Both the position numbers and the translations under genes were made by a program. From Bacteroidetes bacterium CG12_big_fil_rev_8_21_14_0_65_60_17 (GTDB taxonomy: Bacteria > Bacteroidota > Rhodothermia > Rhodothermales > UBA10348), in contig PCUY01000057.1 of assembly GCA_002787815.1 (NCBI GenBank), positions 1 to 64,000 of the forward strand: a DNA stretch of 64,000 nt, written 5' to 3'. This document shows positions 1 to 64,000 of the stretch, in pieces. A model generated the notes under the pieces. The model saw only the letters and a program-made list of their open reading frames with translations, ran no database searches and was not told where the DNA came from. Within the stretch, counting starts at the first letter, position 1, and each line of letters starts with the position of its first letter.

Positions 1-97
1 ACATTTTTCCAAAAAGGGGGCCATACCAGAGGGCGCCAATGAGTTGTGGCAGGAGAGAGGCAACGAGCACGGCGAGCAGGTTGGGAGAGTAGTCCAT
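1..97 (-). CDS. DUF1761-like small membrane protein, N-terminal part (runs off left edge)
   Basis: Reverse-strand translation from ATG at 97 reads MDYSPNLLAVLVASLLPQLIGALWYGPLFGKM; the hydrophobic segment plus GALWYGPLFGK resembles the DUF1761 N-terminus. Truncated by the window edge. Confidence 0.6.
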   Translation of the reverse strand, partial: MDYSPNLLAVLVASLLPQLIGALWYGPLFGKM

Positions 98-204
98 GGC
101 TGAGTGGCGAACAGGTGCCGAAAGTGAGTGGTACTTCCATGAAAGTAACACCTCGCTCCATCACATTCGCAAGTGTCCCTGTTCCGCCGGGGCAACGGTC
201 CTGT

Positions 205-1017
205 TTATTCCGAGGGTGGCGGTCCGCCGAGTGTGGCGCTGATCCGCGCATGGAATGTCTCCTCGTCTATCCTGGAAAGTGCGCCCCTGCATACGCTGCG
301 CACGTGCGCCGGAAAGTCGGCCCGGTCGCTGTTGACCCACTCCACGTAGGAACGATCCCGCCGGGCGACCTCCAGGATGGACCGTCCGGCCCATTTTCCG
401 AACCCGAACACCACCTCGCCGGCACTCCAGACCAGGTGGTTGGTCGGGCCCACCCAGGTGGTTTTCTCCGGCTGGGTGAGAGCCGCCAAATCCTCCCATG
501 TCGATTCCTCCAGATTGAACGTGCGCCGCATTCCCCGCAACACATTGACGGCAGCCTGGACATCAGCCTCTGCCGAGTGGGCATCCTCGAGGGAGCCTCC
601 GACGAAACGACGGTAGGCATCGGTCAGCGTCCGGGGTTCGAGCACCTGCCAGATGCGCAGCGGATCCACGACCAGTTTGTCCGACAGATCCAGCACACGG
701 CCCATGCGTTTGAACTCCTCCTCCACGAACCGGATATCAAAGCGTACATTGTATCCAACCAGCACGTTCGACGTTGCCAGGAACGACTCAATCTGGTCGG
801 CGACCTCCGGGAAACGAGGCGAATCGGCCAGGTCTTCCATGGAAATCCCGTGTACGGCCTCGGCACCTTTGGTAATGGTGATGTCCGGCCGTATGCGCAG
901 CGTCATGGCCCGCTCCTTCCCGGCTTCATACAGGCACATGGAAATTTCCACGATCTGATCGGTTTCCGGGTTCTTGCCGGTCGTTTCCACATCGAAAGCA
1001 ATCATTATCTTGTTCAT
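205..1017 (-). CDS. DnaQ-like 3'-5' exonuclease with ExoX-like C-terminal domain
   Basis: MNKIMIAFDVETTGKNPETDQIVEIS (ExoI DxE), later HSAEADVQAA; C-terminal FGFGKWAGRSILEVARRDRSYVEWV resembles the ExoX-like C-terminal module. ORF trimmed to ATG at 1017. Confidence 0.85.
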   Translation of the reverse strand: MNKIMIAFDVETTGKNPETDQIVEISMCLYEAGKERAMTLRIRPDITITKGAEAVHGISMEDLADSPRFPEVADQIESFLATSNVLVGYNVRFDIRFVEEEFKRMGRVLDLSDKLVVDPLRIWQVLEPRTLTDAYRRFVGGSLEDAHSAEADVQAAVNVLRGMRRTFNLEESTWEDLAALTQPEKTTWVGPTNHLVWSAGEVVFGFGKWAGRSILEVARRDRSYVEWVNSDRADFPAHVRSVCRGALSRIDEETFHARISATLGGPPPSE

Positions 1018-1023
1018 AACGGT

Positions 1024-3789
1024 CTGTCCACTGCGTCCATCGAAATAAGTTTTCCATACCGTCCGGCACTCGTCGAAGAAACGGAGCATGCCCTCAAATC
1101 GGGTGAGCGCCTGACCGCCTTCAAGATACTCATTGCTCCATCGGGCGGCGAGGCTCGATTTTTCCGTCTTGCCCTGGCGCGCGCCGGCGTGCGACTTGTC
1201 AACGTGGAGGCCGTCACGCTGCACTCTCTTGCCCGCCTCATCCTGCGTACGGTGCCCGGCGCGGAACCGGCCGTTTTCTGGGGGGGAGATGCGGCGCAGG
1301 TCGTTGTATCCAGATGCCTGGAGCTCCTTGGGACGCCGGCTGACCACTATCTCCGGCGGTCCCCGGCGACCGCGGAGCGCCTGATCTCGGTGCTCCGCGT
1401 CCGCGGAATCGGTTCAGATGCATGGAGGAGCGCCGGGGGCGATCCGGTGGTGGCCGACCTGCTGGAGGCCTACGCCGACATGCTGCGGCGCTGCGATGCG
1501 CTCGATGCCACGGGGATGTTGCTGCGGGCCGCGGAGCGTGTTGAGGAGTTTGTACGCCTCCGAAACCCGACGTTGCTCGTCAAACTGGACGATATCCGGC
1601 CGCTTCCAGGTGAGCGGCTGCTGCTGGAGCAACTTGAGCAGCATATTCGGGCCGTGGAATCCATCGGGGCGTCGCCCCCGAGCGTGACAAACGCGGCCTC
1701 TTTTCGCATTCTGAAGGCGCGGGACCGGGATGATGAAGTTACCAACGTACTCGGCGACGTGCTGGCCTCCGGCAGGCCTTTTGACGAGGTTCAGATCGCG
1801 CTCGCCCAACCGGCCGTGTACGGGCGGCGACTTGCAGTCGCCGCCCGTACGTACGGCATACCCGTGGTAGTGGATCATGGCGGGCTTTTTTTCGACACAC
1901 CGCCCGGTCGCCACGTGCAGGCCCTGCTCAAGTGGGTGTCCGGTGGACTCCGGCCGGAACAGGCCGTGGCGTGCGCGCGCGCCGGCCTGTTGAACCAGGA
2001 CGACCGCACACCGGGTCGACGGTGTGCGGTCGAGCTTCTCTTCGATGCCTGGCCGGTGGACATGGTCGGACTGCTTTCGCCGGATTATGCCGGTCTTCTG
2101 CGGGAAGCCGTGAAGGGTGCTTCGGATGCCGTGGACAGCCTGGTATCCTTTGCCCGGAAATACATCGAGGAGTTGCTCGATGACCGCGGCCAGCTTCGCC
2201 CTGACATGAGTCTGCAGCAGATGATTCGCTGGGTTCGCCGTGTCCTGGCGGACGTGCCGTCACGCGATACGACCTGGACGGACATCATGAATACGGCACT
2301 CCGGGGAAGGGCCGCACAGGTCATTCCGGAATCGATCACGATGCCCGTGACACGGGCGGCGGATGTTTTGCTGGGAAGTCTGCAGGGGGTACAGATGCCG
2401 GTCGATGACGGGCCACCAGGAAGCATTCTGGTCCTGCCCCTGGAGCGGGCGGCTCTTTCCCTGCGCCGCGCAACGTGGGTTGTCGGGATGGATGACAATG
2501 CTGCGGCCGGACGGTCGGCCAGTGATACCGACGGGCTTCCCCGTTCGGCCATGGACGTCCTGTACAGGCTCGGGTACGACGCCGTGCAGGAGGAGGTAGA
2601 CCGCGTACCGCTGGCAGACCTGCTCGACCGTCTCTCCCGGCGCACATCGGAAATCACGCTGTGCGTGCCGGCCTACGATGTCCGCCAGGCACGGGAGCTG
2701 TTTCCGCACGCGGCCTGCGCCGGCCTCCTTCCTGAAGACAAAACGCACGCCTCAATGATGGACCGGCCTGACCCCGTGCTGCTCGTGCCGCTCTTGGCGC
2801 AGGGACTGGAGGAGAAAATGCCCCGCATCGTGGAGGCGTGGAACGAGCGCTCCGGGACATCATGGACGGCACAGAATGGGATTCTGGGTCATACCAGTCG
2901 TCCGACGACAGCCTCCGCATCGTCGCTCGAGCGCCTCTCCGAGTGTCCGTATCGGTATTTCGTCCGGGATATCCTCGGCGTTCGCCCGCGCGAGAAACGA
3001 ACCGAGTGGCTTACGGCGGCCGAACGCGGTAGTCTCATGCATATCGTGTTCAAGGACGCACACGTTCGGGGACTGCTGACCCGTCAGGATGGACACGACG
3101 CCATAGCGGAACTGGTACGGGAGCGGCTTGAAAAGCACGCGCGGCTGTCACCTCCACCCGGATCCTATACCCGGATGGCAACGGAGACGGAATTGATTTC
3201 CATGGTCGGCACGCTGCGCGCCTTGGCCGCCCAGGAGACGGAAACATGGACGCAGGTGGAGGCGGAATGGAAGTTCAGGGATGTCAACGTGGGACCGTGG
3301 CGGCTCCGCGGGCAGATTGATCGCGTGGACCGCAATCCACAGGGTGAAGAGCGTATCCTGGACTACAAAACGGGTTCGTCCTCTCCCTATGAGGAGAAAA
3401 AACTGACAGCCATGCAGCACAGGCTGCAGTGGTTTGTGTATGCCCTGGTTCGAAAGCAGTCCGAGCAGGCAACGGTAGCCTCTTCCGGCTACCTGTTCGT
3501 GAAAGAGGGAGAATGGGGTACATTGCAGGTTGTCAACGACCCGTTGACCCATGATGGCGCGCGGCATCTTGACGTGCTTGCCGACCGCGTCAATGCGGGC
3601 TGGTTTCCCCAGGCCGCGGGCCACAGCGAATCTCCCTGCATGTTCTGCGATGTACGGCCCGTCTGCGGAGATGTGAAGTTGCTGGGTCGGATGCTGAAAA
3701 ACAAGACCGTATCGGACGACGACTTCCGCAGAAGACTTGACACCTGGTGGTACGCGGAGCGCCATTTGTTTGCGGGAGAGTCGACATGA
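1024..3789 (+). CDS. AddB-like PD-(D/E)XK nuclease / inactivated helicase subunit (start uncertain)
   Basis: ILIAPSGGEARFFRLALARAGVRLVNVEAVTLHSLARLIL (AddB-like N-terminus), C-terminal LSECPYRYF...RGQIDRVDR...ILDYKTG nuclease and CMFCDVRPVC Fe-S type cysteines. No ATG/GTG/TTG in frame where the start is expected; 1024 (CTG) is a placeholder. Confidence 0.8.
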   Translation: MSTASIEISFPYRPALVEETEHALKSGERLTAFKILIAPSGGEARFFRLALARAGVRLVNVEAVTLHSLARLILRTVPGAEPAVFWGGDAAQVVVSRCLELLGTPADHYLRRSPATAERLISVLRVRGIGSDAWRSAGGDPVVADLLEAYADMLRRCDALDATGMLLRAAERVEEFVRLRNPTLLVKLDDIRPLPGERLLLEQLEQHIRAVESIGASPPSVTNAASFRILKARDRDDEVTNVLGDVLASGRPFDEVQIALAQPAVYGRRLAVAARTYGIPVVVDHGGLFFDTPPGRHVQALLKWVSGGLRPEQAVACARAGLLNQDDRTPGRRCAVELLFDAWPVDMVGLLSPDYAGLLREAVKGASDAVDSLVSFARKYIEELLDDRGQLRPDMSLQQMIRWVRRVLADVPSRDTTWTDIMNTALRGRAAQVIPESITMPVTRAADVLLGSLQGVQMPVDDGPPGSILVLPLERAALSLRRATWVVGMDDNAAAGRSASDTDGLPRSAMDVLYRLGYDAVQEEVDRVPLADLLDRLSRRTSEITLCVPAYDVRQARELFPHAACAGLLPEDKTHASMMDRPDPVLLVPLLAQGLEEKMPRIVEAWNERSGTSWTAQNGILGHTSRPTTASASSLERLSECPYRYFVRDILGVRPREKRTEWLTAAERGSLMHIVFKDAHVRGLLTRQDGHDAIAELVRERLEKHARLSPPPGSYTRMATETELISMVGTLRALAAQETETWTQVEAEWKFRDVNVGPWRLRGQIDRVDRNPQGEERILDYKTGSSSPYEEKKLTAMQHRLQWFVYALVRKQSEQATVASSGYLFVKEGEWGTLQVVNDPLTHDGARHLDVLADRVNAGWFPQAAGHSESPCMFCDVRPVCGDVKLLGRMLKNKTVSDDDFRRRLDTWWYAERHLFAGEST

Positions 3790-6700
3790 GCCGCGTTCGG
3801 GACTGGGAGGCACGGGCCACGATACGCGGGCAGAATGATGGGAAGACACCCATGTCTTCCGATCCGTATCTGGATGTGGAGCACAATATCATTGTACGTG
3901 CCGGGGCGGGGTCCGGAAAAACCACGGCACTTGTCGAGCGGGTGCTGGCGCACCTGCGCATGGGGGAGGAGCCCTCCTCGATTGTAGCAATCACGTTTAC
4001 CCGCAAGGCTGCTGCAGAACTTCGCGGGCGTATTCATGAGGCGGTCGATGCCGCCGTGAATACAATCGCGGTTGCAGGAGAACAGGAGAGGCTGTCGCAG
4101 GCTCGGCGTCGTCTCGATGAAATGCACGTCGGAACGATTCATGGCTTCTGCGCCGGGATTGTGCGTCAGTATGCGGATGTGGTCGGTCTGCCTCCCGATT
4201 TCCGGCAGATGGAGGAGGAGGAAGAGGAGGTAATGCGGAACAGGTTCTGGAGCGGATTCATCATGCAACAGGATGAGAGCCCGGAACTGGAGTTCCTGCG
4301 GGAGGCCGGTGTGGATCGGTCCTCCCTGGTCGATCTGTTCGGGCGGCTCGTCGAAAATGCCGATTTGAATGTTGTGCGGGAGGAGCGCCGGGACGTGGAT
4401 TTTTCACCGGCCGTGGAGGCGGCCCGGCAGGTCATGGCAGACCTGGGTCCGATAGGGCACAAAGGCGACAACGAAGACGCCGTGCAGAGCCGGTTGCGGA
4501 AGGCGCGTTTCATGGAGCGCATGCGTCCCTCCATGTCCCTGGGGCAGACAGCTGAATGGTTGCGTCTGTTCTGTGATATGATCGACACCAGGGTGGGCAG
4601 GCTTCGCATGACCATGAACCGGTGGGACCGGCCTCAGAAGTTCATGAAAGCGGTGCGGGACGGCGTGGAAGATGACGTTGCGCCCTGGTGGGTTCTGTCC
4701 CGTATCCAGAATCAGATCGTGCCCCTGGTCGCTGCCTGGGATGCGCAGGTCCATGGCCGTGCCATGGCGCTTGTGCAAGATGCCGTAGACGACTATGCGG
4801 CGTTCAGGCGGGCCGAGGGAAGGTTGACCATTTCGGATCCGATACACATCCTGAATGACCTGTTGTATACCTCGGCTGACGTGCGGAACGAGTTGCAGGG
4901 CACACTGCGTCGCATCCTGATAGATGAATTCCAGGATACGGATCCGGTACAGGCGTCCCTGTTGTTCAACCTGGCTGCCGATGCAGTCGACGAGCACGAC
5001 TGGACGAGGAATCGACTCCTGCCCGGCCGCTTGTTGCTTGTTGGCGATGACAAGCAATCGATATACCGCTTTCGCCGGGCGGATTTCGAAGTGTTTTCCA
5101 GATCGGAGAAGGCCATCGTGTCCCAGGGCGGGCGAAGCCTGGTGCTTACTACGAATTTCAGATCTTCCGAGCCCATTTGCCGCTGGATCAACAAGGCCCT
5201 TGCACCGCTGTTTCAGCCTGCGGAGACGGGTCGTCGACACGAACAGGCACCCTGGGAGCCTCTGGAACCATATGATGCGGCTGCGAAAGAACCGCGGCGG
5301 ACGCAGGCGGCGCCTTCTGTCAAGGCCATCTGGCTGAACAGCACCATGCGCGCCGAGGACAGTGCCGTGGCTGAAGCGCGTGTTATTGCGCATACCATCC
5401 GGGAGCATCTGGCCGAAGGCCGCTACGAAAAGCCGAGCGACTTCATGATTCTTTTCCGGCGAAACAAGTACGTCGCTGACTATGTGGCCGAAATTACCGC
5501 GGCTGGTCTTCCCGTGCGCGTATCCGGAGGCAAGGTGTCTGGTGGAAGTGATGTCCTCCCCGCTGTATGCAACATTCTTGAATCCCTGTTGCGTGAGGGT
5601 GATGAGGCCGCAGGGATTGCCGCGCTGCGGACTCCATTCTTCGGCGTCTCGGATGCTGATCTGTACGCCTGGCGCATGAATGGGGGGCGCTTTGATACGC
5701 TGGCAGGGGATCTTTCCGGGAGCGGGCCGGACGTGGACCCGGGCGCGTCCAAGCATTCCGTGGCGGTGGCGAGCGCGACCCTGGCCCGCATTTATCATCG
5801 TTTTCAGTCGCTCTCTCCCTGGGAAGCCCTTCGGGTTACAGCGGACACGGAGGGATGGTGGGATCTGCTCCGATTCCGCTCCTCGGCTGCTATCGATACC
5901 GGCGTCCTGCAAAAGATTCTTGCGCTTTTTGCCGCGGCAGAAGAGCGTAATCTGGACTGGGTGGAGGCCACGGAAGAGCTGTTGCGCTACCGCGACGGCG
6001 ACGTGCCCATGAAACTCCACGCGGCGGACGGTGATGACGGCGTACAGATGTTGACCGTCCACCAGGCGAAAGGACTGGAGGCGCCATGCGTTTATCTTGC
6101 GGATGCAGGGTATCCGGGCGCACCGAGGGTACATACCCATTCATTTACGCGGGATGGATTGGCGTTCATTGCCCTCGCGCTGAGGTCACCCTCGGCTTTT
6201 GGCAGCCCCCAGGTGACGTTCACGCCAAGCGACTGGACCGGGGCTGTTGAAAAGGAGAAGGCATTCAGTCTCGCCGAACATGAAAGGCTGCTCTATGTGG
6301 CCTGTACCCGCGCGGCACGAGAACTTGTCGTGACGGTCCGGGATGCGCCACAAGCCGGTCACTGGGGTGACCTTGTACCAGCGCTCGCTGATGTGCCGGT
6401 CCTGGCGCGACTCGACCAGGTACCCGATCGCATCTCCATCCCCGGGGAGGAGAGCGGTCCGGATGTCAAGGGTCGCGGTGTCACATACTGGCATGACGAG
6501 CGACGCCGTGGGCTTTTGCGCATGAGGCAGGCCGTTGGTAACGCCTCGGTGCCAACGCACGAACTCGTGCGCCCAAGTGACAAAGAAGAGGTCGAAGCCG
6601 CCGTGGATTCAGTGGACGAGCTCGTCCCCCCACCCTTGGCCATTGGAATGGAGGGCAGGGAATTTGGTCAGGCGGTACATCTTGGCATGGAACGGCTCGT

Positions 6701-7139
6701 GACCAACGCCGCGGACGTAAGGACGGCGGACCTGCACGAGATCGCCGTCTCGTCCCTGCGCGCGGCCATGGGGACGGAGCCGTCCGGAACATCGGTGACT
6801 GCTGTGGTTGATGCCCTTTCCGGTTTCATGCGGGGATCGCTCTGGCAGCGGGTCCTGGAAGCTGACGAAGTACTTTCAGAGGTATCATTTACGACATCCC
6901 TGCCCGGGAGCCCTGTCCGCATCGTGTCCGGTACGGTTGACCTGGCACTGCGCGACCAAGACGCGTGGGTGATCGTAGACTACAAGACGGACCGTGTTTC
7001 GGAGCGCGCGCTGAAGGCGCTCTATGAAGGCCAGCTTGCGTTATACGCCGATTGTTGGATGCAGATGTTTCCAGGTCGCGGCGTACGTGCGGCGCTCTGG
7101 TCGACGGCGTTTCATCGGGAATTTGATCTGGCCTTCTAG
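3786..7139 (+). CDS. addA: AddA-like UvrD-family helicase/nuclease
   Basis: Walker A VRAGAGSGKTTALVERVL, ITFTRKAAAELRGRI, LIDEFQDTDPVQ, VGDDKQSIYRFRRAD, LTVHQAKGLE, C-terminal VIVDYKTD nuclease motif. ATGA overlap with upstream stop. Confidence 0.9.
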   Translation: MSRVRDWEARATIRGQNDGKTPMSSDPYLDVEHNIIVRAGAGSGKTTALVERVLAHLRMGEEPSSIVAITFTRKAAAELRGRIHEAVDAAVNTIAVAGEQERLSQARRRLDEMHVGTIHGFCAGIVRQYADVVGLPPDFRQMEEEEEEVMRNRFWSGFIMQQDESPELEFLREAGVDRSSLVDLFGRLVENADLNVVREERRDVDFSPAVEAARQVMADLGPIGHKGDNEDAVQSRLRKARFMERMRPSMSLGQTAEWLRLFCDMIDTRVGRLRMTMNRWDRPQKFMKAVRDGVEDDVAPWWVLSRIQNQIVPLVAAWDAQVHGRAMALVQDAVDDYAAFRRAEGRLTISDPIHILNDLLYTSADVRNELQGTLRRILIDEFQDTDPVQASLLFNLAADAVDEHDWTRNRLLPGRLLLVGDDKQSIYRFRRADFEVFSRSEKAIVSQGGRSLVLTTNFRSSEPICRWINKALAPLFQPAETGRRHEQAPWEPLEPYDAAAKEPRRTQAAPSVKAIWLNSTMRAEDSAVAEARVIAHTIREHLAEGRYEKPSDFMILFRRNKYVADYVAEITAAGLPVRVSGGKVSGGSDVLPAVCNILESLLREGDEAAGIAALRTPFFGVSDADLYAWRMNGGRFDTLAGDLSGSGPDVDPGASKHSVAVASATLARIYHRFQSLSPWEALRVTADTEGWWDLLRFRSSAAIDTGVLQKILALFAAAEERNLDWVEATEELLRYRDGDVPMKLHAADGDDGVQMLTVHQAKGLEAPCVYLADAGYPGAPRVHTHSFTRDGLAFIALALRSPSAFGSPQVTFTPSDWTGAVEKEKAFSLAEHERLLYVACTRAARELVVTVRDAPQAGHWGDLVPALADVPVLARLDQVPDRISIPGEESGPDVKGRGVTYWHDERRRGLLRMRQAVGNASVPTHELVRPSDKEEVEAAVDSVDELVPPPLAIGMEGREFGQAVHLGMERLVTNAADVRTADLHEIAVSSLRAAMGTEPSGTSVTAVVDALSGFMRGSLWQRVLEADEVLSEVSFTTSLPGSPVRIVSGTVDLALRDQDAWVIVDYKTDRVSERALKALYEGQLALYADCWMQMFPGRGVRAALWSTAFHREFDLAF

Positions 7140-8290
7140 GCCCGTTGCGGCGCAGGCTGGGGTACAGCCTCCATGGAGAGCGTCTCGTTCATGAACCGCT
7201 TCCAGTCCTGCATGTCCTGACTGACCGAGCGGCGAAGCTCGATCATGCGCCCCCGCAGATACGTCATTTCCTCGTCTTTACGCTTCTTGGCCTGTGCGTA
7301 TGCATCGGAAACGGTTTTCAGTGCCGTGTATTGCGTTGTCAGCTGGGTAGACATCTCTTCCACTCGGGCCACAAGGGCGTCGTGGTGTGCCTGACCCAGT
7401 GAACGGATGTGGTCGAGCAGCATCTGCTTGTCGGCGTTGATGAGTTTGCGCTTGATGGTCAGGTGATTCACCTGTTTGACATCGCGTGCAAGGCCTACTT
7501 TTTTCAGCAACCAGATGACGTATTTCGGTGGGTCAAACTGGTACCAGCGGATGCCGTTGCGATAGTCACCGGCAAACGTATGATGGTAGTTGTGGTAGCC
7601 TTCGCCGAAGGTGAGTAGCGAGAGGATGAAGTTGTTGACGGCCGAGTGCTCGGTGGAATAGGGTTTCGAGCCCCACATGTGAGCCAACGAATTGATGAAC
7701 CAGGTGCAATGATGCACCAGGAAGAGACGTGCCAGAAAGCCAACAACGATGGCTCCCAGCAGGTCGCCGGTAATTGCCCACAACACGGCTATGGCAACGA
7801 TATTGACAAGCACCATGAGCGGGGCAAAGTACTTGTGTTGAAAACGCAACACAGGATCTTTGATGAGGTCGTGTACCCACCGGTCGCGAACGAGACGTCT
7901 GCCGGTGAACATCCAGAGCATGTGGGAGTGCCAGAATCCCTTTTCGGCGTTGTAGGGATCGTCATCCGAGTCCACATGCTTGTGGTGCATGCGGTGATCA
8001 GAAGACCACTGGAGGACACTGCCCTGGACGGCCATGGTGCCGAAAAACAGCAAGACGGCTTCAATGAAACGGTTGGTTTTGTACGTCCTGTGGGCATACA
8101 GCCGGTGATACCCTGTCGTTATGGCCATCAGGGACAGTGTCCAGAGTGCCCACGACGCCAAAACCAGCTCCCATGAAGGGGCGCGCTCCATCAGGTAGAT
8201 GGGTAGCAGAACAATGAGGGCGACGTGATAGCCACCTATGAATAGCAGATTGGTCCAATCAATGCGGGTGTCGGGCGTATCCGATGGCAT
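7136..8290 (-). CDS. Acyl-CoA/fatty acid desaturase (delta-9 type)
   Basis: Histidine boxes HRLYAHR, DHRMHHKH, GEGYHNYHHTF, with several hydrophobic segments. Confidence 0.92.
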   Translation of the reverse strand: MPSDTPDTRIDWTNLLFIGGYHVALIVLLPIYLMERAPSWELVLASWALWTLSLMAITTGYHRLYAHRTYKTNRFIEAVLLFFGTMAVQGSVLQWSSDHRMHHKHVDSDDDPYNAEKGFWHSHMLWMFTGRRLVRDRWVHDLIKDPVLRFQHKYFAPLMVLVNIVAIAVLWAITGDLLGAIVVGFLARLFLVHHCTWFINSLAHMWGSKPYSTEHSAVNNFILSLLTFGEGYHNYHHTFAGDYRNGIRWYQFDPPKYVIWLLKKVGLARDVKQVNHLTIKRKLINADKQMLLDHIRSLGQAHHDALVARVEEMSTQLTTQYTALKTVSDAYAQAKKRKDEEMTYLRGRMIELRRSVSQDMQDWKRFMNETLSMEAVPQPAPQRA

Positions 8291-8315
8291 GTCAAAGTTG
8301 GGTATGAAACGAGAC

Positions 8316-9083
8316 TCAGCCTTCCGAACGCGGCCACGGCCAACAGGATCCGACTATTCGTTTCATTATGCCTGGGCATGCCACGTCCCGAAGACTGTCA
8401 AGTGGATTCTGCCCGTCAGAAACGTCATATCCGTAGGGGTAACAGGAAAGGGGACCGTCCATGAGATACTGTCGAAATTCCTGTTCCACATCCGGCATGG
8501 CGAGAATGCCCGTCCAGGCCTGGTTCAAAACCACATTGGTGTCTCCAAGAACGGGCAATCCCTGCACGTGCGCACCCCAGTATGCCGGGTGATCATCAAG
8601 AAAGGCAACCGGTATGAGTCCCATATCGATATTCTCGCGCAGTGCTTCGACCAGGGTACGCCCGTCCGATCCAGCGCCGTAGATGGCAACCGGCATACCG
8701 AATACGCACGACGCCAGGAGCACCTTCTTCACGGAGTGGCGAATGAACGGAAGCACGACGAGTGCCGCGGGAAGTGCCAGCAACATATGCAGGCTGACAG
8801 AGGGAGCGAACAGTACCCAGAGTCCCATAACGACCAGAATGGTTGCCCACTGCCGGCCGAATTCTTCCCGTCTGTCGAGCCCCCAGCCGGGGTAGAGACC
8901 GCGAATGGCAAACCCGCCAAGGCAGGCGGCCGCAGCCGCGAGTGACATTTCAGATAACAGGGTAATACCAAGGAGCCCGAGCAGATCACCCGTCAGGAGG
9001 AAGGCTGTATTGTGGGCTTTCCTGATATGGAGAGAGCGTTTTGGAACCGGATGTGAGCGCGCTGAAAGCTCCAGATGAGCCAT
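8316..9083 (-). pseudogene. Truncated WbaP-like polyprenyl glycosylphosphotransferase (N-terminal and nucleotide-binding-like domains only)
   Basis: TM segments, GLYPGWGLDRREEFGRQ, IYGAGSDGRTLVEALRENIDMGLIPVAFLDDHPAYWGAHVQGLPVLGD as in WbaP-type enzymes, but the ORF stops before any bacterial sugar-transferase domain. Confidence 0.55.
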
Positions 9084-9440
9084 CAGGCAGTCGTCTTCCG
9101 CACCCCTCTGCATGGGACGGTTCTGTACCAGTAATTGCATGTGAGCATGGATGAAACAGGGTGTCGCATGTCTAACTGCGAGAATCATGCCACAATGCGC
9201 GTCGGCCTGCTGAATTGTCGCCGGGTCGTTTTCCGGCCACAAGGCAGGTCGGTGCGTCTCATGTCTGGTCCCACGTAGGGAATTGGACTACGTGGGCTTA
9301 TGTCATTACCCCGGCATCCCCGTATATGCCGCGTGGCGTAGACTGGCCACTGTAACCGATCGGTTCAACAGGCACAACCTCCCGTTGGACAACGGCACAC
9401 GGTCGGTTCATCACCTCTCAGTGATGATTGGTTCTGGGTG

Positions 9441-9481
9441 AGTGGCCCGGCCTTCGCAAGAAGGCCGGGCCACTTTTTTTG
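9441..9481 (+). terminator. Rho-independent terminator
   Basis: AGTGGCCCGGCCTTC-GCAA-GAAGGCCGGGCCACT, 15-bp perfect stem, followed by a T run on the plus strand. Confidence 0.9.
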
Positions 9482-9512
9482 TGGACATGGCATGCGGGAA
9501 CGAAAGCCGTCT

Positions 9513-11156
9513 CTATCTCACGATGAGCTGGTGTGTTTTGTCAAACACCGTCCCGGAGAAGCCCTCGACCGTCATGCGATAGAAATAGACGCCACCAGGC
9601 AGATCATCAACCTGTAGGGATGTCGTGTGCCAGGACCCTCCATCCAGGAACCGGTCCTGAAGAAGACGGACCTCCCTTCCCGTGGCATCGTACAGGTGAA
9701 TGCGAACGAAGCCATCGTGGGGGGTATAGTAACGGAATGTCGAAGCACCGGTGGTTGGATTGGGCCACGCGTCGGTCAACGTAAATCTCAGCGGTGTATC
9801 GACGTTGACTATGGTGCTGGCCAACTCCTGGCGCCGCCCGTCAGTGGAGAGGCCAACGATCGTATATGCAATTTCCACATCGGCAGGAGCCATTGCGTCG
9901 ACGTACGTTCCACTTGTCGGATCCAGTTCGGCAACTATGGTAGTCGAACGCCCTATACTCCGCTCAATCAGTATGGATGAGAGCGAACCGGTATCCAGTA
10001 CGTCCCAGGACAAGTGCACACTTCCTTCCTTCACGTCTGCCGTTGTGATAGCGGCCGACCCGATGGGAGCATTTCCGTTGATGAGCAACTCAGTCACGTC
10101 GGCCCGTACCTGCGGCAGCAGGACATAATTATTATCACCCGGGCAGGCTGTTGGTGAGAAATCCCTGTGCCCGCGAATGAGTTCAGGTTCGATTTCATAG
10201 CGTTCGCTCAGGAATGCGAATAGCGTGACGTACGTCTGCAGCGCTTCAGGTGTGATCTGCTCTGAACACTGTGAGCCGTCCGGTGGATGATAGCAGCCCA
10301 GAATGGAAACTCCGATGTTTCCTGTATTGACACCGCCCACATGGGCGCCAAGCGCCAGGGCCGGAACCTGGTCAAGAGATGTTGATCCATCGAGGAATGG
10401 CCGTCCCTGGTAAAGACGACCTCCGCGATCAATCAGGAACTGGTACCCGATGTCACTCCAACCCCGGCCATTCTGATGAAAGTCCTGGATGGCGCGGACG
10501 GCGGCAATACCCTCAGCCCTGGTTGTAGCCGACCACCCAGCCGCATGGTGGAAGGTCATATAGCGAAAGGCACCCGTAGTGAGCGGCGACGGACTTCCGC
10601 CCTTGAAAGCCGCAGCGCCCCAGTCGCTGCGCGTGATGAGCGGGGGCGGAATGATATCACCGGTGGACTTGCCTTTGCGTACCACAAGCCCTTCGGGTGG
10701 ATTGGTGTCGACATCACGTAAACCGTTGAATACACCGGATTCTCGGATCACCGTGACGGCCTGCGACTCTGTCAGGACGCGAATTTCGTAGTGCGACGCA
10801 TTGATCAGATCATCACGGTACAGTCCAGCGAGAAACGTTCCGCCGGAAGGGCTGGCGGTTACATGGGCAGCCTCCCACGAGGTCCAGGATGCACCCTCAT
10901 CCGCAGAAAACCGGATCTCAACATTGATCATATCCGCTGTCGAGCCTATTTCCGCGGCAACTCCGGTGAAGGGTACCTGAACCCGATCCGACTGCCTGGA
11001 GACGGCCTGCATCTTACCGAGGGACGCCGTCGTGACCGGACCAAACGCCACCTCGGCATCGATCATGTCATGGATAATCTGTGCCGATGCGGACGGTACA
11101 GACAGGAGCAGTATGAGAAGTGCTCCGAATGTCGTGATGTTCATTCTGCTGGGCAT
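9513..11156 (-). CDS. N-acetylmuramoyl-L-alanine amidase (PGRP/amidase_2 type) with T9SS C-terminal sorting domain
   Basis: MTFHHAAGWSATTRAEGIAAVRAIQDFHQNGRGWSDIGYQFLIDRGGRLYQGR...GHRDFSPTACPGD; C-terminal TDAWPNPTTGASTFRYYTP...YDATGREVRLL...GGVYFYRM. Confidence 0.92.
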   Translation of the reverse strand: MPSRMNITTFGALLILLLSVPSASAQIIHDMIDAEVAFGPVTTASLGKMQAVSRQSDRVQVPFTGVAAEIGSTADMINVEIRFSADEGASWTSWEAAHVTASPSGGTFLAGLYRDDLINASHYEIRVLTESQAVTVIRESGVFNGLRDVDTNPPEGLVVRKGKSTGDIIPPPLITRSDWGAAAFKGGSPSPLTTGAFRYMTFHHAAGWSATTRAEGIAAVRAIQDFHQNGRGWSDIGYQFLIDRGGRLYQGRPFLDGSTSLDQVPALALGAHVGGVNTGNIGVSILGCYHPPDGSQCSEQITPEALQTYVTLFAFLSERYEIEPELIRGHRDFSPTACPGDNNYVLLPQVRADVTELLINGNAPIGSAAITTADVKEGSVHLSWDVLDTGSLSSILIERSIGRSTTIVAELDPTSGTYVDAMAPADVEIAYTIVGLSTDGRRQELASTIVNVDTPLRFTLTDAWPNPTTGASTFRYYTPHDGFVRIHLYDATGREVRLLQDRFLDGGSWHTTSLQVDDLPGGVYFYRMTVEGFSGTVFDKTHQLIVR

Positions 11157-11167
11157 GGAGGAAATGA

Positions 11168-12229
11168 TCAGAATTGCAGATTGAACGTGTACCAGTGGGT
11201 CTGTTCCAATCGACCGAAATCGGCGTAAGCATAATCGAAACGGGCGCGGATACTGCTGTCAATACGCAGATTGAGGCCGCCGCCGAACGTAAGCCCTTGC
11301 TCTCCATCCGTTTCAAACAGATTTCGATATCCAGCGCGAAGTGAGATCAGGTCCCGGAAAATAAACTCGGAACCCAGGTTCATATACTCACTGTTGTCGT
11401 TCGGGTGGGCCGCATCCACGAGTGCCACGACCCTGTAGTCGGCGTTCCGAACGGCATCCCATGCCAGCCCCACACGAAACAGAAGGGGGAGCGTAAACTC
11501 TTCGGCCAGAAATTCGGCATTGACGATTTCAACATTTCCCTGCTGGTCCGGGGCTGGATCCGAACTGAACAGAATGTCGCGTCCGGACATCTGCATGCGT
11601 GGTCCGAAATTGGCCATGGATGCGCCCAGTCGCAGCCGCTCATATGGCGTTGTAAAGAGCACACCGATATCGAGGGCAGTAGCGGTGGCGGTGGAATGCC
11701 AGATTTTCTCACGGATGTACTTGACTGTGCCACCGATGGAAAATCGATCGGTCAGGGCCCTGCCATAGGTGAGTTGTATCGCATAATCCTGTTTCTTGAA
11801 CAACTCGCCTGTGCCAAGGGGTTCTTCGACCGTTCGGACAGCCATGTCTCCCGAATCCAGAAACAGCAGGGAGGCCGCAACGGTGCCCATGGCACCCAGA
11901 TCAATGCCAAAAGCGGCGTAATTGTAATCAATGTCTGCCAGATACTGCGTGTGGGAGAGTTGCAACGCCGAGCCGTTCATGCGAGCGAGCCCCGCGGGAT
12001 TCCAGTAGAGTGCAGAAAGGTCGCTTGCCTCGGCGACGAAAGTGCCTCCAAGGGAGATGGCCCTTGCACCTACACCCAGCTTGAGGAATTGAGCGGCGGT
12101 TGTACCGACCTTTGTGATCGTATCGGTCTCACCGTTCTCGAGCGTGTTCTGAGCTTTGGCAGGCATCGAGCAGGCCAGAAGGACGCCGAACAGCACGGAG
12201 CGAGTAATGGTTTGCCTCATGATAGTCAT
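11168..12229 (-). CDS. PorV/PorQ family outer-membrane protein
   Basis: AAQFLKLGVGARAISLGGTFVAEASDLSALYWNPAGLARMNG and terminal aromatic beta-strand YTFNLQF. Confidence 0.88.
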   Translation of the reverse strand: MTIMRQTITRSVLFGVLLACSMPAKAQNTLENGETDTITKVGTTAAQFLKLGVGARAISLGGTFVAEASDLSALYWNPAGLARMNGSALQLSHTQYLADIDYNYAAFGIDLGAMGTVAASLLFLDSGDMAVRTVEEPLGTGELFKKQDYAIQLTYGRALTDRFSIGGTVKYIREKIWHSTATATALDIGVLFTTPYERLRLGASMANFGPRMQMSGRDILFSSDPAPDQQGNVEIVNAEFLAEEFTLPLLFRVGLAWDAVRNADYRVVALVDAAHPNDNSEYMNLGSEFIFRDLISLRAGYRNLFETDGEQGLTFGGGLNLRIDSSIRARFDYAYADFGRLEQTHWYTFNLQF

Positions 12230-15200
12230 TATTTGATGACGGCAAATTTTCCAACGTACGATCCACCATCCCAGTCAACGTGGAAGATGTACAGGCCGTA
12301 TGCGATGTTCATGTTGTCTTTGGTTCGAAGGTCCCAGAATTGTTTGCCATCGTCGACCGGTGAGTCGCGCTTAATGGTATCCACGAGTTCACCGGACAGC
12401 GTATATATCCTGATCGTGGCCTTGGCCGGGACATTCGCGAAGTACAATCGCCTGTCGCCCCGGGCGGAGCGCGAGACCGGGTTGGTCGGCTCTATGGTAT
12501 TGGTCATGACGTACGGATTGGGCACAGCATAAATACACTCACCCCGGTCATCATCACAATTGAAGACATTCTCACGGGATATCTCCACGTCGTCACGGGC
12601 CCCGATTGTGCGGAAGGTAAAGGAGTCATTGTCCCGGAACGGCTTCTCGGTACGGACAAAAAAGATGTCGCCATCGCCGGGAATTTCATCCACATCATCG
12701 AACGCAACCTGCCACGTCGCTGTCAGCGTTCCGTCTACATTTTCCAGAAAAATAATAGGTTCGTTGACATCCCACGTTCCATTCCGGTTGATGTCAGGCG
12801 TGAATACGTCAAGCTCCGTGTTGGCCTGTGTCAGGTTCACGACACGAAAGGGAATGGGGAGATTGTTGCTGAAGCTGGTTCCGATGTCGGAATTCGAGAA
12901 CGTGATTTCGTAGTCGGCGGGCTGCGGAATTCGTCCAGGACCTGAAGTGGCCACCCGAACCTGGAATGGAATATTGGCGCCTCCCAAGCTCCAACCGGTT
13001 TGATCGTCGTCAACGCTCAGTTCCACATCCTGTACGAAGAGGTGCAGGCCATCGAATACCGGATTGCCTTCTTCGCGGTTCAGAAGGTGACTGTAGGCAA
13101 TCGGACGGTGCGTAAATGTTGCCGTCAGCGAATCGCCATCGGACACCTGACCTTCCAGGACGAGTACGCTGCCACTCGCCTCGATCAACTCGTAGTCTAC
13201 GTCCTTGACGAGTTGCGTGCCATTGGCCGTTCGAAGCACGAATGAATCAGCGTTGATATTGCGAGCGCCGAGTGAGGACGTTTTACCCGTCAGTGCACGG
13301 ATGCTCACCGTTCGCGTATTCTGGTCGGTTACCGAGTAGACGGTGCTCCCGTCCCGGACATCAAAATCAATTCGGTACGTGCCGTCTGAGGGGACTGCCA
13401 TTGGATCGAGGATCCTGATATCAATTTCTCCTGTGCCGTGTCCTGTTTCGTGCTGGATGCCACCCGCCTCAATGATGGACGGGGGAAGAAATCCGGCCGT
13501 TACAGGCCTTGGTATTACACTCACCGTATTGACGTCAAAAATAAAGGACTCATCGACCGGGTTGAATGTGACCGTTTTGGAAGTTTCGCTCGGCGGTATG
13601 CCATCTGGACTGTCGATATCGCCTGAAAACCCTCTGTCATAGGCCGTGACCGCGTAGTAATACGTCTGTCCGTTCACGACACGGTTCGAGTCGACAAAAG
13701 TATGGAAGAGTCCGGTGTCGCTACCCAGGTTGAATGACACGCCACGACCGGGGAACGGAATGGCCGATGGACCTGAAAGACCATTGTCCAGGTCAAACTT
13801 GGCTTCAACACCATTCGTTGTCGTAAGCGGTTGGAAAAGGAAGGCCGAACCATTGATATCCGTGATTTTTTGCTGGTCACTGAAGGATGGATCCGTCGAG
13901 CGGTAAATGGCATATCCCTCGAAATCCTTGTCCCGTGAGAGCGGGTCCACCGAGTCTTCCGCTACGGCATCCCAGTAGAGTGACACCTTGCGGTCGCCCG
14001 GGACAGCTCTGAGGTTGGGTTTTGCGGGGGGCCGTGCGAAACGATAGCCAACATCGAAAATCTGTTGAGCTGTTTCAGCATTGAGGCGAAGGTCGTTGAG
14101 AGATTCTCCCAGTACGAGGGCAATGGAGAAACGCTTCGTTTCACCCGCGCGCAGCGGGAAGTAGCCTGACCCGTAGATGAAGACGTTGTCACCTGGCTCT
14201 TCCGGAATCTCACTGAAGTTACCGGGCTCAACAAATTGCCAGACCCGCTCATCATTACTGATACGGTTGCCGGCAAAAGGTGGGGAAGCGAACGAGGTAA
14301 GGCCAATCATGTCAGACTCGTCGATATCAGTAAACTCGAAATTCGGTTCACCCGGCTTAGTGATATCGAACAGGTCGCCCGCAGTTGGAATGCCGTCACC
14401 CTCACCCTCATCTCCAGTACCGGGAATGCCGTCTATACCCACATCGTCCGTTTCGGGGTCCCAGTCATTGTCATTGTCGATGCCATCGGTCCAGGACTCA
14501 TCGATCATTCCATCGCCATCGTTGTCAATACCATCACCCTCAAATCGCTGTCCATTGATGATTTCCGTTCCGAGACCCGGGCTTTCAAGAAATTTGTAGC
14601 CAAAGAAACCCGGTACCCGCCCGGGAATATCTGAACGTCCATCGGCATCGAACGCAAATACCATATTCAGATTTGGATCGAAAAAAGCCAGATCGTCCGG
14701 CCAGTCGCCTGGGCCGCCGATGTGCGGGTCACCCCACATACCGAAGACAACCTTGTCAAGATCTTTTTCCGACTTGTTGGTGATCTTGTAAACCATGAAG
14801 ATGGTGTCCTCTGCCAGGGGATTTGCCCATTGGTACAGTCGGACCTCCACTTCCAGGCCAAGACCACGCTTTGTGGAATCCGACGGAAACGGGTAGTACT
14901 TGAATTCCCTGTTGCTGTAGTCATTCATGAAGTAGAGTGCTTCCTTGTCTGCATTGGAAGCACCTTGCTGCAGGGCTCCGGGCCACACGAACTCCTTCAG
15001 GTTTTCGTTGAACCAGTCGTCCGGCCAGGAGTCAGGCTTGCCATCGAGGTCCTTGTCTTCAGCATCGGACACGGGAATCAGGGGAGAGTCTGGATTGACG
15101 ACATTGAGTCCGTCAAAATTTCCAACGGGTTCAGCGCACGGAATGGGTTGCCAGCCCCAATGCTCCGTTCCATCGGGGCTCACTTCACCACCATTGGAGA

Positions 15201-15657
15201 CCAGTCCATCGGAGATGATATGCATGACATAAACCTGGTCGCCGTTCTCGTCGAATACGGGCTGCCCGTTGTCATCTATCAGCGGTACCGATTTGGGATC
15301 TCTGATATCGTTATCGTCAATGATCTCGGCTCCGACAAACGGACCGAATTCGAATCCGTAGCCGAGACCATTCCACACGATGTCCGTGATGGTATTGCCG
15401 GGCGAACTGATGGAACCAAAATTCAGTACTTGGGTCGTGATCCGGTTGCCGTTCAGGATGACATCCCGCCTTGTGGCAAAAGCTTCTTCCTGGCACTCCG
15501 AGACAGCCCGTGCACCGCCCTTGCTGACCTGCTGATTGATCCAGGTACGGAGGTCGCTATACGACTGCCCGCGGGTTCTTTCCTGTCCCGAAGCGGGAGA
15601 GGAAAGAAGGGTGATTGCAAGGATGAGCCCGAAAAATCGAAGATGGAGACGTGTCAT
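12229..15657 (-). CDS. Large secreted protein with Asp-rich repeats, fibronectin-like region and T9SS-type C-terminus
   Basis: Signal peptide; GDGIDNDGDGMIDESWTDGIDNDNDWDPETDDVGIDGIPGTGDEGEGDGIPTAGD; FnIII-like PAKPNLRAVPGDRKVSLYWDAV; C-terminal YAVPNPYVMTN...IRIYTLSGELVDTIKRDS...GLYIFHVD. Confidence 0.8.
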   Translation of the reverse strand: MTRLHLRFFGLILAITLLSSPASGQERTRGQSYSDLRTWINQQVSKGGARAVSECQEEAFATRRDVILNGNRITTQVLNFGSISSPGNTITDIVWNGLGYGFEFGPFVGAEIIDDNDIRDPKSVPLIDDNGQPVFDENGDQVYVMHIISDGLVSNGGEVSPDGTEHWGWQPIPCAEPVGNFDGLNVVNPDSPLIPVSDAEDKDLDGKPDSWPDDWFNENLKEFVWPGALQQGASNADKEALYFMNDYSNREFKYYPFPSDSTKRGLGLEVEVRLYQWANPLAEDTIFMVYKITNKSEKDLDKVVFGMWGDPHIGGPGDWPDDLAFFDPNLNMVFAFDADGRSDIPGRVPGFFGYKFLESPGLGTEIINGQRFEGDGIDNDGDGMIDESWTDGIDNDNDWDPETDDVGIDGIPGTGDEGEGDGIPTAGDLFDITKPGEPNFEFTDIDESDMIGLTSFASPPFAGNRISNDERVWQFVEPGNFSEIPEEPGDNVFIYGSGYFPLRAGETKRFSIALVLGESLNDLRLNAETAQQIFDVGYRFARPPAKPNLRAVPGDRKVSLYWDAVAEDSVDPLSRDKDFEGYAIYRSTDPSFSDQQKITDINGSAFLFQPLTTTNGVEAKFDLDNGLSGPSAIPFPGRGVSFNLGSDTGLFHTFVDSNRVVNGQTYYYAVTAYDRGFSGDIDSPDGIPPSETSKTVTFNPVDESFIFDVNTVSVIPRPVTAGFLPPSIIEAGGIQHETGHGTGEIDIRILDPMAVPSDGTYRIDFDVRDGSTVYSVTDQNTRTVSIRALTGKTSSLGARNINADSFVLRTANGTQLVKDVDYELIEASGSVLVLEGQVSDGDSLTATFTHRPIAYSHLLNREEGNPVFDGLHLFVQDVELSVDDDQTGWSLGGANIPFQVRVATSGPGRIPQPADYEITFSNSDIGTSFSNNLPIPFRVVNLTQANTELDVFTPDINRNGTWDVNEPIIFLENVDGTLTATWQVAFDDVDEIPGDGDIFFVRTEKPFRDNDSFTFRTIGARDDVEISRENVFNCDDDRGECIYAVPNPYVMTNTIEPTNPVSRSARGDRRLYFANVPAKATIRIYTLSGELVDTIKRDSPVDDGKQFWDLRTKDNMNIAYGLYIFHVDWDGGSYVGKFAVIK

Positions 15658-15680
15658 GTGATGACGTGGGTGTCGCAGTA

Positions 15681-18440
15681 TTAAAAATTAAGCGTGGCGC
15701 CGACGCGTATTTCACGGGGGGCAGAGAAGAAGTTCGGTCTGGTCTCGTACTCTTCAAGCGACTGGATGCCGGGAAGTCCACGTTGGACCGCACCCTCCCA
15801 AGCCGCGAATACCCCCCGCTGTTTCGACAGTGAGCGCGTGGCACGCCCGGTGTCCGAGAACACGAAGTTTTCATTCAGGCGATCCAGCACATTGAATATG
15901 CGTGCGAACACGCGCAGATTTGCCCGGTCGTTGAGGTGTACCGTGCGATGCATCTGCATATCGAGTTTTGTGGTGGTCGGTTTTCGGTCCTGGTTGGGTA
16001 ACTGGTCGATTTTCTGGTCAATCAGTAGCGGTGTATACGGATAGCCGGATGCAAGCTGACCAATGAATGAAACACCCCACGCCCGTCCAGGAGAAATGGT
16101 TACCGTGCCAGAGAGAATATGACGCTGGTCAAAGTCCAATGGAATGAGTTCGAATTCAGTCTCCTTGCCGGAAAGTGAATTGAAGAAAAAGGCATTGGCA
16201 TCGTCATTGTTGCCCTCGGCAACCTGGAACGTATAGTCAAGTGTGGCTGCGAGATATCCTCCCGGTGAACGCCGCTTGGTGAGGGCCAGCGTGAATCCTT
16301 TCACGTTGGCATAATCCCGGTTCTGAAAAATAGCGAACTGGTCTTCACCGGAAATGGTCGAAAATCTGATGTTCTGCAGGGCCAGATAATCCCGGATATC
16401 CTTGAAGAACCCCGTGGCATTGAAGGCCACGGTTTCCGTGAGTTGCTGCTGTAGGCCGATCTCATATTGAACAGAGCGTTCGGGCCGAAGGTTGGTATTG
16501 CCGAATGTAGGTGCTGTGCCTACCGGAAATTCAAATTCCGGGTTCACATACATATTCCGAAGGCGCGGCATCTGGGCAAAGTGACCGTAGGAGAAATGTA
16601 TGATGCCGCGGTTCGTAATGGGGAAGGATACGCCAAGGCGAGGCATGAGGATGTTGACGACGTCGGCTTCCTGGAGTTCACTGTTGCGACGCTGGGGGTC
16701 GAGCAGGTTCGGGATGAACAAGCCGTGCGGGTTGAAACGCTCGTAGCGCAGACCGGCGTTGATAATGAAGTCGTCGAATTCGAGCTTGTCCTGTGCGTAA
16801 GCGCTGATCTGCACGACCTTCTGGTCCTCGTAGTAGTCGTGGGCAGGAGTAGTCACGTCCGGTACCGTGGGTTCCAGGTACTGGTCACCGTCGAAGAGCA
16901 CGACCATATTGCGTCGATCCAGATAATGGAGGTTGTACTCGAAACCGGCCTTCGCCTCGTGAATTGCTCCGATTTGATGCGTATAGTCTGTTTTCAGACG
17001 GTATGAGTCCGAACGCTCGAGGACGCGTCCCTTCTGGTTGCCACCCATGAGGAAGTTGTTGCCCGGAAACCCGACGATGGCCCCGGTCGACACGTACCGG
17101 GGGTCGTTCGGGTCATCGTACAGGTAATTTCTGGCCTCATTGCTCGCATACGAAAACCGGACTGTGTAAAAAGACCTGTCGTTGAGTGACTGCGTCCAAG
17201 CCACACCATGGTTCGTACCTGTATCGCGGAAGGTGGAGACACCATCGGGATTAAGTCGATAGGCAAAATTGAAGGGCGTCCGCTTACCACCATCCGAAAT
17301 GAAAGAGTACTCGAGTTTGGTACCCGGCCAGAATTTTGTATTCAGCTTCGCCACGAGATTATGGCCTTTCGACGGATTCATACTGACCGTCTCTCCGGGG
17401 ATGGGTTCGTCCTCCCCATACTCATACCATGGTCTGCCCTGTATTTCGTAATACCAGGCTGGGCCGTCGTAGTCGGGGATGAATTCCCGGATCTGATTGA
17501 TGAGGCCCGGATCTCCATTGAAGTTGGCAGAGTCCGATGGCAGGAACGTACGGCGTCCGTAGATGTGTCCGTCATCGTTGTCGAAACGGCCCGACAGGAA
17601 AAACTTGACGCGCTTGGCGAAGGGAACGGGGCCACTGAATGTACCTTCCAGCGTGTAGACATTGGCACGCAACTCATTGTCGCTGAAGAACACATCGTCG
17701 TGCGTCGTGAAATTGTTGCCACCATATACACTGATGGAGCCCTCCACCTTGTCACCACCCTCTTTTGTGACCAGGTTCACTATTCCAGACATGGCTTTCC
17801 CGTACTCCGCATTGAATGCGCCGGATATGACGGTCATTTCCTGAATGGCATCGGCAGCGACGGATGTAGCCAGACCGTTCGTTTCGAAGGGATTGCCCAC
17901 CGACATGCCGTCGACGAGATAGGCGACTTCGTTGCTTCGACCTCCGCGGATATGGATGGCTCCGCTGGGACCCGTGGTAACACCTGCCTGCGTCGTGAGC
18001 ACGCCGAAAAAGCCCTCGACGGGCAATGCTTCTATCTCTTCGGCATTGGTCGACGTTTTTGAGGATGTCAGATCCTTCTGAACAAGGGGACGCTCTGCCT
18101 GGACGACGATTTCTTCTCCACCAATGACTTCCTCAGAGAGCGCAACGTCGTAGCGGGTTGTCTGACCCGTCGTTACACGCAGGCCGGTTACCTGTTGGGC
18201 AGCGAATCCGATATAGGAGAAGCGCAGCGAATACTCACCCGGCCTCAGGTTCAGCAATACGAAGTTACCGTCAGAATCGGTGACCGTACCCTGTGTGGTT
18301 CCCTCAATTATCACATTGACACCAATGAGTGCTTCCCTTGTGGCTGCATCCGTAATCTTACCCGCAATCTTCCCTTGGCCCGCGGCCATATGGATACCAA
18401 GGAAACAGCTCAGAATGAGCAGAATACCCGCTTTGTACAT
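15681..18440 (-). CDS. TonB-dependent receptor with CarboxypepD_reg-like N-terminal domain
   Basis: GKITDAATREALIGVNVIIEGTTQGTVTDSDGNFVLLNLRPGEYSLRFSYIGF; plug VLTTQAGVTTGPSGAIHIRGGRSNEVAYLVDGMSV; barrel end REIRVGATLNF. Confidence 0.93.
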   Translation of the reverse strand: MYKAGILLILSCFLGIHMAAGQGKIAGKITDAATREALIGVNVIIEGTTQGTVTDSDGNFVLLNLRPGEYSLRFSYIGFAAQQVTGLRVTTGQTTRYDVALSEEVIGGEEIVVQAERPLVQKDLTSSKTSTNAEEIEALPVEGFFGVLTTQAGVTTGPSGAIHIRGGRSNEVAYLVDGMSVGNPFETNGLATSVAADAIQEMTVISGAFNAEYGKAMSGIVNLVTKEGGDKVEGSISVYGGNNFTTHDDVFFSDNELRANVYTLEGTFSGPVPFAKRVKFFLSGRFDNDDGHIYGRRTFLPSDSANFNGDPGLINQIREFIPDYDGPAWYYEIQGRPWYEYGEDEPIPGETVSMNPSKGHNLVAKLNTKFWPGTKLEYSFISDGGKRTPFNFAYRLNPDGVSTFRDTGTNHGVAWTQSLNDRSFYTVRFSYASNEARNYLYDDPNDPRYVSTGAIVGFPGNNFLMGGNQKGRVLERSDSYRLKTDYTHQIGAIHEAKAGFEYNLHYLDRRNMVVLFDGDQYLEPTVPDVTTPAHDYYEDQKVVQISAYAQDKLEFDDFIINAGLRYERFNPHGLFIPNLLDPQRRNSELQEADVVNILMPRLGVSFPITNRGIIHFSYGHFAQMPRLRNMYVNPEFEFPVGTAPTFGNTNLRPERSVQYEIGLQQQLTETVAFNATGFFKDIRDYLALQNIRFSTISGEDQFAIFQNRDYANVKGFTLALTKRRSPGGYLAATLDYTFQVAEGNNDDANAFFFNSLSGKETEFELIPLDFDQRHILSGTVTISPGRAWGVSFIGQLASGYPYTPLLIDQKIDQLPNQDRKPTTTKLDMQMHRTVHLNDRANLRVFARIFNVLDRLNENFVFSDTGRATRSLSKQRGVFAAWEGAVQRGLPGIQSLEEYETRPNFFSAPREIRVGATLNF

Positions 18441-18480
18441 GATCTCTGAAAGGGTGTGTGAGAAATCTGCTGCACCGGTG

Positions 18481-18514
18481 AAAAAAATGGGGAGGCCCCT
18501 CGCGAGGCCTCCCC
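18481..18514 (-). terminator. Rho-independent terminator for the FG-GAP gene
   Basis: GGGGAGGCC...GGCCTCCCC stem with A7 on the plus strand (T7 after the hairpin on the minus strand), just downstream of the stop at 18537. Confidence 0.85.
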
Positions 18515-18536
18515 AAAGATAACACTTCGGGGCGCT

Positions 18537-20429
18537 CTACTTCACGAGAACCACTGACTTGCTCTGACGGAAGTTGCCATACTCCAGTGTGTAGAAGTAT
18601 GTACCACTGGCTGCCATGGCGCCAGCATCGGTCGTACCGTCCCAGTGGACCTCATGTGTGCCCTTGGCACGGATGTCATTGTTCACGAGAGTACGTACGA
18701 CGCGTCCCTGTGAGTCATATACGTTTACCGTAACAGCTTTCTGAATGGGCAGCGTGAAACGGATACTTGTCGAGCCCCGGAACGGATTCGGATAGCTCTG
18801 CTCCAGGATGTAGTCCGAGGGCAGCACAACGTCCGTGTCCTCAATGGCGACATTCACACCATCGGTCGTCAGGATCCGGAGGAAGACACGCTCATTCGGA
18901 CGCGAAGATACGACTACATCCGTCTCTGTCGAGTCAGCCGGGTTGAACGTGCGATTGATCGTGAAGAGGCTATCGTCCACGCCCTGCATGGAGACTGCCA
19001 CCTCATTCCAGCCGTCACCGTCCGCATCCCCGAGAAACGCCAGCTTGGCCACGAACTCGGGTCCCTGACCGCCATTTTCCCGGAATTCCGTGACGACGCC
19101 TGCAGAGTCCCTGACTATCGTGTTGAACACGTCCTGCGGCTCGCCAATACGGATGTCCAGGGGCTCCGTGTAGTTCGCGGGGTCCTCCACATCTCCTCCT
19201 GTGAATTCGGAAATGCGCAACCAGGCCGGAGGCTGTCCGTCTTCAAACTGACCCGGAGAGTAGGATGGGCCGCCGGCAATCAGGTCCGGGTTACCATCCT
19301 GGTCCAGATCGCCGATGGTGAGGCCCAGCGATGAAAGTCCCGGAATGGCGTTGAATGAAACGTTGTCAGCCGTGACTTCAAGTGCATTCTCGCCGGATTC
19401 GTAGTTCAGAACCGAAACGGCTCCGGTCTGCAGGTTCGGGCAGTACACCTCGGTGTCGCCATCATTGTTGACGTCATATCCGAAGCACCCGAAAAAGGCA
19501 ACATGATCACCGATACCGGCGGCTGCCTGCAGGTTGATATTGGGGTCTCCGTCGGTCGGAACAGCGTATGTATCGGGGCCCGTCACGGACATGTTGGTGA
19601 AGTTGTAGTTGTTCCATGACATCATGGCGACATCCATTACGCCATCACCATTCAGGTCACCGGGAACCATACCGTACGGGCTGCCACCGCCGCGTCCTAC
19701 CGGATCGAAGTCCTCCGTGGCGCGCGAGGAGAGCTTGACTTCCTGAACGAACGTCTCAAATCCCGAGCCGATATCCCCCGTGACGCCGATAACCATCCAG
19801 ACATCGGAGGAGTTTGCTCCGCCGTTATTCCCAAAGTAGAGTTCATCGAATCCGTCTCCGTCCAGATCCACGGCGCCCATTTGTTCGGCTGTCCATCGAT
19901 CCAACGGGTCTCCGTCAAAATCATATTTGACGGGGGTTGTGGAAAACGTGTCATTGCCCGTTGCTTCGAAGAAGAAGAGACCGATGCCGCCAAGGGGATT
20001 GTCATCCGCGAAGCCGGCGCCAGACGGTATGATGATTTCGCCAAAGCCGTCACCATCCAGGTCACCACCGGTCATGGTACGGATATTGCCGGTCGTGTTG
20101 GCCGTGTTGTCGAGAGAGGGTGTGGAAAAAATCAACTCCCACGTATCGGGACCTTTGTTTTCAAATACGTGGACCCGGCCACCAAGCGAGTAGTCGGAGA
20201 CCAGGACTTCGACCTGTCCGTCCCCATCAAGATCAAAGGGGCCGGCAACCTGGCGTGCGCCCGAGTGGTTCGTGGAGTATGGTCCGTCGGACGATGCTTC
20301 TACATTCCAGGCAAAGTCGGTGGAGACAACCTGGGCGGAAGCGCTTCCAGCCGTCATGAACAGCGCGGCAATCGCTAAAACAGTAACAAATCGCATGTTT
20401 TTCTGTGTGGGTTGGTGATATACGGGCAA
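18537..20429 (-). CDS. FG-GAP/VCBS beta-propeller secreted protein with T9SS C-terminal sorting domain
   Basis: Repeated DLDGDG(Q/F), DLNGDGVMD, DVNNDGDTE, DLDQDGNPD, DADGDGWNE motifs; C-terminal QSYPNPFRGSTSIRFTLP...VYDSQGRVVRTL...GTYFYTLEYG. Confidence 0.9.
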   Translation of the reverse strand: MPVYHQPTQKNMRFVTVLAIAALFMTAGSASAQVVSTDFAWNVEASSDGPYSTNHSGARQVAGPFDLDGDGQVEVLVSDYSLGGRVHVFENKGPDTWELIFSTPSLDNTANTTGNIRTMTGGDLDGDGFGEIIIPSGAGFADDNPLGGIGLFFFEATGNDTFSTTPVKYDFDGDPLDRWTAEQMGAVDLDGDGFDELYFGNNGGANSSDVWMVIGVTGDIGSGFETFVQEVKLSSRATEDFDPVGRGGGSPYGMVPGDLNGDGVMDVAMMSWNNYNFTNMSVTGPDTYAVPTDGDPNINLQAAAGIGDHVAFFGCFGYDVNNDGDTEVYCPNLQTGAVSVLNYESGENALEVTADNVSFNAIPGLSSLGLTIGDLDQDGNPDLIAGGPSYSPGQFEDGQPPAWLRISEFTGGDVEDPANYTEPLDIRIGEPQDVFNTIVRDSAGVVTEFRENGGQGPEFVAKLAFLGDADGDGWNEVAVSMQGVDDSLFTINRTFNPADSTETDVVVSSRPNERVFLRILTTDGVNVAIEDTDVVLPSDYILEQSYPNPFRGSTSIRFTLPIQKAVTVNVYDSQGRVVRTLVNNDIRAKGTHEVHWDGTTDAGAMAASGTYFYTLEYGNFRQSKSVVLVK

Positions 20430-20476
20430 GCCACAGCCACCGGGGTAGGTTGGCCGTGCTGCAAATGTTTACATTG

Positions 20477-20505
20477 ATATTACACACATTGACCCGTTCT
20501 GTCAA
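20477..20505 (-). promoter_or_regulatory. Sigma70-like promoter for the FG-GAP gene
   Basis: Minus strand TTGACA-N17-TAATAT (20505 to 20477), about 50 bp upstream of the start. Confidence 0.7.
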
Positions 20506-20511
20506 CCGACC

Positions 20512-22329
20512 ATGTTCCAGGCCCTTCGATTAACACTGTTCTTTTTGGCTGCTTTTTCGATAGCTGCTCCTTATGCGCTCCTCGCGCAGGACATGACGCA
20601 GAAATGGGAAATGCGCGGCGCATGGATAGCCACGGTCATCAATCTGGATTGGCCGTCAAATGCGCACCTTTCCGTCGAAGCGCAGCGGGCTGAGCTGACG
20701 GCAGTCTTCAATGGTCTGGAAGATCGGGGAATCAATACGGTCTTCTTCCAGGTCCGATCGGAAGCCGATGCCATGTATGCGTCGTCCCTGGAGCCCTGGT
20801 CGCGGTACCTGACGGGACTCCAGGGTCGGGCACCGGACCCGATCTGGGATCCACTCGAGACGGCCGTCGAGTTGGCGCACTCGCGCGGCATGGAACTCCA
20901 TGCGTGGGTGAATCCTTTTCGGGCGGTGCGCCAGACAAACGCCTATCCGATTGATCCCGGCCATGTCTCGGTAACGAATCCGGAATGGATTCTGGAGGTT
21001 GGGACGCAAAAGCTTCTCGATCCGGGAATCCCGGACGCGCGGGCCTTCGTGATAGATGTGATCCGGGACATCCTGGTGCGTTATGACGTGGATGGCATCC
21101 ACTTTGACGACTACTTCTATCCCTACACGCCTGTCATCGGAGCACAGGACGATGCCACCTTTGCTGCGTACAATGTGAACGGTCTTCCCAAAGGCGATTG
21201 GCGCCGTGAGAATATCAACACGTTCATGCGCGACGTGTACGCGGCCGTCACTTCGACCGATCCGGAAGCGCTGTTCGGGGTCAGTCCGTTCGGAATCTGG
21301 CGAAATGGTGTGCCGGCTGGTATTACCGGGCTTGACGCCTACAATGTGGTATTCGCAGATCCGCTCGCCTGGTTCGAGGATGGATCCATCGATTATCTCG
21401 TACCGCAGTTGTACTGGAAGTTCGGCGGTGGCCAGGACTACGCCACGCTTGTGGACTGGTGGGCCTCCCAGGCACAAGGTTCTTTGAATCCAAGGCCAAT
21501 CTATGTCGGGCATGCCGTTTACAAAATGGATACGAGCGACAGTGTCAACTGCTGCTATGAGGCGGCAGAACTCCCCCGGCAGATCCGCAAAGCCCGTACT
21601 ACCCCCGGTGTGAACGGGTCGGTCCATTTCCGGACGGCAGATCTGCTTACACAGACCAACCAGGGGTTTACAGACTCTTTGACGACTGACCTGTATGCAA
21701 GGCCGGCGTTTCGGGCTCCTCTGGAACATCGGGACACGTTCCCGCCGGGGGCGCCGGAAAACCTGGCGGCACTCTCGGCCGGTGGATCTGTTCTGCTCAC
21801 TTGGGACCCGTCGTTTTTCGGTGCGCCGGCACGTCGGTTCGCTGTATATCGTGTCATCGGGGAAGAGCCGGTCGATCTGCGTGCCGTAACGAACAATCCG
21901 GAGAACCTCCTGGCAGTCAGCTATGAACCTCGATTCAGCGAACCGGCACCGGTTGGCGAGGGGAGTGCCCACTATGTGGTCACCGCGCTGACCTTCAACA
22001 ACATGGAGGGTCCGGAGAGCAATGTTGCCAGCATTGCCACCAGCACCGCGAAGGAGGACGCCGTGCCGGAAGTCCGCATGACGGTGGATATATATCCGAA
22101 TCCGGCCCGGTCACACGTCCGAATAGTGACCAGCGCCCGTTACTCATCAGACGTGCCCCGGATAGATGTTCATGATGTCTCTGGTCGACGCGTGATTACA
22201 TTCACCGGGACTGACGTTGACTGGGACTTGACGTCGGCGTCGGGAAGACGCCTCAGTCCGGGGTTGTATCTGATCACCGTTCAGTATGGGTTTGAATTCC
22301 ACACACAGACCATCATTGTCACACCATGA
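20512..22329 (+). CDS. Glycoside hydrolase family 10-like (GHL10/YngK-type) secreted protein with T9SS-like C-terminus
   Basis: KWEMRGAWIATVINLDWPS...GINTVFFQVRSEADAMY...LHAWVNPFRA...VDGIHFDDYFYP; C-terminal VDIYPNPARSHVRIV...LSPGLYLITVQYG. Confidence 0.9.
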   Translation: MFQALRLTLFFLAAFSIAAPYALLAQDMTQKWEMRGAWIATVINLDWPSNAHLSVEAQRAELTAVFNGLEDRGINTVFFQVRSEADAMYASSLEPWSRYLTGLQGRAPDPIWDPLETAVELAHSRGMELHAWVNPFRAVRQTNAYPIDPGHVSVTNPEWILEVGTQKLLDPGIPDARAFVIDVIRDILVRYDVDGIHFDDYFYPYTPVIGAQDDATFAAYNVNGLPKGDWRRENINTFMRDVYAAVTSTDPEALFGVSPFGIWRNGVPAGITGLDAYNVVFADPLAWFEDGSIDYLVPQLYWKFGGGQDYATLVDWWASQAQGSLNPRPIYVGHAVYKMDTSDSVNCCYEAAELPRQIRKARTTPGVNGSVHFRTADLLTQTNQGFTDSLTTDLYARPAFRAPLEHRDTFPPGAPENLAALSAGGSVLLTWDPSFFGAPARRFAVYRVIGEEPVDLRAVTNNPENLLAVSYEPRFSEPAPVGEGSAHYVVTALTFNNMEGPESNVASIATSTAKEDAVPEVRMTVDIYPNPARSHVRIVTSARYSSDVPRIDVHDVSGRRVITFTGTDVDWDLTSASGRRLSPGLYLITVQYGFEFHTQTIIVTP

Positions 22330-23149
22330 GCCGGTCCTTCAGGATTTTGGAGCGCTCGCGGCTGGCAATGACTTCATGGCCTCCTGTGAGGACGAGCTTG
22401 AAGCGGCCCGAGAACCAGGAGATCAGCTCTTTTATGTGACGCTGCTGCACGATGGCCGATCGGTGCACCCGCATGAAGTCCTCTGGATGGAGCAGCTTCT
22501 CCAGTTGATCGAGCGTGTAGGAGACAATGTGCTGCTTGAGTCGTGGGCGGGGAGTGTCGTTTTCCCTGTCAAGCAGGAAGACACGCGTTATCCCCTCTGA
22601 TATCTCGACCGAGACCAGATCCGTGACTGGTACGATCAGAATGCGGTCGCGGTACGGAATGGATAGTTGCTCAAGGAATTCCTGCTCGTGTCCATGATCG
22701 CTCCCGGGAGCGTCCTGCACGGCCGTCGCATCCATCCAGTCCAGAAGACGTGCCAGTCTGTTTTCCAGCTCCGTGCGGGAGGCAGGCGTTCCGAGTATGC
22801 GCGATGCGCGGGAAATGGCGTCGGAAAGGCGGTCCTTGGGGACGGGCTTGAGCAGGTAGTCGACCGCGTTGGCCTCGAAGGCTTTGATGGCATACTCATC
22901 GTAGGCCGTCGTGAATATCACAACGGGGCGGGCGTCGGGTTCAAGTCGATCCAGTACCTCGAAACCGTCATGGCCGGGCATCTGGATATCCAAAAATGCC
23001 AGATCCGGCTTCTCCCTGTTGAGCAATTCCAGTGCCGACGGACCATCCTCGGCTTCACCAACGATTTCCAGCTTTTTGTGCCCGGAAAGAAGTTTGCGCA
23101 GGCGCTGCCGTGCCGGTGCTTCGTCGTCAATGATTACGGTTCTGATCAT
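22319..23149 (-). CDS. LytTR-family response regulator
   Basis: MIRTVIIDDEAPARQRLRKLL...DLAFLDIQMPGHDGFEV receiver; LytTR region DFMRVHRSAIVQQRHIKEL. Trimmed to ATG at 23149. Confidence 0.93.
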   Translation of the reverse strand: MIRTVIIDDEAPARQRLRKLLSGHKKLEIVGEAEDGPSALELLNREKPDLAFLDIQMPGHDGFEVLDRLEPDARPVVIFTTAYDEYAIKAFEANAVDYLLKPVPKDRLSDAISRASRILGTPASRTELENRLARLLDWMDATAVQDAPGSDHGHEQEFLEQLSIPYRDRILIVPVTDLVSVEISEGITRVFLLDRENDTPRPRLKQHIVSYTLDQLEKLLHPEDFMRVHRSAIVQQRHIKELISWFSGRFKLVLTGGHEVIASRERSKILKDRLMV

Positions 23150-25658
23150 GGGACTGTGTGCTTTTGGGGATGCAGAGGCGGGCGGTCGTGCCTTCGCCGG
23201 GCGAGCTGGTGAGTTGGAGGAGGTCGTCCCGGCCGAAGAGTTGGGACATGCGCTCAAACACGTTCGAGAGACCGATACCGAAGAAGGCCTGCCGACCCGT
23301 TGTGAACCCATCCAATGAATACAGGGCCGGTATTCCGGCTCCCGAATCCCGGACATCGATGGCGACCAGGGTGTCATCCTGTGCCGCGTTCTGTTCAAAG
23401 TGGGCCGATATGCGCAGGTGTCCTGTACCCCGAACCTTTTCAATGCCGTGTTTTATGGCGTTTTCCACGAGGGTCTGTACAGCGAATGCGGGCACCGGGT
23501 GTGTGCAGGTATCGGGGTCAATGGCAATTTCGATTTCCAGACGATCTCCAAAACGGGCCTGTTCTATGTTCAGATAACGATGTACCAACTGGATTTCGTC
23601 TGCAAGGGGCACAAAGGGTTTGCTTCCCGTCTGGAGTGTGTACCGGAAAATGGCGGCGAGGTTTTCCACTACTTCCTCGGCGGTCGAGGGTTGTTGTTCA
23701 ATGAGAGAGAGGATGGTGTTGAGCGCGTTGAACAGGAAATGTGGATTTATCTGTGCACGGAGGGCTACAAGGTGGGCTTCAGAACTCTCCGAGGCGAGTC
23801 GCTTTTCCCGCTCGACCATTTGCAGCCGCTCGGTGGCCAGCCCGACATGAACGGCAAATGAGCGCAGTTGCTCGAGGTCTTCCAGATTGTATATCGCTCG
23901 GCGGGCCGATTTCCGGGACAGAATGAACATGCCGACCGGACGATCGTCACCCCGGACAGGAATGGCCAGGGCTGCGCCGTACTCGATCAGTGTCCGGTGG
24001 GCCCGGGGAGGCAATGTATGTGTATTCAGTTCCGGGTTTCGTGCCCAGACGGAGGGATTGGCCCTGAAGTGCGGCCACAACGACAGGAAGACCTGTTCCG
24101 TGACGTACGGGGGCGCCGGGTTGAAATTTCCCATGACCCAGGTATCGGGTTCGGATGGAGACTCCAGGAACAATACGGCGCTGCGGGCACCGAAGGCACC
24201 TGCCGCAACACGTACGGCTTCCGTTGCCAGTGTTCCGGCGTCCATGTAGCCCGTGACCTCCTCTATGAATGCGGAGATTTGCTTTCTGGCACGGGAGCGT
24301 TCCGCGCTGAAAATCCGGGTCACATGCACACGGAGGCTTCGCCCCAGGCGCTCAAACAGCATGAGAAGCACAACGACGAACAAGCCTTCGATCACGATCC
24401 TGGAATTCCCACCCTTGTCCAACCAAGTGTCGAGCGCAGACACGCCACCCACGAACGTGAAGAAGATCAGACCAAGAGCGAGTGTATAGACAAATGTTCG
24501 CGAGAGGATGTCTTCCACTTTCCCGTATCGGAGCGTGCCAATGGTGTACACGGTGATGGGCACAACGGCCAGAAGTTGTGCCGACACGATGATCCATCCG
24601 GTCATCTGCTCGGTAAGCACCGTCAGGAGCGGGATGACACCAAGTACGGCAAGTGCCACGATCAGCGATACGAGCAGGATGATGGAGCTCCCAAGCCGCC
24701 CCCAGGCCTCGACGCGATCCGGATGACCGGCCGCCGGATTGGCCACAAGGGCCACCCCCGCACCGGCACCGATATAGCACGACGCGTAGAAGAGAATGGG
24801 CACAAGCAGGTCCTCCACACTTATGGGTCCGAAGGCTCCCTGGGCCAACGTAACCAGAACAACGATTGCCAGGATGAGCGGTACAAGGAGAAGGAGTGGA
24901 TGCATCCAACGTCCGGAACGGGACAATATGCCGGCATCGGTCGTCACTTTGAGGACAAGAAAAAGCGGGAAGCCGATCCAGCCAATAAGGCCGACTGTCG
25001 TTAGAACCTGGAACAGCACGTCATAGTGGCTGCCCGCGTCGGGCGGCCCCAGCAGTTCGACAAGCAGCATGCGGGCCAGATTGCCCCATATCCACAGGGA
25101 AGACACGGAAATCAGGGCGAGTTCGAGACGCGCCGCCCGGTTGTGCCGCGCGAGAGGACCGGCAATGAACAGTCCGAGCAGGTGCAGGAATGAACCGAGA
25201 GTGAATCCCCACAGGGAAAACTTCCAGAGAATGCTGGAGCGGGGGTAGAGGAACGTGGGATGACGAGCCAGCTGGACCGTGGCCTCCACGAAGTCGTTTC
25301 CACGCGTGAGCAGGTACGTGCGCGTCGATCCGGGCCCCAGGAAAGCAATGGAATTCTTGAGGTCCTCCGCGTAGAAATACTGCTGGTTGTCCCACAGGAA
25401 GAGCACATCGCCGTCGCGAATACCCGCCTCGTATCCGGGGCCGGACGGGAAAACGTATTCTGCAGTAATGGATCCATCGTCGTCTTCCCAGACGATCCAA
25501 TCCGACGCGCGGGCGCCCGACTCCATGGGTGTATTTGCATCCTGCTGGTAGGATGCAATCTCATACCAGTCCATTCCAACCTGGAGGAGGGGCCAGGAGG
25601 AAAGCGCTGCGACAAAGACAAGCAGCACAAGGAGAATACGGGACCGTTCTGGGTTCAT
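23127..25658 (-). CDS. LytS-like sensor histidine kinase with predicted extracytoplasmic PDZ, 7TM-like and GAF regions
   Basis: N-terminal TM then PSGPGYEAGIRDGDVLFLWDNQ (PDZ-like), multiple TMs, GAF-like segment, H-box LVALRAQINPHFLFNALNTI, N-box TLVENAIKHGIEK. Overlaps the LytTR start. Confidence 0.9.
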   Translation of the reverse strand: MNPERSRILLVLLVFVAALSSWPLLQVGMDWYEIASYQQDANTPMESGARASDWIVWEDDDGSITAEYVFPSGPGYEAGIRDGDVLFLWDNQQYFYAEDLKNSIAFLGPGSTRTYLLTRGNDFVEATVQLARHPTFLYPRSSILWKFSLWGFTLGSFLHLLGLFIAGPLARHNRAARLELALISVSSLWIWGNLARMLLVELLGPPDAGSHYDVLFQVLTTVGLIGWIGFPLFLVLKVTTDAGILSRSGRWMHPLLLLVPLILAIVVLVTLAQGAFGPISVEDLLVPILFYASCYIGAGAGVALVANPAAGHPDRVEAWGRLGSSIILLVSLIVALAVLGVIPLLTVLTEQMTGWIIVSAQLLAVVPITVYTIGTLRYGKVEDILSRTFVYTLALGLIFFTFVGGVSALDTWLDKGGNSRIVIEGLFVVVLLMLFERLGRSLRVHVTRIFSAERSRARKQISAFIEEVTGYMDAGTLATEAVRVAAGAFGARSAVLFLESPSEPDTWVMGNFNPAPPYVTEQVFLSLWPHFRANPSVWARNPELNTHTLPPRAHRTLIEYGAALAIPVRGDDRPVGMFILSRKSARRAIYNLEDLEQLRSFAVHVGLATERLQMVEREKRLASESSEAHLVALRAQINPHFLFNALNTILSLIEQQPSTAEEVVENLAAIFRYTLQTGSKPFVPLADEIQLVHRYLNIEQARFGDRLEIEIAIDPDTCTHPVPAFAVQTLVENAIKHGIEKVRGTGHLRISAHFEQNAAQDDTLVAIDVRDSGAGIPALYSLDGFTTGRQAFFGIGLSNVFERMSQLFGRDDLLQLTSSPGEGTTARLCIPKSTQSHDQNRNH

Positions 25659-25760
25659 GGAACGCTCGGCAATGTTCGTGCGTGGACACAATCAGAGGGT
25701 CCCGCGAGTATAGGGACCGTATCATTACGGTGCCATCCACAATGCAGTCCGTTACCATAC

Positions 25761-26537
25761 ATGCTGATTGATTCACACGTCCATATCAACCACGCAAAAT
25801 TTTCAGACGACCGGGAGGCGGCCCTGGATCGGGCTCGCGAGGCAGGGGTGAAGGCCTTTCTGGTTCCCGGAATAGACATGGCATCGCTCCATTCCGCATT
25901 TGAGTTGGCTACGCGTCATCGGGACGTGCGTGTGATGGTGGGGATCCACCCGAGTCACGTTCGCGAAGTCGACGAGGACGCCTGGGAGGAGGTCGAGCGC
26001 CTGGCCTTGGACCCTCGTGTAGTGGCCATCGGTGAAACCGGTCTTGATTACTACTGGGACACATCGTTCAACGATCTGCAGCAGGAATTCCTCCGAAGGC
26101 ACATCCGCCTTGCGGCGCGCCACGGCTTGCCTCTCGTCTTCCACAACCGGGAGGCGTCGGAAGATCTGGTTCGGATAGTGCGCGAAGAAAAAAAGCGTCA
26201 CAGACAGCCCGAGCTCATACACGGTGTATTCCACTGTTTCGGTGGCCCGGAATGGCTGTCCGATGCAGTGATGGAACTCGGTTTCCATGTCGGAATCGGA
26301 GGGACGTTCACGTTCCGGAATGCGGGCGTGCCCGATGCCATCCGATCCATTCCGCTGGAGCGGATCCTGCTCGAAACCGACAGCCCGTTTCTGGCGCCCG
26401 TTCCGCATCGTGGCAAGCGCAACGAGCCGGCGTACGTACGTCTGGTAGCCGAGTCATTGGCGCTGGACCGGGGGGTAGCCCTGGATGAGGTCATTGGCAC
26501 CACGGGTGAGAATACGCGGCGCCTGTTCGGCTTGTAG
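25761..26537 (+). CDS. tatD: TatD family metal-dependent hydrolase
   Basis: MLIDSHVHINHAKF...VMVGIHPSHV...AIGETGLDYYWD...VFHCFGG...LLETDSPFLAP. Confidence 0.94.
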   Translation: MLIDSHVHINHAKFSDDREAALDRAREAGVKAFLVPGIDMASLHSAFELATRHRDVRVMVGIHPSHVREVDEDAWEEVERLALDPRVVAIGETGLDYYWDTSFNDLQQEFLRRHIRLAARHGLPLVFHNREASEDLVRIVREEKKRHRQPELIHGVFHCFGGPEWLSDAVMELGFHVGIGGTFTFRNAGVPDAIRSIPLERILLETDSPFLAPVPHRGKRNEPAYVRLVAESLALDRGVALDEVIGTTGENTRRLFGL

Positions 26538-26542
26538 CACGT

Positions 26543-27805
26543 TCAGACGGTATAGTCCTCATCCGTGATCCGGACGCGCGATGCCGTCTGGATGGCCTGG
26601 TGTCCCCGGATGGCCACGACCGTCGATTCATAGGAGCGCTGCCAGTTTGCAACCGCGTCGAAGGGACCGTAAAAGTAGTTGTCCATGAACGCCTTCAGAG
26701 CCCAGTAGAGGGGCGTTTCGGCGTTGGGGTCGTCGTCGGCAGGATCCTGCCCGAGTGCCTCCAGCTTGGTTGCATTGGCCAGAAGAGCAATGCCCGTTTC
26801 CTTGTAGAACCGGTCTTTCCGTGCGTAGACCTCCCACCCCAGCATGGGTGCATCGACTTCCTTGAACATCCACGCTTTGCCATCGCGGAGGATGATGGTG
26901 GAGTCCGAACCGAAAAACAGGTCATACATGGCATCGAATCCCGAGACAAGCGTGGCATCGTACATGAAATTCTGCCCGTTCGGGTAGGAAACAACCGCCT
27001 GGACGGTATCGGCAACCTCCCGCCCGTCCTTCCAGAACATCACACCTCCAAACCCGGAGACGGACTGCGGCCGACCGCCGAGGATCCAACTGGCCGTATC
27101 GACCTGCTGAATTCCGATTTCACCGAACAGGCCGAGTGACAATTCGTTGTCGAGACGCCAATTGAGCGCACGTTCCCGTTCGCGGCTGGCCGATGTGCGC
27201 CGCCAGCTGTCCTTCATGTGCCATTGTGACCGGGCCATGGCGCCCTGGCCAAGTGCGCCGCTCCGGATGAAGCCGAATACGGAGCGGTACTGGGGTTCCG
27301 TGCCGTACAGAAGTCCACCCTGGAAGACCTGGTTTCCGGCATCCCGCGCTGACCGTGCAATGATGCGGGCATCGTCCAGCGTATGCGCCAGTGGAGCCTC
27401 ACAGTACACATGCTTACCGGCAGCGAGCGCATCGAGGACGATGTCCCGGTGCATGTGCGTGGGCGTCGCGATGAAGACGGCTTTGATTTGCGGGTCGTCG
27501 AGTATGGCTCGGTAATCGGAGTGCGTGGTGACGCCTGCGTGGTCCCGCTGGACGCGCCGCAGCATGATGGGGTAATTGTCGGCAACTGCCCGCAACTCCG
27601 CTTCCTCCAGTCGGACAAGTGTGGCGGCGATTTTCCGGCCCCATTCACCGAATCCGATGACGCCACAGGCAACCGTTTCGACCTCCCGCCGGGGCGATCC
27701 GGGTGCATGGGGCGCAGCGCGCGGAATACGGTAACTGGCGGCGGCGCTGGCTGCAGCGCCCGCCAGAGAGCCCATCTTGAGGAAGTGTCGGCGCGATAAA
27801 GGCAT
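26543..27805 (-). CDS. Tat-exported Gfo/Idh/MocA family oxidoreductase
   Basis: MPLSRRHFLKMGSLAGAAASAAA Tat-like signal; ACGVIGFGEWGRKIAATL; ATPTHMHRDIVLDALAAGKHVYCEAPL. Confidence 0.9.
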   Translation of the reverse strand: MPLSRRHFLKMGSLAGAAASAAASYRIPRAAPHAPGSPRREVETVACGVIGFGEWGRKIAATLVRLEEAELRAVADNYPIMLRRVQRDHAGVTTHSDYRAILDDPQIKAVFIATPTHMHRDIVLDALAAGKHVYCEAPLAHTLDDARIIARSARDAGNQVFQGGLLYGTEPQYRSVFGFIRSGALGQGAMARSQWHMKDSWRRTSASRERERALNWRLDNELSLGLFGEIGIQQVDTASWILGGRPQSVSGFGGVMFWKDGREVADTVQAVVSYPNGQNFMYDATLVSGFDAMYDLFFGSDSTIILRDGKAWMFKEVDAPMLGWEVYARKDRFYKETGIALLANATKLEALGQDPADDDPNAETPLYWALKAFMDNYFYGPFDAVANWQRSYESTVVAIRGHQAIQTASRVRITDEDYTV

Positions 27806-27867
27806 GTTCGTTGAGGATCGTGAGACAGTCGCTCGGCAAAGACAGCCTGGGAAAGATACGTTGGCTG

Positions 27868-28794
27868 TTATTCTGCATCTTCCGGGAATTGCCAGAACCT
27901 GCACTCCCGAACTCCGTCGGGCCAGTATTGTGCGGATTCCAGGGTCGGGTCGACGAGGAGGGCAGTAGCCCAGGCGTCGGCGAGCGCCGCATTGGATGCC
28001 CGGACGGCCGCCAGACGGGCCTCACTGAGCACAGCCCCGGAGCGGGGATCCATGACATGGCCAATGCGGCGCTCGCCGTCATGCCCCGTGCGGCCGAAGC
28101 TTGCCGATACCCCGAGTGCCTCGTCGGTCAGATCCATTGTCACGAGCGGAACATGGGGCTGCGTGCCGCCCGTGCCCGGCGGATTGTCCGGATTCACCAC
28201 ACCCACCCTGAACGGCCCTCCAATGGCCAGAATGCTGCTCGTGCCGCCATGCACGAGGGCGTGCGTCACGCCGACCTCGCTCGCCCGGTAGCGGATTTCG
28301 TCGAGTGCAACCCCCTTGCCAATCCCGCCCAGGTCCAGCGACACGGCATCCGAGGCAAAAGCGACAGTCTGTTTACCGGGGTCGAGTGCGACATGGTGCC
28401 ATTGGCTGGCGCGGGTCGCGCGGCGGAGCACGCCTGCGTGGGGGTGCCGGCCGGTTGCACCGCCCTGCATGCCCCAGGCTTCCATGAGCGGATACGCTGC
28501 GGCGCTGAAGGCGCCGCCGCTCATCCGGGTAATCCGGTCGCAGAGAACAAGCGTACGTAGCAGCAGGTTCGACACGCGGACGGGGCCGCGCGCGGCGCGG
28601 GCATTTACGCTGGACAGTTCGCTTGAGGCGTCATAACGCGAAAGCGATCGTTCCACGATGGCGGCTTCACTGAGCAGTGCCTCACCCATGGCCGTAAGCC
28701 GCGCGCGGCCCGTATCTTCTGGATCGGCTTCCAGAAGACACTCAAACCGGGTTGCCATGCAGCGCCGCGACGTCCGGACGCTGATGCGGTTCAC
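27868..28794 (-). CDS. apbE: FAD:protein FMN transferase (ApbE family)
   Basis: ERSLSRYDASSELSSVNA, SGGAFSAAAYPLMEAWG, VSLDLGGIGKGVALDEIRYRASEVGVTHALVHGGTSSILAIG, GHVMDPRSG. GTG start overlaps the upstream TGA. Confidence 0.9.
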   Translation of the reverse strand: MNRISVRTSRRCMATRFECLLEADPEDTGRARLTAMGEALLSEAAIVERSLSRYDASSELSSVNARAARGPVRVSNLLLRTLVLCDRITRMSGGAFSAAAYPLMEAWGMQGGATGRHPHAGVLRRATRASQWHHVALDPGKQTVAFASDAVSLDLGGIGKGVALDEIRYRASEVGVTHALVHGGTSSILAIGGPFRVGVVNPDNPPGTGGTQPHVPLVTMDLTDEALGVSASFGRTGHDGERRIGHVMDPRSGAVLSEARLAAVRASNAALADAWATALLVDPTLESAQYWPDGVRECRFWQFPEDAE

Positions 28795-30212
28795 GACTCG
28801 GGAAACGTCCCGTACGTGGGCATGTCAAGCTGTGTGCCCGTTCCGGTATGGAACCTGCGATTCTCCCGGTCAAGGTAGATGCTCTCACCGTAGCGCTCCG
28901 ACGCCTCGGCCATGGAGATGATGGCCTGCGTGATGAGAGCCACATCGATATTGCCGTTCGTCTTCGTGTCCGACCGGATGGCATCGAACAGGTTGGCCAC
29001 GTGCGCCGGAATGTGGGGTCCCGGTTCCAGGTTCTCGTAGGACTCCGGATCCACCAGATCGGCAAAAGGCCTTTCCGGACGCAGTTCGACCGAATTTCCA
29101 CCGAAATAGAGCGTGGCCTCGTGGCCCCGGATGACCTGTCCCACACCCTGTTCGTTGACCGTGGAGCCCGCGATGAGCATGCAGAGTCCCGACGGAAATT
29201 CAGCGAGCAGCTGTGTGTTGTCCGTGACCGAGCGGTCGTCCGGCCCCAGCATGGACTGCGTCACGATGTTGTTGCCAATGCAGACGACCCGCTTCGGGAA
29301 CTCCGTGATGTTCGCGGCAATCACGAGCGGATGGATCATGTGGGCCAGCAGATCGCCCAGGATGCCGGCGCAGTAGGGGAGATACTTGCGCCAGCGATGG
29401 TAGTGCTCCCGGTTGAAATCGATTTTATTGTTGACCGGCCCCAACCAGTGCTCCCAGTCCATGGTGCCCGGCGTGACGCCCTCATCGAGTGCATAGTAAT
29501 TCCACTCTCCGTCGGGAGTATTACGCATGTACGAATTCTGCGCAAACGTAGGTGGTCCGATCTTCCCGGCGCGGATGAGCTCTGCCGCCTTGTGCCACTT
29601 GGCCTCGGTCGTATACTGCGAGCCCACCTGGAACTTACGTCCGGACTGCTTGACGGCATCGGCCACGTCGAAAGCTTCGCCAAGGTAGCGTGTCATGGGC
29701 TTTTCACAGTACACGTGCTTGCCGGCGGCCAGCGCATCGATGGCCACCTGGGCGTGCCAGTGATCGACTGTACCGATGAAGACGACGTCCACATCCCTGT
29801 TGTCGATCAGGCGGCGATGATCCTCATAGGTTTCGACCGTATAATCTCCCAGGTTACGAGCCTGGCGTACGGAGTCGAGCAGGTCCCGGGCCTGCGCGCG
29901 CCGGCCCGAGTACAGATCACAGACCGCCATACCCACGGCGTTGTAGTCATAGTTGTGCCAGGTTTCGCCCTCGCTTCCTGCGTTGGCAACCGTACGCACG
30001 TGCGCACTGAAACCCTGCCCGCCGACGCCAACGAAACCCACGTTGAGCCGGTCATTGGCGCCGAGCACAGAGCCCGGGGCGGGCACACCGGCAACCCGGC
30101 CTGCGGGGAGGCCCGCCGCCAGTGCACCACCCGCCGCGAGGGCGCTCTTTTTCAAAAAGGTCCGGCGGGATGCCGCGGAGGAGGACTTTCGGGGGTCTTC
30201 AGGGATGGACAT
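28791..30212 (-). CDS. Tat-exported Gfo/Idh/MocA family oxidoreductase
   Basis: SRRTFLKKSALAAGGALAAGLP Tat-like signal; LNVGFVGVGGQG; VFIGTVDHWHAQVAIDALAAGKHVYCEKPMTR. Confidence 0.92.
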   Translation of the reverse strand: MSIPEDPRKSSSAASRRTFLKKSALAAGGALAAGLPAGRVAGVPAPGSVLGANDRLNVGFVGVGGQGFSAHVRTVANAGSEGETWHNYDYNAVGMAVCDLYSGRRAQARDLLDSVRQARNLGDYTVETYEDHRRLIDNRDVDVVFIGTVDHWHAQVAIDALAAGKHVYCEKPMTRYLGEAFDVADAVKQSGRKFQVGSQYTTEAKWHKAAELIRAGKIGPPTFAQNSYMRNTPDGEWNYYALDEGVTPGTMDWEHWLGPVNNKIDFNREHYHRWRKYLPYCAGILGDLLAHMIHPLVIAANITEFPKRVVCIGNNIVTQSMLGPDDRSVTDNTQLLAEFPSGLCMLIAGSTVNEQGVGQVIRGHEATLYFGGNSVELRPERPFADLVDPESYENLEPGPHIPAHVANLFDAIRSDTKTNGNIDVALITQAIISMAEASERYGESIYLDRENRRFHTGTGTQLDMPTYGTFPES

Positions 30213-30278
30213 GGGATTTTCGCAGATGGAGAAGTGTCGTGTGCCGTAAAATAACACGGCAACCCTGAATGTCCAGAC

Positions 30279-30893
30279 ATGGAGCCACGAATGACGTCAC
30301 AACCTGTTTTTACCCTCGCTGCGGGCCTGCTCATCTGTGCGCTGGCCGCACCCGACGCACAGGCACAGGACACAGGCCAGGCCCATTCCCATACGCTGCA
30401 CGAGCCGGTGTTCGCCGATTCGTCGCACATCGTAATTGACGGTACATCCAACAGGTCCGACTGGACGGTATATGCGCCGGAGTTCTCGGTCACACTCCGA
30501 ATGACGGAAGACAATCAGCCGGCAGACGTGAGCCTGAGGGTCGACGCGCTGGCCATGGAAAGTCGCAAAAGTACGATCATGGACCGCCTCATGCGCGATG
30601 CACTCGATACCGACAACCATGACACGATCACGTTCGCATCCACCGGAATCACGCCGTCCGATTCGTCAACCTATGTCGTGGTCGGGAATCTGGAACTGGC
30701 AGGTACAGAACAACCTGTCACCATACCGGTCACGCGGGGCGTGAACCAGTCGGGACAGGTTGTCTGGGATGGGCAGGTGGCGCTGAAAATGAGCGACTTC
30801 GGCATCAAGCCGCCGACCGCCATGTTCGGCGCCCTGCATACGGGCAATGACGTGACGATCCGCTTCCGCCTGGTTGAATTGCCGGGCGATTGA
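30279..30893 (+). CDS. YceI-family periplasmic protein
   Basis: Signal peptide; SSHIVIDGTSNRSDWTVYAPEF...DNHDTITFASTGITP...GNLELAGTEQPVTIPV...MSDFGIKPPTAMFGALHTGNDVTIRFRL. Confidence 0.88.
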   Translation: MEPRMTSQPVFTLAAGLLICALAAPDAQAQDTGQAHSHTLHEPVFADSSHIVIDGTSNRSDWTVYAPEFSVTLRMTEDNQPADVSLRVDALAMESRKSTIMDRLMRDALDTDNHDTITFASTGITPSDSSTYVVVGNLELAGTEQPVTIPVTRGVNQSGQVVWDGQVALKMSDFGIKPPTAMFGALHTGNDVTIRFRLVELPGD

Positions 30894-30899
30894 GCACGA

Positions 30900-32828
30900 T
30901 CAGCTCTTCGGCTCCTCGTCCTCGTCGTCGACGACTTCGTAGTCCACATCCTTGACTTCGGCGTCGGCGTCGGGCTCGGCGTCCGCGTGGGCACCGTCTC
31001 CGGAAGCGCCATCGGCACCTGCAGCCTGCTGCGCGGCATACATCTCCTGGCTGGCATCGGCCCAGGCTGCATTGAGCTCCTCAATGGCGGGCTCAAGTCC
31101 CGCCACATCCTTGGCCTCGTGCAACTTCTTGACCTCGGCCACGGCCGCTTCAATGCGCGACTTTTTGTCAGCCGGCAGCTTGTCGCCATAGTCGGACAGG
31201 TTCTTTTCCGTCTGCATGACGAGCGCATCGGCGGAATTCAGCTTCTCGATCTCTTCCCTGCGTTTCTTGTCCTCGTCGGCGTGCGCCTTCGCATCGGTGC
31301 GCATCTTCTCGATTTCCTGTTCGGTGAGTCCGGACGAGGCCTCGATACGGATGGACTGCTCCTTGCCGCTGGCGTTGTCCTTTGCGCTTACGTTCAGGAT
31401 ACCATTGGCGTCGATATCAAAGGAAACCTCGATCTGCGGGACGCCTCGCGGCGCCGGCGGAATGCCGTCCAGATGAAAACGGCCTATGGTCCTGTTGTCT
31501 GACGCCATGGACCTGTCACCCTGAAGCACATGGATTTCGACGGAGGGCTGGTTGTCGGCCGCCGTCGAGAACGTTTCGCTCTTCTTGGTCGGGATCGTGG
31601 TGTTGGCCGGTATGAGTACGGTAGATACGCCGCCCAGTGTCTCAATGCCCAGATTGAGCGGAGTCACGTCGAGGAGCAGCACGTCGCTCACATCGCCCGA
31701 CAGCACACCTCCCTGGATGGCAGCTCCAATGGCCACGACCTCATCGGGATTGACCGAGCGGTTGGGTGCCTTGCCAAAGAAATCCTCGGCGGCTTTCTGG
31801 ATGGCCGGAATACGGGTCGATCCGCCGACCAGGATGACCTGGTCGACCTTGTCCTTCGAAACCCCGGCATCCTTGAGTGCTTTTTCCATGGGGGGAATGG
31901 TCCGCTTCACGAGGTCTTCGACCAGGTTTTCAAACTTGGCCCGGGAGATATCCATGGTGAGGTGCTTCGGACCGTCCTGTGTGGCCGTGATGAAAGGCAG
32001 ATTGATCGTCGTGGCCGAGGAACTGGACAGCTCGATCTTGGCCTTTTCAGCGGCTTCCTTGAGTCGCTGCAGGGCCATGGCATCGGAACGGAGATCAATG
32101 CCTTCATCCTTCTTGAACTGGTCTGCGATATAATCTATGAGCCGCTGGTCGAAATCGTCGCCGCCCAGATGCGTGTCGCCGTTGGTTGAGCGGACTTCGA
32201 ACACGCCGTCGCCGAGCTCCAGAATGGAAATGTCATAGGTGCCACCTCCGAGGTCGAAGACAGCCACGATTTCCTCGGACTCTTTCTTGTCGAGACCGTA
32301 TGCGAGTGCGGCCGCCGTCGGCTCATTGATGATCCGGCGCACGGTAAGTCCGGCAATCTCACCCGCTTCCTTGGTCGCGGTCCGCTGCGCATCGTTGAAA
32401 TACGCCGGCACCGTGATCACAGCTTCGGTGACCTTCTCTCCGAGGTAGTCTTCTGCCGTTTGCTTGAGTTTCTGCAGCACCATGGCCGAAATTTCCTGGG
32501 GCGTATAGACCCGGTCGTCAATTTTTACGCGGGCCGTGTTGTTGTCTCCCTCGACAACCTCATAGGGTACGGTCTTGAGTTCACTACCCACCTCACCGTG
32601 CTTCCGGCCCATGAAGCGCTTGATGGAGAAGACTGTGTTGTTCGGATTGGTGATGGCCTGACGCTTGGCGGGGGCACCCACAAGACGCTCGCCATCCTTC
32701 TTGAACGCTACAATCGATGGCGTGGTGCGGGCGCCTTCTGCATTTGTGATTACGACGGGCTCTCCACCCTCCATGACGGAGACGACGGAGTTCGTGGTGC
32801 CCAGATCAATGCCAATAATTTTACCCAT
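30900..32828 (-). CDS. dnaK: Molecular chaperone DnaK (Hsp70)
   Basis: [21 protein letters not shown]...[15 protein letters not shown]...[14 protein letters not shown]; acidic C-terminal tail [16 protein letters not shown]. Confidence 0.98.
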
Positions 32829-32981
32829 GATGTTTCAGTTCGGTGTTCGGTCAGAGTGTCATGGATGACTGCATACAAGAACAATGCCGATTTGGGTATT
32901 CAGACATATTGTCAGCATCCTTTTCAACTGACTTCCAGTGGCGTTACTGGTATATTGCCACAACGTCGAACATCCAGTCAC

Positions 32982-33542
32982 ATGAAGCACGTTCCAAATG
33001 CGTTGACCGTGGTCCGTATCCTGGTCACGCCGGTCCTGCTCTACCTGCTTTACCGAGGTGGCGCCACAGGACACGCCTGGGCATTGGTGCTCTTTGTAGC
33101 AGCCTCGCTCTCGGACTGGCTCGACGGCAAGTTGGCACGGCTTTTCTCGGTCCGATCGCGGCTTGGGCAGTTCCTGGACCCCATGGCCGACAAAGTGCTC
33201 GTTCTCGGGACGTTCGGCATGCTGTGGTGGCTCTACCCATCCATTGTGCCTCTGTGGGCTGTCCTGCTCATTGCACTGCGTGACATCGGCGTCACGCTGC
33301 TTCGGAGTGTATACGAGCGACAGGGGCGCAGCCTGACCACCAGCCGCTTTGCGAAATGGAAGACAGCGGCCCAACTCACGTTCCTGATCGGTTTTCTGGT
33401 TCTGCTGACGGCCCAGGATATCCCGGGTGCCGTGGGGCATGGCGCAGGTGTCGTGCTGGACAGTACAATTCTGGTCTATGTCCTTACCGGGGTCGTCCTT
33501 GTCACACTCTACACCGGATATCTCTATTTCAGAACCGCATGA
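32982..33542 (+). CDS. pgsA: CDP-alcohol phosphatidyltransferase, probably phosphatidylglycerophosphate synthase
   Basis: MKHVPNALTVVRILVTPVLLYLL...ASLSDWLDGKLARLFSVRSRLGQFLDPMADKVLV (CDP-OH-P signature). Confidence 0.9.
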   Translation: MKHVPNALTVVRILVTPVLLYLLYRGGATGHAWALVLFVAASLSDWLDGKLARLFSVRSRLGQFLDPMADKVLVLGTFGMLWWLYPSIVPLWAVLLIALRDIGVTLLRSVYERQGRSLTTSRFAKWKTAAQLTFLIGFLVLLTAQDIPGAVGHGAGVVLDSTILVYVLTGVVLVTLYTGYLYFRTA

Positions 33543-34216
33543 GTCCACCGCCTGCCGCACGTACCACCAATGACACCGCCCGATGGCTGGCCGCAGCACT
33601 GATGGATATCGGAGCCCTCGTACTGCGTCCCGATGAACCGTTCACCTGGGCCTCCGGCCGGCGTGCCCCGATATACTGCGACAACCGCCTCACGCTCGGC
33701 TATCCTGATCTGCGCGGAGCCATCTGCCGTGCTTTCGCCGGCTGCATCGCTTCTGAAAAATGGGAGGTGGATGCGATCGTGGGCACGGCCACGGCGGGTA
33801 TTCCGCACGCCGCGTGGCTGGCCGGGAGACTGAACCTCCCCATGGCCTATGTCCGCTCGTCTGCCAAGGGACACGGGCGGGAGAACCGGGTTGAAGGGAG
33901 GCTTCCGAGCCGCGCACGTGTGGTGGTTGTAGAGGATCTGGTATCGACCGGGATGTCGTCAACAGCCGTATTGCCTCCCCTTGAGGCACTTGGATGTGAT
34001 GTACTCGGTGTGATGGCCATTTTCACGTATGCGCTGCCCGAAGCCGCAACGGCTTTTTCTGACGCGGGCGTACCCATTGTGACGCTCTCCTCGTTCCCGG
34101 TACTGATTACAGTTGCCCGCGAAAAGGAACTCCTCGGCGAGGAGGAATGCTCATCGCTCGAAGCCTGGTACCGGGACCCTTCGGCCTGGTCCGTTGCGCA
34201 TGGAGGAAGCAATTGA
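33539..34216 (+). CDS. pyrE: Orotate phosphoribosyltransferase
   Basis: WASGRRAPIYCDNRLTLGYPDLR...GTATAGIPHAAWLA...VVVVEDLVSTGMSS; ATGA overlap with pgsA. Confidence 0.92.
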   Translation: MSPPPAARTTNDTARWLAAALMDIGALVLRPDEPFTWASGRRAPIYCDNRLTLGYPDLRGAICRAFAGCIASEKWEVDAIVGTATAGIPHAAWLAGRLNLPMAYVRSSAKGHGRENRVEGRLPSRARVVVVEDLVSTGMSSTAVLPPLEALGCDVLGVMAIFTYALPEAATAFSDAGVPIVTLSSFPVLITVAREKELLGEEECSSLEAWYRDPSAWSVAHGGSN

Positions 34217-34217
34217 C

Positions 34218-35474
34218 ATGACAGCAACCATCGTCACGATTGGCGACGAACTGCTTATTGGCCAGATCGTGAATACGAATGCGTCCTGGATCGGTGAGCA
34301 GCTTACGCTCCGGGGCGTGGATGTCATCCGGACCGTTACCGTTGGGGATTCTCCGTCAATGATCAAAGATGAACTCGGCCGGGCACTGGAAAACGGTCGG
34401 ATTGCCATCCTGACCGGGGGATTGGGACCCACCCACGATGACGTCACCAAGCACGCCGTCGCCGAATTTTTCGGCGACCGGCTTACGCGCCGTCAGGATG
34501 TACTCGACGCGGTGGAGGCCCGCTTTGCTTCCCGCGGAATCCGGGTGCTCGATGTGAACCGCGATCAGGCGTTGGCACCGGAATCATTCAAGGCCGTAGT
34601 AAACCGTGCCGGGACCGCTCCCGCACTGCTCAGGCGAACAAAGACACCCAAAGGAGAGGGCCTGGTTGCACTTTTGCCGGGAGTTCCTCACGAAATGAAG
34701 CATTTCATGGAGGAAGCCGTGCTCCCGGAAATTGAGACGCTGGGTGAGCACGGAGCCATTGCACATCGAACACTGCTGACCGCGGGTCTTGGTGAGTCGC
34801 TGGTGCACGAGCGGCTTGCCGGTATAGATGAACTGCTGGGCGACGATGTTTCGCTTGCCTATCTCCCCAATATACACGGAGTGCGCGTACGCGCTACGGT
34901 GCGGGCAGCAACGGCAGAGGAGGCGGAACGTAGGCGCGACGAGGTCACCGTGTGGATACGTGAGCGGCTTGGCGTACTGGTATACGGGGAGGGCTCCGAC
35001 ACGCTCGAAGGTGCCCTCGGGCGCATGCTCCGTGAGAGAAACTACACCATTGCCGTGGCGGAAAGCTGCACCGGGGGGCTTGTCGCGCACCGGATCACGA
35101 ACGTAGCCGGTGCATCGGATTACATGGTTGGAGGCATCGTGTCATATGGAAATTCTGTAAAGTCATCACTTCTGGGGGTAGATGCGACGGTCCTGGCCGA
35201 ACACGGCGCCGTCAGTGAACAGGTGGCCCGTTGTATGGCCGAAGGGGTACGTTCGGCACTCGGATCCGATACCGCACTCAGTACGACCGGGATCATGGGC
35301 CCGGGAGGTGGCACGCCCGACAAACCCGTTGGCACCGTTTGGGTTGGACTGGCGCTTCCGGATCGTACCGAGGCCCGGTTGCTTCGACTCGGAACGAGTC
35401 GGCTCCGAAACAAGGAGCGGGCGGCCGCGCAGACCATGAATGAACTCCGTATCCTGCTTGGAGAGGGTGCGTGA
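34218..35474 (+). CDS. cinA: CinA family competence/damage-inducible protein
   Basis: MTATIVTIGDELLIGQIVNTNASWIGEQL...LTGGLGPTHDDVTK...AVAESCTGGLVAHRITN...STTGIMGPGGGTPDKPVGTVW. Confidence 0.95.
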   Translation: MTATIVTIGDELLIGQIVNTNASWIGEQLTLRGVDVIRTVTVGDSPSMIKDELGRALENGRIAILTGGLGPTHDDVTKHAVAEFFGDRLTRRQDVLDAVEARFASRGIRVLDVNRDQALAPESFKAVVNRAGTAPALLRRTKTPKGEGLVALLPGVPHEMKHFMEEAVLPEIETLGEHGAIAHRTLLTAGLGESLVHERLAGIDELLGDDVSLAYLPNIHGVRVRATVRAATAEEAERRRDEVTVWIRERLGVLVYGEGSDTLEGALGRMLRERNYTIAVAESCTGGLVAHRITNVAGASDYMVGGIVSYGNSVKSSLLGVDATVLAEHGAVSEQVARCMAEGVRSALGSDTALSTTGIMGPGGGTPDKPVGTVWVGLALPDRTEARLLRLGTSRLRNKERAAAQTMNELRILLGEGA

Positions 35475-35507
35475 CGCCCGCTTGTGCGTGGCGTGGTTAT
35501 GTTCCGC

Positions 35508-35545
35508 TTGACATCGTGTCAAAGCAGGTGACAATACGCTGTCAC
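35508..35545 (+). promoter_or_regulatory. recA promoter with two perfect inverted repeats (candidate SOS/LexA-type operator)
   Basis: TTGACAtcgTGTCAA at 35508-35522 and GTGACAatacgcTGTCAC at 35528-35545; TTGACA-N16-GACAAT also fits a sigma70-like promoter. Confidence 0.5.
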
Positions 35546-35638
35546 AGGCAGGCCCTATCATGTGTGTGTCATGTGTGCGTATATTGGTTCCGCAAGGCCC
35601 GGTAACGCCACGAAAACCGAAACAGAAAACATAGAACC

Positions 35639-36682
35639 ATGAGTACGCAGGAATCAGCCAAACAGCGCGCATTGGACTTGGCGCTCAAGCAGATCGAAAA
35701 AACCTACGGCAAGGGTGCCATCATGCGTCTGGGTGACACGCCGGACGTTCGCATCGGTGCCATTTCGACCGGTTCCCTTGCGCTCGATGCGGCGCTCGGT
35801 GTCGGAGGCGTTCCGCGAGGTCGGGTCATTGAGATCTATGGACCGGAATCTTCGGGAAAAACCACACTTGCGACCCATATCATCGCCGAGGCACAGAAAC
35901 TTGGAGGGTCGTGCGCCTTCATAGACGCCGAGCATGCATTCGATGCCACGTATGCGGAAAAGCTGGGTGTGGATATTGATACGATGCTGGTCTCGCAGCC
36001 CGATACCGGGGAAGATGCCCTCAACATATGTGATACGCTGGTGCGTAGCGGTGCACTCGACGTGATCGTCATTGATTCGGTGGCTGCGCTCGTGCCGCGG
36101 GCTGAGATCGAGGGTGACATGGGAGACAGTCATGTCGGGCTCCAGGCGCGACTCATGAGCCAGGCACTTCGCAAGTTGACCGGAACGCTGAACCGGACGA
36201 GAACCGTATTGATCTTCATCAACCAGATCAGGGAGAAAATCGGCGTCATGTTCGGTAACCCGGAAACCACATCCGGTGGTCGCGCGCTCAAATTCTATGC
36301 ATCTGTCCGCATGGACATCCGGCGTATTGGCGCCGTCAAGGATGGCGCGGACGTGACGGGCAACCGTACGCGCGTCAAAATCGTGAAGAACAAGGTCGCA
36401 CCGCCCTTCAAGCAGGCCGAGTTCGACATCATTTACGGCGAGGGCATTTCCTCACGCGGCGAACTGATTGACCTGGGAGTTGACAATGACATCGTGACCA
36501 AGTCCGGCTCGTGGTATTCCTACGGAGATATCAAAATCGGACAGGGTCGGGATGCGGCCAAGCAGTGGCTGACAGACAACCCGACGTTGCATGACGAGAT
36601 TGCCGCTCGCGTGCGCGAGGCCATTGGCATGGTTACTGTCACCGCCACGAACGGCGTCGAGGAAGCTGAAGAAGTCGGGTGA
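35639..36682 (+). CDS. recA: Recombinase RecA
   Basis: [23 protein letters not shown]...[23 protein letters not shown]...[39 protein letters not shown]. Confidence 0.99.
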
Positions 36683-37353
36683 AATCCCAGTCACATCATG
36701 CTCCTGGTGCCCTCTTCCGGGTCTGTCTGCTGGCCGCCTGTGTAGTCGCAGCCCCGGGCCGGGTAGCCACAGCGCAGGCTTCCGAGGGTCATGGCGATGT
36801 CACCTGGAACAGTCGAAGCCTGGACGTACGCTGGCTCAAGCGCGTGCACGAGGCCGACTCACCGTGGGTCCGGTACCCCCTGCAGGCTGCCCACCGCTCT
36901 GCGTGGCCCGTGTTCATGCTGTCGGTGCCGACTGCGCTTGCAGTGTCCGAGACCACAGGGTCCTGGTCCTCGTCCGATGTAGCCGCACTCGGTGTGTCGG
37001 CCGTCCTGGCCGGGGGAGGGGCTGTCGTTCTCAAGCGCATCTTTCGGCGCGATCGTCCGTACGTGACCCATGCGTTCGTAGACCCTTATCACAGCCGGGC
37101 CGGTGGCGATCCAACGGGTCGGTTGTTGTCCGATTCAGCGTCCATGCCCTCGGGTCATGCTTCACTTGCAGCTTCTCTTGCCGTCTCGTCCATGTTGTCC
37201 CATCCGAGACCGGCCATTATCGCCATCGGCTCCACGTGGGCTGCGTCTGTCGCGCTCTCCAGGGTCTGGCTCGGTGTCCACTATCCGTCGGACATCCTGG
37301 TGGGGTCCCTGCTCGGGGCATCGGTTGCTGCGGCAGTTCACATTGTGCGGTAG
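36679..37353 (+). CDS. PAP2 family phosphatase
   Basis: [40 protein letters not shown]. Confidence 0.9.
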
Positions 37354-37354
37354 G

Positions 37355-39727
37355 TTGGTTGTAGCCTTCCCGGTGGCGGTCGCCCTTTTGATGACCGCGC
37401 CGTTGGCCCGGGCGCAGGTGGCTGGTCCGATTGGCCAGGGCACGAATGTGCTGGAAGGAACCGTGCGGGACGACGCCACGGGAGAGTGGCTTCCGGGGGC
37501 GACAGTCCAGATCGAAGGCACCTATACGGGAACCGTGACCAACTCGGAAGGAGTGTTTGCGCTTGCTGCCCGATCACTTCCCACCGTGCTCGAAGTGCGA
37601 TTCATAGGGTATGAGACGGAGCGCGTACGTGTATCGGAAAACGAAACGGGTCTGCTGGACATTCGACTGAGGCAGGCATCCATCGAACTGCCGGAACTCG
37701 TCGTTTCCTCTGAAGACCCCGCTGTGGGTATCATGCGCAGGGTCATTCGGCGCAAGGCGGAGCAGAAGGAAATGCTGGAGAGTTATGCCGTTGACGCCTA
37801 CAACCGGTTCCGGGTCGAGAACGATACGGGAATCGTGTCCATCTGGGAGAGTTTTACCGAAGCCTGGTGGCACCGCGACCGGGGTATCAGGGAAGTATCG
37901 GTATGGCAGGAGCAGACCCGGAACGCGGATCTGGATGACGCCCTTCCAGCCGCAATTTTTGTCGTCAACCTGTCGGACGACGACATTGATGTAGCGGGAC
38001 ACCGACTCATGGGGGTGACGCACCCGCGTGCACTGTCCATGTACGATTTCCGATTGGACACGATGCGGGCCATGGACAGTCGGATTGTCTACGATATCCT
38101 GGTGGCTCCAAAGTCAAATCGGGGATCAGGGTTTGTGGGTCGGATTGCCGTACTGGATGAGGAGTGGGTCATGATTCATGCTCGGCTCAGCCCGGGTGCA
38201 TCGTTTCTTTTCCCCCCACCTATCGAAGAAATCGATGTGACGTATGAGCAGCAGTTTTCAAGGTTTTCCGGGGAGTATTGGCTGCCGGCTTCGCTGGCCT
38301 CCGATATCAACGTCCGTATAGGACTCGGGCGCATGCTCACACTTCCGGAAATCAGGATCCGGCAGCTGTCCCGGCTCACGGACTTCAGGATCAATGTGCC
38401 GGTGCCGGACTCACTCTACGGCCAGGAGGATCTGGTCGTAGTCGATACGACCCGTATGGAGAAAATGCGACCCGCCGCACTCATAGCCGTGCCACTCACG
38501 CCAGAGGAGGAGTCCGCCTATGCGACGCTGGACTCGACCGTGACGATGGAAGATGCGTTCCAACCCGGGGGAATACTCGGGCGGTTGAGTCGAGCGGGTG
38601 GAGACAGCGACGACACGGGCGGACCATCAATCGGCGGCCGCGGCATGTTCTCTGCCATAAGCGTTCGACCGGGTTTCTGGTACAACCGGGTGCAGGGTTT
38701 GCATTCGGAGGCACAGGTGGACGTTGATCTGCCCCGTGACGTGCAGATGGCGGCCACAATCGGGTATGACGGAGCCAGTCGGGAATGGACGAAGCGTGCA
38801 ATGCTCGCCGTTGGTCACCGCGTGAGGTGGCAGGCAGAGGTATTCGATGACGTGGATGTACGCGTCCGAAGCCTCATGAAAAGCCAGTTGCTGAACTCGC
38901 TGACCGTTGTGGCTGGAGACCCAGACTATTTCGATTATGTTTCCCGGCGAGGGGTGGCCACCGGCGTCCGTCTGGAAATACCGGGGTCGTGGTGGGTGGA
39001 GTCAGGCCTGGATCACACGGAATACGGTTCGGTACCTGTCCGCGTCCAGGATACGTTCCTGGGTACGGATGTGGACCAGGTACCCAATGTTGCCATTGAT
39101 GAAGGCACCCTTACACGTGTCCGGATCGGTCTGGGCCGGGAATGGGCGTTCGTCCCTTTCGGCATCGGGGGTAGCCGGCGTGCCGAGGCCGATGTGGAAG
39201 TCGGCCTCGGAGGAAGCATGCCAGACAGCGATTCGTATGTACGGGCCACGGCGGAGGTCTATTGGCGTGTACCCACGTTCAATCGCAGACGCCTCCTGCC
39301 CCAGGCGCTGGATCTCCGCATTATGGGGGGTATCATGTCGCGACGAACCCCGTCCGTACGGTACGGGCTCGTGGATGGCTCGTCCCGCTTCATGGAATTC
39401 GGGGCGCTGCGGACGCGGGAAGACAGACCCTATGAGGGGACCCGCTATGGGCTGGTGGCCTGGGAGCATACGCTGCGAACCATTCCTTTTGAAATGCTGG
39501 GTTGGGGCTGGGCGGTAGAGCGCCAGTGGAATGTGATTGTGCACGGTGCGCATGGAGCGGCCTGGGCGCCCCGCACGGACGCGGCCGCTCCGGGCGCCCA
39601 GGCGGGGGGCCACCACGAAGTCGGGGTATCGCTCTCGGGCCTTTTCACGCTCTTCCGGATCGATGGCGCCTGGCGTCTGGACGAGCGGGATTTCCGCGCT
39701 GGCATATCTTTTGCTCGGATATTCTGA
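37355..39727 (+). CDS. DUF5686-like outer-membrane protein with CarboxypepD_reg-like N-terminus
   Basis: LEGTVRDDATGEWLPGATVQIEGTYTGTVTNSEGVFAL; MRRVIRRKAEQKEMLESYAVDAYNRFRVEN; C-terminal FRAGISFARIF. Start set at in-frame TTG; uncertain. Confidence 0.8.
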   Translation: MVVAFPVAVALLMTAPLARAQVAGPIGQGTNVLEGTVRDDATGEWLPGATVQIEGTYTGTVTNSEGVFALAARSLPTVLEVRFIGYETERVRVSENETGLLDIRLRQASIELPELVVSSEDPAVGIMRRVIRRKAEQKEMLESYAVDAYNRFRVENDTGIVSIWESFTEAWWHRDRGIREVSVWQEQTRNADLDDALPAAIFVVNLSDDDIDVAGHRLMGVTHPRALSMYDFRLDTMRAMDSRIVYDILVAPKSNRGSGFVGRIAVLDEEWVMIHARLSPGASFLFPPPIEEIDVTYEQQFSRFSGEYWLPASLASDINVRIGLGRMLTLPEIRIRQLSRLTDFRINVPVPDSLYGQEDLVVVDTTRMEKMRPAALIAVPLTPEEESAYATLDSTVTMEDAFQPGGILGRLSRAGGDSDDTGGPSIGGRGMFSAISVRPGFWYNRVQGLHSEAQVDVDLPRDVQMAATIGYDGASREWTKRAMLAVGHRVRWQAEVFDDVDVRVRSLMKSQLLNSLTVVAGDPDYFDYVSRRGVATGVRLEIPGSWWVESGLDHTEYGSVPVRVQDTFLGTDVDQVPNVAIDEGTLTRVRIGLGREWAFVPFGIGGSRRAEADVEVGLGGSMPDSDSYVRATAEVYWRVPTFNRRRLLPQALDLRIMGGIMSRRTPSVRYGLVDGSSRFMEFGALRTREDRPYEGTRYGLVAWEHTLRTIPFEMLGWGWAVERQWNVIVHGAHGAAWAPRTDAAAPGAQAGGHHEVGVSLSGLFTLFRIDGAWRLDERDFRAGISFARIF

Positions 39728-39763
39728 GCCCGGCGTCGGTGGTCTGTGGCAGCAGGCGGAACG

Positions 39764-40612
39764 TCAGGGACCAGAGAGGCCCTCCTGGGCAATGTAACCG
39801 CTCCAGGAAGGCGCAAACAGGCGTGGCGGACGGAATCCGGCTGCTACGGCCGAAAGGATCAGGTGGCAGGCCGTCACACCCGAGCCGCAGTAGACGACGC
39901 TGCTGGACGGATGAGCCGAGGCGGATCGCCATCTGCTTTCCAATTCTTCTCTCGGGAGCAGGTGACCGTCGGCGGCCAACAGTTCCTTGAACGGGAGGTT
40001 GCGGGCACCGTCAATATGCCCGGCAACAGGGTCAATCGGCTCCTCTATGCCGTGATACCGACGGGCGTCCCGCGCATCGATGAGGTGACCGGCGGCTGCT
40101 GCACGACGCACGTCTTCGCGCGAGACGACGGGCCACGGCCGGACCGGCCAGGAGGGTTTTACGGCGGGTTCCGGGGAGGCGGGCGGTTGTCCCGGCTCCA
40201 GTTCGCCACCCGCCCCGGTCCATGCCGGCAGTCCGCCGTCCAGGACCTGGGCATCCATGGCTCCCTGTGTGCGCAGCATCCACCAGAACCGGGCAGCGAT
40301 GGCACCACCGGCGTCATCGTATGCCACGTAGCGGGAATGTGGTGCGGCGCCATGCCGTGACAGCCACGCACAGAAAGCCGCTGGCTCGGGAAGGGGGTGT
40401 CGGCCCTCGGACGGGGGAGCGGACATGTCCGAGAGATCCCGGTTCAGGTGCGCATAATACGCGCCGGGAATATGCCCTTCAGCATATGCCCGCAGGCCAG
40501 CCTTTTCGTCGGCAAGACTGAATCGGCAGTCGAAAATGAAGACATCCGGGACGCGATGGCGCACGAGGACGTTCAGTTCGGGAGCGGTCAGAAGGGGGGT
40601 GTCGAGAGGCAT
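39764..40612 (-). CDS. Thiosulfate/3-mercaptopyruvate-type sulfurtransferase (two rhodanese domains)
   Basis: FIFDCRFSLADEKAGLRAYAEGHIPGAYYAHLNRDLSD; C-terminal LIDARDARRYHG...VYCGSGVTACHLILS active loop. Trimmed to ATG at 40612. Confidence 0.9.
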   Translation of the reverse strand: MPLDTPLLTAPELNVLVRHRVPDVFIFDCRFSLADEKAGLRAYAEGHIPGAYYAHLNRDLSDMSAPPSEGRHPLPEPAAFCAWLSRHGAAPHSRYVAYDDAGGAIAARFWWMLRTQGAMDAQVLDGGLPAWTGAGGELEPGQPPASPEPAVKPSWPVRPWPVVSREDVRRAAAAGHLIDARDARRYHGIEEPIDPVAGHIDGARNLPFKELLAADGHLLPREELESRWRSASAHPSSSVVYCGSGVTACHLILSAVAAGFRPPRLFAPSWSGYIAQEGLSGP

Positions 40613-40683
40613 CTGGAAACTGCAAGTGAGGAGCACGTAACGTACTTTGCGCGCACACACCACACAAGTCACGCGCCCAATCC

Positions 40684-43356
40684 ATGAATGAACAAGCCGC
40701 TGTAAAGCAGGTTCGGGGTCAGACGCCCCTCATGCGGCAGTTCTTCTCCATCAAAAACCGTCATCCGGATACCATTCTGCTGTTCCGGATGGGGGATTTC
40801 TATGAGACATTCGGAGAGGATGCGAAGGAGGTGCACGCGGTACTCGGTATTACGCTTACAAAAAGGTCCAACGGCGCGGCGTCGGATGTGGCACTCGCAG
40901 GTTTTCCCCATCATGCCCTGGACACATATTTACCGAAACTCGTGCGGGCCGGCTACCGGGTTGCCATCTGCGAGCAGCTGGAAGATCCCAAAAAGGCCAA
41001 GAAGATTGTCAAGCGCGATGTGGTAGAGGTGGTTACACCGGGGGTGGCTTTCCGTGACAATCTGCTGTCGCCGTCTCGGGCAACGTATGTGGCCGCAGTG
41101 CACTTTGACTGGCGTGGGCGCGGAAAGGCCCGCATGGAAATAGCGGGCATCGCGTTCGCCGATGTGTCGACCGGGGAGTTTCGTGTGGCTGAAGTGGGTG
41201 CTGCCGTTGCCGCCAGCTTTCTGGACTCCATTGGTCCGGGGGAGATTATCCTGAAGCGGGAGACGCGAACCCGGCTTGAGGAGGAGGCGAGAGTAAAGCG
41301 GTCGTTCACGCTCGTGGATGATTGGGTCTTCACGCCCTCGGAAAGTGTCGAGCGCCTGAAGACCCATTTTGGAACACACTCCCTGAAGGGTTTCGGCGTT
41401 GAGGACCTCGACATTGGTCTTGTGGCGGCCGGGGCGGTGCTGCACTACATGCAGGAGGCCCAGAAGGGAGCGCTTCCTCATATTCGTCGCCTCGAGGCGC
41501 ATCGGAGCCAGTCCTACATGACGCTCGACGCCCAGACCCGGCGCAACATGGAACTCGTGGCATCCTTTGACTCAGGTGAAGATGGCTCGCTCGTATCGAT
41601 ACTGGACCGGACGGCAACGCCCATGGGTGCGCGTATGCTGCGGCACTGGTTGCTGCGTCCGCTCCAGGAGCTTCAGCCCATTCTGCGTCGACAGGAAGCC
41701 GTCCAAACGCTGGTGGATGACACTACTTTCCGGGAGCGTCTGCGTGCACTGCTCGAACCCATGGGCGATCTTGAGCGCATGCTTGCCCGTGTCTGTATGG
41801 GCCGCTGTTCACCACGGGATCTGAAGGGTCTCGGCCGCGCCCTCCTGCTCATTCCCGCTGTTCGTGTCGAACTGGAGCGTAACGACATCGGGGGCCGAGG
41901 TGAACTGGATGGTATCCGTGACGGGCTCGAGGCATGTCCAGAGGTCGCGTCCCTGCTCGAAGAGGCCTTGGTAGACGATCCACCGTCTTCGGTACGTGAC
42001 GGGGGGGTCATCCGGGATGGTTACAATGATGAACTCGATGAGCTTCGACGCCTGGCGGGAAGTGGGAAGGAATTCCTGGCCAGCCTGCAGCGACGGGAGT
42101 CCGAACGGACGGGTATTGGATCGCTCAAGATCGGTTTCAACAAGGTCTTCGGGTACTATCTGGAGGTGACGCATACGCATCGCGACAAGGTGCCGCAGGA
42201 ATGGATCAGGAAGCAGACTCTCGTGTCGGCGGAGCGCTACATCACGGAAGAACTCAAGGAATACGAAGAAAAGATCCTTGGGGCCGAGGAACGGATGGGA
42301 GAGCTCGAGGCACGCCTCTTCGAGGATGTCCGTGAGCATGCGGCCGGATATGGCGCCCCGATACAGACGACGGCTCGGCTTCTGGCCCGCCTGGACGTTC
42401 TGGTGTCCCTGGCTGAAACGGCGGTGGAAGAGGAGTGGACGGCGCCCGACGTCGATGACAGTACCGTGATCGATATCCGGGATGGTCGGCACCCGGTCGT
42501 CGAGCGAAGCCTTCCACCGGGTGAACCGTTCGTACCGAACGATGTCCATCTCAGCACGGAGAGTGATCAGATCATGATCGTGACCGGGCCGAACATGGCC
42601 GGCAAGAGTGTGATTCTCCGGCAGGTGGGTCTTATTGTGCTGCTTGCACAGATGGGCTCCTTCGTTCCGGCATCGCGTGCCCGTATTGGATTGGTAGACC
42701 GCATTTTCACGCGCGTTGGTGCATCTGACAACCTGGCAGCGGGCGAAAGTACGTTTCTGGTCGAGATGAACGAGACGGCCAACATTCTGAACAACGCTAC
42801 GGGCCGAAGCCTCATCCTGCTCGACGAAGTGGGTCGCGGCACGAGTACGTTCGATGGACTGTCCATTGCGTGGGCACTCGTAGAGTATGTGCATGAAGAG
42901 CCCCGTGTAGCAGCCAGAACCCTCTTTGCTACACACTATCACGAACTGAACGCGCTCGAGCAGAAACTCTCACGCGTCCGCTCGTTCCGGGTTCATGTGC
43001 AGGAGCACGACGATCACGTCATATTCCTCAGGAAACTGATCCGGGGGGGAGCCGACCATTCCTATGGTATTGAAGTGGCGCGGATGGCAGGCCTGCCCCC
43101 CGTGGTCATTGAGCGGGCCCGGTCCATCCTGGCGGAGCTGGAAGCCGGGCGTGTTCCCGCGTCAGATGCAGGCAAGAGGACGGGTTCCATCGCGGCCGAG
43201 CCACAAATGGAGCTCTTCCAGGGTCCGGTCATGGGTGAGGCCGAGCGGGACGTGCTGGCCCGCCTCCGGGAGATGGACCCGGCCCGGATGACACCGCTCG
43301 ACGCACTCGTTGTCCTTTCCGAACTTTCATCCCGACTATTCCCGGACACCCCATGA
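40684..43356 (+). CDS. mutS: DNA mismatch repair protein MutS
   Basis: TPLMRQFFSIKNRHPDTILLFRMGDFYETFGEDA; IVTGPNMAGKSVILRQVGLIVLLAQ; LILLDEVGRGTSTFDGLSIAWA. Confidence 0.98.
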   Translation: MNEQAAVKQVRGQTPLMRQFFSIKNRHPDTILLFRMGDFYETFGEDAKEVHAVLGITLTKRSNGAASDVALAGFPHHALDTYLPKLVRAGYRVAICEQLEDPKKAKKIVKRDVVEVVTPGVAFRDNLLSPSRATYVAAVHFDWRGRGKARMEIAGIAFADVSTGEFRVAEVGAAVAASFLDSIGPGEIILKRETRTRLEEEARVKRSFTLVDDWVFTPSESVERLKTHFGTHSLKGFGVEDLDIGLVAAGAVLHYMQEAQKGALPHIRRLEAHRSQSYMTLDAQTRRNMELVASFDSGEDGSLVSILDRTATPMGARMLRHWLLRPLQELQPILRRQEAVQTLVDDTTFRERLRALLEPMGDLERMLARVCMGRCSPRDLKGLGRALLLIPAVRVELERNDIGGRGELDGIRDGLEACPEVASLLEEALVDDPPSSVRDGGVIRDGYNDELDELRRLAGSGKEFLASLQRRESERTGIGSLKIGFNKVFGYYLEVTHTHRDKVPQEWIRKQTLVSAERYITEELKEYEEKILGAEERMGELEARLFEDVREHAAGYGAPIQTTARLLARLDVLVSLAETAVEEEWTAPDVDDSTVIDIRDGRHPVVERSLPPGEPFVPNDVHLSTESDQIMIVTGPNMAGKSVILRQVGLIVLLAQMGSFVPASRARIGLVDRIFTRVGASDNLAAGESTFLVEMNETANILNNATGRSLILLDEVGRGTSTFDGLSIAWALVEYVHEEPRVAARTLFATHYHELNALEQKLSRVRSFRVHVQEHDDHVIFLRKLIRGGADHSYGIEVARMAGLPPVVIERARSILAELEAGRVPASDAGKRTGSIAAEPQMELFQGPVMGEAERDVLARLREMDPARMTPLDALVVLSELSSRLFPDTP

Positions 43357-43904
43357 TACATTCCTTCATTGGACGAGAGCCGGAATTCGGTTCAGACCCT
43401 TTCATTGCCGATACGGCCACACTTACGGGTGACATTGTGACCGGAGACGATTTCAGCGCCTGGTTCAGCGCCGTGCTGCGGGGCGATGTGCACAGGATCC
43501 GTATCGGGGATCGAACGAACATCCAGGACAATGCCGTGGTTCACGTTACCCATGGAAGTGCTCCAACCCATATCGGTTCTGGCGTTACCGTGGGCCATGG
43601 GGCCATTGTGCATGGGTGTACGATAGAAGACGACGTGCTGATCGGGATGGGTAGCATTATTCTGGATCATGCGGTCATAGGGCATCATTCCATTGTTGGA
43701 GCGGGCGCACTCGTGACAGGGCGTACACGCATTCCCCCGCACTCGATGGTTCTGGGTTCGCCGGCCCGTGTCGTACGGCAACTGACGCAGGAAGAAACAG
43801 ACTCGATCTCTTCCTATGCCAATGGGTATGTTCGATACAAGAACATCTACCTGGGCCTCGAAGAGCCGAATGTCAATCCTTTTTATGATGACACTCATGC
43901 ATAA
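43353..43904 (+). CDS. Gamma-carbonic anhydrase family (left-handed beta-helix) protein
   Basis: VLRGDVHRIRIGDRTNIQDNAVVHVTHG, TVGHGAIVHGCTIEDDVLIGMGSIILDHAVIG; ATGA overlap with mutS. Confidence 0.93.
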   Translation: MIHSFIGREPEFGSDPFIADTATLTGDIVTGDDFSAWFSAVLRGDVHRIRIGDRTNIQDNAVVHVTHGSAPTHIGSGVTVGHGAIVHGCTIEDDVLIGMGSIILDHAVIGHHSIVGAGALVTGRTRIPPHSMVLGSPARVVRQLTQEETDSISSYANGYVRYKNIYLGLEEPNVNPFYDDTHA

Positions 43905-43973
43905 CGTGCAGAGCATGCACGCGCGCAGCGCGTGTACGACATGCGTTCCCCATACCAAATGTCTTCCGCAATC

Positions 43974-45272
43974 ATGAATGTACTGATCATTGGCGGTGGA
44001 GGTCGTGAACATGCCCTCGCCTGGGCCCTCTTACGCAGCCCGCGGAAACCGGGCGTATTCGTTGCCCCCGGAAATGCTGGTACCGGCCCCGTGGCCACAA
44101 ACCTGGATCTGGCCTCAACACGTGCGGAGGATGTATTGCCGCTTGTCGAAGAGCACGGCATTGAGCTTGTCATTATTGGCCCGGAACAGCCTCTTGTTGA
44201 CGGGTTGGCGGACAGGCTCCGCGAGGAAGATATCCTCGTGTTCGGGCCCGGACGGGATGCTGCACGAATAGAGGGAAGCAAGGCATTCTCGAAAGCTTTC
44301 ATGGACCGGCACGACATTCCGACAGCGAAGTACCGGACGTTTCGTCGCAGCGACGAAGACGAGCTCAGGGCGTACGCAGCGTCAAAGGGAGCACCTCTCG
44401 TTCTCAAGGCCAGTGGACTCGCGGCAGGAAAGGGAGCCATTGTGTGCATGTCGCGGCGGGAAATCGAAGAGGCCCTGGATGAGCTCCTTGACGGCGAGCG
44501 TTTCGGCGCGGCGTCCGATGAGATCGTGGTCGAGCAATTCATGGAAGGAGAGGAGGCCAGCCTGTTCGTGGTATCGGATGGCACGTCCTGGGTCATCTTG
44601 CCCACCGCCCAGGATCACAAACGGATCGGAGATGACGATACGGGTCCCAACACGGGAGGGATGGGAGCATACGCGCCGGCGCCCATCATGACGCCGGACA
44701 TGCTGACGCTCGCCACGGAGCAGATTGTGGTTCCGACGCTGAGGGGCCTGGCCCATGAGGGCATGCCGTACAACGGCGTGCTCTATGTTGGCCTCATGAT
44801 CACGGATGACGGACCCCGCGTGGTGGAGTACAACTGCCGGTTCGGCGACCCGGAGGCGCAGGCCATCCTGCCGCTCATTTCATCCGATCCCCTGGAGTTG
44901 TTCCTGGCCGCGGCAGAGGAGCGACTGGGCGAGATCGACGTCAAGGTCTCGGACATGGCATCGGCGTGCGTCGTAATAGCCTCTGAAGGATATCCCGGGT
45001 CATACCGGAAAGGACTCCCCATCAAGGGTCTGCAGATGGCTTCACAGTTGCCGAATACACTCGTGTTCCATGCCGGCACGGTGCAGGACGGACCTGTGGT
45101 ACGTACCGCAGGTGGGCGCGTTCTGGCTGTGTCGGCACAGGCCAGAGGTCTCCAGGGAGCACTCGCGCGGGCCTATACGGGCATTTCGCTCATCAATTTC
45201 GAAGGTGCCTGTCACCGAACCGATATCGGAAAGAAAGGGCTTCTGCACAGCATGTCGGGGCAGAAAGGATGA
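43974..45272 (+). CDS. purD: Phosphoribosylamine-glycine ligase
   Basis: MNVLIIGGGGREHALAWALL...FMDRHDIPTAKYRTF...DHKRIGDDDTGPNTGGMGAYAPAP...YNCRFGDPEAQAILPL. Confidence 0.97.
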   Translation: MNVLIIGGGGREHALAWALLRSPRKPGVFVAPGNAGTGPVATNLDLASTRAEDVLPLVEEHGIELVIIGPEQPLVDGLADRLREEDILVFGPGRDAARIEGSKAFSKAFMDRHDIPTAKYRTFRRSDEDELRAYAASKGAPLVLKASGLAAGKGAIVCMSRREIEEALDELLDGERFGAASDEIVVEQFMEGEEASLFVVSDGTSWVILPTAQDHKRIGDDDTGPNTGGMGAYAPAPIMTPDMLTLATEQIVVPTLRGLAHEGMPYNGVLYVGLMITDDGPRVVEYNCRFGDPEAQAILPLISSDPLELFLAAAEERLGEIDVKVSDMASACVVIASEGYPGSYRKGLPIKGLQMASQLPNTLVFHAGTVQDGPVVRTAGGRVLAVSAQARGLQGALARAYTGISLINFEGACHRTDIGKKGLLHSMSGQKG

Positions 45273-46279
45273 GACATGACGCGGCCAAGACGAAAGTCGA
45301 CGCCGTGGGGGGCGGCGCGGCGAAAGTCGACGCCGTGGGAATTGATTTGCGGGTTGCTGTGCTGGCCCTTGCGCTCATGGTTCTTCCGTCATGCCGTTCG
45401 CAACACATCCCGCCCTCGGCGGAAATGCTCGTGTCCGAGCTCGATGTGCCTGTCTCGCTTCTGGACACGCGCCTGGCCGCAGGTGCTACAGATATCCGGT
45501 TCAAGCAGGCAAGAGCCATGGCTGGCACGGCGGCGGGCATGCTGTACGTGGCCGACAGCGGTGAAAATACCATCCGCGTGCTGCGGTTCGACCGTGATTC
45601 CCTCAGTGACGTGATGCGCATTGGCACCTCGGGAAGTGGAGCGGCCGAGTTTTCCGGCGTATCGGACGTGGGTGTGGTTTCAGGCATATTCCTCGTGGCG
45701 GCCGACCGCGGAAACGGTCGTATACAGCGCTTCGACCGGGACGGTGCGCTCGTTGAACTCTTCCCGTTCAATCCGGGCGATGATGCGCCGGGTCCCGTGT
45801 TTGTCCAGAATGCCGCCCGCGGTGTCACGGGTCGGTCCGAACCCCTCGCCATTGCCACCGCGCCGAACGACGACCTGTTCATGGTCGACGCCCGCTCGTC
45901 ATCCCTTTTCAGGACCGACCGACGCCGCGAACGGCTTGAGCGCATAGGCACCGACGTACTCACCGAGCCACTGGATGTACTGGCTTGGGGCGCCCGTCTG
46001 CTTGTGCTCGATGCGGCCCGAGGCATTGTCGTATTCGATCTGCTCGGTACGCACGTCCGAACGCTGCGCATCAACGGACTCGAGCGCCTGGCCCTTCTGT
46101 CCGACGGCCGGCTGCTCGGCCTTTCGTCGTCTTCTGCCGTGCTCTTCGATGACCGTCTTGTCCCGGTTCGGCGCATCAGGTTCCGGATCGATGCGCCGGT
46201 GCGCGACGTGTTTCAGCGAGGCGACCTGCTGTACCTGCTCACGGACACGGCACTCTACGTGACAGATCTTACCGGTTGA
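45269..46279 (+). CDS. Putative lipoprotein with NHL/6-bladed beta-propeller-like repeats
   Basis: Lipobox-like LALMVLPSCRSQ; repeated MLYVADSGENTIRVLRFDRD, FLVAADRGNGRIQRFDRDG, LFMVDARSSSLFRTDRR; ATGA overlap with purD. Confidence 0.7.
   Translation: MRHDAAKTKVDAVGGGAAKVDAVGIDLRVAVLALALMVLPSCRSQHIPPSAEMLVSELDVPVSLLDTRLAAGATDIRFKQARAMAGTAAGMLYVADSGENTIRVLRFDRDSLSDVMRIGTSGSGAAEFSGVSDVGVVSGIFLVAADRGNGRIQRFDRDGALVELFPFNPGDDAPGPVFVQNAARGVTGRSEPLAIATAPNDDLFMVDARSSSLFRTDRRRERLERIGTDVLTEPLDVLAWGARLLVLDAARGIVVFDLLGTHVRTLRINGLERLALLSDGRLLGLSSSSAVLFDDRLVPVRRIRFRIDAPVRDVFQRGDLLYLLTDTALYVTDLTG
45291..45339. repeat. Two copies of a 19-bp sequence at 30-bp spacing inside an ORF
   Basis: CGAAAGTCGACGCCGTGGG at 45291-45309 and 45321-45339, encoding (A)KVDAVG twice. 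Confidence 0.9.
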
Positions 46280-47669
46280 TACGACGAATCAGGTTGGAGA
46301 GGGCGCGGGAGCGGCTCTTCAGCCGCTCCCGCGCCGTAACAAGCGCGGGATCAGCCTGGCGGTCTTCACAGTCGGTAAGGGGACATCTTTGGCAGGTGGT
46401 ACCGGCGTGAACGGGGTGCAATCGACGATCTGTGGCAAAGCCAATCCGCTCATGGGCCGGCCTGTCCAGCGGTATGCCCATCATTACCGCCGAGTCGCCG
46501 GTTTCGCCCAGTTGAAGCGGGCGGGACATGGCCAGAACCAGGAGCGGGCCACCTCCACCGGCCAATTCAACGCGCTGCGCCCGGGCTGATGGCGCGTGTG
46601 GTTCTGCTCCGGTGCGCAGTCCGTCGGCGCGCTCTTCTGCCCGCCGGTGGAGCATGCGAAGCCCTGCCCACCGCCGACACACATGTTCCGTGAGCGGAAG
46701 TAGGTGGGGCAGCGGGAGACGTGTCATGTTGAAGAGTCGCGAGACCGTCACGTGACGGCGGAAGCTGAGTCTCATGAACAGATGTTGCTCAAGGCCCAGA
46801 TGGGTGGCTGCGACCTGTCCTAACCGGTAAAAGAACATTTCCGGTGTTGCGGAAAATCTATTCATGCACTGGAGAAGACGTGACGGAGACCAGGTCTGGC
46901 GCTCCAGGAAGGTCCGCATGGTGCGCACGAAATCCTGCTCCGGTAGCAGCACGCAACCAGCGAAATAGGACGTCGCGTGGTTGTCCTGCACGTCCCGCCA
47001 CGTCGGCGTTGTGAGCCACGGAGAAGCAGCTGTCCGGCGCAGCGTGCGAAGCCGGAAGGTTCCGATTTCCTTGGCGAGGATGAAGGCCCGCTGTGAAGGC
47101 AACAACTCCTGGTTTATCAGGAGCAGAGGATCTGAACCCGGTACGGATACGGATCTGAGTCCCTTCAGGTCTTCGTTCTCCGAAAGCGCCGACATGTTGA
47201 CGGTCACGCCGCAGGTGCGCTGCAGAATGTGCAACAGCTTGTTTTCGAGCTCGACGGCCGACGTGGGATCCTGTCCGTCGTATCTCCCCATATCCGAGAG
47301 GAATTTGGTGGCTGCCTCCTCGACATGCGGAAGCCGGTTCCTGCACGATACCATGGTTTCGTTGAGGCGACGCGTGAGGTGGGCGGGTATGGTGGCGTCT
47401 TCAGCGGATGTCCCGGTAGTGCGAAAGGGCGGAGTGCGGGACGAGGTGGCCCGGGAGTGCGCGAACAGGTCTTCTACGGGCGACTGCAAGGCGTCAGATA
47501 TAACGGTAAGCGTATCAGCCCCCGGATACTTGAGGCCGCGTTCGATCTCACTCAGATGTGAAATACTGACGCCCGTGAGCGATGCCACGTTGGCGAGCGT
47601 GTAGTCCAGGTCGTGTCGCCGGGACCGGATATTCGTGCCCAGGATGCGGGTGATTTCGGGATGTGTCAT
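46269..47669 (-). CDS. XRE-family regulator of ScfR/RamB type with degenerate ImmA/IrrE (M78)-like domain
   Basis: N-terminal HTH TLANVASLTGVSISHLSEIERGLKYPGADTL; central LPSQRAFILAKEIGTFRLR; C-terminal TTCQRCPLTDCEDRQADPAL cysteine motif. Confidence 0.85.
   Translation of the reverse strand: MTHPEITRILGTNIRSRRHDLDYTLANVASLTGVSISHLSEIERGLKYPGADTLTVISDALQSPVEDLFAHSRATSSRTPPFRTTGTSAEDATIPAHLTRRLNETMVSCRNRLPHVEEAATKFLSDMGRYDGQDPTSAVELENKLLHILQRTCGVTVNMSALSENEDLKGLRSVSVPGSDPLLLINQELLPSQRAFILAKEIGTFRLRTLRRTAASPWLTTPTWRDVQDNHATSYFAGCVLLPEQDFVRTMRTFLERQTWSPSRLLQCMNRFSATPEMFFYRLGQVAATHLGLEQHLFMRLSFRRHVTVSRLFNMTRLPLPHLLPLTEHVCRRWAGLRMLHRRAEERADGLRTGAEPHAPSARAQRVELAGGGGPLLVLAMSRPLQLGETGDSAVMMGIPLDRPAHERIGFATDRRLHPVHAGTTCQRCPLTDCEDRQADPALVTARERLKSRSRALSNLIRRINR
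46302..46335. repeat. 15-bp perfect inverted repeat with 4-nt loop
   Basis: GGCGCGGGAGCGGCT-CTTC-AGCCGCTCCCGCGCC, within the 3' end of the minus-strand regulator gene and just past the plus-strand stop at 46279. Confidence 0.85.
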
Positions 47670-47675
47670 ACCGGA

Positions 47676-47694
47676 ATTACGCTCAGAGCGTAAT
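47676..47694. promoter_or_regulatory. Perfect 19-bp palindrome next to the XRE regulator start (candidate autoregulatory operator)
   Basis: ATTACGCT-CAG-AGCGTAAT, 6 bp upstream of the regulator start codon at 47669. Confidence 0.6.
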
Positions 47695-47818
47695 CAGGTG
47701 CCCGCTGAATGCCAAATATCAGGGAAATGCCCGGGCGGGAGGCCTGGCGGCGTTGCCACGTGGTCGGGGGTGGGGTAGTTTGGCGTCGAGCCACTTTTCA
47801 CCATCGACGGGTACATGC

Positions 47819-48466
47819 ATGCGGCTGGTACTTTTCGGTCCGCCCGGGGCGGGCAAGGGAACGCAGGCTGCGCGACTCCGTGATGCGCTTGGCCTGAGAA
47901 TCATTTCTACCGGCTATCTGATCCGATCGGCCATCCGCCAGGGTTCTCCGCTGGGTATGCGTGTCAAGGAACTGGTGCAGTGTGGAGGCCTGGTGCCTGA
48001 CGAAACGGTCCGGGACCTTGCGAGTGAGGCCATCGTCCACCAGCGTTTCAGCAACTTCATTCTGGACGGGTATCCCCGGACCATGCAGCAGGCACAGTGG
48101 TTGGAAGCGTTTCTCGAGGCCTACAAAGCACCGCTCATGGCGGTACTGTACCTGGACGTACCCGATGATGTAATCGTGGAGCGTCTTTCGGGGCGACGAA
48201 TGGACACGCAGACCGGAGACAGTTATCACATATCCCTGAACCCACCTCCCGGACACATGCCGGAAGAGCGACTCATTCAGCGCAAGGATGACAGGCCGGA
48301 AGCGGTCCTGGCGCGTCTCGAGACATATCACCGCGATACCCGACCCCTGGTGGACTATTTTGACCACAAAGGGCTGTTGGTGACCATCGACGGGACGGCA
48401 TCTCTCGATGCGGTATTCGAGGAAATCTGCGCTGCCATGGGCGTGGAGGAGCGGATATCGGTCTGA
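47819..48466 (+). CDS. adk: Adenylate kinase
   Basis: MRLVLFGPPGAGKGTQAARLRDALGLRIISTGYLIR...FILDGYPRTMQQAQWL...RLSGRRMDTQTGDSYH. Confidence 0.92.
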   Translation: MRLVLFGPPGAGKGTQAARLRDALGLRIISTGYLIRSAIRQGSPLGMRVKELVQCGGLVPDETVRDLASEAIVHQRFSNFILDGYPRTMQQAQWLEAFLEAYKAPLMAVLYLDVPDDVIVERLSGRRMDTQTGDSYHISLNPPPGHMPEERLIQRKDDRPEAVLARLETYHRDTRPLVDYFDHKGLLVTIDGTASLDAVFEEICAAMGVEERISV

Positions 48467-48471
48467 CTCAG

Positions 48472-49767
48472 ATGAGTACGATTTCAGAGCGGATTGAAGA
48501 AATCACAGAAGGGTGCATGCGGTTGCGCATGCTACCCGTAGACGTCCCGGACGTCATCACATTACACCTGTCGTGGCCCGTGCCACTGGCTGCTTCTCCC
48601 CGGGAGGAGATCCTGGATCAGACAGCCGTGGCACTGTTGGATCGTGGGGCTGCTCGGCGGGATGAGGAAGCGGTAGCCGCATACCTGGAAGACCGGGGTG
48701 TGGAACTGCATTTTACATGCGACAGCACTCGGGTAAGATGCCAGGTGCGCATGTTGAAGCGCCATCTGTCAGACATTATTCCGCTGCTCGTGGATTGTAT
48801 GACGGAGCCCCGGATGGATGCGTCTTCCATGGAATCGGTGTCGCTGCGGCTTCGCTCGAACCTGATGCAGGCCCGCTCCCGGACGGCTGCGCGGGCGGGG
48901 ATCGGACTGAGGAGACAGGTGTTTGAACCCGGGCATCCTGAATATGCCTGGGAGGTCGATGAGCGCCTGGCTGAGCTTGACATCATGACAGCGGAGGACG
49001 TCGCTACGTGGTATCGGCAACGGTTGCTTCCCGCCCTTGTACATGCGACCATCGTGGGTGATGTCGGGGCGCAGCACGCCCGCCAGGTGAGCCGGGGCAT
49101 TTCATCCGGGGTCGGAAGCGGGCTGGAAGAATTCCCGCGCGGAGAACGTCATGCTCCGGATTCCGGTCGGACGATTCCCGAACTGAGTGCGGCGAAGCCG
49201 GTGCGCCTTCATATTCCGCTCGCTGACCGCTCGAATGTGGATGTCCGAATGGGGCACGGGGTGGATATCCGGCGCAGGGACGAAGACTATGACGCACTCA
49301 AAACAGGTGTGTTTGCGCTCGGGGGCAATTTCTCGGCGCGACTCATGGCCACCGTGCGCGACCGCGACGGATTGACCTACGGAATCGGATCCACATTGTC
49401 GGGCGTGGAACCGGACTGGCCGGGCATGTGGGTTACGTCCCTGTCGCTGAGCGCACCAGATATGTCGAGAGGTATTGATTCCGCGCTCGCCGAAATCCGC
49501 ACGTTCATCCGGGACGGTATCTCGAAGACGGAGCGGCAGACGGTAGTCGGGACACTTACCGGCTCGGCCCGGGTTCAACTCGGCACGACGTCAGGTCTTG
49601 CACGCGTTCTGCTGCGTCACCTGGAACGGGGCGATCCGGCCTCGGAAATAGATGCCTGGCCGCGGCGGATTGAAGCGCTCACAACGGAGCGTATCAATGA
49701 CGCTGTGCGGACGTGGCTCGACGTGGAGAAGCTGCACGTGATAAGCGCCGGCAGCACCGGTCACTGA
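48472..49767 (+). CDS. M16-family peptidase-like protein, apparently lacking the HxxEH zinc motif
   Basis: DQTAVALLDRGAARRDEEAVAAYLEDRGVELHFTCDSTRVRCQVRMLKRHLSDIIPLLVDCMTEP and LMATVRDRDGLTYGIGSTLSG are M16-like. Confidence 0.8.
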   Translation: MSTISERIEEITEGCMRLRMLPVDVPDVITLHLSWPVPLAASPREEILDQTAVALLDRGAARRDEEAVAAYLEDRGVELHFTCDSTRVRCQVRMLKRHLSDIIPLLVDCMTEPRMDASSMESVSLRLRSNLMQARSRTAARAGIGLRRQVFEPGHPEYAWEVDERLAELDIMTAEDVATWYRQRLLPALVHATIVGDVGAQHARQVSRGISSGVGSGLEEFPRGERHAPDSGRTIPELSAAKPVRLHIPLADRSNVDVRMGHGVDIRRRDEDYDALKTGVFALGGNFSARLMATVRDRDGLTYGIGSTLSGVEPDWPGMWVTSLSLSAPDMSRGIDSALAEIRTFIRDGISKTERQTVVGTLTGSARVQLGTTSGLARVLLRHLERGDPASEIDAWPRRIEALTTERINDAVRTWLDVEKLHVISAGSTGH

Positions 49768-49779
49768 CCGGGCTTCTAC

Positions 49780-49968
49780 TCAGTGATCCGGCATCACGAA
49801 CGCCAGTATGACGTACAGGATCAGGCCAGGAAACCCCGTAGACAGGATACTGAGCAGTACCCATGCGACGCGGACAATAGTTGAATCAATTTCAAAATAT
49901 TCGGCCAGACCGCCACATACTCCGGCAATTTTCCGGTCGTGCGTGGACTTTGTGAGTTTCCTGCTCAT
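49780..49968 (-). CDS. PspC domain-containing small membrane protein
   Basis: MSRKLTKSTHDRKIAGVCGGLAEYFEIDSTIVRVAWVLLSILSTGFPGLILYVILAFVMPDH. Trimmed to ATG at 49968. Confidence 0.9.
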   Translation of the reverse strand: MSRKLTKSTHDRKIAGVCGGLAEYFEIDSTIVRVAWVLLSILSTGFPGLILYVILAFVMPDH

Positions 49969-49972
49969 GGTT

Positions 49973-50629
49973 TCAACTGTCTCGGATGATGGTAATACGT
50001 TCTTCCCGACTCGGGCGGACCGGGTCATCGGCCGATGGCATCGCGAAGGCCAGTATGATGTATGCCAGCAGAAGCGGACCACCGCCCGATACGACAGTGC
50101 CAACGACAAGTGCAATGCGCACCAGCGTCGCATCGACCCCGAAATATTCTGCAATTCCACCGGCTACCCCGGCAATTTTCTTGTCGCGACTCTTGGACAA
50201 CCGCTTCCTGCTGCCCGGTGCCTTCAATTCTTTCGCGCGCCGTGCTTCTGATTTGGCCAGTTTCTTCTCTGCCTTCCTGCGTGCGCGTTTCCTGCCCGGC
50301 CGCCAGGACAGGACGCCGAAACCGGTCAGTACAACCAGCAATCCAGCCAGCCATGGAAGCATTCCCGCAAGTACGGTGAGATCAATTCCGCTGCCCCACA
50401 GTCCAATCTGCTGGAAAATGTATGCAATGCCGACCAGGATCACGGACATGCCTGCCAGTGTCGGCAGATTCACCGCCGATGAGCCCTCTTCGACGTCCTC
50501 CTCGAACAGCATGACCTCCAGATCCTCGTTCGAGAGCGCATCGAGGTCAGGAAATGCATGATATGCACCTGCCTGGGGCCGACGCGGCGAGTCGATGGGT
50601 GATCTGAGGGGTCTTTCTGAAGTGCTCAT
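49973..50629 (-). CDS. PspC domain-containing membrane protein with N-terminal TM region
   Basis: Two TMs then DKKIAGVAGGIAEYFGVDATLVRIALVVGTVVSGGGPLLLAYIILAFAMP. Confidence 0.88.
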   Translation of the reverse strand: MSTSERPLRSPIDSPRRPQAGAYHAFPDLDALSNEDLEVMLFEEDVEEGSSAVNLPTLAGMSVILVGIAYIFQQIGLWGSGIDLTVLAGMLPWLAGLLVVLTGFGVLSWRPGRKRARRKAEKKLAKSEARRAKELKAPGSRKRLSKSRDKKIAGVAGGIAEYFGVDATLVRIALVVGTVVSGGGPLLLAYIILAFAMPSADDPVRPSREERITIIRDS

Positions 50630-50660
50630 ACCTTGACGCTACGAACGGGTGAACGATAGG

Positions 50661-51218
50661 TTACGCGGATGTTACGATGTGTTTCATGGGTACGTCGTGA
50701 TCTTCATGCGGGAGCGCCTCGACGAGTGCGCAACCGAATATCGGGCACACGGTTTCGGCGTGCACGCCCTGTAGCCATCTGTCATAGAACCCACCTCCGT
50801 ATCCGAGTCGGAACCCGGCCCGGTCCACGGCGAGCGCCGGCACAATGACGACATCGAGTCCATCTGCCCGGAAACGGGGAGATACGGCGGGCTCCATGAT
50901 GCCGAACGCGGAAACCTTCAGGGACGAGCTGCCTGTGTACCGGCCTGCCCGGAGGCGCGCGCCCCTCACAACGGGCAGCCAGATGCGGCGGCCTTCCGCA
51001 TGCCATGCATCCAGCAGGGGCCGCAAATCCGGTTCACGACGGTCTGTCATGGGCCAGAAGGTGTGGATTTCCTTGGCATTGACGAGTGCCGGGTGGGTTG
51101 CCAGGCGCGCGCGGAGAATGGAACTTTCACGCATGAATTCGGCTTCAGTCATGGCGCGCCGCGCCGCGCGGAATTCCTTCCGCAGGACATCTTTTTCTAC
51201 CGAATAATCTGTAACCAT
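50661..51218 (-). CDS. 5-formyltetrahydrofolate cyclo-ligase family protein
   Basis: DVLRKEFRAARRAMTEAEF; IVPALAVDRAGFRLGYGGGFYDRWL. Trimmed to ATG at 51218. Confidence 0.93.
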   Translation of the reverse strand: MVTDYSVEKDVLRKEFRAARRAMTEAEFMRESSILRARLATHPALVNAKEIHTFWPMTDRREPDLRPLLDAWHAEGRRIWLPVVRGARLRAGRYTGSSSLKVSAFGIMEPAVSPRFRADGLDVVIVPALAVDRAGFRLGYGGGFYDRWLQGVHAETVCPIFGCALVEALPHEDHDVPMKHIVTSA

Positions 51219-51597
51219 GCCGAACCGACTGGACGAATTCGAAGCGTACCGGAAAAAAATGAACGACCGCATCCTGTCAAAAGATGCGCATCTGGGTATA
51301 CGCCGCTTTTTCAATCTCGATGCAAACGCCTACGCGGACGGTGCCCTTCCGGGCACGACGAAAGAACTGCTGGGACTCGTCGCATCGATGGTGCTGCGGT
51401 GTAACGATTGCATAGACTACCACGTTCTGCAGTGCGTTGAATCGGGTTATACGGATGCGGAGCTTGACGATGCCTTCAACGTCGCGCTCGTGGTAGGGGG
51501 CTCCATCGTGATACCCCATTTGCGTCATGCGGTGGAAACGCGCGACCTGGTGCGTGAAAGGATTCCGGAAGGGACGCGTGAAGATGACAATAAATAA
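51217..51597 (+). CDS. Carboxymuconolactone decarboxylase/AhpD-like family protein
   Basis: TKELLGLVASMVLRCNDCIDYHVLQCVESGYTDAELDDAFNVALVVGGSIVIPHLRHAVE (CxxC-x2-H). Confidence 0.9.
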   Translation: MPNRLDEFEAYRKKMNDRILSKDAHLGIRRFFNLDANAYADGALPGTTKELLGLVASMVLRCNDCIDYHVLQCVESGYTDAELDDAFNVALVVGGSIVIPHLRHAVETRDLVRERIPEGTREDDNK

Positions 51598-51678
51598 GGG
51601 GGATGTGGGTAAAGAAACTGTTTTCTTTGTATTTTATCCAGTCTACGCCATTTTTGGTGAGAACCACGATTCCTGAAC

Positions 51679-53031
51679 ATGTTCGACAATCTTTCAGAAA
51701 AGTTGGAGGGTGCGCTCAAGTCCGTTGCCGGGCAGGGGCGGATCACAGAGCTGAACATCGCGTCCACGATGCGCGAAATTCGGCGGGCTTTGCTGGATGC
51801 TGATGTCAACTTCCAGGTAGCGAAGGATTTCACGGACCGGGTCAAGGAAAAGGCGCTCGGCTCGGATGTGCTTACATCCGTTTCCCCGGGTCAGCAGCTC
51901 GTCAAGATTGTCTACGACGAACTCGTCCATTTCCTTGGCGGGGAGCAGCAGGATATCAATTCCGGCACGCGATTACCGACCGTGATCCTTGTCGCCGGCC
52001 TGCAGGGATCGGGAAAAACCACGTTTTCCGGCAAGCTTGCGAAGTACTTCAAAAGTCAGGGACGCGCTCCCATGCTGGTTGCGGCTGACGTTTACCGTCC
52101 GGCGGCCGTGGACCAGCTCAGGATGCTCTCTGAACAGATCGGAGTACCCGTATTCACGCTGGAAGAAGGAGGTCAGGTCGTACAGGATCCCGTCCGCATT
52201 GCCCGCGAAGCCGTTTCCGAGGCGCGCAAGCAGGTTCGCGACATGGTGATCATCGATACGGCGGGACGCCTTCACGTTGACGAGCGCATGATGGCCGAGG
52301 TGTCGGACATCCGTGCAGCCGTCGAGCCCGATGAGATCCTGTTCGTGGTAGATGCCATGACGGGACAGGATGCTGTAAATACGGCTGTCGAATTCAACAG
52401 ACAGCTGGATTTTGACGGCGTCGTCCTCACGAAGCTTGATGGCGATACGCGCGGGGGGGCCGCCCTGTCCATTCGCCGTGTCGTCGACAAACCCATCAAA
52501 TTTGCCTCTACCGGCGAAAAACTCGATGCCCTGACGCCGTTCTACCCGGAACGGATGGCGCAGCGTATTCTGGGGATGGGAGACGTGGTCAGTTTCGTCG
52601 AAAAGGCGCAGGAGCAGTTCGACGAAAAACAGGCGGACAGGCTGAGGGGGCGCATCCGGTCGGAATCTTTCGACCTGAACGACTTCCTGGACCAACTTGG
52701 CCGCCTCAAGAAAATGGGTTCGCTGACCGACCTCGTGGGCATGATGCCCGGTGTTGGCAGCAAGCTCAAGGACGTGGATATCGATGACGACGCGTTTGTA
52801 CACGTTGAAGCCATTATCCAGTCCATGACCGAGGAGGAGCGCACCAATCCTGAAATCATCAACGGCAGCCGTCGTCGGCGCATTGCGCACGGAAGCGGCG
52901 TTGAAGTCCGGGATGTGAACCAACTCCTGAAACAGTTCCGGGACATGAAAAAGATGATGAAGACCATGACCAAGCTGATGGGGAAGGGCCGTTCGCTCGA
53001 CCTGTCAAGCCTCATGGGCCGCATCAACTGA
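51679..53031 (+). CDS. ffh: Signal recognition particle protein Ffh
   Basis: [57 protein letters not shown]-domain [12 protein letters not shown]. Confidence 0.98.
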
Positions 53032-53057
53032 ATCCATCAACCTATATTTGAATACAC

Positions 53058-53825
53058 GTGGCAGTTAAACTTCGATTGAAACGCATGGGCCGGCGCAAGC
53101 GCCCGCTCTATGCCATTGTTGCAACGGACACACGTCACCCGCGCGACGGACGGTACATTGAAGATCTGGGTCGATACGCCCCTCTCAACGAACCCGCCAC
53201 CGTCTCCGTGGCCATGGACCGCGTCCACTATTGGCTGGACAACGGCGCTCAGCCATCCGATACGGTCCGCTCGCTGCTCAAGAAGCAGGGCGTTCTCCTG
53301 GCATACAGCATGCAGAAAAAAGGCGCGACGGAGGAGGCCGTCAAGGAGGCTGTTGAGGCCCATGTGGCGCGCCATGCTGCCAAGTCATCCCAGGCGGCGA
53401 AGCTCACGCCGGCCGAGCGCCGTGCAGCGGCATTGAAGGCCGAAGAAGAAGAGGCGAAGGCCCGGGAAGCGGAGTTGGCGAAAAAGCGGGCCGAGGAAGA
53501 AGCCGCTGCCAAGAAGGCTGCCGACGAGGCTCGCAAGAAGGCCGAAGAGGAGCGGGCTGCTGCGGCCGCCCAGGCGAAGGCCGAACAGGAGGCAGCCAAC
53601 AAGGCGCAGGCAGACGCCGAGAAGGCCGAAGAGCCGAAGGCGGAGGAAGCCAAAGCTGAGGAGCCGAAGGCTGAGGAAGCCAAAGCTGAGGAACCGAAGG
53701 CGGAGGAGGCCACATCCGAAGAGCCGAAGGCGGAGGAGGCTACATCCGAAGAGCCAAAGGCGGAGGAGGCCACATCCGAAGAGCCAAAGCCTGAAGCTGC
53801 TGAGGACAAAGAAAAGTCTGCCTGA
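53058..53825 (+). CDS. rpsP: 30S ribosomal protein S16 with long Ala/Glu/Lys repeat-rich C-terminal extension
   Basis: MAVKLRLKRMGRRKRPLYAIVATDTRHPRDGRYIEDLGRYAP then low-complexity AEEAKA/EEPKAEEATS tail; 255 aa in total. Confidence 0.95.
   Translation: MAVKLRLKRMGRRKRPLYAIVATDTRHPRDGRYIEDLGRYAPLNEPATVSVAMDRVHYWLDNGAQPSDTVRSLLKKQGVLLAYSMQKKGATEEAVKEAVEAHVARHAAKSSQAAKLTPAERRAAALKAEEEEAKAREAELAKKRAEEEAAAKKAADEARKKAEEERAAAAAQAKAEQEAANKAQADAEKAEEPKAEEAKAEEPKAEEAKAEEPKAEEATSEEPKAEEATSEEPKAEEATSEEPKPEAAEDKEKSA
53625..53804. repeat. Six 30-bp in-frame tandem units in rpsP
   Basis: Units encode AEEPKAEEAK x2, AEEPKAEEAT, SEEPKAEEAT x2, SEEPKPEAAE. Confidence 0.9.
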
Positions 53826-53849
53826 TCATCGTAACCAGGGGCTGGAATC

Positions 53850-54371
53850 ATGGCGCACCAATTACGCCGGATTGGTCGGATTGTCCGTCCACATGGTGTT
53901 CGGGGTGAAGTGAAGGTGGCCCCGGAAACGGACCGTCCGGAAATCTATCTGGATCTTCAGACGGTCCTGGTTGGCTCGGATAACGAGTCGGCTGTGTCCT
54001 TTGACATATTGTCTGCCAACGTGGTGCCGTCACGTCACGGTGTCACGGCTATTGTCCAGCTGGACGCGGTGTCCTCCCGGGATGCCGCGGAGCAGTTGGC
54101 AGGACAACGCGTCTATGCGAGAGCAGAGGATTTACCCGAGCTCGCGGACGATGAGTTCTACTACGATGACGTGATCGGGCTTGTGGTATTGGACCAGGAC
54201 GGTAGCGTGCTCGGGACTGTCAAGGACATCCTTGAAGCGCCGGCACAGGACAAGTTGGTTGTTTCCCGACCTGGCCGACCCGACGTTCTGATCCCCCTTG
54301 TGCCTGCTTTCATCGGCAGCATCACGACCGAACACGTTGTCATCAATACCATTGAAGGTCTGATTGACTGA
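53850..54371 (+). CDS. rimM: Ribosome maturation factor RimM
   Basis: LRRIGRIVRPHGVRGEVKVAPETD...FYYDDVIGLVVLDQDGSVLGTVKDILEAPAQDKLVV; between rpsP and trmD. Confidence 0.95.
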   Translation: MAHQLRRIGRIVRPHGVRGEVKVAPETDRPEIYLDLQTVLVGSDNESAVSFDILSANVVPSRHGVTAIVQLDAVSSRDAAEQLAGQRVYARAEDLPELADDEFYYDDVIGLVVLDQDGSVLGTVKDILEAPAQDKLVVSRPGRPDVLIPLVPAFIGSITTEHVVINTIEGLID

Positions 54372-54385
54372 CGGCCGGGTACATC

Positions 54386-55072
54386 ATGCGCATTGACATC
54401 ATAACGGCACTACCGGAGCTCATGGCATCGCCGCTCTCCCACAGCATTGTCGGGCGGGCACGTAGTGCCGGCATTATTGATGTGCATGTACACGATCTGC
54501 GTGCTTTTGGTCTCGGGCGCTATCGTCAGATTGACGATGAGCCGTATGGAGGAGGAGCCGGAATGGTCCTCATGGCCGAGCCGCTCTTCGATTGCCTTGA
54601 GTCGGTGATGGCCGATGACAGCGATCTGCAGGTAGATGAAATCATCTACCTGACGCCCGATGCGCCTGTTCTGACGCAGGCTTCGGCCAATGCCCTGACG
54701 CTCAGGAGCAGGCTGGTTCTTGTTGCGGGACATTACAAGGGGATTGATCAGCGCTTTCGGGATGCCGTTGTGACCATGGAAGTCTCCATCGGTGATTACG
54801 TGCTGAGTGGAGGGGAACTACCGGCATGCGTGCTTGTAGATGCGCTCGCTCGGCTTCTTCCGGGGGCCATCTCGGATGCGGAGTCCGCTCTCACCGATTC
54901 CTTCCAGGATGGGCTTCTGGACGCGCCTCTGTATACGCGTCCGGCCTCTTTTCGTGGTATGGAGGTTCCGGATGTGTTACGCAGTGGTAATCATGAGTCC
55001 ATCCGCGCCTGGAGGGAACGCATGCGCGAGGAAAGAACCCGACGTATACGACCGGACCTGCTTGAGGATTGA
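54386..55072 (+). CDS. trmD: tRNA (guanine-N1)-methyltransferase TrmD
   Basis: MRIDIITALPELM...RQIDDEPYGGGAGMVLMAEPLF...VAGHYKGIDQRFRD...SIGDYVLSGGELPA. Confidence 0.97.
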   Translation: MRIDIITALPELMASPLSHSIVGRARSAGIIDVHVHDLRAFGLGRYRQIDDEPYGGGAGMVLMAEPLFDCLESVMADDSDLQVDEIIYLTPDAPVLTQASANALTLRSRLVLVAGHYKGIDQRFRDAVVTMEVSIGDYVLSGGELPACVLVDALARLLPGAISDAESALTDSFQDGLLDAPLYTRPASFRGMEVPDVLRSGNHESIRAWRERMREERTRRIRPDLLED

Positions 55073-55136
55073 CACATTTATATTGGCAGACAGTACCTAT
55101 TTTCATTTACTCTGAGCCCGAATTGCGAGGTATACC

Positions 55137-55487
55137 ATGGCAACTGACGTCATGAACATGATTGAAGAGTCGCAGAAACGCGACGACATCCCTGCTTTCA
55201 CGGCAGGTGACACGGTGAATGTGCACGTCCGCGTCGTGGAAGGCGACAAGGAGCGTATCCAGCAGTACCAGGGAGTGGTTCTCGGTTTCAAGGGCTCTGG
55301 CGCCCGCCGGACGTTCACGGTGCGTAAAGTCTCGAGCAACGTTGGAGTTGAGCGTATTTTCCCGATCTTTTCTCCCAAGATTGCCAAGATCGAACGCGTA
55401 CGTGAGGGAACGGTGCGCCGGGCCAAGCTCTACTACCTGCGCGATCGCCGGGGCAAAGCCGCCCGTATCAAGGAGCGGCAGCGCTAG
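55137..55487 (+). CDS. rplS: 50S ribosomal protein L19
   Basis: [66 protein letters not shown]. Confidence 0.97.
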
Positions 55488-55516
55488 AAGGCTGTTGAAC
55501 AAATAGAGCGCGCCTG

Positions 55517-56248
55517 GTGCGTCTGGCCATCTGGAATACACCGTTTACCAAGCCTGTTGGACACGCGTTCGATTCGGTTCCGGGGATTTCCGTGTTCCAG
55601 GGATCGTCGGTAGACGTCGTGGCCCGTCTGGCTGCAGACCAGGCCGATGTCGCACTTGTCCCTGCTGATCATGCACTGACGGCTTCCGACGATGTGGACA
55701 TCCTGCCGGCCGTGGCGGTTTCCATGTGGCAGGCCGAGAGTTCGCGTCTTGTTCTGCCAAGTGGTCTTTCCAGTCCTGTCCTCTCCCTGCTGACAGGGCC
55801 GGAGTCACTGTACATGACGTTGCTGGCGCGTATCGTGCTCAAGGAGCATTACGGAAAACAGGTACTGGTCCTGGATGCAGGAGAGTTCCAACTCCACCCT
55901 TCCTGGATGCCGGCGGTTGTGGCAGAAGGAGAGGGAGATCCGTTTGAGATGGATCTTGTGCAGGAATGGTCGGAAATGGCGCACTATCCCCTCGTCGCGG
56001 CGCTGTTCATCACACGCAAAGGACAGGCGACGGGTGAGGTCATCCGAACGGTACGTGATGTAGTCTGCGCCTTCGATGACAAACGCGATGACAGGGAACG
56101 CAACCGTGTTCGTCTGAGGCTCGATGACCTGACTGTAGCCAGCCTCAGTGAATTGGCAGACTATTTGTTTTATTACGAGATGACCCCGGAGATCCAGGGA
56201 GTCACGTTTGCGAGTCTGGACGACGAGGAAGAGGAGACACATCCATGA
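55517..56248 (+). CDS. Divergent MqnA/MqnD-like periplasmic-binding-fold protein (putative)
   Basis: AADQADVALVPADHAL resembles the MqnA DxGLIP segment; MDLVQEWSEMAHYPLVAALFITRKG resembles the MqnA DLxxxWxxxTGLPFVFA block. N-terminus is divergent. Confidence 0.5.
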   Translation: MRLAIWNTPFTKPVGHAFDSVPGISVFQGSSVDVVARLAADQADVALVPADHALTASDDVDILPAVAVSMWQAESSRLVLPSGLSSPVLSLLTGPESLYMTLLARIVLKEHYGKQVLVLDAGEFQLHPSWMPAVVAEGEGDPFEMDLVQEWSEMAHYPLVAALFITRKGQATGEVIRTVRDVVCAFDDKRDDRERNRVRLRLDDLTVASLSELADYLFYYEMTPEIQGVTFASLDDEEEETHP

Positions 56249-56700
56249 CAGATGCACGCAAAATCGTAACCAAAAACAGGAAAGCTACCCACGAATACCA
56301 CATCGAGGAGCGCCTTGAGGCAGGATTGGCGCTCAGGGGAACTGAAGTCAAGGCGCTTCGCCATGGGAAAGCCAATCTCCAGGAAGCCTTCTGTGCCCTC
56401 GAAGGGGGTGAACTGAAGCTGTTTCAGTGTCATATTGCACCATACGAATATGGCAACCGGCAGAACCACGACCCGCTCAGGCCCCGAACGCTGCTCATGC
56501 ACCGCAGGGAAATAGACCAGTTTGCCAAGGCTACGGCGCAGAAAGGTTATACGATCATTCCGCTGTCCATTTATTTCAGGAACGGGCGTGCAAAGGTCGA
56601 GATCGGTCTCGCCAAGGGTAAAAAGCTCTACGACAAGCGCCACGATATAGCGGAACGGGAGACCAAAAGGCGGATGGACCGGTTGTCCAAGGCACGTTGA
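56245..56700 (+). CDS. smpB: SsrA-binding protein SmpB
   Basis: KNRKATHEYHIEERLEAGLALRGTEVKALRHGKANLQEAF...RTLLMHRREI...GRAKVEIGLAKGKKLYDKR; ATGA overlap upstream. Confidence 0.98.
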   Translation: MTDARKIVTKNRKATHEYHIEERLEAGLALRGTEVKALRHGKANLQEAFCALEGGELKLFQCHIAPYEYGNRQNHDPLRPRTLLMHRREIDQFAKATAQKGYTIIPLSIYFRNGRAKVEIGLAKGKKLYDKRHDIAERETKRRMDRLSKAR

Positions 56701-56779
56701 CAGACCGTTCACACGCGAAAGCGGACCAATGGTCACTTTGTCCCCCTCGTGTGAGTCTCGTGCGAAGTATACTACCCGG

Positions 56780-58867
56780 ATGATGTACCCTGTGGGCGTA
56801 TACCGATCCCTGTTGCGTATGCTGGTGCTGGCAGCGCTGCTGTCTGCCCTTGTTGCTTCCGATTCGGTAGCACGTCAGGTCCCTCCGGGAGAACAAGGTA
56901 CGTTGGATGCGACGGTCCAGATGGTCTACGACCTGCTGCGGGGGACAGACGAGGACCGGGCAGAAGGGGAAGCACTCCTGCAACATGTGTTGGATGGCCA
57001 TCCGACGCACACGAGAGCCCGTGAGGTTGATATCTGGCGGCGATACCGGTTTGGTGGATCGTTCATGCCCGTTGTGCGGCACGAAATGAGGGAGCGGGCG
57101 GCGAGGCAACTTCTCAGGGACGACAGTCTGAATGCGGGTGCACATCTGGTGCTTGGCCTGCTGGAGCTTGACCTGTTCCGCCAGAGTCACAACCGGGTCC
57201 AGTTGCCCTCCCGGCTGTCCGAGGGAAATCGGATCGATTCATGGCTGGGGTTTGTAGATGTGGCGGTGGAAAGATCAGACAAAGACACGCTCGTCTCCCT
57301 CTTCGACGGGGAGTTTCTCAATGCCCGCGCCCGTCTGGTTCGGGATGACGACGTGTCGGGCCGTCATGCTGAACGTGCCCGGGGCCACCTGGAAACCGCC
57401 ATATCAGATGCATTCTGGGCCAGTGAGGCTGGAGATGGGTTGGCAGAACTCGCTGTCCGTACGCGTGACGGAGCGTTATTGGAATTCGTCGCCACACAAT
57501 TGGAGCGGCATGCGAACACGGCGCGAGCCCACGAATTGTGGACGCTCCACCACATCATGGGGGGGCGGACCGAAGAAGCTCTCCGAAGCCATGATGCCGC
57601 GAGGCGTTCCATGAAGGCCAGCAGGTTACGGCAGGTCGAAGATCTGCGGACGGTGGCTGCACCCTCGATGATGGCTGCCGACTCCGTGGACCAGGACTGG
57701 ATGGACAAGGATCCGCTGTGGATGACCGAGGGAAATGAACGGGCGGCCGAGCACATGGCCCGGGTCGTGGTCGTAGAGCTTCTCTTCGGGTCGTATTTGT
57801 CGCCCGAGCGTGCTCTTTTTTCAGATCCCGGGCAACTTGTGCTCCGATACGGGATCCCCTCGGAAACAGTCCGTTTTTCTTCCGATCAGGATGGATTCCT
57901 GCTGCTGAACTATCCGGATCAGTACTACCTGTTTCACGACATGGCAAAAGCCGGTACATGGATTTTCTACAGCAGCTCGGCAGCGGCGCTTACCGGGCCA
58001 CGGAGCGTGACGCCCCAGTGGGAGCGGGATTTTGCTCTGCGGGCTCAGGAAGCGTTTGAAAACCAACCGGACATAGGCCGGATACCGGACAAGGACCGCG
58101 TTGATATGAACACGGCCTGGTATGTGTTCAGTGACGGCAAAGGTGCGCCGGGCCGAGACGGGTTGACGGCTGTTGCCGCATGGTGCGCGCCGGAGTCGCT
58201 GCGGAGTGAGAACGTCCGGATGGGTATGTATGCTGTTGAGCGCAATGGGCAACAGGTCGTGCTCCGGAAGGAGTGGTCGGGTTCGCCGGGGACCGGTGAC
58301 GGCAGTGAACATTGCCGGACCAATACGCGTCAGGTACGGTTGCCCGCAGGACGTTGGCGGATGTCGCTGGAAGCGGTGGCGACGAGCACATACACCGTGT
58401 CCCGTCACGAGGCCGTCGTATCTACCATGAGTAGTATAGTACCGGCCCGACTGATTGTGGAGAGGGATCCGGAAAGCGCGCCGCCCGATGGATTCTTTGA
58501 GCGGGGAGATCTCTGGATAGAGCCGCTGGTGCCAGCGGCCGTGCCGTCCAACGAACCGGTGTCCGTGTACGCGGAAGTGAACGGGATTCCGGAGGATGTT
58601 GAATCTGTTTCCATTGAAGCCGTACTGGGTCCGCGGAGCGGGGACGAGGGTCGGCGGTGGTTCGGAAGGGGGCGCAAGGAGGCGGTATCGGTTCGGTTTG
58701 AGCAGGATGTTACAGGGTCCTGGGCGGCTGTGCGTCTTGTGCTCGACGTTTCGAACGTGGATCCGGGAGCCTATGACCTGGTGGTGCGTGTGACGGGCGG
58801 CCATGGAAACTTTTTCACGACCGAGAACAGGGCGATGCTGGTCGTTCTTGAAGACGCAGATGGATAA
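56780..58867 (+). CDS. GWxTD-domain-like secreted protein (degenerate motif)
   Basis: DWMDKDPLWMTEGNERAAEHMARVVVVELLFG...FSDPGQLVLRYGIPSETV...WIFYSS matches GWxTD-region architecture; signal peptide from MMYPVGVYRSLLRMLVLAALL. Confidence 0.7.
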   Translation: MMYPVGVYRSLLRMLVLAALLSALVASDSVARQVPPGEQGTLDATVQMVYDLLRGTDEDRAEGEALLQHVLDGHPTHTRAREVDIWRRYRFGGSFMPVVRHEMRERAARQLLRDDSLNAGAHLVLGLLELDLFRQSHNRVQLPSRLSEGNRIDSWLGFVDVAVERSDKDTLVSLFDGEFLNARARLVRDDDVSGRHAERARGHLETAISDAFWASEAGDGLAELAVRTRDGALLEFVATQLERHANTARAHELWTLHHIMGGRTEEALRSHDAARRSMKASRLRQVEDLRTVAAPSMMAADSVDQDWMDKDPLWMTEGNERAAEHMARVVVVELLFGSYLSPERALFSDPGQLVLRYGIPSETVRFSSDQDGFLLLNYPDQYYLFHDMAKAGTWIFYSSSAAALTGPRSVTPQWERDFALRAQEAFENQPDIGRIPDKDRVDMNTAWYVFSDGKGAPGRDGLTAVAAWCAPESLRSENVRMGMYAVERNGQQVVLRKEWSGSPGTGDGSEHCRTNTRQVRLPAGRWRMSLEAVATSTYTVSRHEAVVSTMSSIVPARLIVERDPESAPPDGFFERGDLWIEPLVPAAVPSNEPVSVYAEVNGIPEDVESVSIEAVLGPRSGDEGRRWFGRGRKEAVSVRFEQDVTGSWAAVRLVLDVSNVDPGAYDLVVRVTGGHGNFFTTENRAMLVVLEDADG

Positions 58868-61133
58868 AAGGCTGATTTGCTTCGCATTGGTCGTGCTGCT
58901 TTCGTCGGCACGATTTTATTTCGATACGGTTGCCCAGGTGGCGATTGTGCGCGGAACGGTGACCGATGCGACATCGGGAGAAACTCTGCCCGGCGTGAAC
59001 GTGGTGCTGCTCAGTGACGACGGGGATCTTGTCAAAGGGGCGGTAACCGACGAGTCGGGCGTCTATGCGCTCTCGCGTATTTCCCGAGGCGTGTTTACGC
59101 TGCGAGCCACATTCGTGGGATTTGATGCCTGGGAGCAGAGGGTGATGATAGCGATGGATGAGCGCACAATCATCAATATCGCGCTCGAGCCTGTGCAGTC
59201 GGAACTGGGCGAGGTCGTGGTAGAGGGCGACAGGCGCGATGGTATCGTGAAGGTGACGGCAGGCCAGACAACCGTGCTGCCAACGGACATCGACCTCGTG
59301 CCCTCGCCGGACGTGTCGGGTGATCTGGTCAATTATCTGACCGCGATGCCGGGAATTGTATCGGTGGGTGACAGGGGAGGTCAACTGTTTGTCCGCGGGG
59401 GGGAACCCTGGCAGAATCTGGTCCTGCTGGACGGTATGTGGGTATACCAGCCATTTCACGTTCTCGGCTTCTTTTCCGCTTTTCCAAGTGATATCATTTC
59501 ATCGGTTGATGTCTATGCAGGCGGTTTTCCGAGTCAGTTCGGTGGTCGACTCTCCTCGGTCATGGACGTGCGCAGCCGCAACGGCAACAAGCGGTCATAT
59601 GAGGGCTCGGCGGCAATTGCGCCGTTCATCACAGGCTTCACACTGGAAGGGCCCCTCGATACAAATGGCAAGGTCTCCTTTCTGACATCGTACCGGGAAT
59701 CGGTCATTGAACGGGGTGCATCACACCTGGTGTCCGATGATCTGCCGTACTCGTTCGGGGACTTCTACGGGAAAATCCATGCGCTTCCATCCGGAAACTC
59801 ACAGTTGTCCATCAGTCTGCTTACGACGCACGATGAGGGAGCTGTCTTCGAGGGAACGGCGGTGGAACCCGCGGAGCAGGTGGAGTGGAAAAATACGGCA
59901 GCAGGCATCCGTTATACGGTGCTTCCGAATGTGTTGCCGGCCATGGCCCAGTTCAGTATCAATGTGTCCAGGTTGGAGTCCGATCAGAGTGTGGGCACGG
60001 CCAATTCGAGAAGCACGGAGATCGAGTCGGTCAACAGCAACGCGGATATTACGTACTTCAACGGCGATACGACCGTGAGATGGGGCATCTTTGCACGGTC
60101 ACTGCGCGCAGAATCGCGTCTTGGCGGCTTGTTCCAGAACGTAGAGCTTCGGGAAGAATTCCTGACCGAGGTGGGAGCTTATGTGGAGCCGGAGTGGGAG
60201 GTTCGCGGGGGTTGGGATGTGAGGGTAGGACTCCGGGCCCACAGTTTCCCCAGTAAGAGTGTGAGTTTCCTTGAGCCCCGATTGCGACTTGTTCGGACAG
60301 GGCTCGTGAATGAGATTTCTCTGGCGGCCGGAATCTATCACCAGGAAATCGTTGGCCTGCTTGACCGTCGGGATGCGGCCGGCGTGTTCACGGCGTGGGC
60401 TGCTGTGCCGGATGGGTTCAGCGTGCCGTCATCATCGCACCTTATCGTCGGCTGGCAGCGGACATTTTCGGAGTCGTTCGAGCTGGGCATAGAGCTGTAT
60501 GGCAAGGAGCTGCGCAATCTCTTCATTCCGGAGTGGACGGCGTTTCCCCGGTTTACGACGAATCTCCAGGAAGCCGACGGGGAGGTTCTCGGTGGCGATT
60601 TCCGACTGAACTACCAGAAGGGCCGGTTCGGAGTTTTTGTGACTTACGGGCTGTCGCGAACACGTTACAATGCCAAACAGGAGTCACTTCCCGTGTGGTT
60701 CGGTACGGATGAACTGGAGTTTCGACCAGCCCATGACCGGCGACACCAGATCAATGTGGTGTCCAGGCTCGACACGCGTTATGCAAATTTTTCAACACGG
60801 TGGCAATTCGGATCCGGTCTTCCATTCAATCAGGCACAGGGTTTTGATGGATTCGTACTGCTCGACGGTAATGTGGATGTGACGACGGAACCCGGCAGCC
60901 GACGCGTAATTTTCGACAAGCCATTCGGCGGAGAGCTGCCAACCTACCACCGCCTGGACATTTCGGCTGAAAAATCAATGCGTGTGTCCGGTCACGGACG
61001 GCTCACGCTCCAGGCAGGTGTAATCAATATTTATGATCGTTCCAACCTGTTCTTCCTGGATGTATTCACACAGAACAGGGTGGACCAGATTCCCATCATT
61101 CCGAATTTCGGCCTCAAATTGGAGTTTCACTGA
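58860..61133 (+). CDS. TonB-dependent receptor with CarboxypepD_reg-like N-terminus
   Basis: VRGTVTDATSGETLPGVNVVLLSDDGDLVKGAVTDESGVYALSRISRGVFTLRATFVGFDAW; LPGIVSVGDRGGQLFVRGGEPWQNLVLLDGMWVYQPFH-type plug region; C-terminal FGLKLEFH. Confidence 0.9.
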   Translation: MDKRLICFALVVLLSSARFYFDTVAQVAIVRGTVTDATSGETLPGVNVVLLSDDGDLVKGAVTDESGVYALSRISRGVFTLRATFVGFDAWEQRVMIAMDERTIINIALEPVQSELGEVVVEGDRRDGIVKVTAGQTTVLPTDIDLVPSPDVSGDLVNYLTAMPGIVSVGDRGGQLFVRGGEPWQNLVLLDGMWVYQPFHVLGFFSAFPSDIISSVDVYAGGFPSQFGGRLSSVMDVRSRNGNKRSYEGSAAIAPFITGFTLEGPLDTNGKVSFLTSYRESVIERGASHLVSDDLPYSFGDFYGKIHALPSGNSQLSISLLTTHDEGAVFEGTAVEPAEQVEWKNTAAGIRYTVLPNVLPAMAQFSINVSRLESDQSVGTANSRSTEIESVNSNADITYFNGDTTVRWGIFARSLRAESRLGGLFQNVELREEFLTEVGAYVEPEWEVRGGWDVRVGLRAHSFPSKSVSFLEPRLRLVRTGLVNEISLAAGIYHQEIVGLLDRRDAAGVFTAWAAVPDGFSVPSSSHLIVGWQRTFSESFELGIELYGKELRNLFIPEWTAFPRFTTNLQEADGEVLGGDFRLNYQKGRFGVFVTYGLSRTRYNAKQESLPVWFGTDELEFRPAHDRRHQINVVSRLDTRYANFSTRWQFGSGLPFNQAQGFDGFVLLDGNVDVTTEPGSRRVIFDKPFGGELPTYHRLDISAEKSMRVSGHGRLTLQAGVINIYDRSNLFFLDVFTQNRVDQIPIIPNFGLKLEFH

Positions 61134-61137
61134 TACC

Positions 61138-62031
61138 ATGCAAGCCCATACACTGATATTGTCGACACTGGTTGCCATCCTGGTATCTCTGTTTCTGGTT
61201 GGATGCGAAGAAAATGTCAGCCCCGTCGTGCCGACGGAGCGTGTCTTTACGATGTGGGGCTTTCTGGATCCCACGGTGACCGGGCAGAAAGCGCGTGTAT
61301 TCCGGATTGAACCTGTACTGGAACCCACCCGTCCCGAACCACTCGGTGCCACGATGGCTGTAACCGATGTGGCGTCGGGTCAGATGACTGTATGGCGTGA
61401 CTCGCTGATTCTGTTTCCGGATGGATTTTACGGGCATGTGTACCAGGCCAGTCAGGAGATCGGTTTCGATCGGGAATACCTCGTTGAACTGGAAACGCCC
61501 GAAGGTCTCGCTTCTTCGGTGCTCGTACGCACGCCCCCCGAAACCTCGCCGGAGTTGTCGGAAATCCAGAACGTACGTTTCAACGTGAAATTCCGCGTAC
61601 GCTGGAACAGGGCACCGCAGCTTCTGGATTTGAAAGTGCGCTACCATGTGGGTTTTCGCAGTCGAGGGTCGAGCGGGGCCTTCACGTCCGGTGTGGTTAC
61701 ACTACAGACGGGTGCGGTTGAAACCGCTTCTGACGGCACTCCCGTCACGCTGATTGAGCCCACTGCCGACCTGGGTACCATCCTGCAGATGCTGAACCTG
61801 CAGGCCGGACGCGATGAAATGACACTGGACTCCATTACGGTTGCACCGTTCGTGGCGTCGGATGAATGGCGCTCACCGACTGGCTCGTTCGATGCGGAAG
61901 TACTCGTGCAGCCGGGGACATTGTCCAATGTCGAAAACGGATTCGGCTTTTTCGGGGCCGGATTCGAGGATGCGTTTGTCGTTCACCTGCCTGATGATGC
62001 CGTAGAGAACGCAGGTTTTACGATTCGCTGA
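61138..62031 (+). CDS. DUF4249-like putative outer-membrane lipoprotein
   Basis: Lipobox-like SLFLVGCEENVSP; directly follows the TonB receptor; beta-rich, single-domain size. Confidence 0.55.
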   Translation: MQAHTLILSTLVAILVSLFLVGCEENVSPVVPTERVFTMWGFLDPTVTGQKARVFRIEPVLEPTRPEPLGATMAVTDVASGQMTVWRDSLILFPDGFYGHVYQASQEIGFDREYLVELETPEGLASSVLVRTPPETSPELSEIQNVRFNVKFRVRWNRAPQLLDLKVRYHVGFRSRGSSGAFTSGVVTLQTGAVETASDGTPVTLIEPTADLGTILQMLNLQAGRDEMTLDSITVAPFVASDEWRSPTGSFDAEVLVQPGTLSNVENGFGFFGAGFEDAFVVHLPDDAVENAGFTIR

Positions 62032-62094
62032 TTTGTTCTGAACCCGATTGTGTGTCGTGGAGTACCATGACATGGATAAATTGGTATCAACAGT

Positions 62095-64000
62095 ATGACC
62101 ATGTACAAGCGTTCGTCCCTGTTGGCAGCCTGTCTACTGCTGGGTGTACTTACCCTGGCCCAGGCCTCATTGGCTCCAGCGCAGTCTGCATCGGATCCGA
62201 TGACCGATGGCATACTTGCCTTTCGCAGCGGCGAGTATGCACAGGCTGTGTCCTTCTTTGAATCGGCCCTTGCGGCCAACCCGGACAACGCCGAAGCACA
62301 CTTTCTGCTCGCCCGCATTTTCTGGGAGACGCCCCTGAGGGACGTTAAACGGGCCGGAAACGAACTTGAAAAGGCCATCGCCATTGAACCGGACAATGTG
62401 CAATATCTTGTCGCTTCCCTGCAACAGAACAAGGCCGATGCATCGAACTTCATCACGGAAAAAATCCGGGAGAGCAAGCGCCGCCGACTGGCACAGACCA
62501 TTCTTGAACTGGATCCGGACAACTCGTTTGCACACGAGGAAATGGGCAGCAGTTACATCCGTGATTTCTGGCGGTACCGCAACGCACTCATGTATCCGGC
62601 GCTTACATTCAACGAGTACAAATACCGGGGGTCAACGACCATAGATCCCATGGCTGGGTATCTGGTGGACGACATCAACGAATTCGACCGCTCACAGGGT
62701 AACCTGGAGTCCGAACCACTGGATACAGAGCTGATCGGCGCTGTTGAAGCGAACTACGACCCCAATTCGATTTTCATGGCCGACGAGTTTGATGTGGAGA
62801 CGCTGAAGCGCCAGGGCATTCCTGTAATGGACCTCTCCAGTCGGGCCCAGAAGGCGTACGACAAGGCTATTTCGCACCTCGGGAAGGCTCTTGAGGCGGA
62901 TCCGCGGCAGCGCTCGGTCTACGACCATCTCATGGAAATCTATGCGCTCAAGGGAGAGTACGAGGAAGCCATGAGCATGCTGTCGCAGATGTACGTGTTC
63001 TTCCCGGAGGACAGCGAACTCTGGACGTATCTGGGTTTCACGCACTACAATCTGGGTAACATGGATGCCGCCTCCAAGTCCTTCGAGACAGCTTTCAAGT
63101 ATATGACACCGGAGGAACGCCAGGCCTATGACGGGCTGGACATCATTCTGCCCCGCGACGAGAAAAAAGCCTATGAAGCCGACAGGGCGGCCTATGCATC
63201 GCGCTTCTGGACAAGCAAGGATCCGCGGTACCTGACGCCGTACAACGAGCGCAAGATGGAGCATTACGTCCGTTTAACCTATGCTGACCTGCTCTATGGC
63301 GCACCGGATCTCGACCTGCGTGGTTGGAATACCGAACGGGGAGCCATTCTGGTCAGGTACGGACCGCCCCAGGGAGATGTCGTGATTATTCCAAGAAGTA
63401 CGTCCGGCGTTCGCCAGGGCGTGGCCCCGGTGGGCGGGACGCAGTCCGACCCGACAGGCAGTGTCGGGTTGGCGCTTGAAGTCGGCCGCCGTGGGTCGGA
63501 GATGGACCTGGCAGAAGAAGCCAACACCTTCAACATCTGGGACTACGGAGAATTCAAGTTTGTGTTTGAGGACCCATTCCGCAACGGAGAGTACCGGCTT
63601 TACAGTCCTTCGGCATCAGAAATAGCGGACGGTTCGCTGCCGTGGGCCAACGATTACACAATCAAGGCGAAGGAGACCTTCCTCGAGACGCCGGAACGAT
63701 ACGAGTACGAGGCTCCGGGGCGCCAGGTGGAATTGCCGTACATGGTGTCATCATTCCGGGGACAGAATGGGCAGACCGATCTGATTGTCAATTATGGCAT
63801 ACCGATCACGGAAAATCTGAACGAAGGACAGGATGTGATCAATATCACGGCCAACACCGGAACGTTCGTCGTGGCAGGCAACCGGGACATGCTGGTAGAG
63901 CGTCGTAACGTGATATACGGTCTCCGGACGGAGCAGATCGTGCCCTTCATCGATACGCAGTTATGGATCAACACGGTTGAGGCCGAAGTCCCGCCGGGTA
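62095..64000 (+). CDS. TPR/GWxTD domain-containing secreted protein, partial (runs off right edge)
   Basis: MTMYKRSSLLAACLLLGVLTLAQASLA signal; TPR-like AEAHFLLARIF, EYEEAMSMLSQMYVFFPEDSELWTYLGFTHYNLGN; RFWTSKDPRYLTPYNERKMEHYVRLTYADLLYG...RGWNTERGAILVRYGPPQGD. Confidence 0.85.
   Translation, partial: MTMYKRSSLLAACLLLGVLTLAQASLAPAQSASDPMTDGILAFRSGEYAQAVSFFESALAANPDNAEAHFLLARIFWETPLRDVKRAGNELEKAIAIEPDNVQYLVASLQQNKADASNFITEKIRESKRRRLAQTILELDPDNSFAHEEMGSSYIRDFWRYRNALMYPALTFNEYKYRGSTTIDPMAGYLVDDINEFDRSQGNLESEPLDTELIGAVEANYDPNSIFMADEFDVETLKRQGIPVMDLSSRAQKAYDKAISHLGKALEADPRQRSVYDHLMEIYALKGEYEEAMSMLSQMYVFFPEDSELWTYLGFTHYNLGNMDAASKSFETAFKYMTPEERQAYDGLDIILPRDEKKAYEADRAAYASRFWTSKDPRYLTPYNERKMEHYVRLTYADLLYGAPDLDLRGWNTERGAILVRYGPPQGDVVIIPRSTSGVRQGVAPVGGTQSDPTGSVGLALEVGRRGSEMDLAEEANTFNIWDYGEFKFVFEDPFRNGEYRLYSPSASEIADGSLPWANDYTIKAKETFLETPERYEYEAPGRQVELPYMVSSFRGQNGQTDLIVNYGIPITENLNEGQDVINITANTGTFVVAGNRDMLVERRNVIYGLRTEQIVPFIDTQLWINTVEAEVPPG

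Follow-up and report, generated by a model that had tools for sequence, protein, structure and literature searches.

The gene block that follows smpB in this genome is best explained, with reasonable though not high probability, as two separable modules that probably share one transcript: an uptake pair of a TonB-dependent transporter (T) and a DUF4249 lipoprotein (LP), and an older pair of GWxTD proteins, in which B would be the scaffold and A its loosely constrained paralogue. We analysed a window of 64,000 nucleotides, positions 1-64000 of a 160-kb contig in a draft genome, in which housekeeping genes occupy the region 5' of the block, smpB being the last of them. An earlier note, made from the window's letters alone, had described four closely spaced open reading frames, and the ORF calls agreed with it in every position and spacing (Table 1). 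A and T overlap by 8 bp (58860-58867), T and LP are separated by 4 bp (61134-61137), and LP and B by 63 bp (62032-62094). The note had also proposed extending the sequence to the right to finish the operon. Read beyond the window, the full B frame (L002) encodes 824 aa; its end, at contig position 64569, overlaps that of the convergent purE gene by 10 bp, which completes the block. Judging from the spacing and the common strand, A-T-LP-B probably lie on one transcript. A sigma-70 scan returned no sites above chance, a Bacteroidota-type promoter pattern was looked for and not found, and terminator-like sites were no commoner than chance.

Table 1 Position of the block genes, their upstream flank and the two GWxTD motifs in the window.
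Feature	Position	Strand	Basis or remark
smpB	56245..56700	+	Upstream flank; Pfam SmpB 1.1e-58; same flank in relatives
A, GWxTD paralogue, exported	56780-58867	+	ORF call
Eroded GWxTD motif in A, FSDPGQLVLRYGIP	57818-57859	+	Motif comparison
T, TonB-dependent transporter with signal peptide	58860-61133	+	ORF call
LP, DUF4249 lipoprotein	61138-62031	+	ORF call
B, TPR-GWxTD protein, exported	62095..64000 in the window, then on to contig position 64569	+	
Near-canonical GWxTD motif in B, RGWNTERGAILVRYGPP	63319-63369	+	Motif comparison

T consists of a CarboxypepD_reg-like N-terminal domain (Pfam CarbopepD_reg_2, 1.2e-16), a Plug domain (2.3e-7) and a barrel, and it matched a TonB-linked outer membrane receptor in the PDB (9gbc_A, 1.1e-6). 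The stretch GEVVVEG (59208..59228, + strand) is a TonB-box-like motif, as read by eye from known TonB boxes. LP of the window alone stayed under the DUF4249 gathering score, and a DUF4249 match was present in 30/30 aligned sequences, that is, LP and 29 relatives. The lipobox Cys of LP is invariant and acidic residues come next to it (VGCEEN at 61198..61215, + strand), which suggests surface export. The structure models in this work were built on shallow alignments; that of LP, with a mean pLDDT of 84.9, is rich in Ig/FnIII-like beta-sandwich strands, and its fold search gave generic Ig/FnIII-like matches only, with TM-scores < 0.4 and no specific structural relative. The LP search retrieved 36 loci, 7 at this locus and 29 elsewhere (mostly T-LP pairs), and T adjoins LP in nearly all DUF4249 loci retrieved. 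By analogy, T and LP would plausibly work as an uptake pair in the envelope, and pairs of this nutrient-uptake type are common. LP would be anchored outside the outer membrane, where it would cover the channel T and present the ligand, and T, opened by TonB energy, would import it.

For the GWxTD genes, the claim that the receptor and lipoprotein are flanked by two proteins of this type was borne out at two levels of sensitivity. B exceeds the NCBIfam cut-off (TIGR04514, 50.2 vs 28 bits) and contains N-terminal TPRs (Pfam TPR_19, 1.3e-20), the GWxTD domain and tandem C-terminal beta-sandwich domains. A of the window alone passed no Pfam or NCBIfam model, TIGR04514 included, and it is recognisable as a GWxTD relative only because of its family profile, which matched canonical GWxTD in a profile-profile comparison (96%, E 2.3e-9). 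Compared with each other, the alignments of A and of B matched over their full length (663 columns, probability 100%, E 2.8e-53), and by this comparison the two are full-length paralogues. In A the TPR and GWxTD regions are eroded and a beta-sandwich region is found at the C-terminus, while clear TPRs are still present in an outgroup A (L084). The near-canonical and the degenerate motif of the earlier note were located in B and A, respectively. A full motif occurs in A of most genera, e.g. RGWETEPGQVVIRYGWP, and erosion is limited to the genus of the window and one further group, with L037, L041 and L089 as eroded relatives; the degenerate/intact pairing is therefore not a designed feature.

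Within the genus, identity was 60-63% for A, 78-79% for LP, 90% for T and B, and 91% for smpB. Pairwise dN/dS values, which are rough since dS is high, were 0.15-0.23 for A, 0.07-0.10 for LP, and about 0.02-0.04 for B, T and smpB (0.03-0.04 for B and T), which are thus under much the same constraint. A evolves at ~5x the rate of B, and these ratios indicate purifying selection on A, but of a loose kind. An in-frame TAA lies inside A of a congener (L093, G001:C9, about 12553-12605); either A has truly been lost there or the stop stems from a faulty assembly.

In the second module B is a core exported protein. Its TPR repeats, GWxTD domain and two beta-sandwich domains most likely form a scaffold in the periplasm on which envelope proteins or glycans dock, and B would perform its own older envelope job off the shared transcript. 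A is a fast-evolving duplicate of B that kept the general architecture, but its TPRs are no longer recognisable and the GWxTD motif has been lost in this genus; it would serve at most as an optional adaptor. In a fragment model of B the C-terminal sandwiches were good and the GWxTD region reached a pLDDT of only 25-40, so the proposed scaffold role leans on domain types, not on structure. Fold search with the C-terminal domains returned only RbmA and arrestin-like sandwiches at low TM, and a PDB search gave no sequence relative of the GWxTD domain. A look-alike motif had raised the suspicion of a BamE-like GWxTD fold; no BamE matches occurred in 60 genomes of the class. GWxTD proteins are present in 146/248 sampled genomes of the phylum, and the literature searched contained no paper giving them a role. 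Two further arrangements were observed. One genome with the full block also carries another two GWxTD-like ORFs in tandem, with a 4-bp overlap (L070, G013:C121, 3523-7213). In G236 (C126, about 3091-8752), and likewise in G273 and G275, adjoining ~420-aa frames match only the post-GWxTD region, which suggests that stand-alone C-terminal domains have multiplied locally.

Conserved synteny, the test named by the earlier note, is present within the family, which belongs to the Rhodothermales. We sampled 25 draft genomes (G000-G024), in which a lone absence may be an assembly gap. The order smpB-A-T-LP-B was found on one contig in 13/25, and this recurrence puts the block far beyond chance; four more (G006, G017, G020, G024) are consistent with A-T-LP-B on split contigs. 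Three genomes have T-LP-B without A (G010, G018, G023), four have B alone and form one clade (G004, G008, G009, G014), and in G005, which is 70% complete, no block gene was found. In three other families, A-B without T-LP occupies the same smpB/purE place (G032, G034, G039; L084, L085, L088), and outside the family B also occurs as the only block gene (G027, G029, G037). In several outgroups tyrS separates smpB from the GWxTD genes; in L088, L096, L097 and L098 we take the gene at this place, reading it by eye, to be a tyrosyl-tRNA synthetase gene.

Selection for joint function could be another cause of an order kept in ~17/25 family genomes. In a rival reading the four proteins are an envelope machine, in which A and B would bind T from the periplasmic side and hand on or assemble the T-LP cargo. 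The order and the close spacing, both preserved throughout the family, the joint loss of A and T-LP in one clade, and the TPRs of B, which suit protein docking, all fit such a machine. It is nevertheless unlikely in view of the family genomes with T-LP-B or B alone, the outgroups with A-B only, and the 29 T-LP or LP loci elsewhere, none of which had a match to the GWxTD profile, which detects canonical members, in flanks of <=10 kb (some limited by contig ends). The window's own genome carries two more DUF4249 genes (L137, L138; G000:C82, 75828-79943) with no GWxTD gene on C82 among the matches, its GWxTD loci lying on C21, C90 and C39. A, T, LP and B thus do not co-occur obligately across family and outgroup genomes, and this distribution disfavours an obligate four-protein complex. 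Of what was first proposed, synteny within the family and T-LP as a plausible pair hold up; the same distribution speaks against a general link between GWxTD proteins and TonB channels. We likewise give little credence to a TonB-dependent uptake system whose periplasmic part is the GWxTD pair, where the fast-evolving A, specific to ligand or receptor, and the conserved B would bind T on its inner side and receive or route its cargo; if true, it would provide the first biochemical role for the GWxTD domain.

Gene order conserved in one family can reflect one old insertion, and the trees, which were quick and without bootstrap, bear on this. All T of this locus fall in one clade (100% SH-aLRT) with subclades resembling those of B, and L064, tagged as 'elsewhere' in the T tree, also sits at this locus; the single clade points to one ancestral T-LP insertion, which is known from one family only. 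In the GWxTD tree the A types split from the B types, and the outgroup A of G034 and G039 group with the A types (support 89-94% for several branches concerned), the first pair gene of G032 not being placed. In the simplest history, A-B is an old pair that a single insertion of T-LP split in the family ancestor; T-LP was inherited vertically since, with later losses of A in some lineages and of A and T-LP jointly in one clade. Since T-LP is a common pair inserted once into an older, separable GWxTD pair, the neighbourhood alone is no proof of a four-protein machine.

Such a history could also mean that T-LP happened to enter the smpB-purE neighbourhood, itself strongly conserved, and has stayed there through inertia, as the single insertion, the vertical inheritance and the housekeeping flanks (smpB, purE, and tyrS in outgroups) would allow. 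Pure hitchhiking is very improbable, since the common strand and tight spacing were kept despite divergence (T 56-57% and LP 37-38% identity to distant genera). It is also conceivable, although doubtful, that, once T-LP had been inserted, A came to serve it specifically while B kept its own older role. In no family genome does A occur without T-LP, and one clade has lost the two jointly; against this, at least one loss of A left T-LP in place (G010, G018, G023), and A was already fast in outgroups that lack T-LP (G034 branch 0.86 vs 0.32 for B). Under the two-module reading, A may be an optional partner of T-LP. The locus offers a natural experiment, in that related genomes carry B in the presence or absence of A and of the transporter module.

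Compared with known systems, the block shares an outer-membrane barrel and surface lipoproteins with the Bacteroidota BAM complex (BamG, BamH). Membership was considered and dropped: BamG is FadL-like and not a TonB-dependent transporter (PMC12611786, PMC12578637), whereas T matches TonB plug models. In its general layout, a TonB barrel accompanied by a surface lipoprotein, the T-LP pair resembles SusCD and BtuB-BtuG (PMC10404256). Unlike SusCD, T scored 50.4 bits against the SusC/RagA model TIGR04056, far under its cut-off of 368, and LP belongs to DUF4249 with no SusD match reported. In BT2172/BT2173, a conserved operon, disruption of either gene had similar consequences (PMC11003636). T-LP is best read as an uptake pair of this type: it has the same adjoining TonB-dependent transporter and DUF4249 lipoprotein genes, likewise kept as a pair, but lies between two GWxTD genes. 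Within the GWxTD family (TIGR04514 / PF20094), B passes TIGR04514 and A is related at the profile level. Canonical members of this genome are about 420-500 aa long, and in them beta domains come first and the GWxTD domain is C-terminal. In B, TPRs are N-terminal and the beta domains follow GWxTD; it is from this B-type layout that A derives.
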